This document shows, piece after piece, positions 1 to 64,000 of a stretch of 64,000 nucleotides of DNA. The stretch is from Verrucomicrobiota bacterium (GTDB lineage: Bacteria; Verrucomicrobiota; Verrucomicrobiia; Chthoniobacterales; UBA10450), in NCBI GenBank assembly GCA_003219695.1, contig QHQA01000014.1:1-64000 (forward strand), written 5' to 3'. The notes beneath the pieces are model-generated. The model made no database searches. It saw only the letters and a list, made by a program, of their open reading frames with translations, and was not told the origin of the DNA. The position numbers and the translations under genes are program-made. How positions within the stretch are numbered: the first letter of the stretch is position 1; each line of letters starts with the position of its first letter.

Positions 1-140
1 ATCTCGAAGATCGCACGGTTGATCTGTTGCCACGACAGGGATTCGTCGTGCCCAAAGGCGTGCGCCATCGCACGCGCGCGCCTGAGCGAACAGTGATTTT
101 GATGGTGGAACGCGCAGACATTGTTCCGACTGGCGACTGA
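1..140 (+). CDS. Cupin-domain protein, 3' end only
   Basis: The reading frame is open from the window edge to a TGA at 138-140 and gives about 45 residues. The segment FVVPKGVRHRTRAPE, followed by a short strand and a C-terminal PTGD, is the second half of a small cupin barrel of the mannose-6-phosphate-isomerase-like type. The conserved PKGVxH histidine is a usual metal ligand in these proteins. The start and first half lie outside the window, so the substrate cannot be judged. The next gene begins 15 bases downstream on the same strand, so the two may be cotranscribed. Confidence 0.6.
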   Translation, partial: LEDRTVDLLPRQGFVVPKGVRHRTRAPERTVILMVERADIVPTGD

Positions 141-155
141 AGAGGTCGTAAGGCA

Positions 156-656
156 GTGAAAATAATTTCGGGCGGGCAGACAGGGATTGATCGCGCGGCG
201 CTCGACGTCGCGCTTAAGCGTGGAATTGATTGTGGTGGTTGGTGTCCGGCTGGGCGCCTGGATGAACTAGGGAGAACTCCGGATCGATATCCTGTTAAGG
301 AACTGGCAGGCGGCGGTTTCACCGAGCGCACTTTACAAAACGTGAAAGAGTCTGATGGCACCGTTATCATTTACGCTGGCAAACTTAGCGGCGGCACGAA
401 GCAGACGGTTCAATTTTCCATCGAGCAACAGCGGCCGCATCTGCTGATCGACGCGTCAAAGATTTCCGCAGAGGAGGCTGCGAATTTGATCGCCGATTTT
501 GCGCGTAAGCACCGTATCGATGTGCTTAACGTTGCCGGTCCACGTCAAAGCGAGTGGCCGGACGGATATGCTTACGCGTTTCGCGCTCTCGATAGATTTG
601 TGAAGTCGATCATGAGCAAGAGCATAAGCAGGAGTAAGAGATCAAATTACTCGTAG
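156..656 (+). CDS. Putative molybdenum-carrier-like protein (SLOG/Rossmann family)
   Basis: 166 residues from a GTG start. The N-terminus MKIISGGQTGIDRAALDVA is the glycine-rich phosphate-binding loop of the family annotated as putative molybdenum carrier (Pfam PF12694 type, related to the LOG/SLOG Rossmann folds). The region GGWCPAGR and a later GTKQT also match the family pattern. These proteins are thought to bind a nucleotide-like or molybdenum cofactor ligand, but the function is not established. The last 15 residues are serine and lysine/arginine rich and come from a low-complexity stretch, so the original end may have been shorter. It overlaps the convergent LolC/E-type gene by ten bases. 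Confidence 0.75.
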   Translation: MKIISGGQTGIDRAALDVALKRGIDCGGWCPAGRLDELGRTPDRYPVKELAGGGFTERTLQNVKESDGTVIIYAGKLSGGTKQTVQFSIEQQRPHLLIDASKISAEEAANLIADFARKHRIDVLNVAGPRQSEWPDGYAYAFRALDRFVKSIMSKSISRSKRSNYS

Positions 657-1939
657 CGCAGCGCTTTCACCGGATCGAGCCGCGCCGCGAAGTAAGCGGG
701 AATCAGCGCGGCGAAGGAACAGATCAGAAACGCGCTAATGCAAATGATGGCAACGTCTCGCGGGATGACCTCCGCCGGGATCGACGAAAATTGATACACT
801 TCGCGCGGGAAGATCTCGATGTGCAACGTCGATGCCAGCCAATGACTGAATTCGTTCCGGTAACGAATCAGGGTCATGCCGAGCCCGAGCCCTGTAAGCG
901 TCCCAAAGAGGCCGACTACGGTTCCCTGGCCGAGGAAAACCCAGATGATCTGCGCGATGTTCGCCCCGAGCGCTTTCATAATTCCGATCTCGCGTCGTTT
1001 TTGCACCGTCACGGTGATCAACGTGCTCATGATTCCGAAGGCCGCGACGATCACAATGAAGAACAAAAGGAAAAACATCACCGTGCGTTCGAGTCGCACC
1101 GCTTCGAAGTATTGCCGGTTCATGTCGATCCAGGTCTGCGCGTATTCGGGAGGCGCGAGGAATTGCTGTATCTCCTGTTTCACGCGCTCGGCGTCGTAGG
1201 GGTTATCGGTCTTCACTGTGATGCCATGCAACGCGTCGCCCAGGCCGTATAACTCCTGCCCGACGTAAACCGGCACGAGTAGAAACTCCGAATCGTGCAG
1301 GTAGTGCCCCGTCTCAAAAATGCCGGTTACAGTCAATTCTTTCGGGAGAATCACATCGCGCAATTGGTCGATGGCCTTTTTTTCTTCCTCACCGCTGGCG
1401 TTCTCCAGCTTCTTAATGCTATCGAGCATCTGGCCGACGTTGCCCGGCGAATAAACTGTCACCTTGTCGCCGACGTTGACTCCGAGTTTTCGCGCGAGCT
1501 CAATCCCGAGCACAGCCGATTCGCCTTCCAGATCGAGTTTGCCGTATTTGATGAATTTTCGCAGTGGAATCACTTTTTCTTCCTGGGTTGGATCGATGCC
1601 GCGAATCAGTGGCGCGAGCCGCCGGTTTTGAAATTCCACGATTACCGGTCCTTGAATGTAGGGTGCGGTCGCAACGACGCGCGAGGTCTTCTCGATCTTC
1701 GCCTTGAGCGGTCGCCAATCGCGCAAAACGTCCTCGGAGCTCACCAGAATATGTGCATCAAAATCGATCACTTTTTGCCGCAGCTCGCGATCGAACCCGG
1801 TCATGACGGAAATCACAAGAATCAACACGGTCACGCCGAGCATCACTCCGAGCACCGAGATCAACGTGATGATGGACAGGAATGTGCGCTTCGGTTTCAA
1901 ATACCGCAGCGCCAGGAAAACACTAAACGGAAGGTTCAA
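647..1939 (-). CDS. LolC/LolE-family lipoprotein-releasing ABC permease
   Basis: 430 residues. The N-terminus has the typical LolC/E opening (FLALRYLKPKRTFLSIIT), with a first membrane helix at about residues 20-45, a large periplasmic domain to about 285, and three further helices in the last 150 residues. The FtsX-like C-terminal half carries the characteristic VQKRREIGIMKALGA coupling segment. In Gram-negative bacteria LolCDE extracts outer-membrane lipoproteins from the inner membrane. The ATPase partner LolD is not adjacent in this window. Whether it is the C- or E-type subunit cannot be decided, as many phyla encode a single merged form. Confidence 0.85.
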   Translation of the reverse strand: MNLPFSVFLALRYLKPKRTFLSIITLISVLGVMLGVTVLILVISVMTGFDRELRQKVIDFDAHILVSSEDVLRDWRPLKAKIEKTSRVVATAPYIQGPVIVEFQNRRLAPLIRGIDPTQEEKVIPLRKFIKYGKLDLEGESAVLGIELARKLGVNVGDKVTVYSPGNVGQMLDSIKKLENASGEEEKKAIDQLRDVILPKELTVTGIFETGHYLHDSEFLLVPVYVGQELYGLGDALHGITVKTDNPYDAERVKQEIQQFLAPPEYAQTWIDMNRQYFEAVRLERTVMFFLLFFIVIVAAFGIMSTLITVTVQKRREIGIMKALGANIAQIIWVFLGQGTVVGLFGTLTGLGLGMTLIRYRNEFSHWLASTLHIEIFPREVYQFSSIPAEVIPRDVAIICISAFLICSFAALIPAYFAARLDPVKALRYE

Positions 1940-1993
1940 TTCACTGTTAGCGTGGCGGCAAACTCGGTGGGATTCAACCCAATGCCGCCGGCC

Positions 1994-2353
1994 TTATTTC
2001 ACCGCGTTCGCCTTGAGTTCTTCCAGCGTGACGAATTCAAGCGCGGAGGCGTGGGTTGCTTCCAGATCAACAGGCGCGGCGCGATTGTGATCCAGCGCGC
2101 TTTTCCAGCGGGTGACGCATACGCACCATTTGTCGCCCGGTTTCAGTCCGGGGAAGCCCCATTCCGGGCGGGGCGTGACCAGATCGTTTCCATCCAGCAC
2201 CGAGAAATCCAAAAATTCCTGTGTGACTTCGACGCAAACGGTGTGTTGGCCGACATCCTCCGGACCTGTTCGACAAAAACCGTCGCGGTAAAATCCGGTC
2301 AACGGATTGCGGCAACAACATTTCAATTCTTTTCCCAGAACATTCGTCGGCAT
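1994..2353 (-). CDS. DUF2237 family protein
   Basis: 119 residues. The sequence carries the family signature almost throughout: LTGFYRDGFCRTGPEDVG, HTVCVEVT, LSTP-like LVTPRPEWGFPGLKPGD and LEATHASALE. The family is small, single-domain and widespread, with invariant cysteines and no assigned reaction. The gene is divergent from the VOC gene at 2402, and the 48-base gap holds that gene's ribosome binding site. No membrane segment or signal peptide is visible, so it is probably cytoplasmic. Confidence 0.85.
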   Translation of the reverse strand: MPTNVLGKELKCCCRNPLTGFYRDGFCRTGPEDVGQHTVCVEVTQEFLDFSVLDGNDLVTPRPEWGFPGLKPGDKWCVCVTRWKSALDHNRAAPVDLEATHASALEFVTLEELKANAVK

Positions 2354-2401
2354 GGAAAACCTCGTGTTAGTATTTGAAAAACCTTACCGAAGGAGAAGAC
2401 A

Positions 2402-2857
2402 ATGCCAATTCGCTCGAAATACGTTCACACCAATCTTATCGCCAGAGATTGGAAAAGACTGGTTCGATTCTATTCCGAGGCCTTCGGATGCGAGCCTAAA
2501 GGGCCGCAACGCGACATGTCTGGCGCCTGGCTGGACCAAGTAACCTCGCTTCCGGAAGCGCATCTTCGCGGTGTTCATTTGCGTCTGTCCGGCTTTGGCG
2601 AGAACGGCCCGACTCTTGAGATTTTCAGCTACGATCAGTTGATCGACAGCGGCCTTCCTGCAGCAAATCAGTGTGGGTTCGCTCACATCGCATTTGCGGT
2701 GGACGATGTGGAGCAGGCGTTGCAGACGGTGATTGCAGCTGGCGGCGGCGCAGTGGGAAAAATTGCCACGACAAAAGTAGATGGTGTCGGCGTTCTTTGC
2801 GTTGTCTATGCGCGGGATCCGGAAGGCAATATCGTTGAGTTGCAGAAGTGGAATTGA
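2402..2857 (+). CDS. VOC (glyoxalase/bleomycin-resistance fold) family protein
   Basis: 151 residues with a clear AGGAGA ribosome binding site 6-11 bases before the ATG. The first beta-alpha-beta module starts at VHTNLIARDWKRLVRFYSE, where the His is a usual metal ligand. The second module contains GFAHIAFAVDDV and ends with DPEGNIVELQKW, whose Glu is the usual fourth ligand. This is a metal-dependent vicinal-oxygen-chelate fold. The reaction could be isomerase, dioxygenase or resistance type and cannot be set from sequence. It is followed 21 bases later by the 2H phosphoesterase gene on the same strand. Confidence 0.8.
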   Translation: MPIRSKYVHTNLIARDWKRLVRFYSEAFGCEPKGPQRDMSGAWLDQVTSLPEAHLRGVHLRLSGFGENGPTLEIFSYDQLIDSGLPAANQCGFAHIAFAVDDVEQALQTVIAAGGGAVGKIATTKVDGVGVLCVVYARDPEGNIVELQKWN

Positions 2858-2878
2858 ACCACGGATCGTTCCTGCCTT

Positions 2879-3445
2879 GTGTCGAGACGAATCGTCATTG
2901 CTTACTGGCTCACTCCAGCCGAGCCGGCGCGTAGCTTCTTTCGGAGCCTGGTCAAGGATCTCGCGCGCCGGTATAATGCGCCTCTTTTCGAGCCGCATGT
3001 GACGATTTATGTTGGATCGAATCACGCGGATGCGGTTAAAAGCGCGATCTCAGAAGCTGCGCGCGCTAACAAACCAATCAAGCTCAAAGCGGTTGGGATC
3101 GGTCACTCTAGCGAGTTCATCAAAACGTTATTTGTGCAATTCGCACTGAATGTAGAGATGCGGCAACTGAATGAAATCATTCGCAAGGCCGCCCAGGATT
3201 CATCCCACTACGATCTCAAACCACACTTGAGTCTGCTCTACAAGAAGATGCCGGCTGCAGCCCGGCGTGAATTGACCGATTCCATCAAAGCGCCATTTTC
3301 GGAAGTCACTTTCGATGCGCTTAGAGCTATTCGCTGCATTTCGCCCACTCAAAGCCGTGCAGATGTAGAAGGCTGGCGCGTCCTGGCGACCACGTCATTC
3401 CGAGCAGAGCGCAGCGGAGTCGAGGAATCCCGTGGAGTTACCTGA
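2879..3445 (+). CDS. 2H phosphoesterase superfamily (2'-5' RNA ligase / cyclic phosphodiesterase-like)
   Basis: 188 residues from GTG. Two HxT/S-type motifs about 85 residues apart, HVTIYV (near residue 40) and HLSLLY (near 120), are the paired catalytic histidine motifs of 2H phosphoesterases, which act on 2',3'- or 1'',2''-cyclic phosphates and 2'-5' linkages. No signal peptide is seen. The last 20 or so residues (FRAERSGVEESRGVT) are encoded by the left arm and loop of a dispersed inverted repeat at 3394-3485. The ancestral protein therefore probably ended a little earlier and has been extended by repeat insertion. Confidence 0.75.
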   Translation: MSRRIVIAYWLTPAEPARSFFRSLVKDLARRYNAPLFEPHVTIYVGSNHADAVKSAISEAARANKPIKLKAVGIGHSSEFIKTLFVQFALNVEMRQLNEIIRKAAQDSSHYDLKPHLSLLYKKMPAAARRELTDSIKAPFSEVTFDALRAIRCISPTQSRADVEGWRVLATTSFRAERSGVEESRGVT

Positions 3446-3485
3446 GCGTTTTGCAGCGGGATTCCTCGACTTCGCTCGGAATGAC
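3394..3485. repeat. Inverted repeat, GTCATTCCGAG family
   Basis: Left arm begins GTCATTCCGAGC and right arm ends GCTCGGAATGAC; both contain the core GTCGAGGAATCCC in opposite orientation. The element fills the junction between two convergent genes, supplies the C-terminal tail of the upstream one and could act as a bidirectional transcription terminator. Single arms recur at 38686-38714 and 39430-39458. Confidence 0.8.
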
Positions 3486-3497
3486 TGAAAATTAGCC

Positions 3498-4217
3498 CTA
3501 CAATTCCACAATTCGATACGGTTTTCCCGTTTTGCGAAGCGCAGGGGCCGAGACATTGTAAACCGGAATGCCGGTCGAAGTTTTGCCGTCGAGAATGCCA
3601 TTGTGAGCATGCCCGTGAAAAACAGCGTTCACGCGGAATCGATTAATCGGCTCTTCCAACCGGCTGGAGCCAAGAAAAGCATAAATTTCCGGATCTTCCC
3701 CCTTTAGCGTGGTGCGGATTGGAGAGTAATGAAGCACCACGATGCGCTGTTCGGTTTGCAGCTTGGCCAGCGCCTGCTCCAGGCGAACGGCGTGCGCGAT
3801 GGATTCTTGCACGAACTGTTTGATGAGCGGTTCGCCCCAGGCGTTCAGCATTCGCCGGCCGAAACCGCCGCCGAACCCGGAGATTCCAGCAAACCCAACT
3901 CCTGCAATTTCGACGGCTTCACCGTTGAGTACGTTCACGCTAGCGTCATCGAGAACTTTGGAGACCAGCTCCGGCTGCCCAGATTCGAAATCGTGGTTGC
4001 CAAGCACTGCTAGAGTGGGAATTCTTACGGCAGCGCGAATATCGGCGACGAGTTCCTCAGCTTCTTCGGGGAGTCCATATTCTGTGAGATCGCCGCAAAG
4101 CAGCAGCATATCCGCGCTGCGCGAAATCTCGGCAAACGCCTCATGCATCATGCCACGCGAATGCTTTGCGTAATGGAGATCCGCGGTCGCGGCGATGCGT
4201 AACGCTCGCTTAGCCAT
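3498..4217 (-). CDS. Calcineurin-like metallophosphoesterase
   Basis: 239 residues. All motifs of the two-metal phosphoesterase fold are visible in order: ADLHYAKH near residue 12, LLCGDLTEYG near 40, VLGNHDFES near 72, VLHYSP near 160 and FHGHAHNG near 200. No signal peptide, so a cytoplasmic enzyme on a small phosphodiester or phosphomonoester is likely. Substrate cannot be assigned, since this superfamily covers cyclic nucleotide phosphodiesterases, LpxH-like hydrolases and diadenosine hydrolases. It converges on the 2H phosphoesterase gene with the inverted repeat between them. Confidence 0.85.
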   Translation of the reverse strand: MAKRALRIAATADLHYAKHSRGMMHEAFAEISRSADMLLLCGDLTEYGLPEEAEELVADIRAAVRIPTLAVLGNHDFESGQPELVSKVLDDASVNVLNGEAVEIAGVGFAGISGFGGGFGRRMLNAWGEPLIKQFVQESIAHAVRLEQALAKLQTEQRIVVLHYSPIRTTLKGEDPEIYAFLGSSRLEEPINRFRVNAVFHGHAHNGILDGKTSTGIPVYNVSAPALRKTGKPYRIVEL

Positions 4218-4363
4218 CCTGTTTAAGAAACGAAATCGTCTGTCTCAATGGACGCTTCGGGAAAGTGACGCGGACAATCGTGCCTGCGAGATCCGGGCTG
4301 CGGACAGGATTGTCCGCACCACCCTCCATGCGCGCGTGGACCGCCCCGACTGCGTTATGATGA

Positions 4364-5197
4364 ATGATGACTGTAAAGAGAACGGCAGCCGCTAAGGCGA
4401 AACCCCGCCCCAACGATTTTCATCGTCGATCCGTCGCGGCATTGCAGGATGCAGAAGTTCCGTTCCTGATCGGCGGCGCGTATGTGGTGGAGGTATATTC
4501 AGGCGCTTCCCGCCGGTCGAAAGACTTCGATCTGTACGTTCGACCGCATCATGTGGCTGCGGCCATGAATGCGCTTGTCCACGCCGGTTACAAAGCAGAA
4601 ATGACGTTTCCGCATTGGCTTGCCAAGGCCAAGCGCGGACGAGACTGTGTTGATCTGATTTTTCGCGCTGGCAACGGCCTGTGCGAAGTCGATGACTCAT
4701 GGTTCGAGCGAGCGCGCGATGATGAGTTGCTTGGATTGCAGGTGAAACTTTGCGCTCCCGAGGAAATGATTTGGATGAAGGCGTACATCATGGAACGCGA
4801 ACGCTTCGACGGCGCCGACATTGCGCACATTCTTCGGCGCTGCGCGGGCGAACTCGATTGGCCGCATCTGGTTGGAAGGTTCGGTGCCGATTGGCGTGTA
4901 TTACTGAGCCACTTAATTTTGTTCGGCTACATTTATCCGGGTGAACGTTCGCGAATCCCAGCAGCTATTATCGATGATCTGGTCAGGCGTTTGCGAAGCG
5001 AAACGACCATTGCAGGGCCTGATCGCCTGTGTCGCGGCACGCTACTGTCGCGAAAACAATATTTGGTGGACATCCAGGAATGGGGATTTCGCGATGCACG
5101 TTTGGAGAAACGCGTCCACATGAATGCCAGGGACATTGCGCATTGGACGAAAGCGATCGTAAAAGAAGAACAAGCGCGACGAACGCGCAGTCTGTAG
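4364..5197 (+). CDS. Predicted nucleotidyltransferase-fold protein
   Basis: 277 residues. FLIGGAYVVEVYSGASRRSKDFDLYV contains the GG helix-turn and DxD pair (DFDLYV) of the DNA-polymerase-beta-type nucleotidyltransferase fold, as in AbiEii-like and MNT-like proteins. A third acidic strand is at CVDLIF. The remaining helical C-terminal half is as in single-gene families annotated only as nucleotidyltransferase. No partner gene (AbiEi, HEPN) lies nearby, so a toxin or defence role is not supported. The stop codon TAG is part of the TGTAG foot of a REP pair that begins at 5193. ATG codons at 4364 and 4367 are equally possible starts. Confidence 0.65.
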   Translation: MMTVKRTAAAKAKPRPNDFHRRSVAALQDAEVPFLIGGAYVVEVYSGASRRSKDFDLYVRPHHVAAAMNALVHAGYKAEMTFPHWLAKAKRGRDCVDLIFRAGNGLCEVDDSWFERARDDELLGLQVKLCAPEEMIWMKAYIMERERFDGADIAHILRRCAGELDWPHLVGRFGADWRVLLSHLILFGYIYPGERSRIPAAIIDDLVRRLRSETTIAGPDRLCRGTLLSRKQYLVDIQEWGFRDARLEKRVHMNARDIAHWTKAIVKEEQARRTRSL

Positions 5198-5255
5198 CCG
5201 GTATCGATGATGCCGGCCTTCAAACTCGCGGCCGGAATCACCGATCCCGGCTACA
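5193..5255. repeat. REP pair (GTAG foot, CCGG hairpins)
   Basis: TGTAG at 5193-5197, then a hairpin (CCGGTATCGATGATGCCGG), an 11-base spacer, a second hairpin and CTACA at 5251-5255. The second half matches the repeats that flank the RAYT gene at 55524-55567 and 56034-56120. The pair lies between two convergent genes and gives the upstream gene its stop codon, so it may double as a terminator. Confidence 0.8.
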
Positions 5256-5272
5256 ACTACGAAACAACCGCT

Positions 5273-7135
5273 TCAACGTTGGGAAGCCGTCGGCGTCGGG
5301 CTCAATTCCGCGGGCGTTGGCGAAATTGGGGGCGACAGACTTGCCGACGCGACGGCGAGCTTGGATTTCGCTTCGTCGAGCAGTTGCTCCTCTTCCGGGT
5401 AAATCTTTCCATCCTCGGCTGCCGAGATGTACTCCTTTGCGCCATCGAGCTGACTTGCTTCAGCCAGCAACAGCGCGACGTAAACGGCGGCATGTTGATC
5501 GTGCAACTGGTCGGGCGGCAACTTCTGTATAATGGCAAGTGCCTCGGGGTTTCTGCCAAGCCGGTCGAGAGAAAACGCATAGGTTACAGCGCAATTGATC
5601 TCGTTAGCGGCGCGATCGTACGCCTCCCTGGCGAGTTGATGCGATTGTTCCGTATTTTGGCCAAGATCGAGGCCGAGGCGGGCGAGGTCCGCGGTGATCG
5701 GCGCCTCGTTGGGCGAGCTCTCGTGAAGGCGCTGAAGAATATCGTACAGCTTCCAGGTTTCATTCTTCGCCCGATAAAGCCGGCGAAGCGTCTCGAGAGC
5801 TTCACGGCGCATCAGAGGATTTTCCGCAATCCGCCACCAGAGTTCTTCGGATTGCTTATCGAGTTCCCATTTCGAGGCAAGCCGGGCGAGGGCAAGTTCA
5901 TATTCCGGGCGCTCTTCTGCTAAATCTTCCGCATCATTCCAGAGCGCTTCAAACTCCGAGTTGCCGCTTCCGCCGGCGCCGGGTCGCGAGCGCAGAGTGG
6001 CGATTGCCTGATAGCCGAGACGCAGGTATTCGGTGTCGCCCCACGGGTCCTTGCGTGTCCAGCGTTTCAGACGCGACCAATTTTTAACTGTCGCATACGC
6101 GTCTGCGACTGCGACGGATGTCGGCGCCGAGCTTAACTGCGCTGCGGGTAACTTGTCGATCCACTTAACAACGTCGCCTGCCAGTCCGTTTTGATTCATC
6201 CAGTTCATGAGCGACGTGAGATCGGACGGATTGCGCGCAGCGAATGGTTTCACTTTTTCGAGTAGCAGCCGGAACTTTTTCTCATCGAGTTTCCGATAAA
6301 AGTTCAAGCAGAGGAGATAATCGCCGAATGTGACCTCCGGCGACATTTGGAGTTGTTGCGCAAAATTATCCGCCTCGGTTAGGTCGCTACGTTCCACCGC
6401 ATTGTTCAGCAACGCCCGCAGCGCGCCAGTCCGGTAAGGAGCCACCTTGCTGAGTCGCTGGAGAGTATCACGCGCTTGCGCGCTTCTTGCCGGATCGCTG
6501 GAGTGAATTCGCAGCGCAGCGAGGTTGAACTGATAAAGATCATTGTTTGGCTCTTTCTTTACGGCTGCGGCGAACTGTTCCTCTTGCCCGGCAACATTTC
6601 CTTCCGCGCGCGCCAGCCAGCCTGCGACGACATGATAAGCCGCTCTGTCCCGGTCAGTCGGAGAGATCCGTTCGAGCGCTTCGCGCGCCAGATCCAGCTT
6701 CCCAAAGCGCAGCGCAGCGGAAGCGAAATTGAGCTGACTGTCTAGGTCTTTCGGGAGCAATCGCGCTATCTGTTCGCGCCACCAAAGAGCTTCTTCGAGG
6801 TTTTGTTTTTCCGCTGCCTCGGCCAAAACGTATAAGGCCGGCAAAGAATTGGGATGTCGTCCCAGAAGCTCTCGCGCCGTTTGCGATGCTTCGCTGAGTC
6901 TTCCCTCCTGTAGCAATGCAGCGGCCTGGTGCAACAAACGATTTTGCTGCCAGTCCTCAAATAATTTTGAGCCGTAACTGAAGAAGAGCGCACCCAGCAA
7001 GAAAGCGATTACCAATGCGGCAACCATAAGAGCGAGCCGAACCGGCCAGAAGTGGCGCTGGGAAAAAAAGGACTCCAGGCCGGGAATCAACTGATGAGAC
7101 TTTCGGTGCCCGGCACTTTTGATTCGTTCCGCCAT
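5273..7135 (-). CDS. Membrane-anchored TPR-repeat protein
   Basis: About 620 residues from the ATG at 7135 (an in-frame start exists at 7183, but its first residues look like leader noise). After a short basic cytoplasmic stretch there is one strong membrane helix (LALMVAALVIAFLLGALFF). Degenerate 34-residue tetratricopeptide-like helices follow through most of the chain. The tail is Pro/Ser/Thr rich. A single helix and a long periplasmic TPR array suggest a scaffold for envelope or polysaccharide-assembly complexes, but no specific partner is evident. The AI-2E transporter gene lies just upstream on the same strand, 61 bases away. Confidence 0.75.
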   Translation of the reverse strand: MAERIKSAGHRKSHQLIPGLESFFSQRHFWPVRLALMVAALVIAFLLGALFFSYGSKLFEDWQQNRLLHQAAALLQEGRLSEASQTARELLGRHPNSLPALYVLAEAAEKQNLEEALWWREQIARLLPKDLDSQLNFASAALRFGKLDLAREALERISPTDRDRAAYHVVAGWLARAEGNVAGQEEQFAAAVKKEPNNDLYQFNLAALRIHSSDPARSAQARDTLQRLSKVAPYRTGALRALLNNAVERSDLTEADNFAQQLQMSPEVTFGDYLLCLNFYRKLDEKKFRLLLEKVKPFAARNPSDLTSLMNWMNQNGLAGDVVKWIDKLPAAQLSSAPTSVAVADAYATVKNWSRLKRWTRKDPWGDTEYLRLGYQAIATLRSRPGAGGSGNSEFEALWNDAEDLAEERPEYELALARLASKWELDKQSEELWWRIAENPLMRREALETLRRLYRAKNETWKLYDILQRLHESSPNEAPITADLARLGLDLGQNTEQSHQLAREAYDRAANEINCAVTYAFSLDRLGRNPEALAIIQKLPPDQLHDQHAAVYVALLLAEASQLDGAKEYISAAEDGKIYPEEEQLLDEAKSKLAVASASLSPPISPTPAELSPTPTASQR

Positions 7136-7196
7136 TTCGTGTCCTGTTTCCACGCGCGTGGGTCCGCTTGTCCTCCCGCGCACCCTGGTTCCTGCG

Positions 7197-8558
7197 CTAA
7201 GGATGAGTCGTTACCTCAGATTCTTTAACCGCAAGTGCCGGTTCAATTGGTTTCAGAGTCTGTTCTTTCAGGCGCCGGCCCCAAACGTAGCGCACAAGGA
7301 GGACCTTGATGGTTGCGGTCAACGGCACCGCCAGCAACGGGCCCAGCACGCCACCGATCACGAGGCCCCAAACAAAAATCGACACAATGACCGTCATCGG
7401 GTGCAAGCCGACATAATTTCCCACAATGCGCGGCGCATAAAAGATGCCTTCCAAATTCTGTACGACGATGAAAATTAAAGTCACAATAATCGGGTGCGTC
7501 CAGTCGCCCCATTGAAAGGCGGCAATGAGAACCGCCGGTACCCAGCAGATGATGATGCCGATGTATGGAATCATCGTAAGGACAACCACCATTGCTCCGA
7601 TCAAGGGCGCGAAATTGAGCCCGAAAATCGTCAGCGCGATCGCGATAAGGATCCCATCTACCAGACAGACCAGCAGTTGGCCTCGAAAATATGCGGTGAC
7701 GTAACGATTGATCTCTGACAACGCTTCGGCGACTTCATCTCTGAAAGGCGACGCGCGCAGCGGCAAGTACTCTCTCCAGCGTTGCTGAATGCGCGGTTTT
7801 TCGTTCAGCAGGAAAAACAGATAGATCGGCACCAGGATTAAGCTGAGCAGAAACCCTGTGATGCCAAGAAACCCGCCAATACTTTTCTTCAAGATGTCCC
7901 AGAGCTTTCCCGCGAACGTCGGAAGCGCTTGCTGCAATTTCGGCATTTGTTTTTCCACGTATGCTCGAATGCGCTGACGTTCGGCAGTGGTCAGCTTCGG
8001 CTGGCTTGGGCCGATTGTTTCAGTTGCGGACGCAGTGCCGCGCGGCGATGCGGTTGGCGTTGCGGCCGATTGTGCGCGGGGAGAAGGAGACGGCGCGGGG
8101 CCAATAAGCCAGTTCGTCAGACTTGTCGATGGCGATTTTTCGTGTTCGCCCAGTAAGCCGAATGTCTGGTCGAATCGATAGATCAGATCGACGATGTAGT
8201 CCCGCGCTCGTTCGGTATAGGCAGGGACTTGCCTGGCAAAATTCGCGCTCTGGATAGAGATGGTGGGAACCAGCCACGCGGCCAATCCTCCCAATGCGAA
8301 AAAGGCGATCGCGAAAAGAAGAGCCACGGCTTTGGTGCGACTAAGCGTTCCGCGAGACATCCTTGTCACCAGCGGGTCGAGCAGATAAGTGAGAATCACG
8401 GCGATGGCCACCGGGATCAGAATTGGCTGAAGGAAACTGATGACATTGGCTGCGGCCCAGATCACTGCGCCGAGGACAACAACAAGAAGAAGCACAAAGC
8501 AGGCAGTCAGCGCCGCCCACATCATCTTGCTCTGCCAGGGCGTTGGATACTCACTCAT
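7197..8558 (-). CDS. AI-2E family transporter (PF01594-type permease)
   Basis: 453 residues with eight or so predicted membrane segments. The family core is clear: an N-terminal pair of helices with the segment PILIPVAIAVILTYLLDPLV, and a C-terminal block with GILIAIALTIFGLNF, MIPYIGIIICWVPA and VGLHPMTVIVSIFVWG. These proteins are exporters or antiporters of uncertain substrate; the name comes from TqsA of E. coli. A loop of about 45 residues rich in Pro, Ser, Thr and Ala after the third helix is unusually long and low in complexity. The gene precedes a TPR membrane protein on the same strand and may be cotranscribed with it. Confidence 0.85.
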   Translation of the reverse strand: MSEYPTPWQSKMMWAALTACFVLLLVVVLGAVIWAAANVISFLQPILIPVAIAVILTYLLDPLVTRMSRGTLSRTKAVALLFAIAFFALGGLAAWLVPTISIQSANFARQVPAYTERARDYIVDLIYRFDQTFGLLGEHEKSPSTSLTNWLIGPAPSPSPRAQSAATPTASPRGTASATETIGPSQPKLTTAERQRIRAYVEKQMPKLQQALPTFAGKLWDILKKSIGGFLGITGFLLSLILVPIYLFFLLNEKPRIQQRWREYLPLRASPFRDEVAEALSEINRYVTAYFRGQLLVCLVDGILIAIALTIFGLNFAPLIGAMVVVLTMIPYIGIIICWVPAVLIAAFQWGDWTHPIIVTLIFIVVQNLEGIFYAPRIVGNYVGLHPMTVIVSIFVWGLVIGGVLGPLLAVPLTATIKVLLVRYVWGRRLKEQTLKPIEPALAVKESEVTTHP

Positions 8559-8567
8559 GTTACGTTC

Positions 8568-8605
8568 ACAACGCCCAACCTCAAACGTCCAACATCAAAC
8601 GTCGA
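8568..8605. repeat. Intergenic AACGTC/AACGCCC short-period array
   Basis: Imperfect repeats of a 7-9 base unit (CAACGCCC, CAAACGTC, CAACATC, CAAACGTC) fill the short gap between two co-oriented genes. Related arrays occur at 23012-23050, 43199-43275 and 58511-58612. Confidence 0.6.
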
Positions 8606-8615
8606 ATGCAGAAGT

Positions 8616-10430
8616 TCAGTGCTGGGCGATTGTCCTTTTGGTGCCCTCGATCTTGTTCGCGAGCGTTTTGTTTTTTGGATCGAGCACCAGCGCTTTTTGC
8701 CAGGCTTCCAATGCTTCCGCTGTGCGATTCAATTTCAAATAAGTGTCACCAATGTGTTCGAACACAACCGGATCGTCGTGCTCCACCGTTTTTGCAGCGC
8801 GAAGCAGGTCGCTCAAAGCCTGATCGAATTTGCCTTGTCGAAATTCCACCCAACCGAGACTGTCCAAATACGAGGCGTTGTTTGGTTCCTTCTGGAGGGC
8901 GCGTTTAATCATGGCTTCAGCTTCATCCAGATTCATGTCGTGATCCGCCCACATGTAACCAATGTAGTTGTACGCCTCTGCCGAATTCTCTGGATCGAGC
9001 GCGATTGACTTTCGAAGCAAATCAGCCGCTTTTTCGTACAGACCCGCTTGCTCAGCCGCGGCCCCGTAATTGAAGTAGAACTTCGCGTTTATCACATCGT
9101 CATCCTGGTCCATTTGCGCTTCGTGCAGCGCCTCTTCAAAAGTCGCCACAGCTTGCTGACTCTGCTTCGCCTCGCGCTGGGCGATGCCTAGATAATAGAC
9201 AATCTCGGGTGCGCCGGAAAATCGGCGGCGGGCTTCCGTCAACAGTTTCACTGCGCGATCCGCGTCTTTTAAGGGCCCGAGGAGCAGTTCCGCCAAATGC
9301 AGATAGGTGCCAGCGTGATTTGGATTAATCAACAGGCTTTGCTCGTAATTGGCGGCTGCTTTCGCAAAGCTGGCCTTGGCTTCCTCAACCTGGTTCGCGC
9401 GCAGCAGCGAGCGCGCTTCATCATCCAGCACCTGTGCCAGTAAATCGTAGGGTTGATATTTTTCAGGGTGCTCCTTGATGATTTGCTCCAGCATTTCGAC
9501 CGCTTTGCCGCGTTGATTTGTCAACACAAAACCGGTCGCCAGTTTCTCTCGCGCATTCGAATCGTCCGGTTGCAGTTCGAGCACACGCAGATAAAGCGGG
9601 ATCGCTGCCTTCAGTTGCTGGGATGCTGCGTAATAGTCTGCGACATCCTTCAGAATCGCCGGATCGTCTCCAGCGTGTTCGGCTGCTTTTTTGAAAGCCT
9701 CGTTGGTCCTTTTCAATTCGTCCGGTTTCGGCTGTGAGTCGGACTTAAACAGAAGAGTCATGTAAAGCTTTCCCAGCCGCATCCAGAAATTGGGATCGTT
9801 GCTGCGAACTTTTGCGGCGTGGTCCAGAACTTCGAGCGCCTTTTTTTCCTGGCCGGCTGCCAGTTCGATTTCGACCAAGCGCTGGTAACCTTCCGCGTCT
9901 TGTGCATTCAGGGCGATCGCCCGCTTGGCATAATCGATGGCCTGATCCGTTCTCTTGAGGTACCTCAAGTAAATAAAAGAAAGCTGCTGATAAGGCTCGG
10001 CATTATTCGGGTTTACTTTGATTGCGTCCTTAAGCACATCAATTGCCTGTGGGAAATCCTCCTGCTGTATGAGTAAAGCGGCCACGCGTGCGGCGAGTTG
10101 CGACTGGCCGGGATCGACATTGAGCACTTTGCGATACGCCTCCAGCGCCCGATCCATTTCGCCATTTTCTTCAAACGCCATTCCCTGAACAAAATGCGCG
10201 AGCGCATCCGCTTTGTGCGCCCCTTGTGCGCGCAGAGCAAGATCGGGCACCGGTTTTGGATTTATTGAATCATCCTGGCGCGCCACTTGTTTTGATCGAT
10301 GCGAACGCGCAGTTTTTGCTGGTGTAGCCTTGGGCGCCTGGCCGTACGCAATATTCGCCGCGACGAAAATAGCCAGCGCGAAAATGATACCCCGGCAGGC
10401 GAAAACGCCCCACTTTTTCTGCTCGCTCAC
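8616..10430 (-). CDS. Secreted TPR-repeat protein
   Basis: About 604 residues from a GTG at 10430; a TTG at 10490 would add 20 residues ahead of the signal peptide and is less likely. The N-terminus has a hydrophobic signal segment (GIIFALAIFVAANIAYGQA) with a likely cleavage after Ala. Tetratricopeptide repeats are regular: units such as ALEAYRKVLNVDPGQSQLA, AIDYAKRAIALNAQDAEGY and ADLLRKSIALDPENSAEAY recur to the end, with a final block EALEAWQKALVLDPKNKTL. The organisation resembles outer-membrane or periplasmic TPR lipoproteins that scaffold envelope machinery, but there is no cysteine lipobox. Confidence 0.8.
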   Translation of the reverse strand: MSEQKKWGVFACRGIIFALAIFVAANIAYGQAPKATPAKTARSHRSKQVARQDDSINPKPVPDLALRAQGAHKADALAHFVQGMAFEENGEMDRALEAYRKVLNVDPGQSQLAARVAALLIQQEDFPQAIDVLKDAIKVNPNNAEPYQQLSFIYLRYLKRTDQAIDYAKRAIALNAQDAEGYQRLVEIELAAGQEKKALEVLDHAAKVRSNDPNFWMRLGKLYMTLLFKSDSQPKPDELKRTNEAFKKAAEHAGDDPAILKDVADYYAASQQLKAAIPLYLRVLELQPDDSNAREKLATGFVLTNQRGKAVEMLEQIIKEHPEKYQPYDLLAQVLDDEARSLLRANQVEEAKASFAKAAANYEQSLLINPNHAGTYLHLAELLLGPLKDADRAVKLLTEARRRFSGAPEIVYYLGIAQREAKQSQQAVATFEEALHEAQMDQDDDVINAKFYFNYGAAAEQAGLYEKAADLLRKSIALDPENSAEAYNYIGYMWADHDMNLDEAEAMIKRALQKEPNNASYLDSLGWVEFRQGKFDQALSDLLRAAKTVEHDDPVVFEHIGDTYLKLNRTAEALEAWQKALVLDPKNKTLANKIEGTKRTIAQH

Positions 10431-10580
10431 GCTTAATCTTATCTTTCTGTGGCATGTTCGGCAAACCGACCGCCGTTGCCGACCAGTCAAGTAATGGAGT
10501 GCTGGAGTAATGGAATGATCGGGAATTGGAGAAGTCGCATTACTCCACCGAGTAACGGAAGCACGGTCCCGGTCGCGCCT

Positions 10581-10685
10581 TTATACCTTATACCGGAGTC
10601 GCTTCTTATGCCGATGCGCCCTCATCCGTTTGCGGCGCTTGTGCTTGGCAATTTTCGCTTTCCGTCTTTTCTTGAGAGAGCCCAT
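10581..10685 (-). CDS. bS22/mS38-like (AURKAIP1/COX24 domain) ribosomal mini-protein
   Basis: A 34-codon gene: ATG at 10685-10683, TAA at 10583-10581. The product is almost wholly basic: MGSLKKRRKAKIAKHKRRKR, then MRAHRHKKRLRYKV. The opening MGSxxKKRRK and the later RHKKR match the very short proteins annotated as AURKAIP1/COX24 domain proteins. These are homologous to mitochondrial mS38 and mycobacterial bS22, which bind the small ribosomal subunit near the decoding centre. It is the only gene in the 374-base gap between the TPR gene and the M28 peptidase. The rest of that gap shows nothing recognisable. Confidence 0.85.
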   Translation of the reverse strand: MGSLKKRRKAKIAKHKRRKRMRAHRHKKRLRYKV

Positions 10686-10864
10686 TCGAATTTTGAGATT
10701 CTAATCCGAATTCAACCACTGAAGTTGCGGCGTTGCAACCGCAATGGATAGGCCCACCGCGGAAACCGCAAGAGCTTCCTCCACGCCGGTCGGAATGACA
10801 GAAGTCAATGTTTGAATCGCCAGCTAACAACAAACAGATGCAAGAATATCAGTCGGCTTGCCAG

Positions 10865-12538
10865 TCACTTCTTGATCATCGCATCCCGCTTCGCCTTGAA
10901 TTCTGATCCCGGTTTCCACTCGGGAAACTTGTCGCCGTTGGCGACCTGGTAGCCGACTTCGAACAAAAGTTGAACATCCTGCACGGCCCCGGAGAGGTCC
11001 CAGTTTGGATCAACTTCGTCCGAGACCTGGTGATAATGGTGCGCAGTGTAATCGTCTTTCTTTTGCTGTCCGAAATTTGCCGGTTTGCCGATGAAATCTT
11101 TGCCGCCGCCGGTGTAAAGCGAAGGCACGCCGCGCTTCGAAAATTCAAAATGATCGGCGCGATAAAAGCCGCCTTTTTCCGGCTGACTATTCGGTGTCAT
11201 GACGCGCCCGTTGCGTTTGGCTGCCGCAGCCAGCAGATCATCGAGCGTTGAATTGTTGTCGCTCAGGTCTTCGATGTCGCGCGTTTTCCCCCATGGGTTC
11301 ACTGTGTCGATATTGATATCGGCCAATGTTTTCTCCAGAGGGTATAGCGGGTGTTCCGCGTAAAATTTCGCGCCGAGCAATCCCGCTTCTTCGGCAGTCG
11401 TGGCCATGAACAACACCGAGCGTTTCGGCGGCGGATTCAATTTTGTGAACGCGGCCGCGAGCTGAATAACCGACGCAACGCCCGACGCGTTATCGATCGC
11501 GCCATTGAAAATCTGATCGCCCTGTAATTCGGGATGACGCCCGAGATGATCCCAGGGCGCCGTGTAAATGACGTATTCGTCGCGCATTTTTTGATCGCTG
11601 CCTTCGAGTTTGCCGATGACGTTGTGCGATTTGAACGAACGAAGCTGCTGTTTGATCTCGATGTTGGCTTTCGCATTCGGCGCCACGGGCCGAAATTCTT
11701 TTGTGATCGCCGATTTCTTCAGTGCGTCGAAATCCTGGCCACAATCGGCCAGCAATTTCTTTGCGGCATCGAGTGCGATCCACGAGCGGGCTGCGACCGT
11801 GTCCGTGTTTTTATTTGGCGAATCGATCTCATAGTTTTCCTTGGCCCAACTTGTTTTCACCACGGAATACGGATAGCCAGCGGGTACGGTTTCGTGAATG
11901 ATAATGGCGGCTGCGGCGCCTTTTTGAGCCGCGATCTCGTACTTGTACGTCCAGCGGCCGTAATAGGTCATCCCCTTTCCCTTAAACATTTTGTCGTCGA
12001 GCTTTGATGGGTTCTTCGGATCGGGCACTGGCGGATCGCCGATCAGCATCAGCAACGTTTTGCCGCGCACATCGACGTCCTTGTAATCGTCCCACCCGTA
12101 CTCCGGTGCGACGACGCCGTATCCGACGAAAACCACATCTGACTTGTCGATCTTGATCTCCGGTTGGAGACGCGCCGAGGAGGCGATGTAATCATCCGGA
12201 TATTTAAGATCAATCGTTTTATCGCCAACGACGAACGATAGCGTCGGATCGCTTTTGATCCCGGCGAGAGGGACTTCCTGGAGGTAAGTCCCATCCGGAT
12301 TGCCTGGGTTCAACCCAATCCGCTTAAACTGATCGGTGATATATTTGACGGAAAGTTCTTCGCCTTTCGTTCCCGGCGCGCGCCCTTCAAACTCGTCCGA
12401 TGCGAGAACCTTTATGTGGGCGAGCAGGCCATCCGGCGTGATCGCTTCCAGCGCCGGCTGCAACCGTAACGCCAATTCGTCAGCCGCAAGGAGTAGCGTC
12501 GCACTGAAGCAAAGGATTACAGCGAGTCGCCGTGCCAT
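10865..12538 (-). CDS. Secreted M28-family zinc peptidase with PA-type insert
   Basis: About 557 residues from ATG at 12538 (in-frame ATGs at 12547 and 12577 exist). A signal peptide ([16 protein letters not shown]) is followed by a mixed domain with a protease-associated insert near residues 110-270. The M28 core comes next. Zinc-binding and catalytic segments are in order: APWDHLGRH (His), NGAIDNASG (Asp), [10 protein letters not shown] (Glu pair), DINID (Asp) and a distal TAHHYHQ (His). This architecture matches aminopeptidases that trim peptides in the periplasm. It lies upstream of nothing co-oriented at close range, and the M3 peptidase gene precedes it by about 90 bases on the same strand, suggesting a peptide-degradation pair. 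Confidence 0.85.
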
Positions 12539-12628
12539 TCCCGTCATATCGAGACCTTGTAGCGGCGTTTGTGTCAAACGAGCGTAACTTTCACAGGGCG
12601 TTCGCCGCGAGCGAGTTTGTCCTACAAA

Positions 12629-14788
12629 CTATCTGGCTTCCTGCGATGGCCCAGCCGGCGCTTTCTTTTTATCCTGCGGTCCGATGCCGATCTTTTTCAG
12701 GAACGGTTGGATGGATTGCTTGCGGCCCAAGAATTTCTCGATGGAGACCGTGACATCGCGCAAATCGCCCGGTTCGTAGATTTCCCGGCGCAATTTCATG
12801 CCGGCTTGTTTATCGAGATAGCCGTTCTTCGCTTTTTCAAAAACGGTCGCCATGTCAGCGGCGATTGCGTCCGCCCAGGCGTAGCCATAGTAACCGGCGT
12901 CGTAGCCGTTCAAGTGGCCAAAGTAAGAAACGAACGTGGTGCTCCGATCGATTGGCAGAAAGACTTTTTCCAGGATCGGATTCGATATTGCTACGCAATC
13001 GTAAGGCATGTCTTCGGGATGCGGATCGTGCAGGGCCAGATCGAGCGATGCGAATGCGAACTGGCGCCGATAAAAAACACCGGCATTGGCCAGCTTGGCG
13101 TCGTTCAATTTTTTAACGATATCCGCCGGAATTTTCTTTGACGGATCGCGATAATCGGCGGCGAAGGTGTCGAGCACTTTTTTGTCCCAGACCCAGTTTT
13201 GCAGCATCTGCGAGGGTGCCTCGACGAAATCGCCGGGAACATGCGTGCCGGCGAAGCGGCCGTACCTGGCACGAGTAACAATCGAATGCAGGCAGTGGCC
13301 GAACTCGTGAAACAACGTTTCCACATCCTGGTGCGTCATGAGGGATGGTTTGTCCGCGCTCGGTGGCGGGAAGTTGCAAAGCAAAGCGACAGTCGGCCTC
13401 TGGTATTTTCCGTCCGGTAACAATTTGCCACTGATAATTTCGAACTCGGCGAAGTGATTGTATTTTCCTTCGCGCGGGAACATGTCGAGGTAAAACATCC
13501 CGAGCGGTTCGCCACTGACGGCATCGGTCACCAAATAAAGCTGGAGATCATCGATCCATTTATAGGGCGCGGCGATGTTTTCGAACTTCAAGCCAAAAAT
13601 GCTCTGGTAGATGTTGAACATCCCATCGAGCACTCTTTGGAACGGGAAATACGCGCGCAACGCTTCCTTATCGACAGCATATTTTTGTTTGTCCCGCTGG
13701 TTGGCGTAGTAACGCCAGTCCCACACCATGATCCTGGCATTGGGATCCTTCGTTTCGGCGGCTTTCAATTTTTGTAATTCCGCCACTTCGCTGTCGAACT
13801 TCGGCTGGATGCCGATGACCAAATCATTGATGTACTTCTCCGCGTTCACCCCGGTCTTTGCCATTTTGACTTCGGTCTGGTAGTCGTCCCAAGATTTGTA
13901 GCCGAGCCGCAACGCGATCTTGTTCCGGAGCGCGAGCATTTGGTTGAGAACAGGAACGTTTGCGTCTTTGGCGAGCGTCTCGCGAATGAGATAAAGCTGC
14001 TTGCGGGTGGCTTCACTCTTGGCGTTTTCCTCCACCGTGTTGAATTGCCAGGTGACATTTGCCATCACCGTGTAAACGTCATCGCCAGTCCTGATACCGG
14101 GCGAAGCGAAAAAGCTTTCCGGCAGCCCATCCAGATCGGCCTTGGTGAACATGACCGGCGCAGTCGCCTTCACGATGTCGGTGTCGAAGTCGGTCCCGAG
14201 CTTGGACAATTCCTTGCGTAGCTGCTCGACTTCCTGGCGCTGATCGGGCGGCAAATCCAAGCCAGCTCGCCGATAATCGCGCAATGTTTCCTTAAGCAGT
14301 TTTTCGTCTTCCCCGGTGAGTTTCGGATGCGCGTCCGCAAAAGCTTTGATGGCTTTGTAAACGTCTTCACGATAATCAATCCCGACCGCCCATTCTTGAT
14401 AAGTCTTCACCGCGTTCTCCGCCGCGGCGCGCATCGTCGGATTCGTATTTGTTTCCTTGATGATTGTGGCCTTGTTCGCCGCATTTCCGGCTTGATATGT
14501 GAGATCGTCGAGCGCGACGACGCTGCTCTTAAACGTCACCTTGTTAAGATCCTGCGAGCCGATTTCGTCCAGCGCCTTGTTGGCCTTGGCGATAGCGTTT
14601 TTCATCATCGCTTCGACCGCTTCCGGCGTTTGCTCCCAATCAGGGATCGTTAAGACCGCATTCGCCTTCGCAGCGGCGGCCCGAAAGTCATCGACTGTTT
14701 TCAATTCACCCGCGGAAAGATCTAGACGCGAAGCCGCGAGGACGAGCAAGACACAAAGAAACGCAGATTTTCTGGAGATGTTCCGCAT
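12629..14788 (-). CDS. Secreted M3-family metallopeptidase (oligopeptidase / dipeptidyl carboxypeptidase type)
   Basis: 719 residues with an N-terminal signal peptide (AFLCVLLVLAASRLDLSAG). The thimet-oligopeptidase zinc motif HEFGH is at residues 494-498 (LFHEFGHCLH), and a downstream GFAGTHVPGDFVEAPSQ-like segment supplies the third ligand Glu. Length and motif position agree with Dcp/OpdA peptidases, but the signal peptide predicts a periplasmic rather than cytosolic enzyme. It probably degrades short peptides. It is read in the same direction as the M28 peptidase gene that follows. Confidence 0.85.
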   Translation of the reverse strand: MRNISRKSAFLCVLLVLAASRLDLSAGELKTVDDFRAAAAKANAVLTIPDWEQTPEAVEAMMKNAIAKANKALDEIGSQDLNKVTFKSSVVALDDLTYQAGNAANKATIIKETNTNPTMRAAAENAVKTYQEWAVGIDYREDVYKAIKAFADAHPKLTGEDEKLLKETLRDYRRAGLDLPPDQRQEVEQLRKELSKLGTDFDTDIVKATAPVMFTKADLDGLPESFFASPGIRTGDDVYTVMANVTWQFNTVEENAKSEATRKQLYLIRETLAKDANVPVLNQMLALRNKIALRLGYKSWDDYQTEVKMAKTGVNAEKYINDLVIGIQPKFDSEVAELQKLKAAETKDPNARIMVWDWRYYANQRDKQKYAVDKEALRAYFPFQRVLDGMFNIYQSIFGLKFENIAAPYKWIDDLQLYLVTDAVSGEPLGMFYLDMFPREGKYNHFAEFEIISGKLLPDGKYQRPTVALLCNFPPPSADKPSLMTHQDVETLFHEFGHCLHSIVTRARYGRFAGTHVPGDFVEAPSQMLQNWVWDKKVLDTFAADYRDPSKKIPADIVKKLNDAKLANAGVFYRRQFAFASLDLALHDPHPEDMPYDCVAISNPILEKVFLPIDRSTTFVSYFGHLNGYDAGYYGYAWADAIAADMATVFEKAKNGYLDKQAGMKLRREIYEPGDLRDVTVSIEKFLGRKQSIQPFLKKIGIGPQDKKKAPAGPSQEAR

Positions 14789-14921
14789 AAGAGTAGGAGA
14801 CCTAAGTCGGGCACAGATTTACACAAATTGTCAGACATGGCAGAAGGAATTTTGCTGAATCTCTGTTTCATCTGTGTTGATCTGTGGTGAGAACCTGCAT
14901 TTCGAGGAACACGCGCCACGG

Positions 14922-15500
14922 ATGATTCATAAATTTTTTGTCGCCTTTATTCCGATTTTTGTCGCGATTGATCCGATCGGGTTAGTGGCGGTATTTATGG
15001 GACTCGCTGGTAGCGCCTCGCGCGAACAGCGCCAGCGCGAAGCCTATGTGGGAATCTTCACTGCGCTTTGTGTCGCAGTCGGCTTTGTATTTCTTGGGAA
15101 AATTATCTTTGTTGCGCTCGGAATTACGGTAGCCGACTTTCAAGTCGCAGGCGGCCTGATTTTGCTCGGCTTGGCGGGACGCGAACTGCTCAATCTCGCG
15201 CCAGCTGATCGCGCACCGACCGACGACTTCGGAGTTGTCCCGCTTGGGATGCCGCTGATCGCGGGGCCGGCGCTGCTGACGGCGCTGCTAATCCTGGTCG
15301 ATACGATTGGCCTGGTGTTTACGCTGGTGTCGCTTTTGATTAACCTCGCTCTGGTTGCGATTGCGTTCTGGAATGCGGATCGGGTGGCGCGCTGGATGGG
15401 CCGGCAGGGATTGCGTGGCGTATCGAAAATAGTGGCGCTCCTTCTCGCGGCAATTGCCGTGAGCCTGATCCGCCGCGGCTGGCAAACTGCTGGGGTCTGA
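14922..15500 (+). CDS. MarC-family integral membrane protein
   Basis: 192 residues from the ATG at 14922; an upstream start at 14874 would add a non-hydrophobic leader. Six membrane helices with the family motifs are visible: IPIFVAIDPIGLVAVFMGL at the start, GGLILLGLAGRELL in the middle, and PLGMPLIAGPALLTALLIL, where MarC proteins have a conserved PLaiPliaGPg motif. The family was named from a multiple-antibiotic-resistance locus but is not itself shown to export drugs; its substrate is unknown. Confidence 0.85.
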   Translation: MIHKFFVAFIPIFVAIDPIGLVAVFMGLAGSASREQRQREAYVGIFTALCVAVGFVFLGKIIFVALGITVADFQVAGGLILLGLAGRELLNLAPADRAPTDDFGVVPLGMPLIAGPALLTALLILVDTIGLVFTLVSLLINLALVAIAFWNADRVARWMGRQGLRGVSKIVALLLAAIAVSLIRRGWQTAGV

Positions 15501-15608
15501 TCAGTTATTGCCTTTTGTGGCCCTATTTTAACTTGTGGCAACCTAAGTCCAGACAGGAGGGCTGACCCGAATTCAATGTAGCATATTAAGAGCTTAAATT
15601 CGGCGCCA

Positions 15609-15636
15609 TTGACACGCTGGCCTCCATTGTTACTAT
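15609..15636 (+). promoter_or_regulatory. Sigma-70-type promoter of the hopanoid pair
   Basis: A perfect -35 hexamer TTGACA at 15609-15614 is separated by 16 bases from TACTAT at 15631-15636. The hpnH ATG is at 15647, so a start about seven bases after the -10 box would leave an untranslated leader of only some four bases. No Shine-Dalgarno sequence precedes the ATG, consistent with near-leaderless translation. Confidence 0.45.
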
Positions 15637-15646
15637 CCTCGCTCCT

Positions 15647-16936
15647 ATGAGATTTCCCCTTCCGCTCACAGCGAAAATCGCGGCTTACATAATCGGCCAC
15701 AAGTTACGTGGCACCAAGAAGTTCGCCACGGTGCTTCAGCTCGAGCCGTTGCACACCTGCAATCTGACGTGCACGGGTTGCGGGCGGATTCGGGAGTATT
15801 CCACCTCGCTCAAGGACATGATGAGTCTCGAGGATTGCCTTGCGGCGGCCAAAGAGTGCAACGCGCCGATGGTTTCGATCTGCGGAGGCGAACCACTCAT
15901 CTATCCCCACATCGAAGCGCTGGTGGAAGGATTGCTCGCGCAACAACGAATCGTTTACATCTGTACCAACGCCATGTTCATGCGCAAAAAAATGCGCGAC
16001 TGGCTGGCATCGCAGATCGCCAAGCGCGGCGAGTTCGTCGATCAGAAAATCGACAAACTCACGAAAGCCGGTTTGCTCAGCGAAAAAGATGCGGCTGAAA
16101 TCCGCAAAGGTCCGAAAGACCCGGCCAAGCCGACGATCAAGCCAAGCAAATGGATGTATTGGAACGTGCACCTCGATGGGCTAGAGCGAATTCACGATCT
16201 CATTGTGGAGCGCGAAGGCGTCTTCAAGGAATGCATCCTAGCTATCAAGATGGCGAAGATTCTGGGCTATCAGGTCGCCACCAATACGACGATCTACAAG
16301 GAAACCGACATGCAAGAGGTCGAGCAGATGTTCGATTATCTTTCCGATCTTGGCGTGGACGGCCACACGATTAGTCCCGGCTATGACTACGACGCCGCGA
16401 AGAAAGACATGATCAAACGGCTAAATCTGCGCCCTGAAGACTTCTTTCTCACGCGCTCGATGACGATCCAAAAATTCCGGAAGGTCGAGGAGTGGATGAA
16501 TCGATACACGTTTTTTGGCACGCCAATTTACTTTGAGTTTCTCGCAGGGAAGCGGGATTTGACCTGTTCAGCCTGGGCGATTCCGACCCGGAACATTCGC
16601 GGATGGAAAGGGCCCTGCTATCTGATGACCGACGGGCATTACTCGAGCTACGCGGAGTTGCTCGAGAAAACCGAGTGGGACAGATACGGCGTGGTGAACG
16701 GCGTCGCGCGCGACAGCCGTTGCGAGAATTGCATGGTGCACTGCGGTTACGAGCCTACTGCCAGTCTTGGACTGCAAGCGCAGCGTGGCGATACTTGGAA
16801 GACCATTAAATTCAATTTCGGGGCGAAACCGAAACCCGTCGGGCTTGGCAGTGAGACTCTCGCTTTCAACGGTGTCACCTCGGGAAACGGTCACCTTACC
16901 GGCAAACGGGCAGAAGCAACCGCGAAAGCGTCGTAG
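15647..16936 (+). CDS. hpnH: Adenosyl-hopene transferase HpnH (radical SAM)
   Basis: 429 residues. The radical-SAM cluster motif is C38-x3-C42-x2-C45 (HTCNLTCTGCG), followed by the family's ICGGEPLIYPHI. Downstream, NVHLDGLERIHD, VDGHTISPGYDYDAAKK and RCENCMVHCGYEPTAS match HpnH, including the C-terminal cysteine cluster. HpnH joins an adenosyl group to diploptene as the first step to extended C35 hopanoids. The protein is longer than usual: about 45 residues are inserted after the MFMRKKM segment (near residues 110-160), and the C-terminus is extended. It is followed six bases later by squalene-hopene cyclase, so the two form an operon for making and modifying hopanoids. Confidence 0.92.
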   Translation: MRFPLPLTAKIAAYIIGHKLRGTKKFATVLQLEPLHTCNLTCTGCGRIREYSTSLKDMMSLEDCLAAAKECNAPMVSICGGEPLIYPHIEALVEGLLAQQRIVYICTNAMFMRKKMRDWLASQIAKRGEFVDQKIDKLTKAGLLSEKDAAEIRKGPKDPAKPTIKPSKWMYWNVHLDGLERIHDLIVEREGVFKECILAIKMAKILGYQVATNTTIYKETDMQEVEQMFDYLSDLGVDGHTISPGYDYDAAKKDMIKRLNLRPEDFFLTRSMTIQKFRKVEEWMNRYTFFGTPIYFEFLAGKRDLTCSAWAIPTRNIRGWKGPCYLMTDGHYSSYAELLEKTEWDRYGVVNGVARDSRCENCMVHCGYEPTASLGLQAQRGDTWKTIKFNFGAKPKPVGLGSETLAFNGVTSGNGHLTGKRAEATAKAS

Positions 16937-16942
16937 AAAGCG

Positions 16943-18937
16943 ATGCCGGAATTGTCGAAGGACCTGATCGTATTGCCGAGCGCACCGCAGATCTCCGAAT
17001 CGTACTCAGCGTCAGACGAAGAGATTTTGCGGGCGATCAAGCGTGCGCAGGAAAACCTTTTGCGGCAACAAAAACCCGACGGCCACTGGTGCGGCGAGCT
17101 GATCGTCGATAGCACGCTGTGCTCCGATTACATCCTCTTCATGCACTGGTGCGGCGAAGTCGGTGTGCAATTGCAGCGACGATGCGTTCGTCACATCCTC
17201 AAACGCCAATTGCCCGATGGCGGGTGGAATATTTATCACGGCGGTCCGAGCGAGATCAACGCTTCCGTCAAAGCCTATTTTGCCCTGAAACTTGCCGGCT
17301 GTTCTGTGGACGCGCCATTTATGCAGGAAGCGCGCGCGACCATCATGCGCCTAGGCGGCGTCCCGCAGATAAACACATTCAGCAAGCTTTACCTTGCGCT
17401 GCTCGGGCAGTTTCCGTGGAAATATCTGCCAACCATTCCCGTCGAGATGGTTCTTCTGCCCGGCTGGGCGCCGTTTCACATTTCCAAAATGTCGTCCTGG
17501 AGCCGGGCCATGCTCATCCCGCTCTCGATCGTCAACCATTTCAAACCAATCCGGATTCTGCCCGGGGAAAAACATTTGCATGAACTCTATCCGCTCGGCA
17601 CGGAGCAAGCCGATCTGCGTTTGCCGCGGAGCGAGAAGTTCTGGACGTGGCGCAATTTCTTTCTCCGGGTCGATGATACCCTGAAATTTCTCCACCCGCT
17701 TCGGATTCGCCCCCTACGGCAGCGGGCATTGGAGGAAGCAGAGCGTTGGATGCTCGAGCGAATTGGCGAGGGCAGCAATGGCCTCGCAGCCGTATTCCCG
17801 GCGATGCTGAACTCATTGATCGCCCTGCGCGCTCTGGGTTACTCGAAAAAAAATCCAGTTTACGCCAAGGCGGAGAAAGATTTCGCAGGGCTGTTTGTCG
17901 ATGATCCGCAGGATTTTCGAATTCAACCGTGTCTCTCGCCGGTGTGGGATACCGCGATCAACATCATCTCGCTGGCCGAATCAGGTGTTTCACCGGAACA
18001 TCCCGCGCTGCAAAAAGCCGCAGATTGGCTCGTCACGAAAGAGGTGCGAATTAGAGGGGATTGGGCGGTCAACAATCCGCATCCCGAAGCGAGCGGCTGG
18101 GCGTTTGAGTACGAAAACGTTTATTACCCTGACGTCGATGACACAGCGATGGTGCTGATGGCGCTGCGTACAGTGCAGCCCAGAGATACGCTAACGCTCG
18201 ATGCAATCTTTCGTCGCGCACTTGCGTGGCTGCTCAGTTTCCAGTGCGACGATGGCGGTTGGGCCGCGTTTGACAAAAACGTCACCGCACCATGGCTGGA
18301 AGACATGCCGTTCGCCGATCACAACGCCATTCTCGATCCGACTTGCAGCGATCTGACCGCGCGCACACTCGAGCTCTTCGGCTATATCGGGTTCGACCGG
18401 AATCATCCCGCCGTTAAACGCGCGCTGGAGTATTTGATCCAGACGCAGGAGGACGACGGTTCTTGGTACGGCCGCTGGGGCGTGAATTATATTTATGGCA
18501 CGTGGCAGGTGTTGCGCGGCCTGCGCGCCATCGGCCAGGACATGACGCAAGACTGGATATTGCGCGGGCGCGATTGGCTGGAGAGCTGTCAAAATAGCGA
18601 CGGCGGCTGGGGCGAGACCTGTGCGACTTACGACAACCCCGGGGCCAAAGGCATCGGCGAAAGCACGGCGTCGCAAACCGCTTGGGCGATCATGGGCATC
18701 TGCGCGTGCGGCGATCTCGATCGACCGAGCGTTCAGCGCGGCTTGCGCTTCCTGCTGCGTTCGCAAAAGGCGGACGGCTCATGGCACGAAGAACAAATCA
18801 CCGGTACCGGATTTCCGAAAGTCTTCTATCTCAAATACGACTTCTATCGCCAGAATTTCCCGCTGCTCGCACTCGCCACGTACATCAATTACCGCAGTGG
18901 CCTTGACCATCGCCCGGGTTTTTACCGCTGCGATTGA
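16943..18937 (+). CDS. shc: Squalene-hopene cyclase
   Basis: 664 residues. The protonation motif DVDDTA is at residues 397-402 and matches the DxDD motif of prokaryotic squalene cyclases. Several QW repeats are visible, for example QKPDGHW near residue 30, QCDDGGWAAFD near 435, QTQEDDGSWYGRWGV near 500, NSDGGWGE and QKADGSWHE. The enzyme cyclises squalene to hopene/diplopterol at the inner membrane. Its start is six bases after hpnH. No squalene synthase genes (hpnC/D/E) are in the window, so precursor supply must be encoded elsewhere. Confidence 0.95.
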   Translation: MPELSKDLIVLPSAPQISESYSASDEEILRAIKRAQENLLRQQKPDGHWCGELIVDSTLCSDYILFMHWCGEVGVQLQRRCVRHILKRQLPDGGWNIYHGGPSEINASVKAYFALKLAGCSVDAPFMQEARATIMRLGGVPQINTFSKLYLALLGQFPWKYLPTIPVEMVLLPGWAPFHISKMSSWSRAMLIPLSIVNHFKPIRILPGEKHLHELYPLGTEQADLRLPRSEKFWTWRNFFLRVDDTLKFLHPLRIRPLRQRALEEAERWMLERIGEGSNGLAAVFPAMLNSLIALRALGYSKKNPVYAKAEKDFAGLFVDDPQDFRIQPCLSPVWDTAINIISLAESGVSPEHPALQKAADWLVTKEVRIRGDWAVNNPHPEASGWAFEYENVYYPDVDDTAMVLMALRTVQPRDTLTLDAIFRRALAWLLSFQCDDGGWAAFDKNVTAPWLEDMPFADHNAILDPTCSDLTARTLELFGYIGFDRNHPAVKRALEYLIQTQEDDGSWYGRWGVNYIYGTWQVLRGLRAIGQDMTQDWILRGRDWLESCQNSDGGWGETCATYDNPGAKGIGESTASQTAWAIMGICACGDLDRPSVQRGLRFLLRSQKADGSWHEEQITGTGFPKVFYLKYDFYRQNFPLLALATYINYRSGLDHRPGFYRCD

Positions 18938-19022
18938 GGTCAGGCTGGCTGACGTCCGCCTTGCCGATGCGCAGAAAAATAAAACCTGTCGCGCAGCGTA
19001 ATTCGATCTAACTGTAAAGATT

Positions 19023-19622
19023 ATGGCTTACGAACTACCAAAATTACCATACCCGTACGATGCCTTGGAGCCGCACATTGATGCGAAGACGATGGAAATC
19101 CATTACACCAAGCATCACCAGGCTTACATCGACAACCTCAACAAGGCGATCAAAGGCAAAGCCGATCTTGAAACAAAATCGGTGGAGGATTTGATCAGCG
19201 ATCTCAAAGCGGTGCCGGAAGACATTCGCGCTGTCGTACGCAACAACGGCGGCGGTCACGCCAATCATTCGTTCTTCTGGAAAATCCTGGGTCCGAACGC
19301 CGGCGGCGAACCGAAAGGCAAACTCGCCGACGACATTAAATCCACGTTCGGCAGCTTCGATGATTTCAGGGAAAAATTTGCCGTGGCGGGCGTAGGCCGT
19401 TTCGGCAGCGGCTGGGCATGGCTGATCAAAAACAAAAACGGCAAGCTCGAGATTATTTCGACCCCGAATCAGGACAGCCCCCTGATGGATGGCAACACAC
19501 CGGTCCTCGGCGTCGATGTGTGGGAGCACGCCTATTACCTGAAGTATCAAAATCGCCGGGCAGATTACATTAAGGCGTGGTGGAACGTCGTGAACTGGGA
19601 CGCGGTAGCGAAGAATTACTGA
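19023..19622 (+). CDS. Superoxide dismutase, Mn/Fe family (Mn-type signature)
   Basis: 199 residues. Metal ligands of the Fe/Mn superoxide dismutase fold are H27 ([11 protein letters not shown]), H82 ([10 protein letters not shown]), D165 and H169 (DVWEHAYY). The second-sphere glutamine lies in TPNQDSPLM, which is the Mn-type arrangement; Fe-type enzymes place this glutamine elsewhere. There is no signal peptide, so it is cytoplasmic and converts superoxide to peroxide and oxygen. It sits between shc and dapL without being obviously linked to either pathway. Confidence 0.93.
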
Positions 19623-19643
19623 TTCGTGCTTGGCGCGTTCTCC

Positions 19644-19707
19644 TGTAGCGGCGGTCTGTGACCGCCGCTAAACTTGTACTGTTCGGCGGTCATAGATCGC
19701 CGTTACA
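19644..19707. repeat. REP pair (GTAG foot, GGCGGTC hairpins)
   Basis: TGTAG at the left edge, hairpin GGCGGTC-tgt-GACCGCC, spacer, hairpin GGCGGTC-at-AGATCGCC, and TTACA at the right edge. A close relative is at 47878-47942. It fills the gap between superoxide dismutase and dapL and ends three bases before the dapL ATG, so it lies over any ribosome binding site of dapL. Confidence 0.8.
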
Positions 19708-19709
19708 GC

Positions 19710-20945
19710 ATGGCTTATCTGAACGAAGATTATCTCAAGCTTCAGGCCGGCTATCTTTTTCCCGAAGTAGCGCGAAGGGTCCGCGAATTTTGCGAAGCGA
19801 ACCCCGAAGCAGCGAAGCGCTTGATCCATTGCGGAATCGGTGACGTGACCGAGCCGCTCCCGCGCGCAGCGATCGAAGCAATGAAGCGCGCTGTCGAAGA
19901 ACTCGGCCATCGCGAGACATTTCGTGGCTACGGTCCGGAACAAGGCTACGAATTTCTCAGATCGACAATCGCGCAGCGGGATTATCGCGACCGGAATATC
20001 GACATAGCCGACGACGAAATTTTTGTCTCTGACGGATCAAAATGCGATTGCGGTTACATCCTTGACATTCTCGGCGACCAAAACAAAGTGGCCGTTCCCG
20101 ATCCGGTTTATCCGGTCTATGTAGATACAAACGTGATGGCCGGCCATACCGGCCCCGCACGAAAAGGCGGCGGCTACGAAAAGCTGCTTTATTTGCGCGG
20201 CACGGCGGAAAATAATTTTGTGCCCGAGCCGCCGAAGGAACACGTCGATCTGGTTTATCTCTGTTTTCCGAATAATCCAACTGGCGCCGTGGCCACGCGC
20301 GAGCAACTTGCGGCGTGGGTCGCCTACGCGCGCGAACACGAGGCGCTGCTGCTCTTCGATGCCGCGTACGAGGCGTACATTTCCGATCTGGAAATTCCGC
20401 ATTCCATTTTCGAAATTCCTGGCGCGCGAGAGTGCGCGATTGAATTGCGTAGCTTTTCGAAGAATGGCGGGTTCACCGGCGTGCGCTGCGGCTTCACGGT
20501 AATGCCTAAATCGGTTCCCGGCCGAACAGAGAACGATCGTCGCCTGGCGCTGCATCCACTTTGGCAGCGGCGTTGGAGCACAAAATCGAACAGCGTGAAT
20601 TACCCGGCGCAACGCGGCGCCGAGGCGCTGTACTCATCTGACGGTCGTAAGCAAGTCCGCGCGCTCATCGATCACTACATGTCCAACGCAAAAATGTTGC
20701 GCGCCGCTGCCTTGGACGCTGGTCTTCAGGTTTTTGGAGGAACAAATGCCCCCTACATCTGGGCGAGCACACTGGACGGCCTAACCAGCTGGCAGATGTT
20801 CGATCGAATGCTGCGCGAGGCGAATGTGGTCATCACACCGGGCGCCGGTTTCGGTGCACAGGGCGAAGGTTACTTTCGTATTTCCGCCTTCAACAGCACG
20901 GAAAACGCCAGGGAGGTCGCGCGCCGTATAACAGGTTTGCGTTGA
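19710..20945 (+). CDS. dapL: LL-diaminopimelate aminotransferase
   Basis: 411 residues from ATG 19710; the family's usual opening ([20 protein letters not shown]) supports this start rather than the upstream one inside the repeat. Hallmarks are [23 protein letters not shown] [17 protein letters not shown] and the PLP lysine in [14 protein letters not shown]. The enzyme converts tetrahydrodipicolinate directly to LL-diaminopimelate for lysine and peptidoglycan synthesis, bypassing acylated intermediates. This route is typical of Chlamydiae, Verrucomicrobia, plants and some others, which supports the taxonomic call. Confidence 0.93.
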
Positions 20946-20955
20946 TGGCGCGTGC

Positions 20956-21030
20956 TGTAGGGTGCGCTGTCTTCAGCGCATACACTTCTCGCTTGACAAG
21001 GCGAATCCGCTGAGGACAGCGGACACTGCA
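20956..21030. repeat. REP-like element (GTAG foot, TGCGCT hairpin)
   Basis: TGTAGGG followed by hairpin TGCGCT-gtcttc-AGCGCA, a spacer, and a second hairpin CCGCTG-agga-CAGCGG. It begins 11 bases after the dapL stop. It shares the GTAG foot with other repeats in the window but not the hairpin sequence. Confidence 0.6.
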
Positions 21031-21122
21031 GGAGCCGTCTCGACGAGTGAACCGGCGACAAACTCTTGTCGATGCTGGCGATGCGCGTAGAATGCATAAA
21101 GTTTTTTTCGGGGAAGATAAGA

Positions 21123-21605
21123 GTGCCGGATCGAAAACAAAATTTGCCGCAACTTTATCGCTTTTGTTTCTTGATGCTGGGCGACTTGGGCCGGGCGCAG
21201 GAGGTTTTCCACACCACATTGCGCGAAGCGGCTGTGCGCGCCGCCCACGGAGAACTACCAAAGGAGTCATTTTGGCTTTTCCGCGACGCGCGCTGGCGCT
21301 GTTTGGAAGCAAGCGAAACGGATTTGCAACCGGAGCCGCTAGATATGGACGAGCATGAGATCACTCCAGAGGCTGCGGCACAGATTCAACAGCTGGAGCC
21401 TGCGCAACTGGCAATTTGGATTTCCGCCGCGCCTGATCCTCAGAGGACCGCACTGGCACTTTTTTATCTCGACGAATTCGATCACCGCGAAATTCTCGAT
21501 ATCGCCGAACTCAAGTTGACCGAGCTTTCGCGCTTCCTGGCAAAGGGCCGGCGACAGTTGCAGGCATGGCTGGACGCAAAAGTTCCTGAACCGCCCCGTG
21601 TATGA
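21123..21605 (+). CDS. Divergent ECF-type sigma factor-like protein
   Basis: 160 residues from GTG 21123, chosen because GGGGAAG lies about ten bases upstream; an upstream in-frame ATG at 21066 is not supported by any such site. The first part (LYRFCFLMLGDLGRAQEVFHTTLRE) resembles sigma region 2.1-2.2, where extracytoplasmic-function factors have a YR...GD..DAEDL helix. The C-terminal part (DPQRTALALFYLDEFDHREILDIAELKLTELSRFLAKGRRQLQ, seen as separate helices) resembles region 4.1-4.2. Region 2.4 is poorly conserved. It overlaps the next gene by four bases (ATGA), as sigma/anti-sigma pairs often do. Confidence 0.6.
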   Translation: MPDRKQNLPQLYRFCFLMLGDLGRAQEVFHTTLREAAVRAAHGELPKESFWLFRDARWRCLEASETDLQPEPLDMDEHEITPEAAAQIQQLEPAQLAIWISAAPDPQRTALALFYLDEFDHREILDIAELKLTELSRFLAKGRRQLQAWLDAKVPEPPRV

Positions 21606-22375
21606 AGACGCTACCGTTCTTGCGCCGGCAACGCGCTCTTTTGAATTGCGCGCCGATCACCGAGGACCGGTTTGCCGACCGTTCCATGCGCTCGGCGGTC
21701 TCTCGTGCAGACGGCTCCGACGAATTTGTCAATCAACAGAACTTCGATCGTGCGGTCGCTGCGTTGGTTCGGCTGGTTCCTATTCCGCCGGAGTCGGCAG
21801 AATGGTTTCCGGACAAAGACCTGATTCGCGGTTCGAAGTGGAATTGGAAAAAGATGGCGCGTAATCCGGCTGTTCTTTCGATCAGCATCGCTGTTGCGGT
21901 CATTGCCGGCGTGTTCGTGTTTCAACTGATTAGCCGTCTAAATGATTTTCCCGGTTCAGCTACGGCTAGGAAATTGTTGACCGTGGCTGCGTCCACCCGG
22001 CCGGTCATGCTCGATCCGGTCAGCACTGAAGCAGGTACATTGAGCGATTTGTTTTTTATGAAAAACGGGCTGGAACATTACGATGTACCAGCTGAATTCG
22101 CCGATTTTCGCACAATCGGCTGTCGCGTCTTTGAAGACGAGGAGTCACGTCGCATCGCGCAAATCTGGCTTGTCGAAAAACGGATCCAGCTTTTCCTGTT
22201 CCCGGCAGAGCGGAACACAAAAACCGGCGCGGTACTGGGGTTTCCCGGCTGGCGCTATGTGCATCAGGAAGGCTGGACGGGTACAGTAACCGAGCACAGC
22301 GGCGTCTGCTTCATGGCTGCGCTGCGGGGCAGTGAAAAAGATCTGGTGCCGTATATTGCGAATGCCAAAGAGTAG
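21602..22375 (+). CDS. Membrane protein, candidate anti-sigma partner
   Basis: 257 residues. A cytoplasmic N-terminal region of about 95 residues, one membrane helix (AVLSISIAVAVIAGVFVFQLI) and a periplasmic C-terminal domain of about 140 residues are visible. Its start codon overlaps the stop of the sigma-like gene, implying translational coupling. This topology is that of anti-sigma regulators. The N-terminal region lacks the HxxxCxxC zinc motif of ZAS-type anti-sigma factors, so the assignment rests on position and topology. The periplasmic part has no family I recognise. Confidence 0.55.
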   Translation: MKTLPFLRRQRALLNCAPITEDRFADRSMRSAVSRADGSDEFVNQQNFDRAVAALVRLVPIPPESAEWFPDKDLIRGSKWNWKKMARNPAVLSISIAVAVIAGVFVFQLISRLNDFPGSATARKLLTVAASTRPVMLDPVSTEAGTLSDLFFMKNGLEHYDVPAEFADFRTIGCRVFEDEESRRIAQIWLVEKRIQLFLFPAERNTKTGAVLGFPGWRYVHQEGWTGTVTEHSGVCFMAALRGSEKDLVPYIANAKE

Positions 22376-22516
22376 AAACTCTTCCTCTTAATCTTAATCT
22401 TCTTCTTACTCTTGTCGTCAGTCGGCAGAGAGTGAGACTAAGAGAAAGACTCGCTCGTGGCGCTTGCTACATTGACAGTCCACATCACGGGATTGACCAT
22501 TCTTGCCGCCGATTTC

Positions 22517-22567
22517 GCCAGGGTAGCTCAGTGGTAGAGCAGCCCCGAAAGCTTTCGGGGTTGGTCG
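22517..22567 (+). pseudogene. 5' fragment of a tRNA-Met-like gene with palindromic anticodon arm
   Basis: Bases 22517-22542 are identical to the first 26 bases of the intact tRNA-Met at 22606. Where the intact gene has a 15-base anticodon arm, this copy has the 18-base palindrome CCCCGAAAGCTTTCGGGG (22543-22560), then rejoins tRNA sequence for TTGGTCG. The T arm and 3' acceptor strand are missing here but are found at 22959-22982. It cannot decode any codon as it stands. Confidence 0.8.
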
Positions 22568-22605
22568 TTCGGGAGAAATTCGCTAGCTTTGTGCGCGAAA
22601 CAAAC

Positions 22606-22677
22606 GCCAGGGTAGCTCAGTGGTAGAGCAGGGGACTCATAAGCCCTTGGTCGGGAGTTCGAATCTCCCCCCTGGCA
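22606..22677 (+). tRNA. tRNA-Met (anticodon CAT)
   Basis: A complete cloverleaf: acceptor GCCAGGG paired with CCCTGGC at 22670-22676, discriminator A at 22677, D stem GCTC/GAGC, anticodon loop CTCATAA with anticodon CAT, and T arm GGGAG-TTCGAAT-CTCCC. CCA is not encoded. The acceptor pair G1-C72 is fully base paired, which argues for elongator methionine or an Ile2-type tRNA rather than an initiator. An A-G mismatch closes the anticodon loop, as in many CAT tRNAs of this type. Confidence 0.93.
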
Positions 22678-22685
22678 TTCCGATT

Positions 22686-22928
22686 ATGGCTTGGGTTTAC
22701 ATTCTGCGCGGGTGCTCAAATCGGCATTACATTGGTTCCGCGGTAGATTTAGATGCACGATTGGCGCAGCACCGACGTGGACATACGCACACAACGAAAC
22801 GACTAGGCGAAAAGCTCGAGCTCGTCGCAAGTAAACATGTCGAAACACTCGATGAGGCGCGGCGCACCGAGCGAATGTTAGAAGCCAAGAAGAATCCACA
22901 GCTTGCCATTTATTATTTGCAACAGTAG
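22686..22928 (+). CDS. Small GIY-YIG nuclease family protein
   Basis: 80 residues from ATG 22686, nine bases after the tRNA. The single domain has [19 protein letters not shown] (the GIY and YIG strands as VYI and YIG), the catalytic-type arginine in DARLAQH and the metal-binding glutamate in [11 protein letters not shown]. It belongs to the standalone UvrC N-terminal-like group (YhbQ type), whose role is unclear; some members cut branched or damaged DNA. Its stop codon TAG is part of the downstream tRNA fragment (gTAGagcag), so gene and tRNA remnant are fused end to end. Confidence 0.85.
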
Positions 22929-22982
22929 AGCAGCCCCGAAAGCTTTCGGGGTTGGTCGGGAGTTCGAATCTCCCTCCTGGCA
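22925..22982 (+). pseudogene. 3' fragment of a tRNA-Met-like gene with palindromic anticodon arm
   Basis: Starts inside the D arm (GTAGAGCAG), carries the same palindrome CCCCGAAAGCTTTCGGGG at 22934-22951, then TTGGTCG and a T arm and acceptor strand that match the intact tRNA except for one base (TCCTGGC against CCCTGGC, still able to pair as G-U). Its first 34 bases are identical to 22534-22567, making a direct repeat around the tRNA-Met and GIY-YIG genes. Confidence 0.8.
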
Positions 22983-23065
22983 GTTTCGGTGTGGATTGCC
23001 GATTGATTTGCCATTGGGCGTTGAGCGTTGCGGCGTTGAAAGTTGAGTATTAAGCGTCGTCTGAG

Positions 23066-24592
23066 GTGCAACCCAAGGATTTTTTCCAAAAGCTGTTCGC
23101 AGCCGGAAATTCCTATTGGCTAACCCGGTTTGTGATTCTGCGGCTGCTGGGCTTTGTTTATGCTGTCGCGTTTTTGGTCGCAGCTAATCAGCTCGTTCCG
23201 CTCATCGGCGAGCACGGATTAACGCCGGCGAATCATTTTCTTAGTCTAGTTCAAACGCAGCTCGGTTCGCGCACCGCTGGAATGCTGCGGGTGCCGACTC
23301 TCTTCTGGTTCGGAATCTCTGACAACGCATTGTCGATTTTTTCCTGGATCGGTTTCGGTCTGTCGCTGGTTGTTCTCTGCGGCTACGCAAATGCGATCCT
23401 GCTGGCGGTTCTTTGGGCGATGTACATGTCGATCGTCCACATTGGGCAGATCTGGTACGGTTACGGTTGGGAAATCCAACTGCTCGAAACCGGCTTCTTG
23501 TCGATCTTTCTTTGCCCATTGCTGGATGGCCGGCCATTTCCAAGATGCCGGCCGCCGATCCTGGTTATCTGGCTGTTTCGCTGGCTCGGGTTTCGCATCA
23601 TGATCGGCGCCGGCCTGATCAAACTGCGCGGGGACCCATGCTGGCGCGATCTCACTTGTCTTTACTACCACTACGAAACTCAGCCAATCCCGAATCCGAT
23701 CAGCCGCTACTTCCATTTCTCGCCGCACTGGCTGCTCAAATTCGAGACGGCATGGAATCATCTCGTCGAACTCATCGTGCCGTGGTTCTCGTTCGGCCCG
23801 CGAAGAGCGCGCCATATCGCGGGTGTGTTGCTCATCACGTTTCAGATCTTTCTCATTATCAGCGGCAATCTTTCGTTCCTGAATTATCTGACCATCATTC
23901 CGTTTCTCGCCTGCTTCGACGACACATTCCTTCGGCATTTCTTGCCGGGTGCGCTCGTTAGGCGCGCAGAGTGCGCCGCGCAGGAATCGCAGCCGTCGCG
24001 CATCAACAACGTGATGGCTATCGCATTGTCGATCTTGATTGCCTGGCTCAGCATACCGACCGTGCTCAATCTCGTTTCCGGCCGGCAACTGATGAATTAC
24101 TCATTCGATCCACTCGATTTGGTGAACACTTACGGCGCATTCGGCACAGTCGGCCGCGAGCGCGACGAAATTCTCTTTGAGGGAACAGACGACGCGCTGA
24201 TCACGGGAGACACCAAGTGGAAGGAATACGAATTCAAAGCCAAGCCGGGCGATCCGAACCGGCGCCCGCCATTCGTCGCGCCGTATCAACCCCGCATCGA
24301 CTGGCAAATCTGGTTCGCCGCAATGGCGTCGCCCGCCGAATACCCGTGGACGCTGCATTTTGTCTGGAAACTTCTGCACAACGATCCCGGCACGCTCTCG
24401 CTGCTGGCGAACAATCCGTTTCCAAACGCGCCGCCACATTACATTCGCGCGCGGCTTTATCGTTATCAGTTCGCGCCGTTAGGCGAAAAAGCATGGTGGA
24501 CACGCGAACCGATTGGTGAGTGGTTGCCCGCGCTGTCCACTGACGATCCACAGTTTCGCCGCCTACTTGAAGCGATGAATTGGTTGGATTGA
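23066..24592 (+). CDS. Lipase maturation factor family membrane protein
   Basis: 508 residues from GTG. At least seven membrane helices occupy the first two thirds. The segment GAGLIKLRGDPCWRDLTCLYYHYETQPIPNP is split here only for quoting limits, and its elements GLIKLRGD and YHYETQPIPNP are diagnostic for the LMF1 family. A C-terminal soluble part contains RRPPFVAPYQPRIDWQIWFAA, also family-typical. Eukaryotic LMF1 helps fold secreted lipases in the ER; the bacterial role is not known but may be folding of secreted enzymes. An SGNH hydrolase gene follows on the same strand 138 bases later. Confidence 0.88.
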   Translation: MQPKDFFQKLFAAGNSYWLTRFVILRLLGFVYAVAFLVAANQLVPLIGEHGLTPANHFLSLVQTQLGSRTAGMLRVPTLFWFGISDNALSIFSWIGFGLSLVVLCGYANAILLAVLWAMYMSIVHIGQIWYGYGWEIQLLETGFLSIFLCPLLDGRPFPRCRPPILVIWLFRWLGFRIMIGAGLIKLRGDPCWRDLTCLYYHYETQPIPNPISRYFHFSPHWLLKFETAWNHLVELIVPWFSFGPRRARHIAGVLLITFQIFLIISGNLSFLNYLTIIPFLACFDDTFLRHFLPGALVRRAECAAQESQPSRINNVMAIALSILIAWLSIPTVLNLVSGRQLMNYSFDPLDLVNTYGAFGTVGRERDEILFEGTDDALITGDTKWKEYEFKAKPGDPNRRPPFVAPYQPRIDWQIWFAAMASPAEYPWTLHFVWKLLHNDPGTLSLLANNPFPNAPPHYIRARLYRYQFAPLGEKAWWTREPIGEWLPALSTDDPQFRRLLEAMNWLD

Positions 24593-24593
24593 A

Positions 24594-24697
24594 GTAACAC
24601 AGCCATCCTGGCTGTCCGTTTGTGCGGGCATCCTACCTGCACGAATCATGCAGGCTGGAAGCCTGTTTGACGCGGTCAGGCAAGATGCCTGAGTTAC
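24594..24697. repeat. Complex inverted repeat (GTAAC edges, CAGGC hairpins)
   Basis: GTAAC at the left and GTTAC at the right edge enclose several short hairpins: ACAGCCA-tcc-TGGCTGT, CAGGCT-gga-AGCCTG and CAGGCA-aga-TGCCTG. The element fills most of the gap between the lipase maturation factor and SGNH genes. No second copy is seen in the window. Confidence 0.55.
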
Positions 24698-24730
24698 ATA
24701 ATCGCGATTGAGACAGGTCATTTCTGCAAC

Positions 24731-25780
24731 ATGAAATCCAAGCCAGTTGTCAGCGTGAATTTCCTCGAGCGAATCCGTGATTCTGCGTCGCGGTTCCATC
24801 GCGATTACCTAGCTTATCGAAAAGGCGAGATCACGCGCGCGGAGTTGATGGCGCGACTGCCGCATATCGCCATGCTCGGTGACAGCGTCTGTATGGACAT
24901 CTACATTTCGTCGCCCTGGAGCACGTTCTGGCGCGCGCATACTTGCCGCGGCAGAAACTGGTTTCTTGATGCCGATCCTGCTTCAGGCGTTCGCAGTATC
25001 TCGAAGCGACTGGAACAGTTCGCGCCCTTCGTGGCCATGGAATACGCGGGTGTCGGCGCATTGGTCGATCACGAGGATGGCCGGCAAAATTTTTTCCGCC
25101 GCATTCTTGGGACGCGCAATTTTTCCGGGCAAGTCAGTCAGTTACTGCGATCGCGGCGCTTTCCTGATCTGATTTTGATCTCGATCGGACACAACAACGT
25201 TGATTGGGCGTGGCGATGTCCGCCCGACTCTTTGCTCGCGCCAGAGCAACGCTTGAACCGCCTAAGCAAACATTTCCGGCAAAACTACGCGCGCGAGCTG
25301 CGACGCTTGCTCGGGCGCGCGCAGATGGAAAAACATCGCATAGCGCTCATCGTTTTCGGGCTGATCAATTTCGAATCGTATTTCAAAGGTCGCGAAGCGG
25401 TCGAGCGTCTGCGGGAATCAGACACCACCCGCTACCCGCACCTGGAAACGACTTACAAATATTTCGTTTCTTTCCATCCAAACTATCGGCGCAATTTGAC
25501 CCGGCTCGCTGCAATCGTAAACGAAGAGCTGCGCGAAATGGTGGACGAGTTCAACCGAGAGCTTGAGCACGCGGGACACATTCAACTGCGATACTCGCAC
25601 GCGCTGGCGACGGCTGACCTCAGCCGCGCGGAATTACTGCATGCAATTGATGGTTGGCATGCATCCGCGGAGGGGCACAATGCGCTCGCAGAAGCTGCGT
25701 TCAGTGATCTGAAGCCAAGCTTAGACTTTCTTGGAATCGATTCTCATAACACCGCGCTTCAGCGGGATGTTTCTCGCTGA
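24731..25780 (+). CDS. SGNH/GDSL-type hydrolase
   Basis: 349 residues. Block I is IAMLGDSVCMD (catalytic Ser), block III is SIGHNNVDW (oxyanion Asn) and block V is DGWHASAEGHNALA (Asp-x-x-His). This is the GDSL order. No signal peptide is evident, so a cytoplasmic or membrane-associated esterase is expected; the substrate is unknown. It lies downstream of the lipase maturation factor gene on the same strand, which makes a lipid or ester substrate attractive, but this is inference from position only. Confidence 0.82.
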   Translation: MKSKPVVSVNFLERIRDSASRFHRDYLAYRKGEITRAELMARLPHIAMLGDSVCMDIYISSPWSTFWRAHTCRGRNWFLDADPASGVRSISKRLEQFAPFVAMEYAGVGALVDHEDGRQNFFRRILGTRNFSGQVSQLLRSRRFPDLILISIGHNNVDWAWRCPPDSLLAPEQRLNRLSKHFRQNYARELRRLLGRAQMEKHRIALIVFGLINFESYFKGREAVERLRESDTTRYPHLETTYKYFVSFHPNYRRNLTRLAAIVNEELREMVDEFNRELEHAGHIQLRYSHALATADLSRAELLHAIDGWHASAEGHNALAEAAFSDLKPSLDFLGIDSHNTALQRDVSR

Positions 25781-25882
25781 GTTGTCTGTTAAAGCCGTTT
25801 AGATGGCTTAGGGGCCAGCACACATCGGCAACGCACCCGGCTAAAGCGGGGTATTAATGAGATGATGAGACAAGATCGCCAA

Positions 25883-27622
25883 TCAAAGATCGCCACGATC
25901 ACTGAGTCGGGCGATCGTTTCGCGCATCATGCGGTAGCCGAAGTGTCCCTGGCGCACACGCAACAGTTCGGAGCCGCGCCATTTTTGATGAATCGCTTCG
26001 ATTTGCGCGGCTGGCGCGATCGAATCGAATTCACCGGTCACGAATAGAACGCGAGCAGGATCGCACAGCGGCTGATTGTGAATCGGTGAGCTGAGATGAA
26101 AATGTCGCGCGACGAGAGATGGCTCGATATTTGCCCGATACAATTCACGTCGAATAGACCGCGCAGCCGGGCTTTCCCAGATCGCGTGCTCGACATTCAC
26201 GATCGGCGCCATCAATGCCACAAAGCGAAGATCGCACTCGACCATTGCCAGCAATGCGCCGATCCAGCCGCCGTAACTGGTGGCCAGCACGCCGAACTCG
26301 CGACAGCCTCGTTCGCGCAAAGCCTTCATCAATTGCCGCAGTTCGATCACCCCTTGGCGCAATCCTTCCGCATTGCGAATGAGGTCCGGTGTGATGGCAA
26401 GCTCGCCATTCCAGTAGCCGCGCGGCACACGCGAATAATGATACGGCAGGTGAACGAAACAAGCGTTCCAGCCGAGTTGGTTGAGGCGTTCTGCGCAGCG
26501 ACGGTAGCCGATGCCGCTGGCGGACATCAGCGAATGCAAAAGAAGCACTGTCGGCGCAGTAATGCCTTGTGCGCATCGGAAAAAATCCGTGCGCGCGATG
26601 TTGTTCGCTGGGAATTGCGTCTTGATCGGGCTGGGCCATGCGATGGCAATCCGGCCGTTTCCGAGTGCTTCAGCGAGAGCCGCGTCGCCATGAGCGGCGT
26701 AATATTCTTCGGCAGTAAGGCGCTCGCATGTGCTTACGTAACGCTCCATCTCCTCGCGACTGCGCCCGTTTAGCCGATGCCGGGCATGAAGCAGATTGAA
26801 CGATCCGCATATAAACCCATCCATTCCCCTCGCGGCGAAACCGCAAAACCCGTGCCGGCGAACTGTAGGGCAACCGCTCCGGTTGCCGGTGACGTCGGCG
26901 GCAAGCGAAGCGCTTGCCCTACAATGTTTCATCCGTTCTCGCGGCGGATGCGGCAGATCATCGGGCGTGAGTTGGAATGCTTGTTGCAATTCCGCGTAAA
27001 GATTTTTGAATGCGGCAGCCAGCTCGCATTCGATCCGCGCGCGCGCCTTCGATTTTTCACACTCTGGAAAATGTGAGGTTGCCTTTCCAAACGCGATCCA
27101 AATCGGCGTGCGGCGAAACGGCAGCCAGTTTTTTTTCGAGTAAAAGCGATCGCTGCCGAGAAGCACGCACGGCAAAATCGGAACGCCAGCCATGTGCGCA
27201 AGGGTCGCGGCGCCTGGGCGCAGAGGCGCGCCTTCGAGCAGCGAGCGTGCGCCATCGCGAATCCCGCCCTCGGGGAAGAGACCGACGACGCGTCCGCTTT
27301 TCAGCCGCTCGATGGCGGTGCGAATAGTTTTGCGATCAGCATGATCTCGCTCTGCCGGGAACGCATCGACCGCGTGCAAGAGGAATCCCACGACTGGCGA
27401 TCGGAAAAATTCGGCCATGGTCATCCAATCAATTTTTCGCGGCACGGCGAGGGATATCAGGAATGGATCGAAATGACTGATGTGATTCGCCGCCAGCACA
27501 AAGCCGCCTGCGGGATTCGCGTTTTCGCGCCCCAGCACGCGAACACGTGCGACGCAGCCAAACGGCAGTTTCACGAACAGTTTGCCGGCGCGGTAGGCTA
27601 ACGAGTGAAATAGCGAATGCAT
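25883..27622 (-). CDS. PlsC-type acyltransferase fused to alpha/beta hydrolase
   Basis: 579 residues, two domains. Residues 1-215: lysophosphatidic-acid acyltransferase fold with NHISHFDP (the NHx4D motif) and FPEGGIRDG (glycerophosphate-binding motif). Residues about 270-575: alpha/beta hydrolase with LLLHSLMSAS (oxyanion strand), LATSYGGWIG (nucleophile Ser), TGEFDSIAP (acid) and GHFGYR (His). The fusion suggests an acyl exchange or remodelling enzyme at the inner face of the membrane. The linker includes 20 residues encoded by an inserted palindromic repeat (26864-26923), in frame. The protein could be two enzymes merged by chance, but both catalytic sets look intact. Confidence 0.8.
   Translation of the reverse strand: MHSLFHSLAYRAGKLFVKLPFGCVARVRVLGRENANPAGGFVLAANHISHFDPFLISLAVPRKIDWMTMAEFFRSPVVGFLLHAVDAFPAERDHADRKTIRTAIERLKSGRVVGLFPEGGIRDGARSLLEGAPLRPGAATLAHMAGVPILPCVLLGSDRFYSKKNWLPFRRTPIWIAFGKATSHFPECEKSKARARIECELAAAFKNLYAELQQAFQLTPDDLPHPPRERMKHCRASASLAADVTGNRSGCPTVRRHGFCGFAARGMDGFICGSFNLLHARHRLNGRSREEMERYVSTCERLTAEEYYAAHGDAALAEALGNGRIAIAWPSPIKTQFPANNIARTDFFRCAQGITAPTVLLLHSLMSASGIGYRRCAERLNQLGWNACFVHLPYHYSRVPRGYWNGELAITPDLIRNAEGLRQGVIELRQLMKALRERGCREFGVLATSYGGWIGALLAMVECDLRFVALMAPIVNVEHAIWESPAARSIRRELYRANIEPSLVARHFHLSSPIHNQPLCDPARVLFVTGEFDSIAPAAQIEAIHQKWRGSELLRVRQGHFGYRMMRETIARLSDRGDL
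26864..26923. repeat. In-frame REP pair inside the acyltransferase-hydrolase gene
   Basis: Exactly 60 bases: TGTAGGGCAA at the left edge, hairpin GGCAACCG-ctc-CGGTTGCC, 12-base spacer, hairpin GGCAAGCG-aag-CGCTTGCC, and TTGCCCTACA at the right edge. Its length keeps the frame and adds 20 residues to the linker between two enzymatic domains. Confidence 0.8.
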
Positions 27623-27687
27623 CGAATAACAGCGACAGAATATCAGAAGAAACGGGCCTTAACACTTCGGCTTAATTCGAAAGCGGC

Positions 27688-28548
27688 TTATTGTCCGAGC
27701 GCCTTCAATTCTGCTTTGGCAAAGGCGTGTTCGCTGACGTTTTTTGGTCCTGCCGCGCATTTTTCGAAAAGCCCAGACGCTGCAGACTTATTGCCATCCA
27801 ACAGGTTTTTCATCCCGGCGTAAAACCATGCTTCACAGCGCTGATCGGGACCTATTTTGCGATCCGGCGACACTGCAGCCAAGAATTCGCTCTCAGACAA
27901 ATTACCGAGTAGATATCGCTGTATTTTAGATGGCCAGTCTTTTCCCTTCGCGTTGAACTGGGCCGCGAGCTCCTTATCTGCCGCTTCTCTTTCACCGAGA
28001 CGCGACCGGATCATCCAAATGCCGAAGCGAGCATACTGCTGACTGCGCGGTGACAACTCGCAAAAACGCCTATAGTCCTGCAGCGCAGCGGTCCAATTGC
28101 GAGCCAGAAAATTCGCACTGCCGCGCGAGGCGTATGCTGCCGCGAGCTTCGGGTTGATGTTCAGCGCGCGATTGATGTCTGCAATAGCATTGTCCGTGTC
28201 ACCCTTATATGCTTTAGCGATTCCCCGGTTTAAGTATGCTCCCGGGAGCTTCGGGTTGAGCTCAATGGCGCGATTGTAATCAGCAACGGCGCTGTCCAAG
28301 TCGCCCTTAATCGCTTTGGCAACGCCGCGGCTTTCATAGGCTGGGGCAAGTTTCGGATCGGATTGCAGAGCGTGGTTGAAGTCAGCCAGAGCGCTATCTA
28401 GATCGCCGCTACTCAATTTAGCAAGACCCCGGTCGTCATAGGCCTTGGCGTTTCTGGGATTGAGTTGCAAAGCGCGATTGACGTCGGCGATAGCACCATC
28501 CGAGGCACTTTTGTCTACTTCTTTGTCCCGAGATCGTAATTTGGCCAC
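27688..28548 (-). pseudogene. TPR protein, 3' part after a frameshift
   Basis: 286 codons. Tetratricopeptide units (AYDDRGLAKLSSGDLDSALADFN and similar, about 34 residues each) are continuous with those of the gene fragment that overlaps its 5' end at 28515-29123 but lie in another frame. The C-terminal 110 residues form a separate helical tail ending in FEKCAAGPKNVSEHAFAKAELKAL, similar to C-termini of secreted TPR proteins. A GTG at 28548 could start a separate protein, but without signal peptide. A single ancestral gene split by an indel near 28515-28560 is the simplest reading. Confidence 0.55.
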
Positions 28549-29123
28549 TCAAACGTATCGACAGCGCCAGAAACGCTCAGATCGTACTTCTCTCTTTTGG
28601 CATCGGCACGGTCATAATAAGCGTTAGCGAGTTTGGGATTGAGCTGCAAAGCTCGGTTAAAATCCGCGATGGCGCCATCCAAGTTGCCCTTCTGTTGCTT
28701 CGCAATCCCGCGGTTGACATATGCTTTGGCGTCTTTCGGATCGAATTGCAAAGCGCGGTTGAAGTCGGCGATGGCACCGTCAAAGTCGCCCTTGTGTCGT
28801 TTGGCAACACCGCGGTTATCGCAGGCTTTGGCGTCTTTCGGATCGAGTTGCAAAGCGTGATTAAAGTCCGCAATAGCTCCATCAAGATCACCCTTACCTT
28901 GCTTAGCAAGGCCGCGATCATCATAGGCTTTGGCAAGTTTTGGATCGAGCTGCAGAGCACGATTAAAATCCGCGATAGCACCGTTGAAATCTTTCTTCTG
29001 GAGTTTTGCAATGCCGCTGTTGGCGTAAGCTGCGGCGCCCTTCGACTTGGTCTGAGCAAAACCCCGAGCTGAAAATGTCAAACTCGCCGCGATCAGTAGC
29101 GCTTTGGCTGATTTTGCTTTCAT
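28515..29123 (-). pseudogene. TPR protein, 5' part with signal peptide, before a frameshift
   Basis: 202 codons. A signal peptide (KALLIAASLTFSARGFAQT) precedes four near-identical tetratricopeptide units built on the theme DGAIADFNRALQLDPKDAKAY. The frame then runs into a non-repeat stretch (SVSGAVDTFEWPNYDLGTKK) and stops, while the TPR pattern resumes in another frame in the fragment at 27688-28548. The DNA repeats are highly similar, which favours slippage. It may still yield a short secreted TPR protein. Confidence 0.55.
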
Positions 29124-29379
29124 AGAGCGTCTTTACGGGACCGTATGGTCGACTGCTGCGGATTTTGAGCTGGTTTGAAGGTCAAAGCAAGATTGTCTGA
29201 CAATCCACGAATGCTTCACCGCACGAGCGCCACTATTTTATTCGGCGAGCTGTTGGCATTCTCTGGGTTGCATTTAAGTGTTTCGATTTTCGCGTGATCA
29301 AAAGCTATTTTTTCCGGCTGATTCCTTTTTTGAACGTGGTATCATAATTGCAGTTCCCACCGAATTTGGGGATACGGCT

Positions 29380-29667
29380 ATGAAACCAAGGAGTCCTTCC
29401 ACGGACGGCAAAGGGCAATTTCCGCAGACCGACTACTTTTTCCATTCCGGTTTTGGTCAATGGCGTGGCGGGTGGTTCGACGGCGAGGACAAATCGGGAT
29501 TCAGGAATTTTTACAATTTAGGACGCGAATTCCGTATCGAAGCGGCGAGGGAACGAGCGAAGGAAATGGCGGTGTTTGCGTTGATCGTTCTGACTTCGGC
29601 CTGGCCGGTGCTCTACATGGTCGTGACGGTAGTAAAACTGCTGAGCAAGGGCCGTCCGTTGAATTAG
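29380..29667 (+). CDS. Small membrane protein of unknown function
   Basis: 95 residues from ATG 29380; an upstream in-frame start at 29278 adds residues with no protein-like pattern. A polar aromatic-rich N-terminal half (DYFFHSGFGQWRGGWFDGED) leads to a helix rich in Arg/Glu and one membrane segment (MAVFALIVLTSAWPVLYMVVTVV). I do not recognise the family. The 256-base region upstream, back to the TPR gene, shows no gene or repeat I can name. Confidence 0.5.
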   Translation: MKPRSPSTDGKGQFPQTDYFFHSGFGQWRGGWFDGEDKSGFRNFYNLGREFRIEAARERAKEMAVFALIVLTSAWPVLYMVVTVVKLLSKGRPLN

Positions 29668-29735
29668 CAGCGCTACGGACCCCGGATCGTAAGTCAGTGT
29701 CGGGAATTATCCGCGTAGTCAGCGTAAGCCGCGGT

Positions 29736-32700
29736 TCAATGTTTCGGCGGCCAGAGTAATTCGTCGCGATACTCGGGCGTCTTTTCCGGGGCAAGACCGT
29801 GCCGGCTGGTGTTTTCGGTGACCACGCGCGGGATGAGAAATTGTAGGAGATAATCTTCGCCACCGGCCTTGGTGCCGCCGCCGCTCATTTTGAATCCGCC
29901 AAAGGGATGACGCCCGACAATGGCGCCGGTGCATGAGCGATTGATATACACGTTTCCCGCCTCCAGTTGCGCTTTTACCCGCTCGATGTTGGCGGGGCTG
30001 CGCGAGAAAAATCCGCCGGTCAACGCGTAATCGGTGCCGTTCGCCACTTCGAGCGCCTCGTCGAGGTCGCGCACTTTTAGTACGCTCAGCACGGGTCCGA
30101 AAATTTCTTCGCGTGCGATGCGCATATTTGGTTTCACATCGGAGAAAATGGTGGGCGGAATGAAATAGCCGTGCGGCAGCACTTCTTTCGCTTGATAGGC
30201 GAGCATTGCCTCGCTTTTGCCGATCTCGATGTAATACAGAATGCGCCGGTAAGCGGCTTCATCAATCACAGGACCGACCATGATGCCCGGTTCTTCCGGA
30301 TTGCCGACGCGCAGACTGGCTGCGGCCGGAATCAAACGCTCCATCACGCGACCATAATTTTCTTCCAGAAGAATCAGACGCGAGAGCGCAGAGCACTTCT
30401 GTCCCTGATAACCGAACGCGGAATAAATGGAATAATCGATCGCCTCGCCAACATCGGCATCGGAATCCACGATCATTGCGTTCTTGCCGCCCATCTCGCA
30501 AATGACCCGCTTGAGCTCGCGTTGACCGGGTCGAGTGATACCGGCCGACTCCCAAATTTTTAGCCCGACTTCGCGGGAGCCGGTGAACGCGATCAAATCG
30601 ACATCTTTATGATCAACCAAGTGCGCGCCGATCACGGAGCCGTGCCCGGACAGAAAATTCAAAACCCCCGGTGGAACGCCGGCTTCCTCGAACACCTGCA
30701 TCAGCATGGCACCGCAGATGATCGTTTGCTCGGATGGTTTCATGATCACGGTATTGCCCGTCACCACTCCGGCCGACGCCATTCCGCAGAGAATGGCGAT
30801 CGGGAAATTCCATGGTGCAATCACAAATGCGACGCCGCGCGGCCAGTAATGATGATAGCTTTCTTCGCCGGTGACTTGCTGCGTAAGCTTGGGACGTCCC
30901 AGCCGTCGCATCTGCTGCGCGTAAAATCGGCAGAAATCTATCGCCTCGCGGATATCCGCATCGGCTTCCTTCCACGGCTTGCCTGCCTCGAAAACTTCGA
31001 CTGCTGAAAGTTCGTAGCGCCGGCGTTCCATGATGTCTGCCGCGCGCTCTAGCAGGCGCGTGCGCTCTTCGAATGGAGTCCGACTCCATTTGCCAAATGC
31101 CGCGCGGGCAGCTTTGACGGCACGCTCTGCCTCGGCAATTCCTGCTTCCGACCCGTAACCGACAATCTCGTCCGGAGCACTGGGATTGACCGAAGGCGTC
31201 AGCTGATCGGTCCAGACCTTTTCGCCTCCGATGACGAGCGGATGTTTTTCACCGAAACGTTTGCGCACTTCGCGCAATGCGCTTTGCATTTTGTCCTGGC
31301 TGTCTTTGTAAACGAAATTCACTAGCGGCGAGTTTTCGTAAATATCTCCGGGGACGGCGGGAAGTGAAGCGCCATTTTTGCCATGTGACTTGGCGAGCTC
31401 GCCGGGATCGTCCCGACGTGTCGGGATTACAGTTGCATTTACCAGCTCTCTTGGATCGCGCAGCAATTCTTCCGCTGAGACGTTCTCGGCAAATTTGGCG
31501 CGCAGAAATCCTTCATTCGACGTGTTCTCGAGCAAGCGCCGCACCAGATAGGCCATGCCGGGAAGCAGTTCTCCGACCGGGCAATATTCCCGGACGCGAT
31601 AACCCATTTCCACCAGCGCGCGCTTGATCGGCCCAGCCATGCCATAGAGCAATTGAAACTCGAAGCGGCTGCGATCGATCCCGAGCTCATCGGCGAGTGC
31701 CTGCGCGTGCGCGATGCTCCGAACATTATGCGACCCGAACGCAGCGGTAACGACGAATTCATTTTCCAGAAGTAATTTCGTGAGCTTCTCAAAATTGGCG
31801 TCGCTCTGCGGCTTCTGAAAATAAACCGGACAATCCCAGCCGTTCTGACGCGATTTCGTGGTTTCGTAATCCCAGTATGCGCCTTTCACCAGGCGAACCG
31901 CGAAGCGCGTGCCTCGGGCGCGCCCCCACTCGATCAGGTCGCGCAGATCGGTTTCTGAATCTCGCAAATACGCCTGGATAACAATACCGACGTGTGGCCA
32001 ATCTCTAAACTCCTCCTCGGCGAAAATGGTTTTGAACAGTTCAAGAGTGGTGTTTTTGAGCGCATAACTTTCCATGTCGAAATTGATAAAAGCGCCGAGC
32101 GCTTGCGCCCGGCGCAGCAGCGGTCGCAGCTTGGGCGCGAGATGGGCAATTGCATCGGTCGGATCGGCCGAATTCATTTGCGAATAAAGCGCAGAAAGTT
32201 TGACCGAAAGATTTACAACAGGAAAGAACTCCAAATTCCTTCCCAGCGGATCGGTCCAGTTATTTGTTTCGCGCGCGAGTTTCGCCAGCAAATCCAGATA
32301 ACGCGCCGAATATTTGTCCGCGTCCTCTTCGCTGACCACCGCTTCTCCCAAAAGATCGACGGTGAAGCCAATTTTTTGCGCGTGACGTCCGCGCAATGTC
32401 GTTATCACATCGTCCGGATTTTTTCCGGCAATGAATTGACGCGCCATACCGGAAACGTTCCAGCGCAGAAAGGGCCCGCTGATCCACGGGACGATGCGCG
32501 CCAGCCGGACGCCGGCGCGAACTAAAGGCCCAAAATGCTCGTGCTCATTGGCGAAATATTCCCTGAGATGCTCGACAATTTCGCCTGACGTGCGCAGCGA
32601 GGGGAGAACATCCACAAAGCGAAATAATTGCAGTTTCAACTGCTCATCGCGCATCGAGAGCGTCATCAATCGCTGATAAAATCCCGTCCTACTGAAAAGC

Positions 32701-32774
32701 GGCTCGGGATGTTTATCGACCAGCTCCAAGATGCGCCTGCCGCGCCGCTCAATTTCGCTTTGGAGCGCCGTCAT
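29736..32774 (-). CDS. putA: Bifunctional proline dehydrogenase / L-glutamate gamma-semialdehyde dehydrogenase
   Basis: 1012 residues. The N-terminal proline dehydrogenase barrel (about 60-460) carries NLSVKLSALYSQ, IDMESYA-like INFDMESYALKN and RLVKGAYWDYE, all FAD-site motifs. The C-terminal aldehyde dehydrogenase (about 500-1000) carries VIAPWNFPIAI, CEMGGKNAMIV and YQGQKCSALSRL with the catalytic Cys. Together they oxidise proline to glutamate, channelling the semialdehyde. There is no ribbon-helix-helix DNA-binding domain at the N-terminus, so this is not an autoregulatory PutA. No proline transporter is adjacent. Confidence 0.93.
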   Translation of the reverse strand: MTALQSEIERRGRRILELVDKHPEPLFSRTGFYQRLMTLSMRDEQLKLQLFRFVDVLPSLRTSGEIVEHLREYFANEHEHFGPLVRAGVRLARIVPWISGPFLRWNVSGMARQFIAGKNPDDVITTLRGRHAQKIGFTVDLLGEAVVSEEDADKYSARYLDLLAKLARETNNWTDPLGRNLEFFPVVNLSVKLSALYSQMNSADPTDAIAHLAPKLRPLLRRAQALGAFINFDMESYALKNTTLELFKTIFAEEEFRDWPHVGIVIQAYLRDSETDLRDLIEWGRARGTRFAVRLVKGAYWDYETTKSRQNGWDCPVYFQKPQSDANFEKLTKLLLENEFVVTAAFGSHNVRSIAHAQALADELGIDRSRFEFQLLYGMAGPIKRALVEMGYRVREYCPVGELLPGMAYLVRRLLENTSNEGFLRAKFAENVSAEELLRDPRELVNATVIPTRRDDPGELAKSHGKNGASLPAVPGDIYENSPLVNFVYKDSQDKMQSALREVRKRFGEKHPLVIGGEKVWTDQLTPSVNPSAPDEIVGYGSEAGIAEAERAVKAARAAFGKWSRTPFEERTRLLERAADIMERRRYELSAVEVFEAGKPWKEADADIREAIDFCRFYAQQMRRLGRPKLTQQVTGEESYHHYWPRGVAFVIAPWNFPIAILCGMASAGVVTGNTVIMKPSEQTIICGAMLMQVFEEAGVPPGVLNFLSGHGSVIGAHLVDHKDVDLIAFTGSREVGLKIWESAGITRPGQRELKRVICEMGGKNAMIVDSDADVGEAIDYSIYSAFGYQGQKCSALSRLILLEENYGRVMERLIPAAASLRVGNPEEPGIMVGPVIDEAAYRRILYYIEIGKSEAMLAYQAKEVLPHGYFIPPTIFSDVKPNMRIAREEIFGPVLSVLKVRDLDEALEVANGTDYALTGGFFSRSPANIERVKAQLEAGNVYINRSCTGAIVGRHPFGGFKMSGGGTKAGGEDYLLQFLIPRVVTENTSRHGLAPEKTPEYRDELLWPPKH

Positions 32775-33020
32775 TTGCGAAATTAGTCTGCCCCTGTGGG
32801 TTAGGCAAAAACTGAACCAGGCTGATAAATAATTTTGCTCGCGGACACGCTCATTTGGCGGCCTTTTTCCGAAACAAAAGTGAAACTATTGCACGCAATT
32901 TCGAGGAGCAAGTGGAGGAGATTTGCCTGGCAGATTTCGGAGGCCCAGGGCTCGGAGCTGTCAGGCAATCTCTTTGTGGCGATTGATCCGGCGCAAAAAC
33001 TCGGGTAGCAAACAGTCGGG

Positions 33021-34085
33021 ATGACCGTAGAGCGCCACGAATTTGCGAGTGATAACGCCACAGGAATTTGCCCGGAGGCCTGGGCTGCATTGCAGGAAGC
33101 CAATGCAGATTACGCGCCATCTTATGGCGAGGACCGCTGGACCGCGCGCGTGTGCGATCGGATTCGTGAAATCTTCGAGACTGACTGCGACGTCTATTTT
33201 GTTTTCACCGGCACGGCAGCGAATGCGCTGGCGCTCGCGCAGGTGTGCAAGCCGTTCCAGAGCGTGATCTGTCACCAGCATTCTCACATTCAGACGGACG
33301 AATGCGGCGCGCCCGAATTTTTCACCGGAGGATCAAAACTACTTCTGGTCGGTGGCGCAAATGGCTCGCCCCAGCGAGTCCGTCCCGGGACGGACAAGAT
33401 CGACATCGCGCAGGTGGAAGCGCTGCTAGCTCGCCAGAATGAGTTGCATTCGCATCAGCCGGGCGCGATCAGCATTTCACAGGCAACGGAGTTCGGAACG
33501 GTTTATACACGCGAGGAAATTGCAGCGATCGCCGACTTGGTCCGCGCGCAGCAACTGTTTCTACACATGGACGGTGCGCGTTTCGCCAATGCAATCGCAT
33601 CGCTCAACTGCGCGCCGAAAGCGATCACATGGCAGGCTGGGGTTGATGTTCTTTCTTTCGGTGGGACAAAAAACGGAGCAGCTGCAGGCGAGTTGGTGAT
33701 TTTTTTCGATAAGAAAATTTCACGCGACTTTGATTATCGAGCAAAACAAGCCGGGCAGCTCGGATCGAAGATGCGTTTTCTCGCTGCGCCGTGGCTAGGG
33801 CTTTTGACCGGAGACGTCTGGGTGCGGAACGCCCAGCATGCCAACCGGATGGCGCGCAGGCTTGCGTGCCGTTTGCGAAAGGAGGCAGGGATCGAGAGTG
33901 TATTTCCGGTCGAGGCTAACGCAGTGTTTGTGTCGATGGATGAACAGCTCGCGGGCGGTCTCCACGCGCGCGGCTGGCGTTTTTATAAATTTATCGAGCC
34001 CGACGTTTATCGTTTGATGTGTTCGTGGTCCACAACAGAGGAGACGATATCAAGTCTGCTCGCCGATGTTGTTGCGATTAAATGA
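33021..34085 (+). CDS. Threonine aldolase family PLP enzyme (beta-eliminating lyase fold)
   Basis: 354 residues. The opening EFASDNATGICPEAW matches the SDN-T motif of L-threonine aldolases. VFTGTAANALAL and HQHSHIQTDECGAPEFFTG line the cofactor pocket, LHMDGARFANA contains the PLP-binding Asp, and SFGGTKNGAAAG has the Schiff-base lysine. Enzymes of this type split L-threonine or L-allo-threonine into glycine and acetaldehyde. Low substrate specificity is common, so serine or phenylserine activity is also possible. It is divergent from putA. Confidence 0.87.
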   Translation: MTVERHEFASDNATGICPEAWAALQEANADYAPSYGEDRWTARVCDRIREIFETDCDVYFVFTGTAANALALAQVCKPFQSVICHQHSHIQTDECGAPEFFTGGSKLLLVGGANGSPQRVRPGTDKIDIAQVEALLARQNELHSHQPGAISISQATEFGTVYTREEIAAIADLVRAQQLFLHMDGARFANAIASLNCAPKAITWQAGVDVLSFGGTKNGAAAGELVIFFDKKISRDFDYRAKQAGQLGSKMRFLAAPWLGLLTGDVWVRNAQHANRMARRLACRLRKEAGIESVFPVEANAVFVSMDEQLAGGLHARGWRFYKFIEPDVYRLMCSWSTTEETISSLLADVVAIK

Positions 34086-34125
34086 TTGAACAGATCGTGA
34101 TGCCAGCGCATCTGTTACGAACGAA

Positions 34126-34683
34126 ATGAATGTATTTGAGCGGTCTCTGCTGTTTGCCACGGTTTTACTTGCTGGGTGTGGAACCACCCGCGACGTCGCG
34201 ACGACCTCCTACCATGTGACGCGTGGGGCCGCGGTGGGCTCTTACAAAGTAGCTCGAGCCGTTGCGGTCGGTTCGTATCGTGTTGCCAGCGCTCCGGTGC
34301 ATTATGCCACGCGGAAGGGCAATGAACCAACCATGGTCGGAACGACCGAGGCAACGGAATCCGATGTCACCGAGTCCGAACAAGCCGGTCCGCCATCAGA
34401 GGCGGCCTCAGCGCCGCGGCGCCACCCAAACGTGGAGACGGAAAACACTCAAACTCGTCAGGTCGCCCACAGGGAAACAGCGCAGGCAAATCCCAAGCCA
34501 TCAACGTCAGCGCGAGTTTCCTCCGCTCAGACGGAATTTCCGACTGCGAAAGCAGTGCCCGGGAAGTCCGGCTACGTGTTCAGTCCATTTGATGCCAGTG
34601 GAAGGTATGTCGATGTGAGCGGCTACGCGCCCGGGACCAAAGTGAAAGATCCCTGGACCGACAAGATCTTTATCGTTCCGTAG
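34126..34683 (+). CDS. Lipoprotein of unknown function
   Basis: 185 residues. The N-terminus ends its hydrophobic signal with the lipobox LLAGC (Cys 18), so the mature protein is lipid-anchored. Two short repeats follow (SYHVTRGAAVGSYKVARAVAVGSYRVASAPVHY seen as three VGSY/TSY units), then a long disordered Thr/Glu/Pro stretch and a C-terminal conserved-looking segment (PFDASGRYVDVSGYAPGT, then KVKDPWTDKIFIVP). The C-terminal GYAPGTKVKDPxT pattern occurs in small secreted proteins of Verrucomicrobia, function unknown. Confidence 0.6.
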   Translation: MNVFERSLLFATVLLAGCGTTRDVATTSYHVTRGAAVGSYKVARAVAVGSYRVASAPVHYATRKGNEPTMVGTTEATESDVTESEQAGPPSEAASAPRRHPNVETENTQTRQVAHRETAQANPKPSTSARVSSAQTEFPTAKAVPGKSGYVFSPFDASGRYVDVSGYAPGTKVKDPWTDKIFIVP

Positions 34684-34700
34684 CTTGGGCGACGTCCTTT

Positions 34701-34843
34701 CTGGGGAGCACAGGCTGCCAGCCTGTCGGTCTCGGCAGCTTGCCGAGGCGGGCAAATTTCGTGCGATTTTAGAATTGCGTGTTCCAGAAGATGTTGTCGG
34801 CAGGGCTGCCGACAACTACAGGCTGGCAGCCTGTGCTCCCCAG
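34701..34843. repeat. 143-bp nested inverted-repeat element, copy 1
   Basis: Outer arms CTGGGGAGCACAGGCTGCC and its complement end the element exactly. Inside are a GTCTCGGCA/TGCCGAG hairpin near the left arm and GTTGTCGGCA-gggc-TGCCGACAAC at 34793-34816, around a roughly 40-base unique core. It lies between the lipoprotein and dsbD-like genes. Copy 2 at 57262-57403 is in the opposite orientation. Confidence 0.85.
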
Positions 34844-34880
34844 ACATTGCCGCGAACGTGGGCGAGTGCTACGTAATCAT

Positions 34881-37010
34881 ATGAGACCCGCTTCGAGGCT
34901 TGCTGCCTGTTTGGTGCTTTGCTGGCTAGTTGTTGGCATTGTGCCGTACGGCCTCGGCCAGGCGTACCGGGGAAAACAACTTGTTAAGGCGGAGCTATTG
35001 GCTGACACCAACGCGATTGTCCCCGGCAAGCCTTTCACTGTCGGCCTGCTGCTGCGAATGGCTCCCGGCTGGCATACTTATTGGAAATTTTCCGGTGACG
35101 CAGGTCTTCCCACAGAATTGAAATGGAAACTGCCACCGGGCTGGAAAATCGGCGAGATTCAATGGCCGATTCCACTGAAAACGATCGATCCAGGCGATAT
35201 TCAAACTTACGGATACGAAAATGAAGTCCTGCTGATGCAGGAAATCACGCCGCCGGCGAAAATTGATAGTCAATCAGTGAAACTTTCCGCGGACGCAAGC
35301 TGGCTGGTCTGCGAGAAAATCTGCATCCCCGGCGCCGCAACGTTGCAGTCGGATTTGCCGGTATCGACAACCAGTCAGCCAGCGAACACAGAACTTTTCG
35401 CGCGTTACCGGCGTTTGCTGCCGCGAGATTGGCCGGGACCGGACGTGGCAACTGCCGATTGGAGCCGGGTTGGCTCCGATCTTCGTCTGAAAATCGGGAG
35501 CGCAACTTTGGCAAAGTATCCGGCCGTCGATTTTTTTCCTGTGCCTGACGAAGGCACGGTGGTCGGCCATCCAGCAATCGAATCGCGGAACAAAAATGAA
35601 ATCGTGTTTCGTATTCCCATCGAGTCGTCGGGCAAGAATTTGTCGTCCATGGCAGGCCTGATTGTATTTTCGCAGCAGCCAAACGGCGAAGACCGCGCAG
35701 CGTGGCAGATTCCAACGTCGCCGGTTGTTTCGGCAGCGCGCCCGGTGCAGGCGCGTGGAGTTTTCACTTTTCTGCTCTTCGGTTTTATCGGCGGCATCAT
35801 TTTGAATTTGATGCCGTGCGTGTTGCCGGTGATCTCGCTGAAGATCTTCGGGTTCATCCAACACGCGGGCCAGAGCCGGCAGAAAATCTTGCGAAGCGGG
35901 ATTGCGTTCACGGCTGGAATTTTCGCGTGGTTTATCGCGCTTGCGGTGCTGCTGATTGCACTCAAGGCCGCCGGGCGCGATGTCACCTGGGGCGGGTTTC
36001 AATTCACCAACGCTTATTTTGTTCTGACGCTGAGCGTGATTGTGCTGGTGTTCGCTTTGAATCTCCTTGGCGTGTTCGAAATTTCGTTGCCGCAAAGCAT
36101 GACGCGCGGCTTGCTTTCGACGACCGAGCGTAAGGATGATCTCGGCTCCTTTTCCCAAGGGGTGTTCGCGACTGTGCTGGCCACGCCATGCACCGCGCCG
36201 TTTTTGGGCACAGCGCTCGGCTTCGCCTTCACGCAGTCGCCCGGGATCATCCTGGGGATGTTTGTCGCCATCGCGGCCGGTATGAGCGCGCCTTATATGC
36301 TTTTCAGCGCGCAACCGGCGTGGCTGCGCTTTTTGCCAAAGCCCGGCCCATGGATGGTGCACGTGAAGCAATTCATGGGCTTTCTGTTGCTGGCGACATT
36401 GCTCTTTCTTCTTTACGTGCTCGGCGCTCAACGCGGGCTGGAAGGAGCGATCTGGGCAAGCTGTTTCCTGCTGGTAATCAGTGTCGCGTGCTGGATGAAA
36501 GGCGCGTTCGTTGTGCCAAAAGCATCGGTCACGGAACGAAGCATCGTGCTCGTGCTCATGCTCGTGCTCGTGCTCGCGAGCGGGATTTATTTCATCGGCG
36601 AGAAATTTCAGTCAACGAACCTAGCGTCAGTCGATTCTCGCCTCCGAGGCGACTGGCAGGCGTTCACGCCCGACCGCTTGCAAGCGGAGCTGGCGCAAGG
36701 CCGCACTGTGTTTGTCGATTTCACGGCCGCCTGGTGTCTCACGTGTAAATTCAATGAAGCCAACGTGCTTGAGAGCGCCGACGTGCGGGAGGCGTTTCAA
36801 CGCCACGGCATTGTGAAATTGAAAGCCGATTGGACCAACGGCGATCCGGTTATCACGAAATTATTACAACAATTCGGCCGTCCTGGCGTGCCACTGTATG
36901 TGCTTTATCCCGGGAAAAATGAACAGCCGATTGTGTTTCCCGAGCTGCTTACCAAGAACATGCTCCTACAGAAACTCGAAACAGTCTCGCGCGCAGTCGC
37001 TTCGCAGTAA
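34881..37010 (+). CDS. DsbD-like thiol:disulfide transmembrane reductase
   Basis: 709 residues from ATG 34881; the upstream in-frame extension would run through the 143-bp repeat. A signal peptide leads to a periplasmic domain with the DsbD-alpha-like WLVCEKICIPG cysteine pair. An eight-helix domain with MPCVLPVISLKI and ATPCTAPFLGTALG carries the two membrane cysteines. The C-terminal thioredoxin domain has WCLTC (C619, C622). Such proteins carry electrons from cytoplasmic thioredoxin to periplasmic thiol proteins. The last but one membrane segment is encoded by a tandem CTCGTG array (VLVLMLVLVLAS). The redoxin gene downstream is a likely client. Confidence 0.88.
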   Translation: MRPASRLAACLVLCWLVVGIVPYGLGQAYRGKQLVKAELLADTNAIVPGKPFTVGLLLRMAPGWHTYWKFSGDAGLPTELKWKLPPGWKIGEIQWPIPLKTIDPGDIQTYGYENEVLLMQEITPPAKIDSQSVKLSADASWLVCEKICIPGAATLQSDLPVSTTSQPANTELFARYRRLLPRDWPGPDVATADWSRVGSDLRLKIGSATLAKYPAVDFFPVPDEGTVVGHPAIESRNKNEIVFRIPIESSGKNLSSMAGLIVFSQQPNGEDRAAWQIPTSPVVSAARPVQARGVFTFLLFGFIGGIILNLMPCVLPVISLKIFGFIQHAGQSRQKILRSGIAFTAGIFAWFIALAVLLIALKAAGRDVTWGGFQFTNAYFVLTLSVIVLVFALNLLGVFEISLPQSMTRGLLSTTERKDDLGSFSQGVFATVLATPCTAPFLGTALGFAFTQSPGIILGMFVAIAAGMSAPYMLFSAQPAWLRFLPKPGPWMVHVKQFMGFLLLATLLFLLYVLGAQRGLEGAIWASCFLLVISVACWMKGAFVVPKASVTERSIVLVLMLVLVLASGIYFIGEKFQSTNLASVDSRLRGDWQAFTPDRLQAELAQGRTVFVDFTAAWCLTCKFNEANVLESADVREAFQRHGIVKLKADWTNGDPVITKLLQQFGRPGVPLYVLYPGKNEQPIVFPELLTKNMLLQKLETVSRAVASQ

Positions 37011-37043
37011 TTGCAATGCCGCCTGGCTTTTGTGAGTCATCCC

Positions 37044-37068
37044 GGCGCGCCCGGCGGTCGCGCCCTAC
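37044..37068. repeat. Single REP unit (GTAG foot on minus strand, GGCGCG hairpin)
   Basis: Read on the minus strand it is GTAGGGCGCGACCGCCGGG and onward to GCGCC: a GTAG foot followed by a GGCGCG/CGCGCC hairpin. A near-identical unit is at 60283-60307. It lies between the dsbD-like gene and the redoxin gene. Confidence 0.7.
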
Positions 37069-37160
37069 CGCTGCTGCATTTGAATTACTGCGCGTTTCTT
37101 ACAGATGCGTTACTTGAGAGAATTTGAACCATCTCAGAGGCTGTGTTTTCTAATGGAACT

Positions 37161-37775
37161 ATGAATACGAAAACAACCTTAGCCATTCTTACATCATTAA
37201 TCGCAACCGCGGCCTATGCGTTCGATCCGCCGCCGGTGGGCAACGCTGCGCCGGATTTTTCGCTCAGGGACGCGAAAGGCCAGGCCCATTCGCTTTCGCA
37301 ATACAAGGGCAAATACGTCGTGCTCGAATGGTTTAATCCGGAATGCCCATTCGTGAAGAAGCATTACGGCAGCGGCAACATGCAAAAATTGCAGGACGAA
37401 TATACGAGCAAAGGCGTTGTGTGGCTGACCATCGATTCCAATGCGCCGGGCGCCCAGGGCAATCTGACGCCCGAGGAGGCAGAAAAAATTACTACTTCCT
37501 GGAAGACGCATCAGACCGCGTTGCTACTCGACCCCGAAGGCAAAGTGGGACAGGCGTATGGCGCCAAGAACACGCCCGACATGGTGATAATTAATCCCGA
37601 GGGAAAAATCGCCTACGAAGGCGCGATCGACAACAAAGCTACGCCGAACCCGGCGGATATCCCTACCTCGACCAACTACGTCAAAGCCGCGCTGGACGAA
37701 TCCCTCGCCGGCAAACCCGTCACCACATCACACACGAAGCCGTACGGTTGCTCGGTCAAATACAAATCGTCATAG
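37161..37775 (+). CDS. Secreted thioredoxin-fold protein (redoxin/AhpC-TSA type)
   Basis: 204 residues from ATG 37161. A signal peptide (TLAILTSLIATAAYA) is followed by GNAAPDFSLRDAKGQ, VVLEWFNPECPFVKKHYG and a typical thioredoxin-like core with DPEGKVGQAYGAKNTPDM. Only one cysteine is at the active site (PECPF) where thioredoxins have CxxC, so it is peroxiredoxin-like or a one-cysteine thiol protein; a second cysteine is near the C-terminus (YGCSVKY). It follows the dsbD-like reductase, which could recycle it in the periplasm. Confidence 0.8.
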   Translation: MNTKTTLAILTSLIATAAYAFDPPPVGNAAPDFSLRDAKGQAHSLSQYKGKYVVLEWFNPECPFVKKHYGSGNMQKLQDEYTSKGVVWLTIDSNAPGAQGNLTPEEAEKITTSWKTHQTALLLDPEGKVGQAYGAKNTPDMVIINPEGKIAYEGAIDNKATPNPADIPTSTNYVKAALDESLAGKPVTTSHTKPYGCSVKYKSS

Positions 37776-37830
37776 AGCCGTAGCGGGCGCGTAGCCGGCA
37801 AAAGGTGTCGCAGCGGCGGTTCGCTTTCGG

Positions 37831-37857
37831 CAGTCTTTCGGCAAGCCCGAAAGATTG
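37831..37857. terminator. Hairpin between convergent genes
   Basis: An 11-bp stem (CAGTCTTTCGG with CCGAAAGATTG, one G-T pair) with a five-base loop lies between the redoxin gene and the convergent short-chain dehydrogenase gene. It has no long T run, so its role as an intrinsic terminator is only a possibility. Confidence 0.4.
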
Positions 37858-37875
37858 CAAAGTGAGCTGCGCAAC

Positions 37876-38673
37876 TCACACGCGTTTCGGGGAGAGCCGT
37901 AATACCAAGCGCACGACTGGCATCGGCATCAGCCGACTCAGGAACATTGCAATCTTCATTGCAAGTCCAGGAATTACCAGGGGCAGGTCTGCTTCCAGCG
38001 CGGCCAGCGCCTGACGCACGACTTGTTGAACCGGAACAAAAAGAATTCTCGAACCCATCACGGGCTGAGCGCCCGGACGTGCGGCGATTTCTTGAAATTC
38101 CGTGCGCACAGGACCGGGACACACGGCACATACGCTCACGCCTGTTCTCCAGAGTTCGGCCCGAAGCGCTTCAGAAAAACTTGTCACGTACGCTTTGGTA
38201 GCGGCGTAAACAGCGTCGCCTGGGATGGGAAGAAAACCAGCTGACGAGCTGACGTTCAGGATGCCGCCGCGGCGTTTTGCGATCATCTTTGGAAGCAAAT
38301 GGCGGGTGAGCGAAGTAAGCGCCACCGTATTTACCAGCATCATCTGATCGTTGCGGATGGGATCGCTCGTCGCAAAGGCGCCGGTATCGCCCAGTCCAGC
38401 ATTATTGATTAAAAGATCGACATCGATCTTTTCGCGATCGATCCAGTGCATCAATTCCTTGAGTTCCGCAAAATCAGCGAGATCGACTTTCCGAATGTAA
38501 ACAGCGAGATTTGGATGCTGCTGTCGCAATTCATCACGCAGCTCAGCCAATCTTTCCTCACGACGCGCCACCAGAATCATCGAGCGCGAGCGATTCGCGA
38601 GTTGCCGCGCAAATTCGCGCCCGATCCCAGCGGAGGCGCCCGTGATGAGCGCGTTACAGCCGTCGAGGTTCAT
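37876..38673 (-). CDS. Short-chain dehydrogenase/reductase
   Basis: 265 residues from ATG 38673; the earlier in-frame start would place the N-terminus in a repeat. The classical SDR pattern is complete: TGASAGIG (nucleotide loop), LINNAGLG, the Ser in NVSSSAGFLP, and YAATKAY (YxxxK). The C-terminal 40 residues are hydrophobic (AMKIAMFLSRLMPMPVVRLVLRL) and suggest membrane association, as in SDRs acting on lipid substrates. Cofactor preference is probably NADP, since an Arg pair (ARREERL) follows the second strand, but the substrate is unknown. Confidence 0.85.
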   Translation of the reverse strand: MNLDGCNALITGASAGIGREFARQLANRSRSMILVARREERLAELRDELRQQHPNLAVYIRKVDLADFAELKELMHWIDREKIDVDLLINNAGLGDTGAFATSDPIRNDQMMLVNTVALTSLTRHLLPKMIAKRRGGILNVSSSAGFLPIPGDAVYAATKAYVTSFSEALRAELWRTGVSVCAVCPGPVRTEFQEIAARPGAQPVMGSRILFVPVQQVVRQALAALEADLPLVIPGLAMKIAMFLSRLMPMPVVRLVLRLSPKRV

Positions 38674-38685
38674 TTCTCTCTTTAT

Positions 38686-38714
38686 GTCATTCCGAGCGAA
38701 GTCGAGGAATCTCC
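38686..38714. repeat. GTCATTCCGAG repeat, single arm
   Basis: One arm of the family seen in full at 3394-3485. It provides the last codons (IPRLRSE) and TGA stop of the pseudouridine synthase gene on the minus strand, and lies just upstream of the short-chain dehydrogenase start. Confidence 0.75.
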
Positions 38715-39409
38715 AAGTATTGGTTTGGTCGCAACGAGTCCAGCTCACGCTTTGTCAGCGCCCGCCAATGTCCGCGTGGCAAATCACCAAGCCGCAGATG
38801 ACCGATTCGAACGCGAACCAGATGTTTGATGCGGTAGCCAACGCCTTCAAACATGCGACGAACTTGCCGATTTATCCCCTGTCGAAGAACAACACGCAAT
38901 TTCGTACGCGTGACCGGGCGGAGTTGCGTGATCTGCGCTCGTTGTCCATCGAGAAAAATTCCGCGCAGCAATCTCGGCGCGAGCGCCGGGTCCCATGACC
39001 GATCCAGCGTCACCTCATATTCTTTCTCGATTTTGTAACGAGGATGCGTGAGCCGCTGCGCCAGTTCGCCATCGTTTGTGAGAAGAAGCAGGCCCCCAGT
39101 TTGCGCGTCCAGACGGCCGATGTTGAACAGCCGGGAAAATTTCTGCGGAAGCAGATCAAAGACTGTATCGCGCGCGTGCGGATCTTTTCGCGTGGAAACA
39201 AACCCCGCCGGTTTATGCAGCATAATGGTAAACGCCGGCGCGACGTGAACCAGTTTGCCATCAACTTTGACGTGATCGTCCGGGCCAGGCTGTGCGCTGA
39301 AGTTGATGCACACCTTACCATTCATGGTGACGCGACCCGCCGCGATTAACTCATCACAATGCCGGCGCGATCCGACGCCGGCGGCGGCGAGGAAACGGTT
39401 GAGGCGCAT
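38687..39409 (-). CDS. RsuA/RluB-family 23S/16S rRNA pseudouridine synthase
   Basis: 240 residues. An S4 RNA-binding domain (RLNRFLAAAGVGSRRHCDELIAAGRV, at residues 2-60, quoted in part) is followed by the pseudouridine synthase domain with the catalytic Asp in IGRLDAQTGGLLLLTNDG. LRQGINRQVRRMFEGVGY is the RluB/RsuA-typical motif. The protein isomerises a uridine in ribosomal RNA; whether in the large or small subunit is not settled, though RluB/E-like is likely. The C-terminal IPRLRSE and the stop codon come from a dispersed repeat, so the native end may have been around residue 230. Confidence 0.88.
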   Translation of the reverse strand: MRLNRFLAAAGVGSRRHCDELIAAGRVTMNGKVCINFSAQPGPDDHVKVDGKLVHVAPAFTIMLHKPAGFVSTRKDPHARDTVFDLLPQKFSRLFNIGRLDAQTGGLLLLTNDGELAQRLTHPRYKIEKEYEVTLDRSWDPALAPRLLRGIFLDGQRAQITQLRPVTRTKLRVVLRQGINRQVRRMFEGVGYRIKHLVRVRIGHLRLGDLPRGHWRALTKRELDSLRPNQYLEIPRLRSE

Positions 39410-39429
39410 GTCGCTTTGCTAAACCGACT

Positions 39430-39519
39430 GTCATTCCGAGCGAAGTCGAGGAATCCCGTTGCACGACTGTGAGTAGCGCCACGAGATCCTTCGACGTCGC
39501 TTCGCTCGCTCAGGATGAC
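39430..39519. repeat. Paired GTCATTCCGAG / CTTCGCTCAGGATGAC repeats
   Basis: A GTCATTCCGAG arm at 39430-39458 faces a related arm ending CTCAGGATGAC at 39484-39519. It lies between the small basic protein gene and the pseudouridine synthase gene, both on the minus strand. Confidence 0.65.
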
Positions 39520-39537
39520 GCTAGCTGTTCAACGCTT

Positions 39538-39693
39538 CTACACGTCCGGCTTGGTCTTGGGCAGGCCGACCACTTTCTGGCCGTCCTTCCATTGATCGCG
39601 CTTTTTCAGAAGCTCAACGCGCTCGAAGCGTTTCAGCACGTTGCGCCGGGCAGCAATCGTGCTTGCCCCTTTTAAACTGCGATGTTGTGACAT
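39538..39693 (-). CDS. Small basic protein of Verrucomicrobia/Chlamydia type
   Basis: A 51-residue gene: ATG at 39693-39691, TAG at 39540-39538. The product starts MSQHRSLKGASTIAARRNVL and continues KRFERVELLKKRDQWKDGQK to a VVGLPKTKPDV end. This matches a small basic protein family (TIGR04137-type, seen across Verrucomicrobia and Chlamydiae) thought to bind ribosomal RNA. The MSQHRSL opening and the GLPKTKP end are diagnostic. It is the only gene in the gap 39410-39828 apart from repeats, and is the strongest single marker for the phylum in this window. Confidence 0.88.
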   Translation of the reverse strand: MSQHRSLKGASTIAARRNVLKRFERVELLKKRDQWKDGQKVVGLPKTKPDV

Positions 39694-39828
39694 GAATGCG
39701 GCTGAAAAGTTAAAGGGTTAAATGATTACAAAGTTACAACGGAATGCGAGCGGGCACTGTAAGCCAGCACAGGCGTTTTTCAAGAAGCCGGACAGAATCC
39801 CTTTTTAACTTTTAACAAATCAAACTCA

Positions 39829-41631
39829 CTAAAGTTGATTGCTTAGCACTGCGTACGTCCCTGAGGTCGTGACCTGATGGTAAATGTGAAAGCGGCTGGT
39901 CAATAGCTGTTTCCAGTAGTCCGCCCGGCTTTGCTCGACAATTAGATAAACCGGGGTGGGCCGGCGCCATGTTTCCAGGACCGCATCTTCATTCAGGAAA
40001 ATATCAACGGAAGCTCCGCCAAGCGGCGCCGCTTTCCGGCGGTTTTGATTAACAAGAAAGAACTTTCGGTTCAGATAAAAGATCAGGCTGCTGCTGTCAT
40101 CGAGGGGCCCTTCGAAAATCGTAATGCCGGCTGCCTCGAGCCGCGGATTTAAAAATCGTGCGACATCGGCGAGTGAAAAATAAGGCGCGGTGCGCGCGAT
40201 ACCTGCGATCATACTCAGCCCGATTGGAACCATCGACGCAGCCAGAGCGATGGCAGCGAGTTTCTGGCGGTGTTTGAAAATAAAGTAGAGCGCCACCAAC
40301 GCGAAAACCGTGAGCGAAACCGCTGTGACCACTGCCAACGGCCGTAGTACCAGCCAGGTTGAGATGGGCATGTCGTGCAATGCCTTCCAGGCTGTCCAGC
40401 GCGCATCCATCGTCCCCCAGTTTCCGTTTAAAGTGCGGGCGGCCCCAGCAAGGAAGAATGCCGCCGCGGCGCTCACCGCGCCGGCGACACCCACAGCGAT
40501 TGCGCCTGTGGCGCGCCACACCCCCGGCATCCGGTCCCATGCGACCGCGGCCCAGAGCGCAAACGCGCCCCACATGCTCATCGAATAATAATCCTGCCGT
40601 TGCCCCAGAAAGAGCAGCGGGACAAAAACGATGCCCATCCAGCAAAGCGGCAACGCATCGGCGAAGGTGATCTCACGCGGTCGCATCACGCGCTGCCAGG
40701 CAAACATCACTCCGGGGAGCAGCGCGATCGACCACGGAAACCACCAAGCCAGATGCATGAGCACAAATTGATAGGCAGGCACGCCCAGGTAATCGTGCGT
40801 TTCGTCGGAAAGCCCGCGCAGATGCCCCAGCCATTCGGAGCGGATTAAATGACGAAAGTAACTGCGAAAATGCCATTCCGCCCAAATGTGCCAGGGGGTG
40901 ACGATTAAAAGAAAGATCGCCACGTATTCCCATCGCAAAAGCGCGCGAAATCGCAGACGTGCTTCGCGATAAAAGATCGACAGCAAAAGTAAAATCGCTG
41001 CCGGATAAACAAGGCCGAGTAACCCTTTCGTCAGGCAAGCGAACGCCGAGCAAATCCAAAAGCCCACGAACCAGGCACGCCGATGACGTCGCTGTTGGTA
41101 GGCGCACAATCCGCAGAAAATCGCGCCTGCGATGAATGCGCTGACCAGCGGTTCGGGCATGACGATGCGCCCGAGTAGAAATGTGCCGCAGAAGCTGAGA
41201 TAAATCAGACCGGCGATGAAGCCGCGCCAGTAATCCGTGAGTTTCTCGCCGATCAAAAAAATCAGCGCAACCGTGGCGACTACCCCCAGCGCGGCGGGCA
41301 GCCGGGCAGCGGCTGCGCTGATGCCGAAAAGTTTGAACGAGATAATAATGAGCCAGTACAGCAACGGCGGTTTTTGCAGGCGCGCGATACCGTCGTTCGT
41401 CGGCAGAAGCCAATGGTGATTCGTTACCATCTCGCGCGCGGCTCCCGCGTATTGGCCCTCGGTCTGGCTGTACAAATCGCCCGTGCCGATCGTCGCGACG
41501 TGCAACAGCGCCGCCAGCGCAATTAGAATCACCAACAGAACGTGCCGCGTGGGCGGCGCAGGCAACGCCGGCGGTTCGAGCAGAGTCTTTTCCAGGGTTA
41601 AGCTGTGTGCGCTTGCGGTCATTGACTGCAT
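39829..41631 (-). CDS. GT39/ArnT-like polyprenol-phosphate glycosyltransferase
   Basis: 600 residues from the ATG at 41631, whose A is shared with the TAA of the upstream thioesterase gene (TAATG overlap). The first membrane helix (VLLVILIALAALLHVATI) is followed by a periplasmic loop with GDLYSQTEGQYAGAAREM. That is the acidic and YxxxAREM region of GT-C transferases such as ArnT, where an Asp/Glu is catalytic. Ten to twelve helices follow. The family moves a sugar from an undecaprenyl or dolichyl carrier to lipid A or protein. Donor and acceptor are not determinable, though lipid A modification is plausible. Confidence 0.8.
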   Translation of the reverse strand: MQSMTASAHSLTLEKTLLEPPALPAPPTRHVLLVILIALAALLHVATIGTGDLYSQTEGQYAGAAREMVTNHHWLLPTNDGIARLQKPPLLYWLIIISFKLFGISAAAARLPAALGVVATVALIFLIGEKLTDYWRGFIAGLIYLSFCGTFLLGRIVMPEPLVSAFIAGAIFCGLCAYQQRRHRRAWFVGFWICSAFACLTKGLLGLVYPAAILLLLSIFYREARLRFRALLRWEYVAIFLLIVTPWHIWAEWHFRSYFRHLIRSEWLGHLRGLSDETHDYLGVPAYQFVLMHLAWWFPWSIALLPGVMFAWQRVMRPREITFADALPLCWMGIVFVPLLFLGQRQDYYSMSMWGAFALWAAVAWDRMPGVWRATGAIAVGVAGAVSAAAAFFLAGAARTLNGNWGTMDARWTAWKALHDMPISTWLVLRPLAVVTAVSLTVFALVALYFIFKHRQKLAAIALAASMVPIGLSMIAGIARTAPYFSLADVARFLNPRLEAAGITIFEGPLDDSSSLIFYLNRKFFLVNQNRRKAAPLGGASVDIFLNEDAVLETWRRPTPVYLIVEQSRADYWKQLLTSRFHIYHQVTTSGTYAVLSNQL

Positions 41632-42110
41632 TATTCGTCGGAAGCAAGTCCGATTCGGCGTTCGCCCTTGGAATGTCGGACGGATTCCGCCTTTGTATAT
41701 TTTTTCCAATGTTCGGGCAGACGCAGCAGTTTCCCGCTCGGCATCTCGATCAGCGCAAGCATCTGGCGACATTCCGCTATGAGCGTGTTGTCCGTCGGTC
41801 GTGTAATCCGAAATGCGCACCAAAACCGCGCATGCTGCACCTCATCGAGCCAACCCTCGATCACCAGCCGGTCGCCGAGCTTGGCTGCGCGGCGATAATG
41901 AATCTCGGTGTGCACCACCACCGGATAAGTTTGTTTCTCGGCCATCTCTGCCAGGGCGAGCCCGAGTTGCTCGGCAAGATGCGTGCGCGCGATCTCGATA
42001 AATCGCAGATACGCAATGTTGGAGACGACGCCTCCGCAATCCGTGTCGAAAAACATCACCTGCACTTCGGTGCGAATGTGCGGTGTATTTGCGGCCACAA
42101 GGACCAACAA
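41631..42110 (-). CDS. YbgC/FadM-type acyl-CoA thioesterase
   Basis: 159 residues. The hot-dog fold opens with VQVMFFDTDCGGVVSNIAYLRF (catalytic Asp in FDTD; quoted to show the motif, residues 17-37), then TEIHYRRAAKLGDRLVIEGW and CRQMLALIEM. Such enzymes hydrolyse short- or medium-chain acyl-CoA; YbgC is usually near tol-pal genes, which are not seen here. The stop overlaps the start of the glycosyltransferase gene by one base, indicating translational coupling. The functional link between the two is not obvious. Confidence 0.82.
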   Translation of the reverse strand: MLVLVAANTPHIRTEVQVMFFDTDCGGVVSNIAYLRFIEIARTHLAEQLGLALAEMAEKQTYPVVVHTEIHYRRAAKLGDRLVIEGWLDEVQHARFWCAFRITRPTDNTLIAECRQMLALIEMPSGKLLRLPEHWKKYTKAESVRHSKGERRIGLASDE

Positions 42111-42170
42111 TCATCCCGAAATGGGTTTCGAAGCAACGCGAAAGGGATTTGACGTCTCACACTCGCGTGC

Positions 42171-42693
42171 ATGACTTACGAACAATTCGAAGATTTGCCT
42201 GTGTGGCAGGAAGCTATGCGCTTGGCCCATGGTGTTTACGATCTAACAGAAAATCAGCGGTTCAAAATCAGCTTCAGCCTGCGCGACCAAATTGAACGTA
42301 GTAGTATGTCTGTTTCCCACAACATTGCAGAGGGCTTGGAGCGTGGCACGACCAACGAATTGCTCGCGTTCATTTACATCACGCGTGGCTCGGCTGGTGA
42401 AACTCGCTCCAAGCTCTGCTTCATGGAAAAGCGCCCTCGTGCTGGCGAATTTCAAATCTGAAATTTCAAATTTCAAATCCATCGCCAAGTCTTGCTCGAA
42501 GCAATTGCGGGCTTGGGCGGATCATCTGCAGAACTCCGAGATCAGAGGCCAGAGGCATCTGAGTGATCGATCGCGGCACGCGTCGGACCAAAAGAAGCGT
42601 GCAATGGCCTTCAATGAGAAGCTTCTTCGCAAATTACCAGCAACTCATCCATTGCGATTAGCAAAGGAGAAGACGCCCGAGTCTGAGATTTGA
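42171..42693 (+). pseudogene. Four-helix-bundle (23S rRNA intervening sequence type) protein, frameshifted
   Basis: The first part, 42171 to about 42430, reads MTYEQFEDLPVWQEAMRLAH, then SMSVSHNIAEGLERGTTNEL and SAGETRSKLCF, the hallmark of the S23/avd-like four-helix family. After CFME the frame stops early, but the fourth helix and tail (ANFKSEISNFKSIAKSCSKQ and onward) are present in the next frame, to a TGA at 42693. One extra base near 42430-42445 explains this. The break lies beside an AAATTTCAAAT repeat (42449-42479) that recurs at 42690-42720. Confidence 0.7.
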
Positions 42694-42704
42694 AATCTGA
42701 AATT

Positions 42705-44636
42705 TCAAATTTCAAATTTCCCAGTAAGAATAGAGACCACAGCGTCGGCGACTTCCTGGCTGGTCACAGCTTTCATGCATCGAAAATCAATCGGGCATTC
42801 GCGGAGGAAACACGGGCTGCATTCGACGTGGTGCCGCAGGACAATGTGACCGGTGCCGAGCGGCTCGGTCAGCCGCGGTTCGGTAGAACCGAAAATGGCG
42901 ACCACTGGCACGCCCAGCAACGCGGCCAGATGCATCGTGCCTGTGTCGTTGGTCAACAGTAAGCGGCATTGCCGCAGTTCGTCGATAAGCTGATCGAGAG
43001 TGGTTTGGCCGATCCGGTTCACGCAATGGTTGCCGATCACAGCTCCAATCTTCTCGCCTATGGCCGCGTCGATGTTGGTGCCGAATAAAATCCACTGCGC
43101 CGGTGTTTGCGCGCCAATCTGTGCAGCTGCCTCCGCAAAGCGCTCCGGCAGCCAGCGTTTCGCCGGGCCGTACTCCGCGCCCGGACAGAGACCGATTTTG
43201 GAGGTTTGAGGTTTGAGGTTTGATGTTTCACGAAGGCGTTGGGCGTTGAGCGTTGAGCGTTGAGCGTTGAGCGTTTCCGCGCCGCAGTCGCCCGCGATCC
43301 GAAGAAATCGCAACGAATGATGCTCTGGCGGACCCGGTTTTCGCGGCTGGGGCGGGATTTGATTCAGCAGCCACCTTCTCCAATGTCCGCGATAACCAAC
43401 CCTGCGCGGAATTCCGCTCAGCCAGGATTCAAGAGCGACCCGCAGCGAGTTTGGAAAAAGAATCGCTGCGTCAAAAGGCGCTCGTAGTCTAAGCAATCGG
43501 ACGACGGAAAGAAGCGAACCATTCGGCAAAGGAACGATGTCGTCCACTTCTGGAACGAGCTTCCACACCGGCGCAATGTTCGCGGGCGCGGCAATTGTTA
43601 CCTGCGCGTCGGGACGGCCGTTCTTGATCGCGCAAACTGTTGGCACGCTCATCACGGCGTCGCCCAGCCAGTTGCTTGAACGAACAAGAATTCGGAATGG
43701 CTTGAGATCGCGGGCGGAAATTCCCGGTGGCAAATGGACGCCGCGTTTGTAGTGCGCAAGAAGAAAATTGGGTCGCGGGGTTTTCCACCGGCTATGCACC
43801 CAAAACCAATCTTCCGGCGCGAGGCGAATTTGTTGCTCGATGGTCTCGTTTATTTTCGATGTGAGCTCCGCGATCGAAGCGCTGGCCCGGTCAAAGCGCT
43901 CGGTAAAAACCATGCGCCAGCGCGCTGGAGCCGTCGTGTAAACTGCAGCGGCGATCACCGCCGAGCGGGTGCGCTTGGCGAGCACGCCAGGCAGGGGCGA
44001 AGTGGACGCGAGCCTTCCGAAAAAGGGCGTCCAAAGCCCGTGATCGCCTGCGTGTTGATCGGACAACACGCCGACACCGCCACCGGATCGCAGCAGATCA
44101 ATTACCGGCTCAAATCCATCGTGGCGGTCGAACAGTTCCAGGCCCGTTTGGCTGCGGGTTCGGCGCACATGCTCGTCAATGAAACGATTGCCGAGTCCCT
44201 GATAGACACTGGCGTTTCGCACGAACCCGACGAACTTCGGCATCAATTGCGCAAATAATTCCCATGTTCCCAGATGACTTAAAACGAGCACGACCGGAAC
44301 GCCCGCGCGAAATTCGCGGGCCATGGCCTCAATATTCTCAACCGTCACTCGCTCGAGGATTTTCTCGGGCCGCATTTGGGTGAGTTTAATACTGCAAAGC
44401 AGGTTTGCGCCGAGCCGCCGAAAATGGCGGCGCACAAGGCGGCGCAACTCGAGCGGCGACTTTTCATTGGCAAATGCAATTGCAACATTGCGTTTGGCCA
44501 GGCACCGATATTTCCCGGATATAAGCCACGCGCAAAAGCCGAGGAATTGTCCAAAAGCAAAGAGAAACCGCAACGGCATCGCAGCGGCAATGGCCGACCC
44601 TGCGCGATAAAGAAGATAAACGGCAAAATCGAGCAT
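42705..44636 (-). CDS. LpxL-like acyltransferase fused to heptosyltransferase (GT9)
   Basis: About 643 residues from ATG 44636, chosen because the lysophospholipid-acyltransferase opening MLDFAVYLLYRAGSAIAAAM begins there; a longer frame to 44729 overlaps the divergent gene. Residues 1-310: lauroyl/myristoyl-type acyltransferase with LSHLGTWELF (HxxxxE-like). Residues about 315-643: glycosyltransferase 9 with VRSSNWLGDAVMSVPTV, PGAEYGPAKRWLPERF, and LLTNDTGTMHLAALLGVPVVAIFG, as in ADP-heptose:LPS transferase II. The fusion links lipid A acylation and inner-core assembly. The GT9 part contains an insert (TLNAQRSTLNAQR) encoded by a tandem GCGTTGA array. Confidence 0.85.
   Translation of the reverse strand: MLDFAVYLLYRAGSAIAAAMPLRFLFAFGQFLGFCAWLISGKYRCLAKRNVAIAFANEKSPLELRRLVRRHFRRLGANLLCSIKLTQMRPEKILERVTVENIEAMAREFRAGVPVVLVLSHLGTWELFAQLMPKFVGFVRNASVYQGLGNRFIDEHVRRTRSQTGLELFDRHDGFEPVIDLLRSGGGVGVLSDQHAGDHGLWTPFFGRLASTSPLPGVLAKRTRSAVIAAAVYTTAPARWRMVFTERFDRASASIAELTSKINETIEQQIRLAPEDWFWVHSRWKTPRPNFLLAHYKRGVHLPPGISARDLKPFRILVRSSNWLGDAVMSVPTVCAIKNGRPDAQVTIAAPANIAPVWKLVPEVDDIVPLPNGSLLSVVRLLRLRAPFDAAILFPNSLRVALESWLSGIPRRVGYRGHWRRWLLNQIPPQPRKPGPPEHHSLRFLRIAGDCGAETLNAQRSTLNAQRLRETSNLKPQTSKIGLCPGAEYGPAKRWLPERFAEAAAQIGAQTPAQWILFGTNIDAAIGEKIGAVIGNHCVNRIGQTTLDQLIDELRQCRLLLTNDTGTMHLAALLGVPVVAIFGSTEPRLTEPLGTGHIVLRHHVECSPCFLRECPIDFRCMKAVTSQEVADAVVSILTGKFEI
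43199..43275. repeat. 7-bp-period arrays (GGTTTGA and GCGTTGA) inside a coding sequence
   Basis: Several GGTTTGA units are followed, near 43236-43275, by at least five GCGTTGA/GGGCGTT units. On the minus strand they encode a hydrophilic loop of the glycosyltransferase 9 domain. Because 7 and 3 are coprime, changes of copy number other than multiples of three would break the frame. Confidence 0.8.
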
Positions 44637-44707
44637 TACGAAACTGGCGACATCGCCGGATGGCGCGTGCAGGGTAGATTTGCCTGGGGCTGGCTTCAAC
44701 CAATATA

Positions 44708-47116
44708 ATGTGCCCGGTGTCGCCGCCATTTTCCTCTTATTCTAACCCCGATTTTGCGCGCGCTATCTCGCAGAAAGTCGGACATGGCCGGTTTCTTGTC
44801 ATTGGAGGCAACCCTCGGGAGCTTGGACCCCAATTTGCTGAAGCGAAAAGAGAAGCTGAGGTGTGGTCTTCTGACGAGCTCGCTTCAAAGCTGAGTCAGT
44901 ACGAAGGCGCAGCTCGCTTTGAAACTGCGGCTTGGTTCTATCCTGCGGGAGCAAACGAGGACGAGCCAGTGGCGGAAGCGCTCACACGTTGCTCAGACAG
45001 CGTCATCCTCCTTCCCGGTCCGGGCGCTGACGCTGCGAGGCGCCGTCCTGAACTCGTTCAGTGTTTCGTGCGCCTCGGATTTGTGCCCGATTACGAATGC
45101 GACGTCACAGACCTGAGCCCGGCGGCCGTTTGTCTCCGCCAGCTGCCGAGCAAGGTAACCGGCGAGTTCGTTGCTGCTGCGGAGACGGCTTTTGCCAGAT
45201 TCAACAGGCAAGTAGCCGTGCTGCGGCGAACACTCGAAATCCGCGCCTCCGAACTGGAAGCAGCGCATCGTCATATCGCCGCTCTGGAGGAAAAGCTCCT
45301 CAAACTGAAACAATACCGGCGCGAACTCAGGTTGCTAAGAGAGCAGAGGCAAACCTTGCGCAAATCCCCCGAGCGCAAAATGGGCCAGATATTGCTCGCG
45401 CCCTATCGTCTTCCGGAGAAACTGGCGAAAACAATCTGGAGAAAATTTCATCAGCAGACGCCAGAGCGTGCGAGATCAACTGCACCAAGCGAATACCAGA
45501 AGTGGTTCGAGCAACATCGTGCGAGCGCGCAGGAGCTGAAGCAGATGCGGAATGAGTCGCGCGCGTTCGCCTCGCAGCCGCTCATCAGTGTCATCACGCC
45601 CGTGTTTGATACTCCGGTGGACCGCCTTGAGGAAGCGGTCAAATCAGTGCTGGCTCAGGCGTATGAAAATTGGGAACTCCTGTTAGCCGATGACGGATCG
45701 ACTGATCCAGACCTGCTGCGCATTCTGCCGCGCATCGCCGCGCGCGACCGGCGCATCGTCCTGGCAAGCCTCGGAAAACACGAAGGCATTTCGGCGGCGT
45801 CAAATCATGGACTCGCGCTCGCCCGTGGGGAGTGGGTCACTTTCCTTGATCACGATGATGTCCTCGAACCCGATGCGCTTTTCCGCCTCGTGGAGCTTTT
45901 GCAAACGCGTCCCGATGGAGATCTAATTTATTCCGACGAAGACAAGCTAGGCGAGGATGGATTGGAAGCGCCGTTGTTCAAGCCGGATTGGTCGCCTGAT
46001 TTTTTCCTCTCCTACAGTTATCTGGGTCATCTGACCGCAGTGCGCCGCGACTTGGTGCAGAAAGCCGGCGGATTCCGTTCCCAGTTCGATAGTGCACAGG
46101 ACTTCGATCTTTTCTTCCGCGTGATCGAGCGGACCAACCGAATTCATCATATTCCACGTGTGCTCTATCATTGGCGGCGCAGCGAAAGCTCCAGCGCAAA
46201 CAGTGTCCGCCAAAAACCGGGGCAGCTGGAAACCTCGCGGCTTGCAATCGAAGATCACCTGAAACGCCGGGGCGAGCCCGCCCACGTGAGCGTGGACTGG
46301 CGCACCCACGCTTTCTGTGTGAGACGCGAGCTCTCGGAGGCGACCAAAATTTCTCTCATCGTTCCGAGTTACCACGGATCGGAGTCGCTCGCCCGATGCG
46401 TGGAAAGTATCACCAGCAAAACAAGCTACCCGAACTATGAGATCGTGATCGTCGAGAGCCGCGACAAATCTCCGGCGACCGCCACCCCGTTCCTACATCG
46501 TTTGCTGCGTCTCTCGGGCGCGCCGAATGATTCTGCAGCCAAAAATTACGCAGCCGAGCAAACCGACGGCCCATGGCTTCTTTTCATGGACGACAACATC
46601 GAAGTAATCGATCCCGAGTGGCTGACGATCATGGCTGAGCATGTTCAGCGGGCAGAAGTCGGCGCCGTGGGAGCTCGGTTGCTGAACCCGAGCGGCACGA
46701 TCGAGCACGCGGGAATTGTGGTCGGCGTAAATAGAACCGCGCAGTCGGCCTTTCGCGGGTTTCCAGCTGAAGATCCGGGGGCAAACCGGCAATTACAGGT
46801 GACCCGCAATTGCAGCGGGGTATCGACCGCGTGCATGCTCACGCGCCGCGGAGTTTTTCAGCAGGTGGCTGGATTCGACGAAAGCCTCTCAGGCGCGCTC
46901 GCCGATGTTGATCTTTGCCTTAAGATGCGCCAGGCAGGTTACCTGATTGTTTACACTCCCTTTGCAAAGCTTTACTGGCATGGAAGCTATCCTGACAAAA
47001 TCGACGCGGGTAACGAGGCGATTGTGCGGGAACGTTGGGCCAGCGTTCTGCAGCGTGATCCTTATTACAATCCAAATCTTTCTCGCGAACGCGCCGATTT
47101 CTCGCTAGGCAAGTAA
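44708..47116 (+). CDS. Large two-domain GT2 glycosyltransferase
   Basis: 802 residues. An N-terminal Rossmann-like region (residues about 1-160) precedes a coiled-coil stretch (160-240). The first GT2 domain (about 295-520) has VITPVFDTP, LLADDGSTD and FLDHDDVLEPD; the second (about 550-760) has SLIVPSYHGSE, FMDDNIEVIDPEW and FDESLSGALADVDLCLKMRQAGY. Proteins of this layout make O-antigen or rhamnan chains. The gene starts 72 bases from the divergent lipid A/core fusion gene, which fits a role in surface polysaccharide. Confidence 0.82.
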   Translation: MCPVSPPFSSYSNPDFARAISQKVGHGRFLVIGGNPRELGPQFAEAKREAEVWSSDELASKLSQYEGAARFETAAWFYPAGANEDEPVAEALTRCSDSVILLPGPGADAARRRPELVQCFVRLGFVPDYECDVTDLSPAAVCLRQLPSKVTGEFVAAAETAFARFNRQVAVLRRTLEIRASELEAAHRHIAALEEKLLKLKQYRRELRLLREQRQTLRKSPERKMGQILLAPYRLPEKLAKTIWRKFHQQTPERARSTAPSEYQKWFEQHRASAQELKQMRNESRAFASQPLISVITPVFDTPVDRLEEAVKSVLAQAYENWELLLADDGSTDPDLLRILPRIAARDRRIVLASLGKHEGISAASNHGLALARGEWVTFLDHDDVLEPDALFRLVELLQTRPDGDLIYSDEDKLGEDGLEAPLFKPDWSPDFFLSYSYLGHLTAVRRDLVQKAGGFRSQFDSAQDFDLFFRVIERTNRIHHIPRVLYHWRRSESSSANSVRQKPGQLETSRLAIEDHLKRRGEPAHVSVDWRTHAFCVRRELSEATKISLIVPSYHGSESLARCVESITSKTSYPNYEIVIVESRDKSPATATPFLHRLLRLSGAPNDSAAKNYAAEQTDGPWLLFMDDNIEVIDPEWLTIMAEHVQRAEVGAVGARLLNPSGTIEHAGIVVGVNRTAQSAFRGFPAEDPGANRQLQVTRNCSGVSTACMLTRRGVFQQVAGFDESLSGALADVDLCLKMRQAGYLIVYTPFAKLYWHGSYPDKIDAGNEAIVRERWASVLQRDPYYNPNLSRERADFSLGK

Positions 47117-47135
47117 CGCTTTTGAAGAGACTGAC

Positions 47136-47882
47136 ATGAATAAGAGCGAAATAAATTTGTGGCCGGGCGTGAGTGAGGCAGCACGAAATACATTAATCTC
47201 GCGCGATTATAAATTGGGCTCTTTGCCACAGCGAGTCGCGCATTCAGGTGTTCCTGCCGGCGAGCTGGCAAAGGCCGACCGGTCGAGGCCGGAGATAAAG
47301 CGTGCCTGGATCCCCGGCGTCGAAATTTTCTCTCGCACAATCCATCCACAGCGTCATCGCGGAGTTTTCGGTGAATTTGTCCGACGTGACGAGGGAGTCT
47401 TGGCTAAAATCGGATTTTGGCCCAGGCAATGGTCGGCGGCGCGCATGTTTGCACCCAGTGCTAAAGGCTTTCATGTGCATCCACCCAGTATTCCGCCCGA
47501 TACGGCCGCCGAGAAATGGCTGCGACGTTTGTTCATTCGCAGGCCCGAGAATTATTCGTTGCGTCGTTATGATGACGAACAGTGGGACGTCACGTTTTTT
47601 CTCCAGGGACGCGTGGAGATGATTCTGTGCGATGTGCGCACTGGTTTGTCCAAACGCATCATGCGTTTCTTCATCGATGGCGACAATCACCACAGCAGCA
47701 ACAATGTGGGAGTGGTCGTTCCACCCGGGGTTGCGCACGCCATTCGCGTAGAAGGGTCGGAAGACGTGGTCATGGTTTACGGGACGAGCACCGTTTTTCA
47801 TCCCGAATTCGAGGGACGTATTGCGAGCGAAGTCGAGACGGCGGAGTTGCCCGAGGCGTGGCGGGAATTTCTTGGGTTGTAG
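47136..47882 (+). CDS. RmlC-like cupin (dTDP-sugar epimerase fold)
   Basis: 248 residues. Cupin strands such as KGFHVHPPSIPPD, VTFFLQGRVEMILCDVRTG, GVVVPPGVAHAIRVEG and TSTVFHPEFEGRI follow the order of dTDP-4-dehydrorhamnose 3,5-epimerases. The HVHPP and HAIRV histidines are in the usual places, but the family's catalytic His-Asp pair is not certain, so a related sugar isomerase or a non-enzymatic cupin is possible. It follows the GT2 gene by 19 bases and probably belongs to the same polysaccharide operon. The TAG stop is contributed by a REP pair that starts at 47878. Confidence 0.7.
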   Translation: MNKSEINLWPGVSEAARNTLISRDYKLGSLPQRVAHSGVPAGELAKADRSRPEIKRAWIPGVEIFSRTIHPQRHRGVFGEFVRRDEGVLAKIGFWPRQWSAARMFAPSAKGFHVHPPSIPPDTAAEKWLRRLFIRRPENYSLRRYDDEQWDVTFFLQGRVEMILCDVRTGLSKRIMRFFIDGDNHHSSNNVGVVVPPGVAHAIRVEGSEDVVMVYGTSTVFHPEFEGRIASEVETAELPEAWREFLGL

Positions 47883-47942
47883 CGGCGGTCTATGACCGCC
47901 GAAGATGTGGCATAACTACGGCGCTCATAGAGCGCCGCTACA
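47878..47942. repeat. REP pair (GTAG foot, GGCGGTC and GGCGCT hairpins)
   Basis: TGTAG edge, hairpin GGCGGTC-tat-GACCGCC, spacer, hairpin GGCGCT-cat-AGAGCGCC and CTACA edge. It supplies the cupin gene's stop codon and ends three bases before the start of the methyltransferase gene. Related to 19644-19707. Confidence 0.8.
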
Positions 47943-47945
47943 CAA

Positions 47946-48635
47946 ATGAAGCGAAGCTTCGATCCCGCTGTGTTGGAAATGATGGACCGGCCGCAGCCGG
48001 TTTCTCCAGAGCTGGAGCGCGATCTGGCGCGAATTCGGCAATTCAATCGCTGGTTCGGAAGTTATCGTTTGATTTTGCGCTTTATGCGGCGGTGGATCGA
48101 GCCGGGCGCTCGCAGGCGCATCGTCGATCTTGCGACTGGCTCGGGTGATATTCCGCGATTGATTGCTGATTATGCTCGGAAAATTGGCGCGCAACTGGAG
48201 ATCGACGCTGTGGATCGCCAATCTGCGACACTGGAAATCGCCAAGAAATTGAGCGCCGGGTACCCAGAAATTTCCTATCACGAAGCCAACATTCTCGAAT
48301 GGAACTCTGCCGAGGGTTACGACGTTGTGCTTTGCACCCTTACGTTGCATCACTTTAGCGATGAAGACGCGGTGCGGCTTTTGCGACAATGCCACCAGTT
48401 ATCGCGGCAATTTGTTCTTATATCGGACTTGCGACGTGGATTCCTACTTAAAGCCGGCGTTTATCTTTTGACTGCGCTGATCTTCCGGGAGCCAATGACA
48501 CGCTACGATGCGCGCCTTTCCGCTGCACGCGCATTTTCATTTTCAGAAATGCGCGATCTCGCGTTGCGTGCTGGCTGGCAAAATTTCGGGCACGAAAAAT
48601 TCCGCTTCGCGCGGCAGGCAATCTGGCTGGAATGA
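47946..48635 (+). CDS. Class I SAM-dependent methyltransferase
   Basis: 229 residues. The SAM-binding motif I is VDLATGSGDIPRLI, motif II area DAVDRQSATLEIA and motif IV region VVLCTLTLHHFSDEDA. The opening (MMDRPQPVSPELERDLARI) is a recurring feature of a methyltransferase subgroup often found near type III polyketide or prenyl pathways; such genes are not seen here. Acceptor is unknown. It follows the RmlC-like gene across a 65-bp REP pair. Confidence 0.78.
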   Translation: MKRSFDPAVLEMMDRPQPVSPELERDLARIRQFNRWFGSYRLILRFMRRWIEPGARRRIVDLATGSGDIPRLIADYARKIGAQLEIDAVDRQSATLEIAKKLSAGYPEISYHEANILEWNSAEGYDVVLCTLTLHHFSDEDAVRLLRQCHQLSRQFVLISDLRRGFLLKAGVYLLTALIFREPMTRYDARLSAARAFSFSEMRDLALRAGWQNFGHEKFRFARQAIWLE

Positions 48636-48741
48636 ATTGATTTAGAGCGAACACTCGCTTCCCTTTGGAGTGGCCAGATAGTTTCTTGAAAATTCGGCGT
48701 CGGGGAGTAATGAAGTGAATCACAGAAAACGAAGGGCGATT

Positions 48742-50136
48742 ATGCCGCTCCTCAAGCCAGACCCGACGTTTTACCCATCGCCACGACTGGCGATGCAGGC
48801 GCCTCCGGAGAGATATGCGTTCGTCGCCGCGCTGAATCCGCCTGGCAACAAGCTCCATGACGCGCTGTTGGTAGTGGATGTCGATCCTGAGTCGCGCTCG
48901 TGTGGCCAGCAGGTCGGCGAAGTCACTATGCCGCAGTTTGGTGATGAGCTGCACCATTTCGGTTGGAACGCGTGCAGCTCAGCGCTCTGCCCGTATGCGC
49001 CGCATCCGCACGTCGAGCGCCGGTATCTAGTTGTGCCTGGGCTGCGGTCGTCGCGGATTCACATCATCGACACGAAGCCGAATCCGCGAAAACCAAAGAT
49101 CGTCAAAGTGATCGAACCGGAGGAAGTTTTCGCGCGCACTAACTATTCGCGTCCGCACACTATTCACTGTGGGCCAGAAGGCATTTATGTAAGTGCGCTC
49201 GGAGCGCCCAATGGCGATGGGCCAGGCGGCATTTTCATGCTCGACTGCGAAACGTTCGAGGTTCTTGGTCAATGGGAAGTAAATCGCGGCCCGCAATTCT
49301 TGCATTACGATTTTTGGTGGCATCTGGGATTCGACACACTGCTGAGTAGCGAATGGGGCACACCGAATATGATCGAAAACGGGCTGCAACCCGACCTGCT
49401 TCTCGGCAGCAAATACGGTCATCAAATGCACGTTTGGGATTTGCGCCGCCGCCGTCACGTGCAAGCGCTCGACCTAGGCAATGAGCAGCAAATGGTGCTC
49501 GAGATGCGTCCCGCGCATGATCCGACCAAAGCGTATGGCTTTGTCGGCGTGGTCGTTTCGCTAAAAGATTTGTCGGCATCGGTTTGGCTCTGGCACCGCA
49601 GCAACAGCGCTTGGGATTTGAAAAAGGTGATCGAAGTTCCAGCCGAACCTGCTGACCCGGAAAAACTGCCGCCAATGCTTAAGGATTTTAAGGCGGTGCC
49701 GCCGCTCATGTCGGACATCAATTTATCGCTCGACGACAAATTTCTATACGTCTCCTGCTGGGGAACCGGAGAATTCTTACAGTATGACGTGTCCGACCCA
49801 TTCAATCCGAAGAAGACAGGTTCTGTGCGTATAGGCGGAATTGTGAATCGCACGCCGCATCCGAAGAAGCCAGACCAGCCGCTGGCCGGCGGTCCGCAGA
49901 TGGTGGAAGTGAGCCGTGATGCCAAACGCATCTATTTCACGAATTCGCTCTATGCGGCATGGGACGAGCAATTCTATCCCGATGGCGTCGGCAGTTGGAT
50001 GGTGAAACTCGACGCCGGCCGCGACGGCGGCATCGCGTTTGATGAAGACTTTTTCGTGGAAAGCAACGATTATCGAGTGCATCAAGTTCGCCTCGAAGGA
50101 GGCGATTCCTCGAGCGATTCGTTTTGCTTTCCGTGA
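48742..50136 (+). CDS. SBP56-type selenium-binding protein / methanethiol oxidase family
   Basis: 464 residues from ATG 48742 with AAGGG about eight bases upstream; a GTG at 48715 would add nine residues. Family segments are HHFGWNACSSALCPY, RPHTIHCGPEGIYVSALG, FLHYDFWWHLGFDTLLSSEWG, and MSDINLSLDDKFLYVSCWGTGE, and these dominate the beta-propeller. Bacterial homologues include the copper-dependent methanethiol oxidase MtoX, which makes formaldehyde, sulfide and peroxide. The histidines match those proposed as metal ligands, but without the usual SCO1/MauG neighbours a methanethiol role is uncertain. Confidence 0.85.
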   Translation: MPLLKPDPTFYPSPRLAMQAPPERYAFVAALNPPGNKLHDALLVVDVDPESRSCGQQVGEVTMPQFGDELHHFGWNACSSALCPYAPHPHVERRYLVVPGLRSSRIHIIDTKPNPRKPKIVKVIEPEEVFARTNYSRPHTIHCGPEGIYVSALGAPNGDGPGGIFMLDCETFEVLGQWEVNRGPQFLHYDFWWHLGFDTLLSSEWGTPNMIENGLQPDLLLGSKYGHQMHVWDLRRRRHVQALDLGNEQQMVLEMRPAHDPTKAYGFVGVVVSLKDLSASVWLWHRSNSAWDLKKVIEVPAEPADPEKLPPMLKDFKAVPPLMSDINLSLDDKFLYVSCWGTGEFLQYDVSDPFNPKKTGSVRIGGIVNRTPHPKKPDQPLAGGPQMVEVSRDAKRIYFTNSLYAAWDEQFYPDGVGSWMVKLDAGRDGGIAFDEDFFVESNDYRVHQVRLEGGDSSSDSFCFP

Positions 50137-50792
50137 GTGGCTTCTGGCCGTGGCTGGCGATCTTTGGGCTGGGCATTTTTCATGGGATCAATCCTGCCAT
50201 GGGATGGTTGTTTGCAGTGGCGCTCGGACTACAGGAGCAGAAGCGCGCAGCAGTGCTTCGCGCACTTCCGCCAATCGTGCTGGGGCACGCGCTGTCGATC
50301 GGCTTGATCATCGCCGCCGTTCTTGTGGCCCGAATTAGTTTGCCGCACCGAGCTCTAAAGATTGCCGCTGCCGCGATCCTGTTTGCCTTTGGCTTGTATC
50401 GACTCTTTCGGTCGCGCCATCCCAACTGGGTCGGCATGCGAGTTGGTTTTGGCGATTTGACGCTGTGGTCCTTTATCATGGCATCAGCACACGGCGCAGG
50501 GCTGATGCTCGTCCCATTCTTTTTGGGATCGCCGGCTGCGCAGTTCACGCATCAAGTTGGTTCGCACAACCGACATGAACACGTGTCGGGATTCGCGAAT
50601 TTTAGCACGCCGTCGCTACTGACGGCTTCAGTCGCAGTTCACACGTTGGGATATCTTCTGATGACGGCTCTGGTGGCGATTTTAGTTTACGAAAAACTTG
50701 GAGTCGGCATGTTACGCCGCGCGTGGTTCAACATCGATTTGGTCTGGATGCTCGCGCTGACGTTCACCGGCGGATTTATTCTCTTCCTTTGA
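50133..50792 (+). CDS. Polytopic membrane protein coupled to the selenium-binding gene
   Basis: 219 residues from GTG 50133, which overlaps the preceding stop (GTGA), indicating coupled translation; a TTG at 50124 is the alternative. Six or so membrane helices are visible, with conserved-looking GIFHGINPAMGWLFAVALG and MASAHGAGLMLVPF. These two His-Gly motifs in helix pairs resemble metal permeases of the HupE/NicO type, but I cannot assign it. The tight overlap suggests it serves the selenium-binding or methanethiol-oxidase-like protein, perhaps in metal supply. Confidence 0.65.
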   Translation: MSGFWPWLAIFGLGIFHGINPAMGWLFAVALGLQEQKRAAVLRALPPIVLGHALSIGLIIAAVLVARISLPHRALKIAAAAILFAFGLYRLFRSRHPNWVGMRVGFGDLTLWSFIMASAHGAGLMLVPFFLGSPAAQFTHQVGSHNRHEHVSGFANFSTPSLLTASVAVHTLGYLLMTALVAILVYEKLGVGMLRRAWFNIDLVWMLALTFTGGFILFL

Positions 50793-50860
50793 TTTGCGGC
50801 CGCCTGCGTAATTGCATTTCATGATTCGCGCACCGTACGGAGTTGGATAAAGCTGGCGGC

Positions 50861-51688
50861 GTGAAAATTCTCACGATGATCGCGCAGGCGCAGGCGCAGC
50901 CGCATGCAAAGAAACGCGTGCTCGTACCGACCATGGGCGCTTTGCACAAGGCGCATGCTGAGTTGATTCACGTGGCGCGTGAGCATGCCGGCCACGACGG
51001 CGAAGTGGCGGTCAGTATCTTTGTGAATCCGCTACAGTTTGAACCGGGAAGTGATTACGAGCGGTATCCGCGGCCGGAAAAAGCAGACGAGGAATTTTGT
51101 CAAAAGGCAGGGGTCGATCTCTTGTTCCGTCCGAGTGTTGCCGAAATGTATGCTGGCGATCGCTCGGTATTTATCGATGCATCCTCTCTTGCAAACACAC
51201 TGGAGGGCAGATCACGCCCTGGCCATTTCCGCGGTGTTTGCACAGTCGTGGCGAAGTTGTTCAATATTCTTTCGCCGGACGCGGCGTTGTTTGGCGAAAA
51301 AGACTTTCAGCAACTGGCGATCGTCCGGCGGATGGTGCGCGATCTCAATTTCAAGATCGACATCGTCGCTGTGCCCACTGTTCGCGAGGAAGACGGACTG
51401 GCTTACAGTTCGCGCAACCAATATTTGACTGTGCAAGAACGGAAACAGGCGCCGGTTTTGTACCAGGCATTACGCGCAGCGGCAAACGCCGGCAAAAAAT
51501 CCGCTGCAGATGTTGTCGCTATTGCGCGCAAGGTCATCGGGGAAGCGCCGCTGGCCCGGATCGATTATGTTGAAGTCGTCGATGCGGAAAACTTGCAACC
51601 GGTTGAGAGGGTTGGGCTAAATTCCGTGCTCCTCCTGGCGGTGTTCTTCGGCAAGACTCGTTTGATCGATAATATCCGGCTGTCATGA
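50861..51688 (+). CDS. panC: Pantoate--beta-alanine ligase
   Basis: 275 residues from GTG 50861; TTG 50843 is a less likely start. The HIGH-like ATP motif is VPTMGALHKAHAELI. Substrate loop and catalytic region are SIFVNPLQFEPGSDYERYPR, LEGRSRPGHFRGVCTVV, LFGEKDFQQL and SSRNQYLT. The enzyme makes pantothenate for coenzyme A. It overlaps nadB by four bases (ATGA), so two vitamin-cofactor genes are translationally coupled; panB and panD are not in the window. Confidence 0.93.
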   Translation: MKILTMIAQAQAQPHAKKRVLVPTMGALHKAHAELIHVAREHAGHDGEVAVSIFVNPLQFEPGSDYERYPRPEKADEEFCQKAGVDLLFRPSVAEMYAGDRSVFIDASSLANTLEGRSRPGHFRGVCTVVAKLFNILSPDAALFGEKDFQQLAIVRRMVRDLNFKIDIVAVPTVREEDGLAYSSRNQYLTVQERKQAPVLYQALRAAANAGKKSAADVVAIARKVIGEAPLARIDYVEVVDAENLQPVERVGLNSVLLLAVFFGKTRLIDNIRLS

Positions 51689-53307
51689 AGGAATACGATT
51701 TCGTCGTGATCGGCAGCGGTATCGCCGGTCTCAGCTTTGCGTTGAAAGCAGCAAAGCACGGCTCTGTAGCGGTCATCACGAAACGCAAAGCCGCCGACAC
51801 AAACACCGCGTGGGCGCAGGGCGGAATCGCGTGCGTGACCAGCGAGGAGGATTCGTTTGAGCTGCACGTGCGCGACACGCTTCAGGCCGGCGCAGGGCTT
51901 TGTGACGAAGCGGTCGTGCGCACGATCGTGACGGAAGGGCCGGAGCGCATCCGCGAACTGGCAGAGCTTGGCGTGCATTTCGATGAGCGCGAGGTCTCAG
52001 GCCATCGTGAGTCCGCCACAGGACGGATTCGCCGAGGCGAACTTGATCTGGGCAAAGAGGGCGGCCATTCGAAACGGCGCGTGCTGCACGTGCGCGACGC
52101 GACCGGCAAGGAGATCGAGGACGCTTTGCTGCGCGAGTTGGGACGGCAATCAAATGTCCAGCTGCTGGAAAATCATATGGCGGTGGATTTGATCACCGCG
52201 GCCAAGCTAGGTTTCGCGAGCGAGGATCGTTGCCTCGGGATCTATGTGCTGGATGAAAAAACCGGAGACGTAGAAACGATCCGATCGGACCGGATCGTGC
52301 TCGCGACCGGCGGTTGCGGCAAAGTTTATTTATACACGACGAATCCGGACATCGCGACTGGAGACGGCGTGGCAATGGCATGGCGCGCAGGCGTAAAGAT
52401 CGCGAACATGGAATTTATTCAGTTTCATCCCACCTGCCTTTTTCATCCCCAGGCGAAATCATTTCTCATTTCCGAAGCGGTTCGCGGTGAAGGCGGCATC
52501 TTGCGTAACGACCGCGGCGAAGATTTCATGAAGCGCTACGATCCGCGTGGCTCGCTGGCGCCGCGAGACATCGTTGCCCGCGCAATCGATGCAGAGATCA
52601 AACGCTCAGGCGCGAAATGTGTTTTCCTCGATATCACGCACAGGTCCCCGGAATTTGTTCGTGAGCGTTTCCCGCACATTTACCAGACGTGCCTGCGGTT
52701 CGGTATCGACATGTCGAAACAAGCGATCCCCGTTGTGCCGGCCGCCCATTATCAATGCGGTGGAATCAACACAGATGTGAACGGTGTGACCAGTTTGCCC
52801 GGGGTTTATGCGATTGGCGAAGTCGGGTGCACCGGCATGCACGGAGCAAACCGGCTTGCGAGCAACTCGCTGCTGGAAGGGTTAGTGGTGGCGCATCGCG
52901 CCGTGGCGGCTGCCCTGCAGACGCGACCGGCGCGAAAACAGAAAATCGCGCTGCCTGAATGGCAATCAGGAAATGTCCAGGACGTCGATGAAATGGTCGT
53001 GATCTATCATAACTGGGACGAGATCAGACGCCTGATGTGGGATTACGTGGGAATTGTGCGCACGGACAAGCGGCTGCAGCGCGCCAGCGCGCGGCTGCGA
53101 AATCTCCAGCGCGAAATCCGCGAGTTCTATTGGAACTTCAAAGTATCCGTTGACCTGCTGGAGCTGCGCAATCTCGCCGCAGTAGCTGCTCTGATTGTCG
53201 ATTCAGCATTGTGCCGCAAAGAAAGCCGCGGTCTCCATTACACCTTGGATTATCCCAACCCCGATGATGGCCAATTCAGGCGAGATACATTGCTCAGCCG
53301 CAACTGA
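51685..53307 (+). CDS. nadB: L-aspartate oxidase
   Basis: 540 residues. FAD-binding VIGSGIAGLSFALKAA at the N-terminus, then TAWAQGGIACV, the substrate region EGGHSKRRVLH, and MEFIQFHPTCLFHPQAKSFL. IPVVPAAHYQCGGINTD and GEVGCTGMHGANRLASNSLLEGL complete the fumarate-reductase-like fold. The enzyme oxidises L-aspartate to iminoaspartate in NAD biosynthesis. nadA and nadC are not nearby, but panC precedes it with a four-base overlap. Confidence 0.93.
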   Translation: MKEYDFVVIGSGIAGLSFALKAAKHGSVAVITKRKAADTNTAWAQGGIACVTSEEDSFELHVRDTLQAGAGLCDEAVVRTIVTEGPERIRELAELGVHFDEREVSGHRESATGRIRRGELDLGKEGGHSKRRVLHVRDATGKEIEDALLRELGRQSNVQLLENHMAVDLITAAKLGFASEDRCLGIYVLDEKTGDVETIRSDRIVLATGGCGKVYLYTTNPDIATGDGVAMAWRAGVKIANMEFIQFHPTCLFHPQAKSFLISEAVRGEGGILRNDRGEDFMKRYDPRGSLAPRDIVARAIDAEIKRSGAKCVFLDITHRSPEFVRERFPHIYQTCLRFGIDMSKQAIPVVPAAHYQCGGINTDVNGVTSLPGVYAIGEVGCTGMHGANRLASNSLLEGLVVAHRAVAAALQTRPARKQKIALPEWQSGNVQDVDEMVVIYHNWDEIRRLMWDYVGIVRTDKRLQRASARLRNLQREIREFYWNFKVSVDLLELRNLAAVAALIVDSALCRKESRGLHYTLDYPNPDDGQFRRDTLLSRN

Positions 53308-53390
53308 ATTGGGAACGAAGGCAATATTAGCTCCGAAAAATTGTCTTGCCTGATTGCCGGTGATCGGATAGAAGATGCCGGCGATTTAAG

Positions 53391-54230
53391 ATGAGGAGAT
53401 TTCTCGCGGCTTGTTTCAGTTTGGCGATTGCTGCCGCCCCGAAAGCTTTCGGGGATGAACAATCCACTTCTCCTTACGCGACTGCGGCGGATTTTGCCAA
53501 GTACGCAATGAAGCTGCGTGAGCAGGCATTGCTCAAAGTGGAACCGCAGGTTTTTATCCCTACCAGTTCCCACCCGGCGATACAGCGTTACCCGTGGAAA
53601 ATGAGTATTGTGACCACGGTGTTTTGGGTTGGCGAACAGGCCGGAGGCAACAATCCAGTGCCAAACTACAGGAGTTCGTGGGACTTGAATTGGTCGGACA
53701 ACTACGGCGGAACCGATAATCCTGATCCGAGCTCACGGCGCAATTACATTCCAATCGCTTTCGTCCCGCATCAAAATCCCTTCTACTGCGCGTTGCCGTA
53801 CAACGATGTCACGCACGGCCAGTTCAAACCGGAAGCGCCGCTGGTGATTCCCTGGTTCAAACAAACCTACACTGCGCCGGGGCAATCGGTGTGTCGCCAC
53901 CACTGGGTGGCCATTCGCAAAGGTAATCGCACTTGTTATGCGCAATGGGAGGATTGCGGCCCATTCCGCACAGATCATTTCCAATACGTCTTTGGAAACG
54001 AGCGCCCCAAGCCGAACCTGAACCATGGGGCCGGGCTGGATGTTTCGCCGGCCGTGCGCGATTACCTGGGACTGGCGCCGACTGACGTGACTGACTGGCA
54101 ATTTGTCGAAGTCCGTGACGTGCCCCCCGGTCCGTGGCGAAGCTACGGCGAAAACAATCACTTCGTCATTGCGCGCCGCCAGAGCGAGCAGAAGCTGGCA
54201 GCGGGCGGCACAGGCGCCGCGAAAAAGTAG
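53391..54230 (+). CDS. Secreted protein of unknown function, possible DPBB-like fold
   Basis: 279 residues. A signal peptide (FLAACFSLAIAAAPKAFG) is followed by a mature domain with many Trp, Pro and Asn residues and four or more cysteines. The C-terminal GAGLDVSPAVRDYLGLAPTDVTDWQFV resembles the DVSPAxRDxLG segment of RlpA-like double-psi beta-barrels. The substrate could be peptidoglycan, but this is weak evidence. The end of the signal peptide is encoded by the 18-base palindrome at 53437-53454. Confidence 0.55.
   Translation: MRRFLAACFSLAIAAAPKAFGDEQSTSPYATAADFAKYAMKLREQALLKVEPQVFIPTSSHPAIQRYPWKMSIVTTVFWVGEQAGGNNPVPNYRSSWDLNWSDNYGGTDNPDPSSRRNYIPIAFVPHQNPFYCALPYNDVTHGQFKPEAPLVIPWFKQTYTAPGQSVCRHHWVAIRKGNRTCYAQWEDCGPFRTDHFQYVFGNERPKPNLNHGAGLDVSPAVRDYLGLAPTDVTDWQFVEVRDVPPGPWRSYGENNHFVIARRQSEQKLAAGGTGAAKK
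53437..53454. repeat. 18-bp palindrome CCCCGAAAGCTTTCGGGG in a signal-peptide region
   Basis: A perfect palindrome identical to those inside the broken tRNA copies at 22543-22560 and 22934-22951. Here it codes for the residues PKAFG at the likely signal peptidase site. Confidence 0.85.
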
Positions 54231-54367
54231 GCGACCTTTCTTGAAGTAAGAACTACGCCATCGCGGAGATGGCGGTTCAAATAAATTTGGAGAGGCAGGC
54301 GAAGGTACAAGTGATGGGCTTCCACCTGGCACGAAGTCGCCTTGGCGAAGGCGGCAGCCTTCACTTT

Positions 54368-55468
54368 TTAGCGGGACGGCTGCCCGAGCCGTCCTTCATT
54401 GGAAACGATCGCGATTCCCCACGGACCATCGCCGACTTTGATCCGGCGCAGTTCTTTGTGCGATTTTGGATCGACAACGGAGACGTCGTTTGAGGCGCCG
54501 TTTGCAGTGTAAAGCTTCGAGCCGCTGGGATCGAGCGCGATTCCCCAGGCGCGATTTCCAACAGGAATCATTGCAATAATCGACTCCCCACCCTCCTCCT
54601 CTCCTCGCGTGGAGAGGAGAGGCGACCGTTGTCCGTTGATCTTTTGGGTGTCGATGATGGCGACCGCGTTTCCGCGACCCGTGGAGACGTAAAGTTCTTT
54701 GCCATCTTTGGAAATCGCGGTGCCCATCGGCAGCGAGCCTGTTGGCAATTGGATTTTCGACATTAGCTTGTGCGACTTCGCATCGATAATGGCGACGTAG
54801 CCGCCGTTTTCACACGCGGCGTATGCACGCGAGCCGTCCGGCAGAAATGCAACCGAACGCGGCCGGCCACCGGTGTCGATTTTTGCGAGCACACGCTGTT
54901 GATCGGGGTCGATCGCGAATACTTCGCCTTTTGCTTCGCAGGTGACATACACCTCGCCGTTGCTCGGATTAACTCCGACGCCTTCCGGCTCGTCCGAGAC
55001 TTTTATTTTGCCACGCGATTGCCCGGAATCCAAATCGACGATCGACGCGCTGGCTTCGTCTTCATTCGCGATGAACGCGAATTTTCCGTCCCTGGAAATC
55101 GCGAATTGTTCAGGGTCCGAGCCGACATGCCAGCGATCGATCAACTTCCGCGCTGCGACGTCGATTACAGCAAGACCATCCGCGCGTTTGTCTGCAGGCG
55201 CGCGGCTTTCGTCCACGCCGGGCGCCATTCGCGGCGAGCCGCTCAAGGTCACAAACAGCCGTTTCCCATCGGGCGCGGCGTGAATGCCGCGCGGCCGTTT
55301 GCCCACTGGAAAAGTTGCAACTGCGGCATCCGTCGTCCCGTCAATCACCGTGACGTCGCCCGATCGTTCGTTGCTCACAAACACGAGGTAGTTCTGCGCT
55401 TCGGCACGGACGACGAGCACCAGGCTCATGGCCACAGTCGCGTTAATCGCGAAAAACTTAAATTTCAT
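54368..55468 (-). CDS. Periplasmic YVTN-type beta-propeller protein
   Basis: 366 residues from ATG 55468; a longer frame to 55588 lacks signal character. A signal peptide (FFAINATVAMSLVLVVRAEA) leads into seven or so blades with the YVTN theme: YLVFVSNERSGDVTVID, FAFIANEDEASASIVDL, EVYVTCEAKGEVFAID, ELYVSTGRGNAVAIID, KLYTANGASNDVSVVD. Binding partner unknown; such propellers are often in secreted redox or surface proteins. A blade loop contains RSPLLSTRGEEEGGES, encoded by a short CTCCTC/GAGGAG inverted repeat (54589-54625), probably another repeat insertion. Confidence 0.8.
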   Translation of the reverse strand: MKFKFFAINATVAMSLVLVVRAEAQNYLVFVSNERSGDVTVIDGTTDAAVATFPVGKRPRGIHAAPDGKRLFVTLSGSPRMAPGVDESRAPADKRADGLAVIDVAARKLIDRWHVGSDPEQFAISRDGKFAFIANEDEASASIVDLDSGQSRGKIKVSDEPEGVGVNPSNGEVYVTCEAKGEVFAIDPDQQRVLAKIDTGGRPRSVAFLPDGSRAYAACENGGYVAIIDAKSHKLMSKIQLPTGSLPMGTAISKDGKELYVSTGRGNAVAIIDTQKINGQRSPLLSTRGEEEGGESIIAMIPVGNRAWGIALDPSGSKLYTANGASNDVSVVDPKSHKELRRIKVGDGPWGIAIVSNEGRLGQPSR

Positions 55469-55523
55469 GCGCTGCCCAGATACATCTCGTCCATCTGCGA
55501 AGCAACGCCTTTCGCGCTTGCGT

Positions 55524-55567
55524 TGTAGCCGGGATCGGTGATCCCGGCATGGACGTGCCCGACTACA
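55524..55567. repeat. REP pair at the 3' side of the RAYT gene
   Basis: TGTAG foot at 55524, hairpin CCGGGATC-ggt-GATCCCGG, then a weaker hairpin (GGCA/TGCC) and CTACA ending at 55567. The CTA at 55563-55565 is the stop codon of the RAYT frame on the minus strand. Confidence 0.8.
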
Positions 55568-55998
55568 AGGCCAGCGACTCGATCTCACCCTGGAATGGCC
55601 AGTCCTCCGACTTCTTGACCAATCCAGCCCGCACCGGATTTTCTTTCACGTAGTCCCACTTCTGGCTGTAGCTCTCGGTTGAGCGCAAAACGTGGTCGAA
55701 GAACTCCTCATGCCAAACTCTTCCAGCAACGTTCAGCTCGCGCGCCATTCGCTTACTGCTCCACTCCTTCCATTTCTGCATAAAGATTGGCAGCGGTTTG
55801 GAATCTAGTTCCGCCCGGCTAAAGAAATGCACATGTTCAGGCATGATGACGTAGCGCCCAATCGCCCATCCATGCCGACCATGCGCCTTGCACCATTCCT
55901 CTACGAGTATCGCTGCAACCTCGTTAGACGCCAGAATCGCTCGTCGTCCGAAGATGCATGTAGTGACGAAATAAATCGGCCAATCGATCCAGATGCAT
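55563..55998 (-). pseudogene. REP-associated tyrosine transposase (RAYT), probably frameshifted near its start
   Basis: From an ATG at 55844 the frame gives 93 residues, but the same frame is open further upstream and encodes PIYFVTTCIFGRRAILASNE and then EEWCKAHGRHGWAIGRYVIM, the usual N-terminal part of the family. The HUH histidines are in PEHVHFF and the nucleophile Tyr in SYSQKWDYVKENPVRAGLV. No start codon occurs in this frame before a TAA, but an ATG at 55998 with MHLDRL in the neighbouring frame joins it if one G in a GGCC run near 55977-55981 is removed. REP elements flank it on both sides. RAYTs cut and move such REPs. Confidence 0.75.
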
Positions 55999-56033
55999 TA
56001 GAGCCGGCGCAGATGTTTGTGCACTCGCTCATT

Positions 56034-56120
56034 TGTAGCTGGCATCGGCGATGCCGGCCAGCTTGAATCTTGTAATCGAGCCCGACAGTCGCCCGACCGG
56101 GATCACCGATCCCGGCTACA
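56034..56120. repeat. REP pair at the 5' side of the RAYT gene
   Basis: TGTAG foot at 56034, hairpin around GGCATCGGCGATGCC, a spacer, then a hairpin CCGGGATC-acc-GATCCCGG and CTACA at the right edge. The second hairpin is the same as in the pair at 55524 but inverted, so the RAYT gene lies between mirror-image REPs. Confidence 0.8.
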
Positions 56121-56161
56121 ACAGCTTGCTCGCTCGTGACAAGTATTGGACGTTTCCTTCC

Positions 56162-57232
56162 ATGCATCCGCACGACAAGCTTTTCATTCCCGGGCCCGTT
56201 GAAGTATCAGAGAAAACATGGGCGGCGTTTTCGCGTCCGATGATTGGACATCGCAGCGAAGATTTTAAAAATCTTTACCGGGCGATACATCCGAAGCTCC
56301 AGATGTTGTTCGGAACGAAGCAGCCGGTGTTCCTTTCCACTTCCTCGGCGTGGGGCGTGATGGAAGCTTCCATTCGCAACCTGGTCGATCGCGGCGTGCT
56401 TTGCTGCATGTGCGGCGCGTTCTCGGATAAATGGTTCGACGTGGCGAAGCGCTGCGGGAAAAACGCAGAGCCGCTGCGAGTGGAATGGGGAAAACATATC
56501 GACCCAAACGACGTCGATCGACAATTGGCGACTGGAAAGTTCGACACCGTCACATTGACACACAGTGAAACCTCGACCGGTGTCATGAATCCGCTGGGAG
56601 AAATTTGCTCTGTTCTCGCCAAGCATCCCGATGTCGCGCTCATCGTCGATACCGTTTCGTCGTTCTCCGGAGTCAAGATCGATATGGATGCGCTCGGGAT
56701 CGATGTGATGCTCACCGGCGCGCAAAAAGCGCTGGCACTGCCACCGGGTTTTTCATTGTTTTCCGTTTCACAGAGCGCGTTCGCGCGAGCGGAAAAGGTT
56801 CCGAATCGCGGATTTTATTTTGATTTCCTGGAGTTCAGAAAAGAACAGGCGGAATGGCTGACACCGAGCACGCCAAGCATCGCGCACATCCACGCGTTGC
56901 AATCGAAGCTCGACGAAATTTTCGACGAAGGCTTGGAGGCGCGCTTTGCTCGTCACGCGCGCACGAACGCGCTCGTGCACGAGTGGGTGCGCCGCACCGG
57001 ATTCGAATTTTTCGCCGAGGAAGGATTCCGCTCAAAGACGCTTACCTGCGTGAAAAACAACAAGGGCATCGACGTGCTCGAGCTCGCGCGGAAGCTGCGC
57101 GAGAAACATCATTTGGTGATCGATCCCGGTTACGGAAAGATTCGAGGTCAAACCTTCCGCCTCTCAAACATGGGCGACGAAACGGATGATACCGTCTCGC
57201 ATTTGCTCACGTGCCTTGATGATGTTCTATAG
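56162..57232 (+). CDS. Class V aminotransferase (serine/alanine-glyoxylate type)
   Basis: 356 residues from ATG 56162; an upstream frame to 56051 reads through REP sequence. The opening LFIPGPVEVSEKTWAAFSRPMIGHRSEDF matches alanine-glyoxylate/serine-pyruvate aminotransferases (quoted in two halves here: LFIPGPVEVSEK, MIGHRSEDF). THSETSTGVMNPL, IVDTVSSFSG and MLTGAQKALALPPG (PLP lysine) confirm it. Related enzymes include serine-glyoxylate aminotransferase and phosphonate transaminases. No pathway genes adjoin it to settle the substrate. Confidence 0.82.
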   Translation: MHPHDKLFIPGPVEVSEKTWAAFSRPMIGHRSEDFKNLYRAIHPKLQMLFGTKQPVFLSTSSAWGVMEASIRNLVDRGVLCCMCGAFSDKWFDVAKRCGKNAEPLRVEWGKHIDPNDVDRQLATGKFDTVTLTHSETSTGVMNPLGEICSVLAKHPDVALIVDTVSSFSGVKIDMDALGIDVMLTGAQKALALPPGFSLFSVSQSAFARAEKVPNRGFYFDFLEFRKEQAEWLTPSTPSIAHIHALQSKLDEIFDEGLEARFARHARTNALVHEWVRRTGFEFFAEEGFRSKTLTCVKNNKGIDVLELARKLREKHHLVIDPGYGKIRGQTFRLSNMGDETDDTVSHLLTCLDDVL

Positions 57233-57261
57233 CGCGGTTCACCCCCACGCTGTTCAGTTCT

Positions 57262-57403
57262 CTGGGGAGCACAGGCTGCCAGCCTGTTGTTGCCGGCAAC
57301 CCTGCCGGCAACACGTTTTCACGCTTGATTTTGCCAGCATGAGAGAATTACCCGGTCTCGGCAAGCTGCCGAGACCTACAGGCTGGCAGCCTGTGCTCCC
57401 CAG
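57262..57403. repeat. 143-bp-type nested inverted-repeat element, copy 2
   Basis: Same outer arms as 34701-34843 but inverted orientation. The inner hairpin GTTGCCGGCA-accc-TGCCGGCAAC (57289-57312) differs from copy 1 by a T-to-C and a matching A-to-G change, a covarying base pair. A GTCTCGGCA/TGCCGAGAC hairpin is next to the right arm. Confidence 0.85.
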
Positions 57404-57479
57404 AACGAGATCTGCACGCGCGAGTGACATGCGATCATTTTGCTCAAGCAGCATCACCACGTAGCTTCATTGAGCGTCC

Positions 57480-58499
57480 ATGGCAGCAATAGAAGCTAAC
57501 AAGTTAACCAAGGTCTATCGCACCTACCGCAAAGAGCGTGGTCTTTGGGGCGCGATGAAGGGACTTTTGTGGCGACGCTACGATGAAACGCGAGCAGCGG
57601 ACCAGGTCACATTTCAAATCGATGAAGGCGAGTTTGTCGGCTTTCTCGGTCCCAACGGCGCGGGGAAAACGACTGTGCTCAAAATGCTTTCCGGGTTACT
57701 CAACCCGACTTCGGGTGACGCGCGCGTGCTGGGCTTTGTTCCATGGGAAAGACGCAACGAGATGAAGCGGCAGTTCAGTCTGCTGATGGGACAAAAGAAT
57801 GCGCTCTGGTGGGACCTACCGGCGCAGGAATCGCTGGAGCTCAACCGCGCCATCTACGGAATCGAGCGCGCTCGGTTCGAAAAGGTCGTGGATGGATTAT
57901 CGGACCTTTTGGAAGTGCGGGACAAAATGAATGTGATGGTGCGCGAGCTTTCCCTGGGCGAGCGCATGAAGATGGAGTTGATCGCCGCGCTGATTCACGA
58001 GCCGCGCGTGCTCTTTTTAGATGAACCGACAATCGGCCTCGACGTGGTCAGTCAAAAACGGGTGCGCGAGTTTTTGCGAATTTACAACGAGCAACATCAC
58101 ATCGTGACATTGCTCACCAGCCATTACATGCAGGATATCCAGGAGCTGTGCGACCGCGTGCTGGTGATCGATCACGGCAAAATCTTTTTTGACGGGCCAC
58201 TTGCAGAAATCGTGGATCGCTTTTCCGGATACAAAATCCTCAGTCTTACTTTTGAAAAGGAGGGAAAGCGCGACCTCTCCGCATTTGGCGAAGTGACTGA
58301 GCAAACGCCGGTTTCGGTGCAATTGAGAGTTCCGCGCGCCAAAGTCACCGAAACCTGTCGGCAATTGCTCGAAGCCTGCGATGTGAGCGACATCAACGTG
58401 CAGGAAGTGCCGGTGGAAGAGGTGATCCGCCAACTGTTCGGGGAACGGCAGGAAACTGGTCGCGCGGTTGATCTCGCTATGGCAGAAGCTTCGCGCTAA
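57480..58499 (+). CDS. ABC-2-type transporter ATP-binding protein
   Basis: 339 residues. Walker A GPNGAGKTT, signature LSLGERMK (where LSGGQ is more usual), Walker B VLFLDEPTIGLD and the H-loop TSHY are present. The N-terminal insert KERGLWGAMKGLLWRRYDE is typical of a subgroup with a C-terminal domain of about 80 residues that pairs with two ABC-2 permeases (viologen or lantibiotic exporter-like). No permease gene follows; the next gene is convergent. The ATPase may therefore work with permeases encoded elsewhere or may be orphaned by rearrangement. Confidence 0.85.
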   Translation: MAAIEANKLTKVYRTYRKERGLWGAMKGLLWRRYDETRAADQVTFQIDEGEFVGFLGPNGAGKTTVLKMLSGLLNPTSGDARVLGFVPWERRNEMKRQFSLLMGQKNALWWDLPAQESLELNRAIYGIERARFEKVVDGLSDLLEVRDKMNVMVRELSLGERMKMELIAALIHEPRVLFLDEPTIGLDVVSQKRVREFLRIYNEQHHIVTLLTSHYMQDIQELCDRVLVIDHGKIFFDGPLAEIVDRFSGYKILSLTFEKEGKRDLSAFGEVTEQTPVSVQLRVPRAKVTETCRQLLEACDVSDINVQEVPVEEVIRQLFGERQETGRAVDLAMAEASR

Positions 58500-58510
58500 G
58501 ACGGGACGGG

Positions 58511-58612
58511 GAACAACTCACAACGCTCAACGCCCAACACTCAACATTCAATTCAGACGCCACCAGATGGACGTTGGGAGTTGAGCGTTGGACTTTGGAC
58601 GTTGGATTGAAT
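58511..58612. repeat. AACGCTC/CAACGC short-period arrays in both orientations
   Basis: Units such as CAACGCTCAACGCCCAAC (58518-58535) and, in the other orientation, GACGTTGGGAGTTGAGCGTTGG (in part) form an inverted set around 58555. The right half encodes the C-terminal tail of the epimerase gene. Confidence 0.7.
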
Positions 58613-59470
58613 CTGCCCGGAAATTACATCCGCAAAACTCGGCAGGATGCTCGTTTCCATCGCATCGGCGAATGTCGGATACTGCGGTGTCCAGCCCAGG
58701 CGACGCAGCTTTGCGTTGCTCACGCGTTTGTTACCGTCCCCGCGCTTGCGTTGACCGGTTAGCTTTCCGATTGGCGGCAGCGGGCGATTCAATCTCTGCG
58801 CCAGCCAGCCGTAGCATTCGCTTTGCAGAATCGGCTGGTCGTCAACCACGTTGTAAATCTGTACGCCCTCCGCTCTTCGGCTCAACAAAAGGAAAAGTGC
58901 GGATGCGATGTCGTCCCGGTGCACTTGATTAACGTAGCGATCGTTTTCCGGATCAATGACTGCAGTGCCGTTCAGAAATTTACTTAAAAGCGCAGAGCGT
59001 CCCGGCCCGTAAATGCCGGCGAGCCGCGCGACGATGCCGCCGCGGTCGAGCACCAGCGTTTCCGTTTCAAGCAGGATTCGACCGGTCTCGCGCGCGGGTT
59101 TCGTCTCGCTCTCTTCCGTGACCCACGAGCCATCGCGTTGCGCATAGACGCTGGTACTGCTCGTGAACAGCGCTTTCGATCCGGGAAATATTTCGAGAAG
59201 ATTGCGCGCACCGTTGAAATAAACCTGGCGATAAACATCGGCATCCCCGCCGCGTGAACTGGCGCAATGGATCACTGCATCGAACGATCCTGCGTATTCA
59301 TGAGCGAGTTGCGAGATATCGACATTGCGCACGAGATACGGCCTCACTGCCATTGCCGCTGCGGATTCCGGAGACCGAGTCCAACCTTCCACTGTCCAGC
59401 CTGCGGCATGGAATAGGTCGGCTGCCGCCTGGCCGACGTAACCACATCCAGCGATTAAAATTCGCGGCAT
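58553..59470 (-). CDS. NAD(P)-dependent epimerase/dehydratase-type SDR
   Basis: 305 residues. The opening ILIAGCGYVGQAAADLFHAAGW is an extended-SDR nucleotide loop (GxGxxG variant GCGYVG). SSTSVYAQRDG has the Tyr and Ser of the active region, and ARLAGIYGPGR is the sugar-nucleotide-epimerase-type segment. YVNQVHRDDIASALFLLL is the common C-terminal motif. The class is often annotated as YeeZ-like or NAD-dependent epimerase with unknown substrate. The last 19 residues (QSNVQSPTLNSQRPSGGV) are encoded by the dispersed short-period repeat, so the functional protein may end near residue 285. It follows scpA by 12 bases. Confidence 0.78.
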   Translation of the reverse strand: MPRILIAGCGYVGQAAADLFHAAGWTVEGWTRSPESAAAMAVRPYLVRNVDISQLAHEYAGSFDAVIHCASSRGGDADVYRQVYFNGARNLLEIFPGSKALFTSSTSVYAQRDGSWVTEESETKPARETGRILLETETLVLDRGGIVARLAGIYGPGRSALLSKFLNGTAVIDPENDRYVNQVHRDDIASALFLLLSRRAEGVQIYNVVDDQPILQSECYGWLAQRLNRPLPPIGKLTGQRKRGDGNKRVSNAKLRRLGWTPQYPTFADAMETSILPSFADVISGQIQSNVQSPTLNSQRPSGGV

Positions 59471-59482
59471 TGCTTCAGGCGC

Positions 59483-60208
59483 TCACTTCGCTGCGGCCGC
59501 GATTTCAATTTCTCCAAAGACGTTTTTCTGGATTGCCCGTACTTGTTTGAGACGAATCAGCTCCAGCAGCGCGAGAAACGTCACGACTACTTCTACGCGC
59601 GACACGACAGCTCCAAACAAGTCGGAAAAGCGGATCCGATTACCACTTGCAACGTGCTGTAAAATCGCGTCGATCTTCTCCGAAACGCTAAAGCGCTCGC
59701 CAAAAATTTCCTGCACGTCCTGTCGCGCTTCGATTCGTTTCATCACCGTTTGGAAAGCGCTGATCAGTTGGAAAATTCCAACTTCGCCCAAGCGCAACGG
59801 TTCCTGCAGAGCCGCGGACGCGCCGCTTTCACGCGCAAAGATTTTTTCCTGTTCCAGCGCGCGCAGATGCAATTCGGCCGCAGCTTCCTTGAACTTCTTG
59901 TACTCGATCAGTTGGCGGATTAATTCCCAGCGGGGATCCTCCTCCCCCGCGTCCTCTTCGGGCGGCTGTTGGTCGAGTGGCAGCAGGCTGCGGCTCATCA
60001 AGTAAATAAGGTTGGCCGCCATCACGACAAATTCGCCGGCAAGGTCGATGTTCAGCTCCTTGAATGCCTGAAGATACTCGAGGTACTGGCTGGTGATGCG
60101 TTCGAGCGAAATGTCGTAGATATCGATCTCGTCCTGCTTGATCAGGTAAAGCAGCAGATCGAGCGGGCCTTCGAAGACCTCCAGCTTGACCTTGTAATCG
60201 GCTTCCAT
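59483..60208 (-). CDS. scpA: Segregation and condensation protein A
   Basis: 241 residues from ATG 60208; MEADYKVKLEVFEGPLDLLL is the kleisin-typical N-terminus (VFEGPLDLLLYLI). DEIDIYDISLERITSQYLEYL and EFVVMAANLIYLMSRSLLP continue the conserved N-terminal domain, and a winged-helix C-terminus (IRFSDLFGAVVSRVEVVVTFLALLELIRLKQV, quoted only as its key run VTFLALLELIRL) ends it. ScpA links SMC heads for chromosome condensation. The partner scpB is not adjacent in the window. The epimerase gene follows closely downstream. Confidence 0.93.
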   Translation of the reverse strand: MEADYKVKLEVFEGPLDLLLYLIKQDEIDIYDISLERITSQYLEYLQAFKELNIDLAGEFVVMAANLIYLMSRSLLPLDQQPPEEDAGEEDPRWELIRQLIEYKKFKEAAAELHLRALEQEKIFARESGASAALQEPLRLGEVGIFQLISAFQTVMKRIEARQDVQEIFGERFSVSEKIDAILQHVASGNRIRFSDLFGAVVSRVEVVVTFLALLELIRLKQVRAIQKNVFGEIEIAAAAK

Positions 60209-60282
60209 CTGTCGCGCCGGCCAGTTTAAACAACCGATGGCCAAAGTAAATCGCGTGGCCAGAATCAGTCGCGGGAGCGCGC

Positions 60283-60307
60283 GGCGCGCCCGGCGGTCGC
60301 ACCCTAC
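60283..60307. repeat. Single REP unit (GTAG foot on minus strand, GGCGCG hairpin)
   Basis: Minus strand: GTAGGGTGCGACCGCCGGG and onward. Compare 37044-37068, from which it differs by one base in the visible arm. It lies in the 129-base gap between rodA and scpA. Confidence 0.7.
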
Positions 60308-60337
60308 TAGGGTGTGCTTGTACCTTTGCTCCTAGCG

Positions 60338-61450
60338 TTACGCAGGAATTCTTCGATGAATCCACACGCTGTTCACGAGTCCGAGACCAAACATGATCAT
60401 TAGCACAAACGAACCGCTGTAGCTGATTAAGGGCAATGGCACACCCGTGATTGGCAGCATGGCAATCGTCATTCCTACGTTTTGGAAAATGTGGGTGAAG
60501 ACCAGGGCCGTAATCCCCACCACCAAAAGCAGACCAAGTTGATCACCGGCAAAGAACGCAACGAAAAGACACGTCATCAGGAGCAAGGCAAAGCCTCCGA
60601 TGAGAAGTATTCCCCCAACAAATCCCCATTGCTCGCCGATCGCAGAGAAAATGTAGTCGTTGTGCACAGCCGTAGCGGGGAGAAAGCCAAGCTCGATCTG
60701 TGTGTTCGGCGCTTTAAACCCTTTTCCCGACCAGCCGCCTGAGCCGATGGCAATGAGAGATTGATTAATCGCCCACGCCGAACCCTGTTTGTCGATATCG
60801 GGATGTGTAAAGGCGGTGATCCGCTGTTGCTGATACGGTTTAAGCCCGAAATTGATTGCGATCGGAACAAAAGCGATCCCGATGAGAATAACGCAAATCA
60901 AATAGCGCAGCGGCAGCCCGCCGACGAACCACAGGGCCAGGAGCACTGGGATCCAAATGATCACTTCGCCCAGATCGGGTTGCATCAGGATGAGCAGACA
61001 AGGCGCTCCGGCAATCGCTCCGGAAAGCAGCAACCGCAGCATAGGATTTAACTCCCGAAATTGCGTGAGGAATATCGCCAAAACCATAATGCCCGCGACA
61101 ACCGCAAGCTGCGCAGGTTGAAAATTGATCGGCCCCAAATGCAACCAGCTGCGCGCACCATAAACTTTGGTGCCCATAAATTTTGTCAGGATCAGAAAGA
61201 CAATGCCGGCGAGATACATCGGCAATGCGCCCCAGCGCACCCAGCGATAATGGACCAAACTGGTCACCATAAACGCGAACACGCCGACGACCACCCAGTT
61301 GGCCTGTTTCCGCCAGAAGTCCGCCGCGTACGCGTCTGTGCGCGTGGAAGTCGCGCTGTAGATTGCAATGACCCCAAAAATCGCCAGCGCGAGCATGGTC
61401 AGTAACAGAAGCCAGTTTTGACCGAGCAACTTTCGGAGAAAAGGCGTCAT
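60338..61450 (-). CDS. rodA: Rod shape-determining protein RodA (SEDS glycosyltransferase)
   Basis: 370 residues, about ten membrane helices. SEDS-family markers are YSATSTRT at the start, LTKFMGTKVYGARSWLHLGPINFQPAQLA, LMQPDLGEVIIW, and PLPLISYSGSFVLMIMFGLGLVNSVW at the end. HNDYIFSAIGEQWGFVGG is RodA/FtsW-typical and VHNDYIFS supports RodA. RodA polymerises glycan strands with a class B PBP (PBP2/MrdA), which is not seen in this window. Two repeats of the REP type sit between it and scpA. No start problems: the ATG at 61450 is followed by MTPFLRKLLGQNW. Confidence 0.92.
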   Translation of the reverse strand: MTPFLRKLLGQNWLLLLTMLALAIFGVIAIYSATSTRTDAYAADFWRKQANWVVVGVFAFMVTSLVHYRWVRWGALPMYLAGIVFLILTKFMGTKVYGARSWLHLGPINFQPAQLAVVAGIMVLAIFLTQFRELNPMLRLLLSGAIAGAPCLLILMQPDLGEVIIWIPVLLALWFVGGLPLRYLICVILIGIAFVPIAINFGLKPYQQQRITAFTHPDIDKQGSAWAINQSLIAIGSGGWSGKGFKAPNTQIELGFLPATAVHNDYIFSAIGEQWGFVGGILLIGGFALLLMTCLFVAFFAGDQLGLLLVVGITALVFTHIFQNVGMTIAMLPITGVPLPLISYSGSFVLMIMFGLGLVNSVWIHRRIPA

Positions 61451-61733
61451 CCTGTGTAATTTTGCATATATTCCGGGTGCTTTCGCCGGAAATCCAGAGC
61501 GATTATACGCAATTTACTTTTTCGGCAAAACCGGCCAATTGAAAAGAAGAGCAATGTGTCCTCCAGAGGCGGACGGGGGGGCCACAGAGATTGGACACTG
61601 GCCCCTTTTTTCACTCAGTAACTTCTCGAACCTGAGTAGCTTATAGCTATTTCGCACAAATATTGGCACTTTACTTGTCACCAGATTTGGAGGCCGCTAA
61701 AGTAGTCCTCGCGTTTCACTTTGGAGGACGGCA

Positions 61734-62195
61734 ATGGCTAGGAAGACGAAAAAGACCAAGCGAAAGCTCGCTCATCCAAAGTTTCCGATGCAGCAGCTGT
61801 TGAATTTGCGTCATGAGGGAACGCACTTCGACCTGCGCGCGATCTTTCATGAGTTGAACGAACGACACTTTCGCGGGCGTCTTCGCGGGTACAACGTCAT
61901 CTGGGGTCGCCGGCGAAAGCATCGCCCGAGAGAACAATTCATCTTTGGCACAATTCAGGAAGAAGACCGGGTCATTCGCATCAATCCTGCGCTGGATCAA
62001 CCCTTCGTGCCCCTCTGGTTTTTGCGCTACGTTCTTTATCACGAGATGCTTCATTCCGTTGTGCCGGATGAAATGATTTCAGGTAATCGCCGGCGCGTTC
62101 ATACGGAGGAATTCAATCGTCGAGAGCGCGAATTTCCCAGTTATCGGCGCGCCCGGCGCTGGGAAGAAGAAAACTTGTCGCGATTTTTACGCTGA
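61734..62195 (+). CDS. SprT-like zinc-binding protein
   Basis: 153 residues with a strong ribosome binding site (GGAGGA, eight bases before ATG). The zinc motif HEMLH is at residues 103-107 (LYHEMLHSVVP), preceded by a helix-strand layout (FDLRAIFHELNERHF, INPALDQPFVP) like SprT. The C-terminal zinc ribbon of SprT/SPRTN is absent, so it is a shortened form; a third ligand His may lie in RRVHTEEF. It could be a peptidase acting on protein-DNA crosslinks, but this is inferred from family only. A TTGGCAC-like motif upstream was rejected as sigma-54. Confidence 0.75.
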   Translation: MARKTKKTKRKLAHPKFPMQQLLNLRHEGTHFDLRAIFHELNERHFRGRLRGYNVIWGRRRKHRPREQFIFGTIQEEDRVIRINPALDQPFVPLWFLRYVLYHEMLHSVVPDEMISGNRRRVHTEEFNRREREFPSYRRARRWEEENLSRFLR

Positions 62196-62206
62196 ATCGC
62201 GCTGGT

Positions 62207-62356
62207 TTACCGGGTCTCGCTAACCGGCGCCCGGTAGGGCCTTTCAGACGGCCAGGGCGTCGTCGCTACGTTCTTTTTGATCAGGTACCAAAGCGTTATC
62301 GCGAGCAGGAGCGAGATCAACTTCGCCCGCCAGTTTTTCAGAATCAGCCTCTTCAT
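62207..62356 (-). CDS. Short YbbR/CdaR-like membrane protein overlapping cdaA
   Basis: 49 residues from ATG 62356, with the start inside cdaA in a different frame: the last 113 bases of cdaA overlap it. The product is MKRLILKNWRAKLISLLLAI, TLWYLIKKNVATTPWPSERP, YRAPVSETR: a short basic cytoplasmic end, one membrane helix and a short periplasmic tail. CdaR (YbbR) normally follows cdaA and has such an N-terminal helix plus several YbbR domains; here only the anchor remains. In Firmicutes CdaR regulates CdaA in the membrane. The overlap and position argue for a genuine, minimal cdaR rather than chance. Confidence 0.65.
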   Translation of the reverse strand: MKRLILKNWRAKLISLLLAITLWYLIKKNVATTPWPSERPYRAPVSETR

Positions 62357-63119
62357 ACTTGCTGTGCAGCAAAATTTCCGCGATCCGCTGCCGAAACGTC
62401 TCGGGAGTGAAATTGCGCTCAATTCGGCGCCGGTGGCAAATGGAAATACCGCCGGTCTCTTCAGAAATGACCACCGCCACGGCATCGGATTCCTCGGTGA
62501 TCCCGAGCCCGGCGCGGTGGCGTAACCCCAGGCTGCGGTCCAGGGTTTCCCGTTGGCTTACAGGAAAAATGCAAGCGGCAGCCGCGACTCGTCCATTGCG
62601 AATGATCACTCCGCCATCGTGTAGTGCGGCCTTTGGATGAAAAATCGTTAACATCAGTTCGACGGAAAACTCGGCGTCAATGGTTACCCCTGTCTCCTCA
62701 TAAACGCGAATGGATGTATCGCGTTCAATGGCGATGAGCGCACCGAACTGTTTGTTCGCCAGCTGCGCCACCGCCTCGGCCAGGTCGTGGACCGTTTCGC
62801 GTTTCTCACTCGTCAGTGAAAAAATCGGGTGCCCGCCAAGCGCAGCGAGGCCGCGCCGCAGTTCCGGCTGAAAAATCACCACCAACGCGACCGCGAGGAA
62901 GACCGAGAAACTTCGCACGATCCAAGCAATCACCACCAAATTGAGCAGCGTGGAGATTAACGTCAGCGTCAAAAAGACGATCGCCAATCCGGTCAACACC
63001 TTCGCGCCGCGCGTTCCGCGAAAATAGAGATAGCCGTAATAGATCGCCACGGTCAGCAGCAGAATTTCCACCAAGCTGCGCCAGCTTCTGAACCAAAGAT
63101 CGATGAGTTGATGAATCAT
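62244..63119 (-). CDS. cdaA: Diadenylate cyclase CdaA
   Basis: 291 residues. Three N-terminal membrane helices, then the DAC domain with PELRRGLAALGG, ALIAIERDTSI, the DGG motif in AALHDGGVII and the RHR motif in LGLRHRAGLGITEESDA. The enzyme makes cyclic di-AMP, which controls osmolyte and potassium transport and cell-wall homeostasis. The order folP-cdaA-YbbR is conserved in some PVC bacteria. The start overlaps folP's stop by four bases, so the two are coupled. Confidence 0.93.
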   Translation of the reverse strand: MIHQLIDLWFRSWRSLVEILLLTVAIYYGYLYFRGTRGAKVLTGLAIVFLTLTLISTLLNLVVIAWIVRSFSVFLAVALVVIFQPELRRGLAALGGHPIFSLTSEKRETVHDLAEAVAQLANKQFGALIAIERDTSIRVYEETGVTIDAEFSVELMLTIFHPKAALHDGGVIIRNGRVAAAACIFPVSQRETLDRSLGLRHRAGLGITEESDAVAVVISEETGGISICHRRRIERNFTPETFRQRIAEILLHSKYEEADSEKLAGEVDLAPARDNALVPDQKERSDDALAV

Positions 63120-63967
63120 TTTTCCCTTTGAAGAATCGCGTCGGTTACTCGCAATGCATTAACATTTTCCTTGACATCATGGACGCGGAACACGTCCGCG
63201 CCGCGGGCGCGCAAAAGCGAAGTCAGCCCCACGCCTGGGGCGAGCCGGTCCACCATCTCCTGTGAACCGATGAGCTTTGCCAGGAACGATTTGCGGGAAA
63301 CACCAATCACCAGTGGTCGATCGTGCGCCCGGAGCCGCTCCAGTTGCGCGAGCAATCCCAGATTGTGTTCGAACGTTTTCCCGAAACCAATTCCCGGATC
63401 AAACGCAATCGCCATCGGATCAATATTATAACCTATGGCGCACGCATATTGTTGACGAAAAAAATTCGCGATTTCTTCAACCACATCCTCATATTGCGGC
63501 TGGATTTGCATCGTTCGCGGCGTTTCTTGCATGTGCATGATGATGAGTGCCGATTTGGTTTCGGCGATCAGCGGCAGCATTTGCTTGTCCCCTCGCCCGC
63601 CGGTGACGTCGTTCACCATCGACGCGCCGGCCCGAATCGCCGCGCGCGCGACTTCAGCTTTCGACGTGTCGATTGAAATCGGAACATTGATTTGCGCTCG
63701 TAAGTTTTCGATCACTGGAATCACGCGACGCAATTCTTCTTCCGCGGCGACAGCTTCAGCGCCCGGTCGCGTGGATTCACCACCGACATCAATGATGTGC
63801 GCACCTTCCGCAGCCATTCTCAAAGCGTGCTTTGTTGCTTTGTCCGCTGCGAAAAACTGGCCACCATCGGAGAACGAATCCGGAGTAACATTTAACACTC
63901 CCATGATCAGCCCCTGCCGGGAGACATCGAAAATGCGATCGCCAACTCTCCACTGTCTCCCGTGCAT
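63116..63967 (-). CDS. folP: Dihydropteroate synthase
   Basis: 283 residues. MGVLNVTPDSFSDGGQFF, IIDVGGESTRPGAEAV and SIDTSKAEVARAAI are the signature motifs, and DPGIGFGKTFEHNL and VGVSRKSFLAKL line the pterin site. It joins para-aminobenzoate and hydroxymethyl dihydropterin diphosphate in folate synthesis, the step blocked by sulfonamides. It is first in a coupled unit with cdaA (four-base overlap) and the cdaR-like gene. Only 33 bases of window lie beyond its start, so its promoter is not visible. Confidence 0.94.
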   Translation of the reverse strand: MHGRQWRVGDRIFDVSRQGLIMGVLNVTPDSFSDGGQFFAADKATKHALRMAAEGAHIIDVGGESTRPGAEAVAAEEELRRVIPVIENLRAQINVPISIDTSKAEVARAAIRAGASMVNDVTGGRGDKQMLPLIAETKSALIIMHMQETPRTMQIQPQYEDVVEEIANFFRQQYACAIGYNIDPMAIAFDPGIGFGKTFEHNLGLLAQLERLRAHDRPLVIGVSRKSFLAKLIGSQEMVDRLAPGVGLTSLLRARGADVFRVHDVKENVNALRVTDAILQREK

Positions 63968-64000
63968 TATACGGTGAGACTAACACACGCGGAGCTTTAT

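Follow-up and report, generated by a model that had tools for sequence, protein, structure and literature searches.

The split tRNA-Met locus at positions 22517-22982 of the 64,000-nt stretch of DNA analysed here (the window) is likely a mobile element, which would enter tRNA genes by nuclease-induced recombination and keep its host alive by the tRNA that it brings along. The window belongs to a draft genome of 3.14 Mb in 224 contigs, which is 93% complete. A selfish element is likely because close relatives lack the insert, because the tree of the nuclease is unlike that of a neighbouring protein and because the new tRNA differs from the broken one in some relatives. On the available analyses, the most likely reading is a minimal mobile element, which would work like the phage nuclease SegB, supplemented by a rescue tRNA. 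At the level of sequence, this reading can draw on a split gene with hairpins at both breakpoints, a single intact inner copy, empty sites, conflicting trees and an inner tRNA of foreign type in the related genome G016, and we infer that the predicted nuclease cuts tRNA genes.

The tRNA-Met gene consists of two halves, which are separated at the anticodon arm by an insert of ~0.4 kb containing an intact tRNA-Met and an 80-residue GIY-YIG ORF; all features are located on the forward strand. The outer 5' half (22517..22542) is identical to the inner tRNA over 26 of 26 nt and is followed by the left hairpin, CCCCGAA-AGCT-TTCGGGG (22543..22560). The right hairpin has the same sequence (22934..22951) and precedes the outer 3' half (22952..22982), which differs from the inner copy at one of 31 nt. 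In both outer pieces, the hairpin substitutes for the anticodon stem-loop. The two pieces share an exact 34-bp direct repeat (22534..22567 and 22925..22958, spacing 391 bp), comprising the end of the D-arm, the hairpin and TTGGTCG. A spacer of 38 nt (22568..22605), which is similar in the left-only relatives G071 and G077, connects the left piece to the intact tRNA-Met (cat; 22606..22677; Rfam tRNA, 69.4 bits), the likely rescue copy, besides which no further copy of this tRNA was found in the draft genome. After a gap of 8 nt follows the GIY-YIG ORF (22686..22928; Pfam PF01541, E 2.3e-10), a predicted nuclease gene whose TAG stop codon falls inside the right repeat. An earlier note on this DNA had described the intact tRNA with the nuclease gene directly 3' of it, the perfect repeats and the shared stop codon; ARAGORN, Rfam and Pfam agree on the first, and the other two are confirmed. 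Upstream lies a likely -35 box, TTGACA (22472..22477), presumably part of the tRNA promoter, which is kept in all nine aligned sequences including the window. The locus is bordered by two conserved neighbour genes, an upstream gene termed UP (21602..22375), which encodes 257 aa without a Pfam family, and a downstream gene of the lipase maturation factor family (PF06762; 23066..24592).

Joining the outer halves gives 75 nt, which RNAfold folds into a cloverleaf-like structure with the long hairpin as anticodon arm. To this extent the earlier note's palindromic tRNA is real; however, it was also taken as the pre-existing target of the insertion, and this part has to be given up, since the empty sites of relatives are ordinary tRNA genes without palindrome. 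The palindrome therefore came with the insertion or was made by it. An uninterrupted palindrome tRNA as empty site was found at none of the family loci viewed. When the whole 466 nt are folded, the left hairpin pairs with the right one; such long-range pairing was rejected, as the two hairpins of a tRNA-Thr locus differ from each other and each keeps its own stem. The 34-bp identity is unlikely to be an assembly duplication, as the layout recurs in many assemblies, one of which is a single contig of 5.96 Mb.

The ORF product can be assigned to the GIY-YIG superfamily based on a PF01541 match over the cut-off, conserved residues and the fold of its model. Y5, Y15, R25 and E62, which we take to be the catalytic residues of the GIY-YIG active site, are invariant in the two alignments. 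The model (pLDDT 92) depicts a bare GIY-YIG domain, whose nearest solved structures are UPF0213, UvrC and Slx1, at a weak best Foldseek E-value of 4.8e-3; the protein folded alone gave a poor model. Of 30 ORFs, 20 are intact, and the median pN/pS of 0.27 (Met) and 0.29 (Lys) suggests that the function is kept where the ORF is intact. Profile searches yielded 2101 relatives at E ≤1e-3 among 4446 candidates. A phage origin was considered and dropped, as viral contigs contained one weak match with 39% identity.

A search for the unit in related genomes, as proposed in the earlier note, revealed that the layout recurs widely and that empty sites exist. The window protein has matches at E ≤1e-3 in 54 of the 83 family genomes, and of the 29 loci taken from other genomes, each genome being represented by its best place, 28 have a same-strand tRNA gene by the ORF (17 Met and 11 Lys). 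In named genomes, a scan that overlaps with the family set returned 40 loci, mostly from Chthoniobacterales, 'Spartobacteria' and Verrucomicrobia MAGs. Further records belong to Opitutaceae, one is labelled Alphaproteobacteria, two are Akkermansiaceae/Verrucomicrobiae, and one each stems from Patescibacteria, Kerfeldbacteria and Gottesmanbacteria, the latter two presumably being members of the Patescibacteria. A tRNA gene lies within ~130 nt at 37 of the 40 loci; the others are L068, which is without tRNA, and the Akkermansiaceae/Verrucomicrobiae loci L088 and L089, GIY fragments located 265 nt after a tmRNA gene. The record labelled Alphaproteobacteria (L060, Lake Pavin) has a tRNA-Met-GIY pair without hairpin halves and may reflect a mislabelled bin or a transfer. 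The order is reversed in the three Patescibacteria-type records, where the ORF stands before the intact tRNA; hairpin-bearing outer pieces are present nonetheless, most clearly in L083 and L087. Within the phylum sample, 51 of 387 genomes have matches at E ≤1e-8; 21 of the 27 new loci (best places) have a tRNA gene within ~350 nt of the GIY ORF, and six are without. At least one hairpin-armed tRNA half is present at 24 of 35 tRNA-linked loci (the 21 new ones and 14 others) and none at 11. In all, about a dozen kinds of tRNA gene show this layout, most cases being from Verrucomicrobiota, next to the three Patescibacteria-type records. Among the tRNAs with CAU anticodon, the elongator tRNA-Met, a second CAU tRNA and an initiator-like CAU tRNA, the last identified by eye, are hit; the other kinds are Lys, Pro-UGG, Pro-CGG, Gly-UCC, Gly-CCC, Thr, Glu, Asn and, by inspection, Arg-CCU, the Glu, Asn and Gly-UCC cases being one-sided and weaker.

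The genome of the window contains 12 PF01541 matches. Five of these stand 8-114 nt 3' of a same-strand tRNA gene, namely tRNA-Met (window), Pro-tgg, Pro-cgg, Val-cac and Gly-gcc, whereas no tRNA was found in the fetched loci of the other seven. The Pro-tgg and Pro-cgg loci have the same right-hand structure as the Met locus with a different hairpin, GTCGCCRCGGCGAC, and a 3' half that matches the tRNA of the respective locus exactly over 30 and 32 bp, and the hairpin detector revealed no hairpin half at the Val-cac and Gly-gcc loci. With up to three mismatches, CCCCGAAAGCTTTCGGGG is expected 0.03 times in the window and was observed three times, twice at the locus and once at 53437; in the whole genome, its 16-nt core is found 21 times. 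By eye, the third exact CCCCGAAAGCTTTCGGGG (53437-53454) lies near the start of a signal peptide-like ORF. Four loci of the same genome (L008, L009, L010 and L019) carry GIY-YIG genes or remnants that are not beside tRNAs and are flanked, as judged by eye, by inverted REP-like sequences, GAGCGAAG.. / ..CTTCGCTC, with GTCAT and ATGAC ends, providing a second link of small GIY-YIG genes to palindromes.

The elongator tRNA-Met core is present in one copy in each family genome having it, except for G012 with two exact copies at one locus; the extra match in G003-G005 and the sole match in G008 are two-mismatch matches to the other CAU tRNA. tRNA-Lys is single-copy in all 68 genomes with a match. 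Flanked by the same neighbours throughout, the Met locus occurs as plain tRNA, as full element, as a right-only form consisting of ORF, hairpin and 3' half, and as a left-only form consisting of 5' half, hairpin and spacer. Using the strict detector on loci with enough flank, neither GIY nor a hairpin half was detected at 37 of 65 Met and 45 of 63 Lys loci, the latter including at least two (G066, G075) with decayed left pieces; 12 further Met/Lys loci were set aside for short flanks, and the 72 'Met' loci include G008, which is matched only at the other CAU tRNA. A fixed vertical order without empty sites, which the earlier note had named as evidence against mobility, is therefore not what is found. 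Hairpin-armed halves are present at 28 of 35 GIY-positive compared to 11 of 93 GIY-negative Met and Lys loci, and the detector overlooks decayed copies, leaving seven of the 35 GIY-positive loci without a match. Its threshold is a stem of 5, which shuffled contexts reach in 10-26% of cases (stem 6 in 2-8%; four contexts), and single weak hairpin matches may thus be due to chance. The left copies viewed stop in or before the T arm, except those of L231/L232, which extend further and, by eye, could pair 5 bp of the acceptor. The tRNA-Met is inverted relative to the upstream neighbour at the Met loci of G003, G005, G012, G017, G025, G027, G044, G050, G065, G068, G070, G074, G076 and G080; these loci are occupied and empty alike, and several have one neighbour only in the fetched stretch. 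The contig of L037/L068 contains a left-only tRNA-Lys and, at ~20 kb from it (G040:C12:170499-170779), a GIY ORF, a hairpin and a tRNA-Lys 3' half; this is a rearranged element.

Phylogenetic trees were calculated for 30 ORFs whose start and hairpin could be located (14 Met, 16 Lys) and for the neighbour protein of 13 of the 14 Met rows. The nucleases of Met loci and those of Lys loci each form a clade of their own. Five Met ORFs of genus g1 are scattered in the nuclease tree, and monophyly of the g1 nucleases is rejected (AU p 0.0038, lnL difference 35); in the tree of the neighbour protein from these loci, g1 forms one group (98/96). The ORF of the window clusters with genus g5 (91/84). Present and absent alleles at one site and horizontal spread of the nuclease gene, both features of a free-standing homing endonuclease element, are observed.

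Further evidence for horizontal movement comes from the tRNA alleles. Seven g5 genomes have a tRNA-Lys without GIY; six of these (G009, G012, G014, G015, G017 and G018) carry allele type A, and the seventh, G019, which is element-free at tRNA-Lys, has a type-B-like allele. In G013 and G016, type-A outer halves surround a type-B-like inner tRNA-Lys, which by eye is nearest to alleles of genus g6. G017 is the empty counterpart of G016; its tRNA-Lys is plain and native, and its flanks are 84% (994 nt) and 90% (1004 nt) identical to those of G016. A donor of the G016 inner tRNA was not found. In the best tree, the ORFs of G013, G016 and G011 (g5 Lys) group together with a support of 49/79, so that an origin of the G016 ORF in another genus cannot be read from the tree; judging from the sequences, the tRNA alleles speak for a foreign source at G013 and G016, but the tree does not. 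In G041, in which no ORF was found, the outer 3' half corresponds to the genus allele and the inner one differs. At most other loci, inner and outer 3' halves agree, which suggests that local origin or gene conversion is also at work. A broken host tRNA gene and an element-borne tRNA in its place are seen in the single inner copy and the foreign-type inner tRNA, and the host presumably uses the inner tRNA. The proposal of a compact mobile module, already made in the earlier note, is supported by the empty sites, the conflict between the trees and the foreign-type inner tRNA in native halves. At L169 (G013), the 3' part of a native tRNA-Lys, including the anticodon arm and followed by native flank, occurs a second time ~1.3 kb after the inner tRNA-Lys; the ~0.9 kb of unknown DNA in front of it may stem from an old insertion of the integrase type.

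How could such a unit move? The nuclease would break the DNA in or near a tRNA gene, and repair from incoming DNA, steered by the tRNA halves, would copy the unit in. Formally, a single exchange with a 391-bp unit (hairpin-TTGGTCG-spacer-tRNA-ORF-GTAGAGCAG) could yield the observed layout: if this unit were circular or tandem and recombined once with the anticodon arm of a tRNA gene, the product would have the 34-bp repeats at a spacing of 391 bp. The inner tRNA would take over from the broken gene. Later recombination between the repeated tRNA halves could lead to the loss of the left piece or of the ORF, or to tandem amplification of units, and the right-only, left-only and tandem forms seen match such deletion and amplification; the one-sided forms could also result from exchange in one half. 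The ORF would decay afterwards. Tandem forms are found in G187, the single contig of 5.96 Mb, in which three units of 318-319 bp, each in the order ORF, TAGAGCAG, hairpin and 3' half, stand behind a tRNA-Arg, and at the tRNA-Thr locus, where the tRNA is flanked by two left units of 95 bp and three right units of ~350 bp. In G001, two different ORFs are stacked behind one tRNA-Lys, suggestive of one element inserted into the tRNA of a second one. Immunity of the resident copy by an altered inner tRNA was considered, and no sign of it was seen: the inner tRNA-Met alleles of the nine GIY-positive g1 genomes are all among the alleles of the 20 GIY-negative ones, and a nuclease that reads tRNA sequence should therefore also cut the resident copy. 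The sharing of these alleles by resident and empty sites speaks against a simple homing model; the resident allele may be resistant through changed flanks. The hairpin may be the true substrate, or merely a dispersed repeat that was picked up at the junction.

It is possible, albeit not the reading that we favour, that the same mobile element moves by a different cut, in which the nuclease would cleave the extruded end hairpins and free the unit, and tRNA homology alone would steer it to the next tRNA gene. Hairpins are present at both ends, and their sequence varies by lineage while the stem is kept (CCCCGAA/TTCGGGG, CCCCGAC/GTCGGGG, TCCCGC/GCGGGA, CTCCGG/CCGGAG); at the tRNA-Thr locus, the left hairpin and the right one have different outer stem pairs, both bases being changed. 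Slx1-type GIY-YIG enzymes cleave branched DNA, and Slx1 is among the best fold matches; moreover, immunity of the inner tRNA would be unnecessary. The exact hairpin is missing from 12 family genomes, all of which lack a strong GIY match (remnants occur in G033 and G019). However, the hairpin is found in 71 of the 83 family genomes (reversed control, 0 matches), also in genomes without GIY, where a structure-specific cutter would hit those sites too, and the Foldseek E-values are weak. Outside of tRNA elements, the 32 GIY-positive family genomes have a median of 6.5 hairpin copies and the 51 GIY-negative ones of 4 (p 0.004), in a comparison that ignores kinship and for which elements and GIY state were entered by hand. 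Within genus g1, hairpin number does not depend on GIY (p 0.30), and a dispersal of hairpins driven by GIY dose was rejected.

A further, improbable reading is a module acting at the RNA level, in which the protein would act on tRNA or pre-tRNA as anticodon nuclease or processing factor and the hairpin-armed halves would be decoys or regulators. Such a role would fit the ORF start 8 nt past the tRNA, which places the acceptor stem where a ribosome-binding site would be expected, and the fold of the outer halves with an extended arm; in addition, a GIY-YIG/TrmH fusion has been linked to RNA in one study (PMC1564403). The nearest solved relatives, however, include DNA nucleases, patchy insertion and horizontal transfer better suit a DNA element, and left-only and right-only forms persist alone. 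Similarly improbable is a local tandem duplication of the tRNA with decayed outer copies and a vertically inherited bystander GIY-YIG gene, which would agree with the syntenic locus, with the element in several relatives of one clade and with the greater likeness of inner and outer Met 3' halves within genomes (23.2 of 25 nt) than between them (21.8; rows partly doubled per genome), but not with the empty sites in close relatives, the conflicting trees, the foreign-type inner tRNA, the G016/G017 pair (barring an assembly error) and the hairpin-armed layout at about a dozen tRNA kinds and in Patescibacteria-type records.

A mobile, tRNA-replacing element of the kind favoured here resembles several known systems. 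Group I introns with GIY-YIG homing endonucleases occur in tRNA anticodon loops and share with the insert the position at the anticodon arm and the GIY-YIG ORF; unlike in these introns, Rfam at gathering threshold found only the tRNA in the window and no intron match, self-splicing group I intron structure thus being absent from the insert at this threshold, and the split gene is not needed, as an intact tRNA lies within the insert. REP sequences with RAYT transposases likewise consist of a small ORF between hairpins that are also dispersed in the genome; here, the one ORF given to Pfam is GIY-YIG, no RAYT tyrosine transposase was found between the hairpins, and the hairpins sit within tRNA halves. 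SegB of T-even phages is a free-standing GIY-YIG homing endonuclease in a tRNA gene cluster (PMC13096335; PMC2988022), whose cleavage peaks inside tRNA genes and whose cuts amplify the tRNA-segB unit (PMC13096335). The excerpted text thus describes a GIY-YIG gene beside tRNA genes without intron and tandem tRNA-nuclease units formed by recombination, as seen here; unlike here, SegB sits between phage tRNA genes, and no split tRNA, tRNA halves or end hairpins are named for it in these excerpts. How SegB spares its own genome is an open question according to the same excerpts (PMC13096335). The element studied here further differs in its 80-aa ORF, its location in bacterial chromosomes, the many tRNA kinds and the own tRNA pieces of each unit. 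By our own reading, the SegB motif RAWTSGAAC is the reverse complement of the T-loop consensus GTTCSAWTY; this motif is present in both tRNA copies, and its eight matches in the window are at chance level. In the tRNA-dependent lysogeny of actinobacteriophages, integration breaks an essential host tRNA gene and an incoming tRNA of the same isotype replaces it (PMC10865867). Broken host gene and element-borne replacement are common to both, but there a whole phage integrates by a tyrosine integrase, whereas the unit here measures ~0.4 kb and has a GIY-YIG gene and junction hairpins; the insert contains no site-specific integrase, for which 391 bp would be too short.

Thus, tRNA-breaking integration with replacement is already known from actinobacteriophages, and free-standing GIY-YIG genes at tRNA genes are known from T-even phages; no description of their union in a hairpin-ended bacterial unit of 0.4 kb was found among the literature matches listed, a set with most subscription papers and all preprints outside its scope. 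On balance, we consider it probable that these loci represent a new class of bacterial mobile elements of 0.3-0.4 kb with hairpin ends, which split an essential single-copy tRNA gene and replace it by the donor tRNA at about a dozen tRNA kinds in Verrucomicrobiota and Patescibacteria. Such an element would be a natural 'cleave-and-rescue' system that makes its host dependent, and perhaps the smallest autonomous one with its own nuclease.

Engineered home-and-rescue gene drives exist. If the proposed reading is true, the element would be their natural counterpart, a selfish nuclease that replaces an essential gene and, in one and the same step, makes itself indispensable. The element would also explain the many small GIY-YIG genes beside tRNA genes in these genomes and provide one cause for both split tRNA relics and the replacement of tRNA alleles between lineages. 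Finally, it would offer a tiny, testable system for studying how such nucleases spare their own genome.
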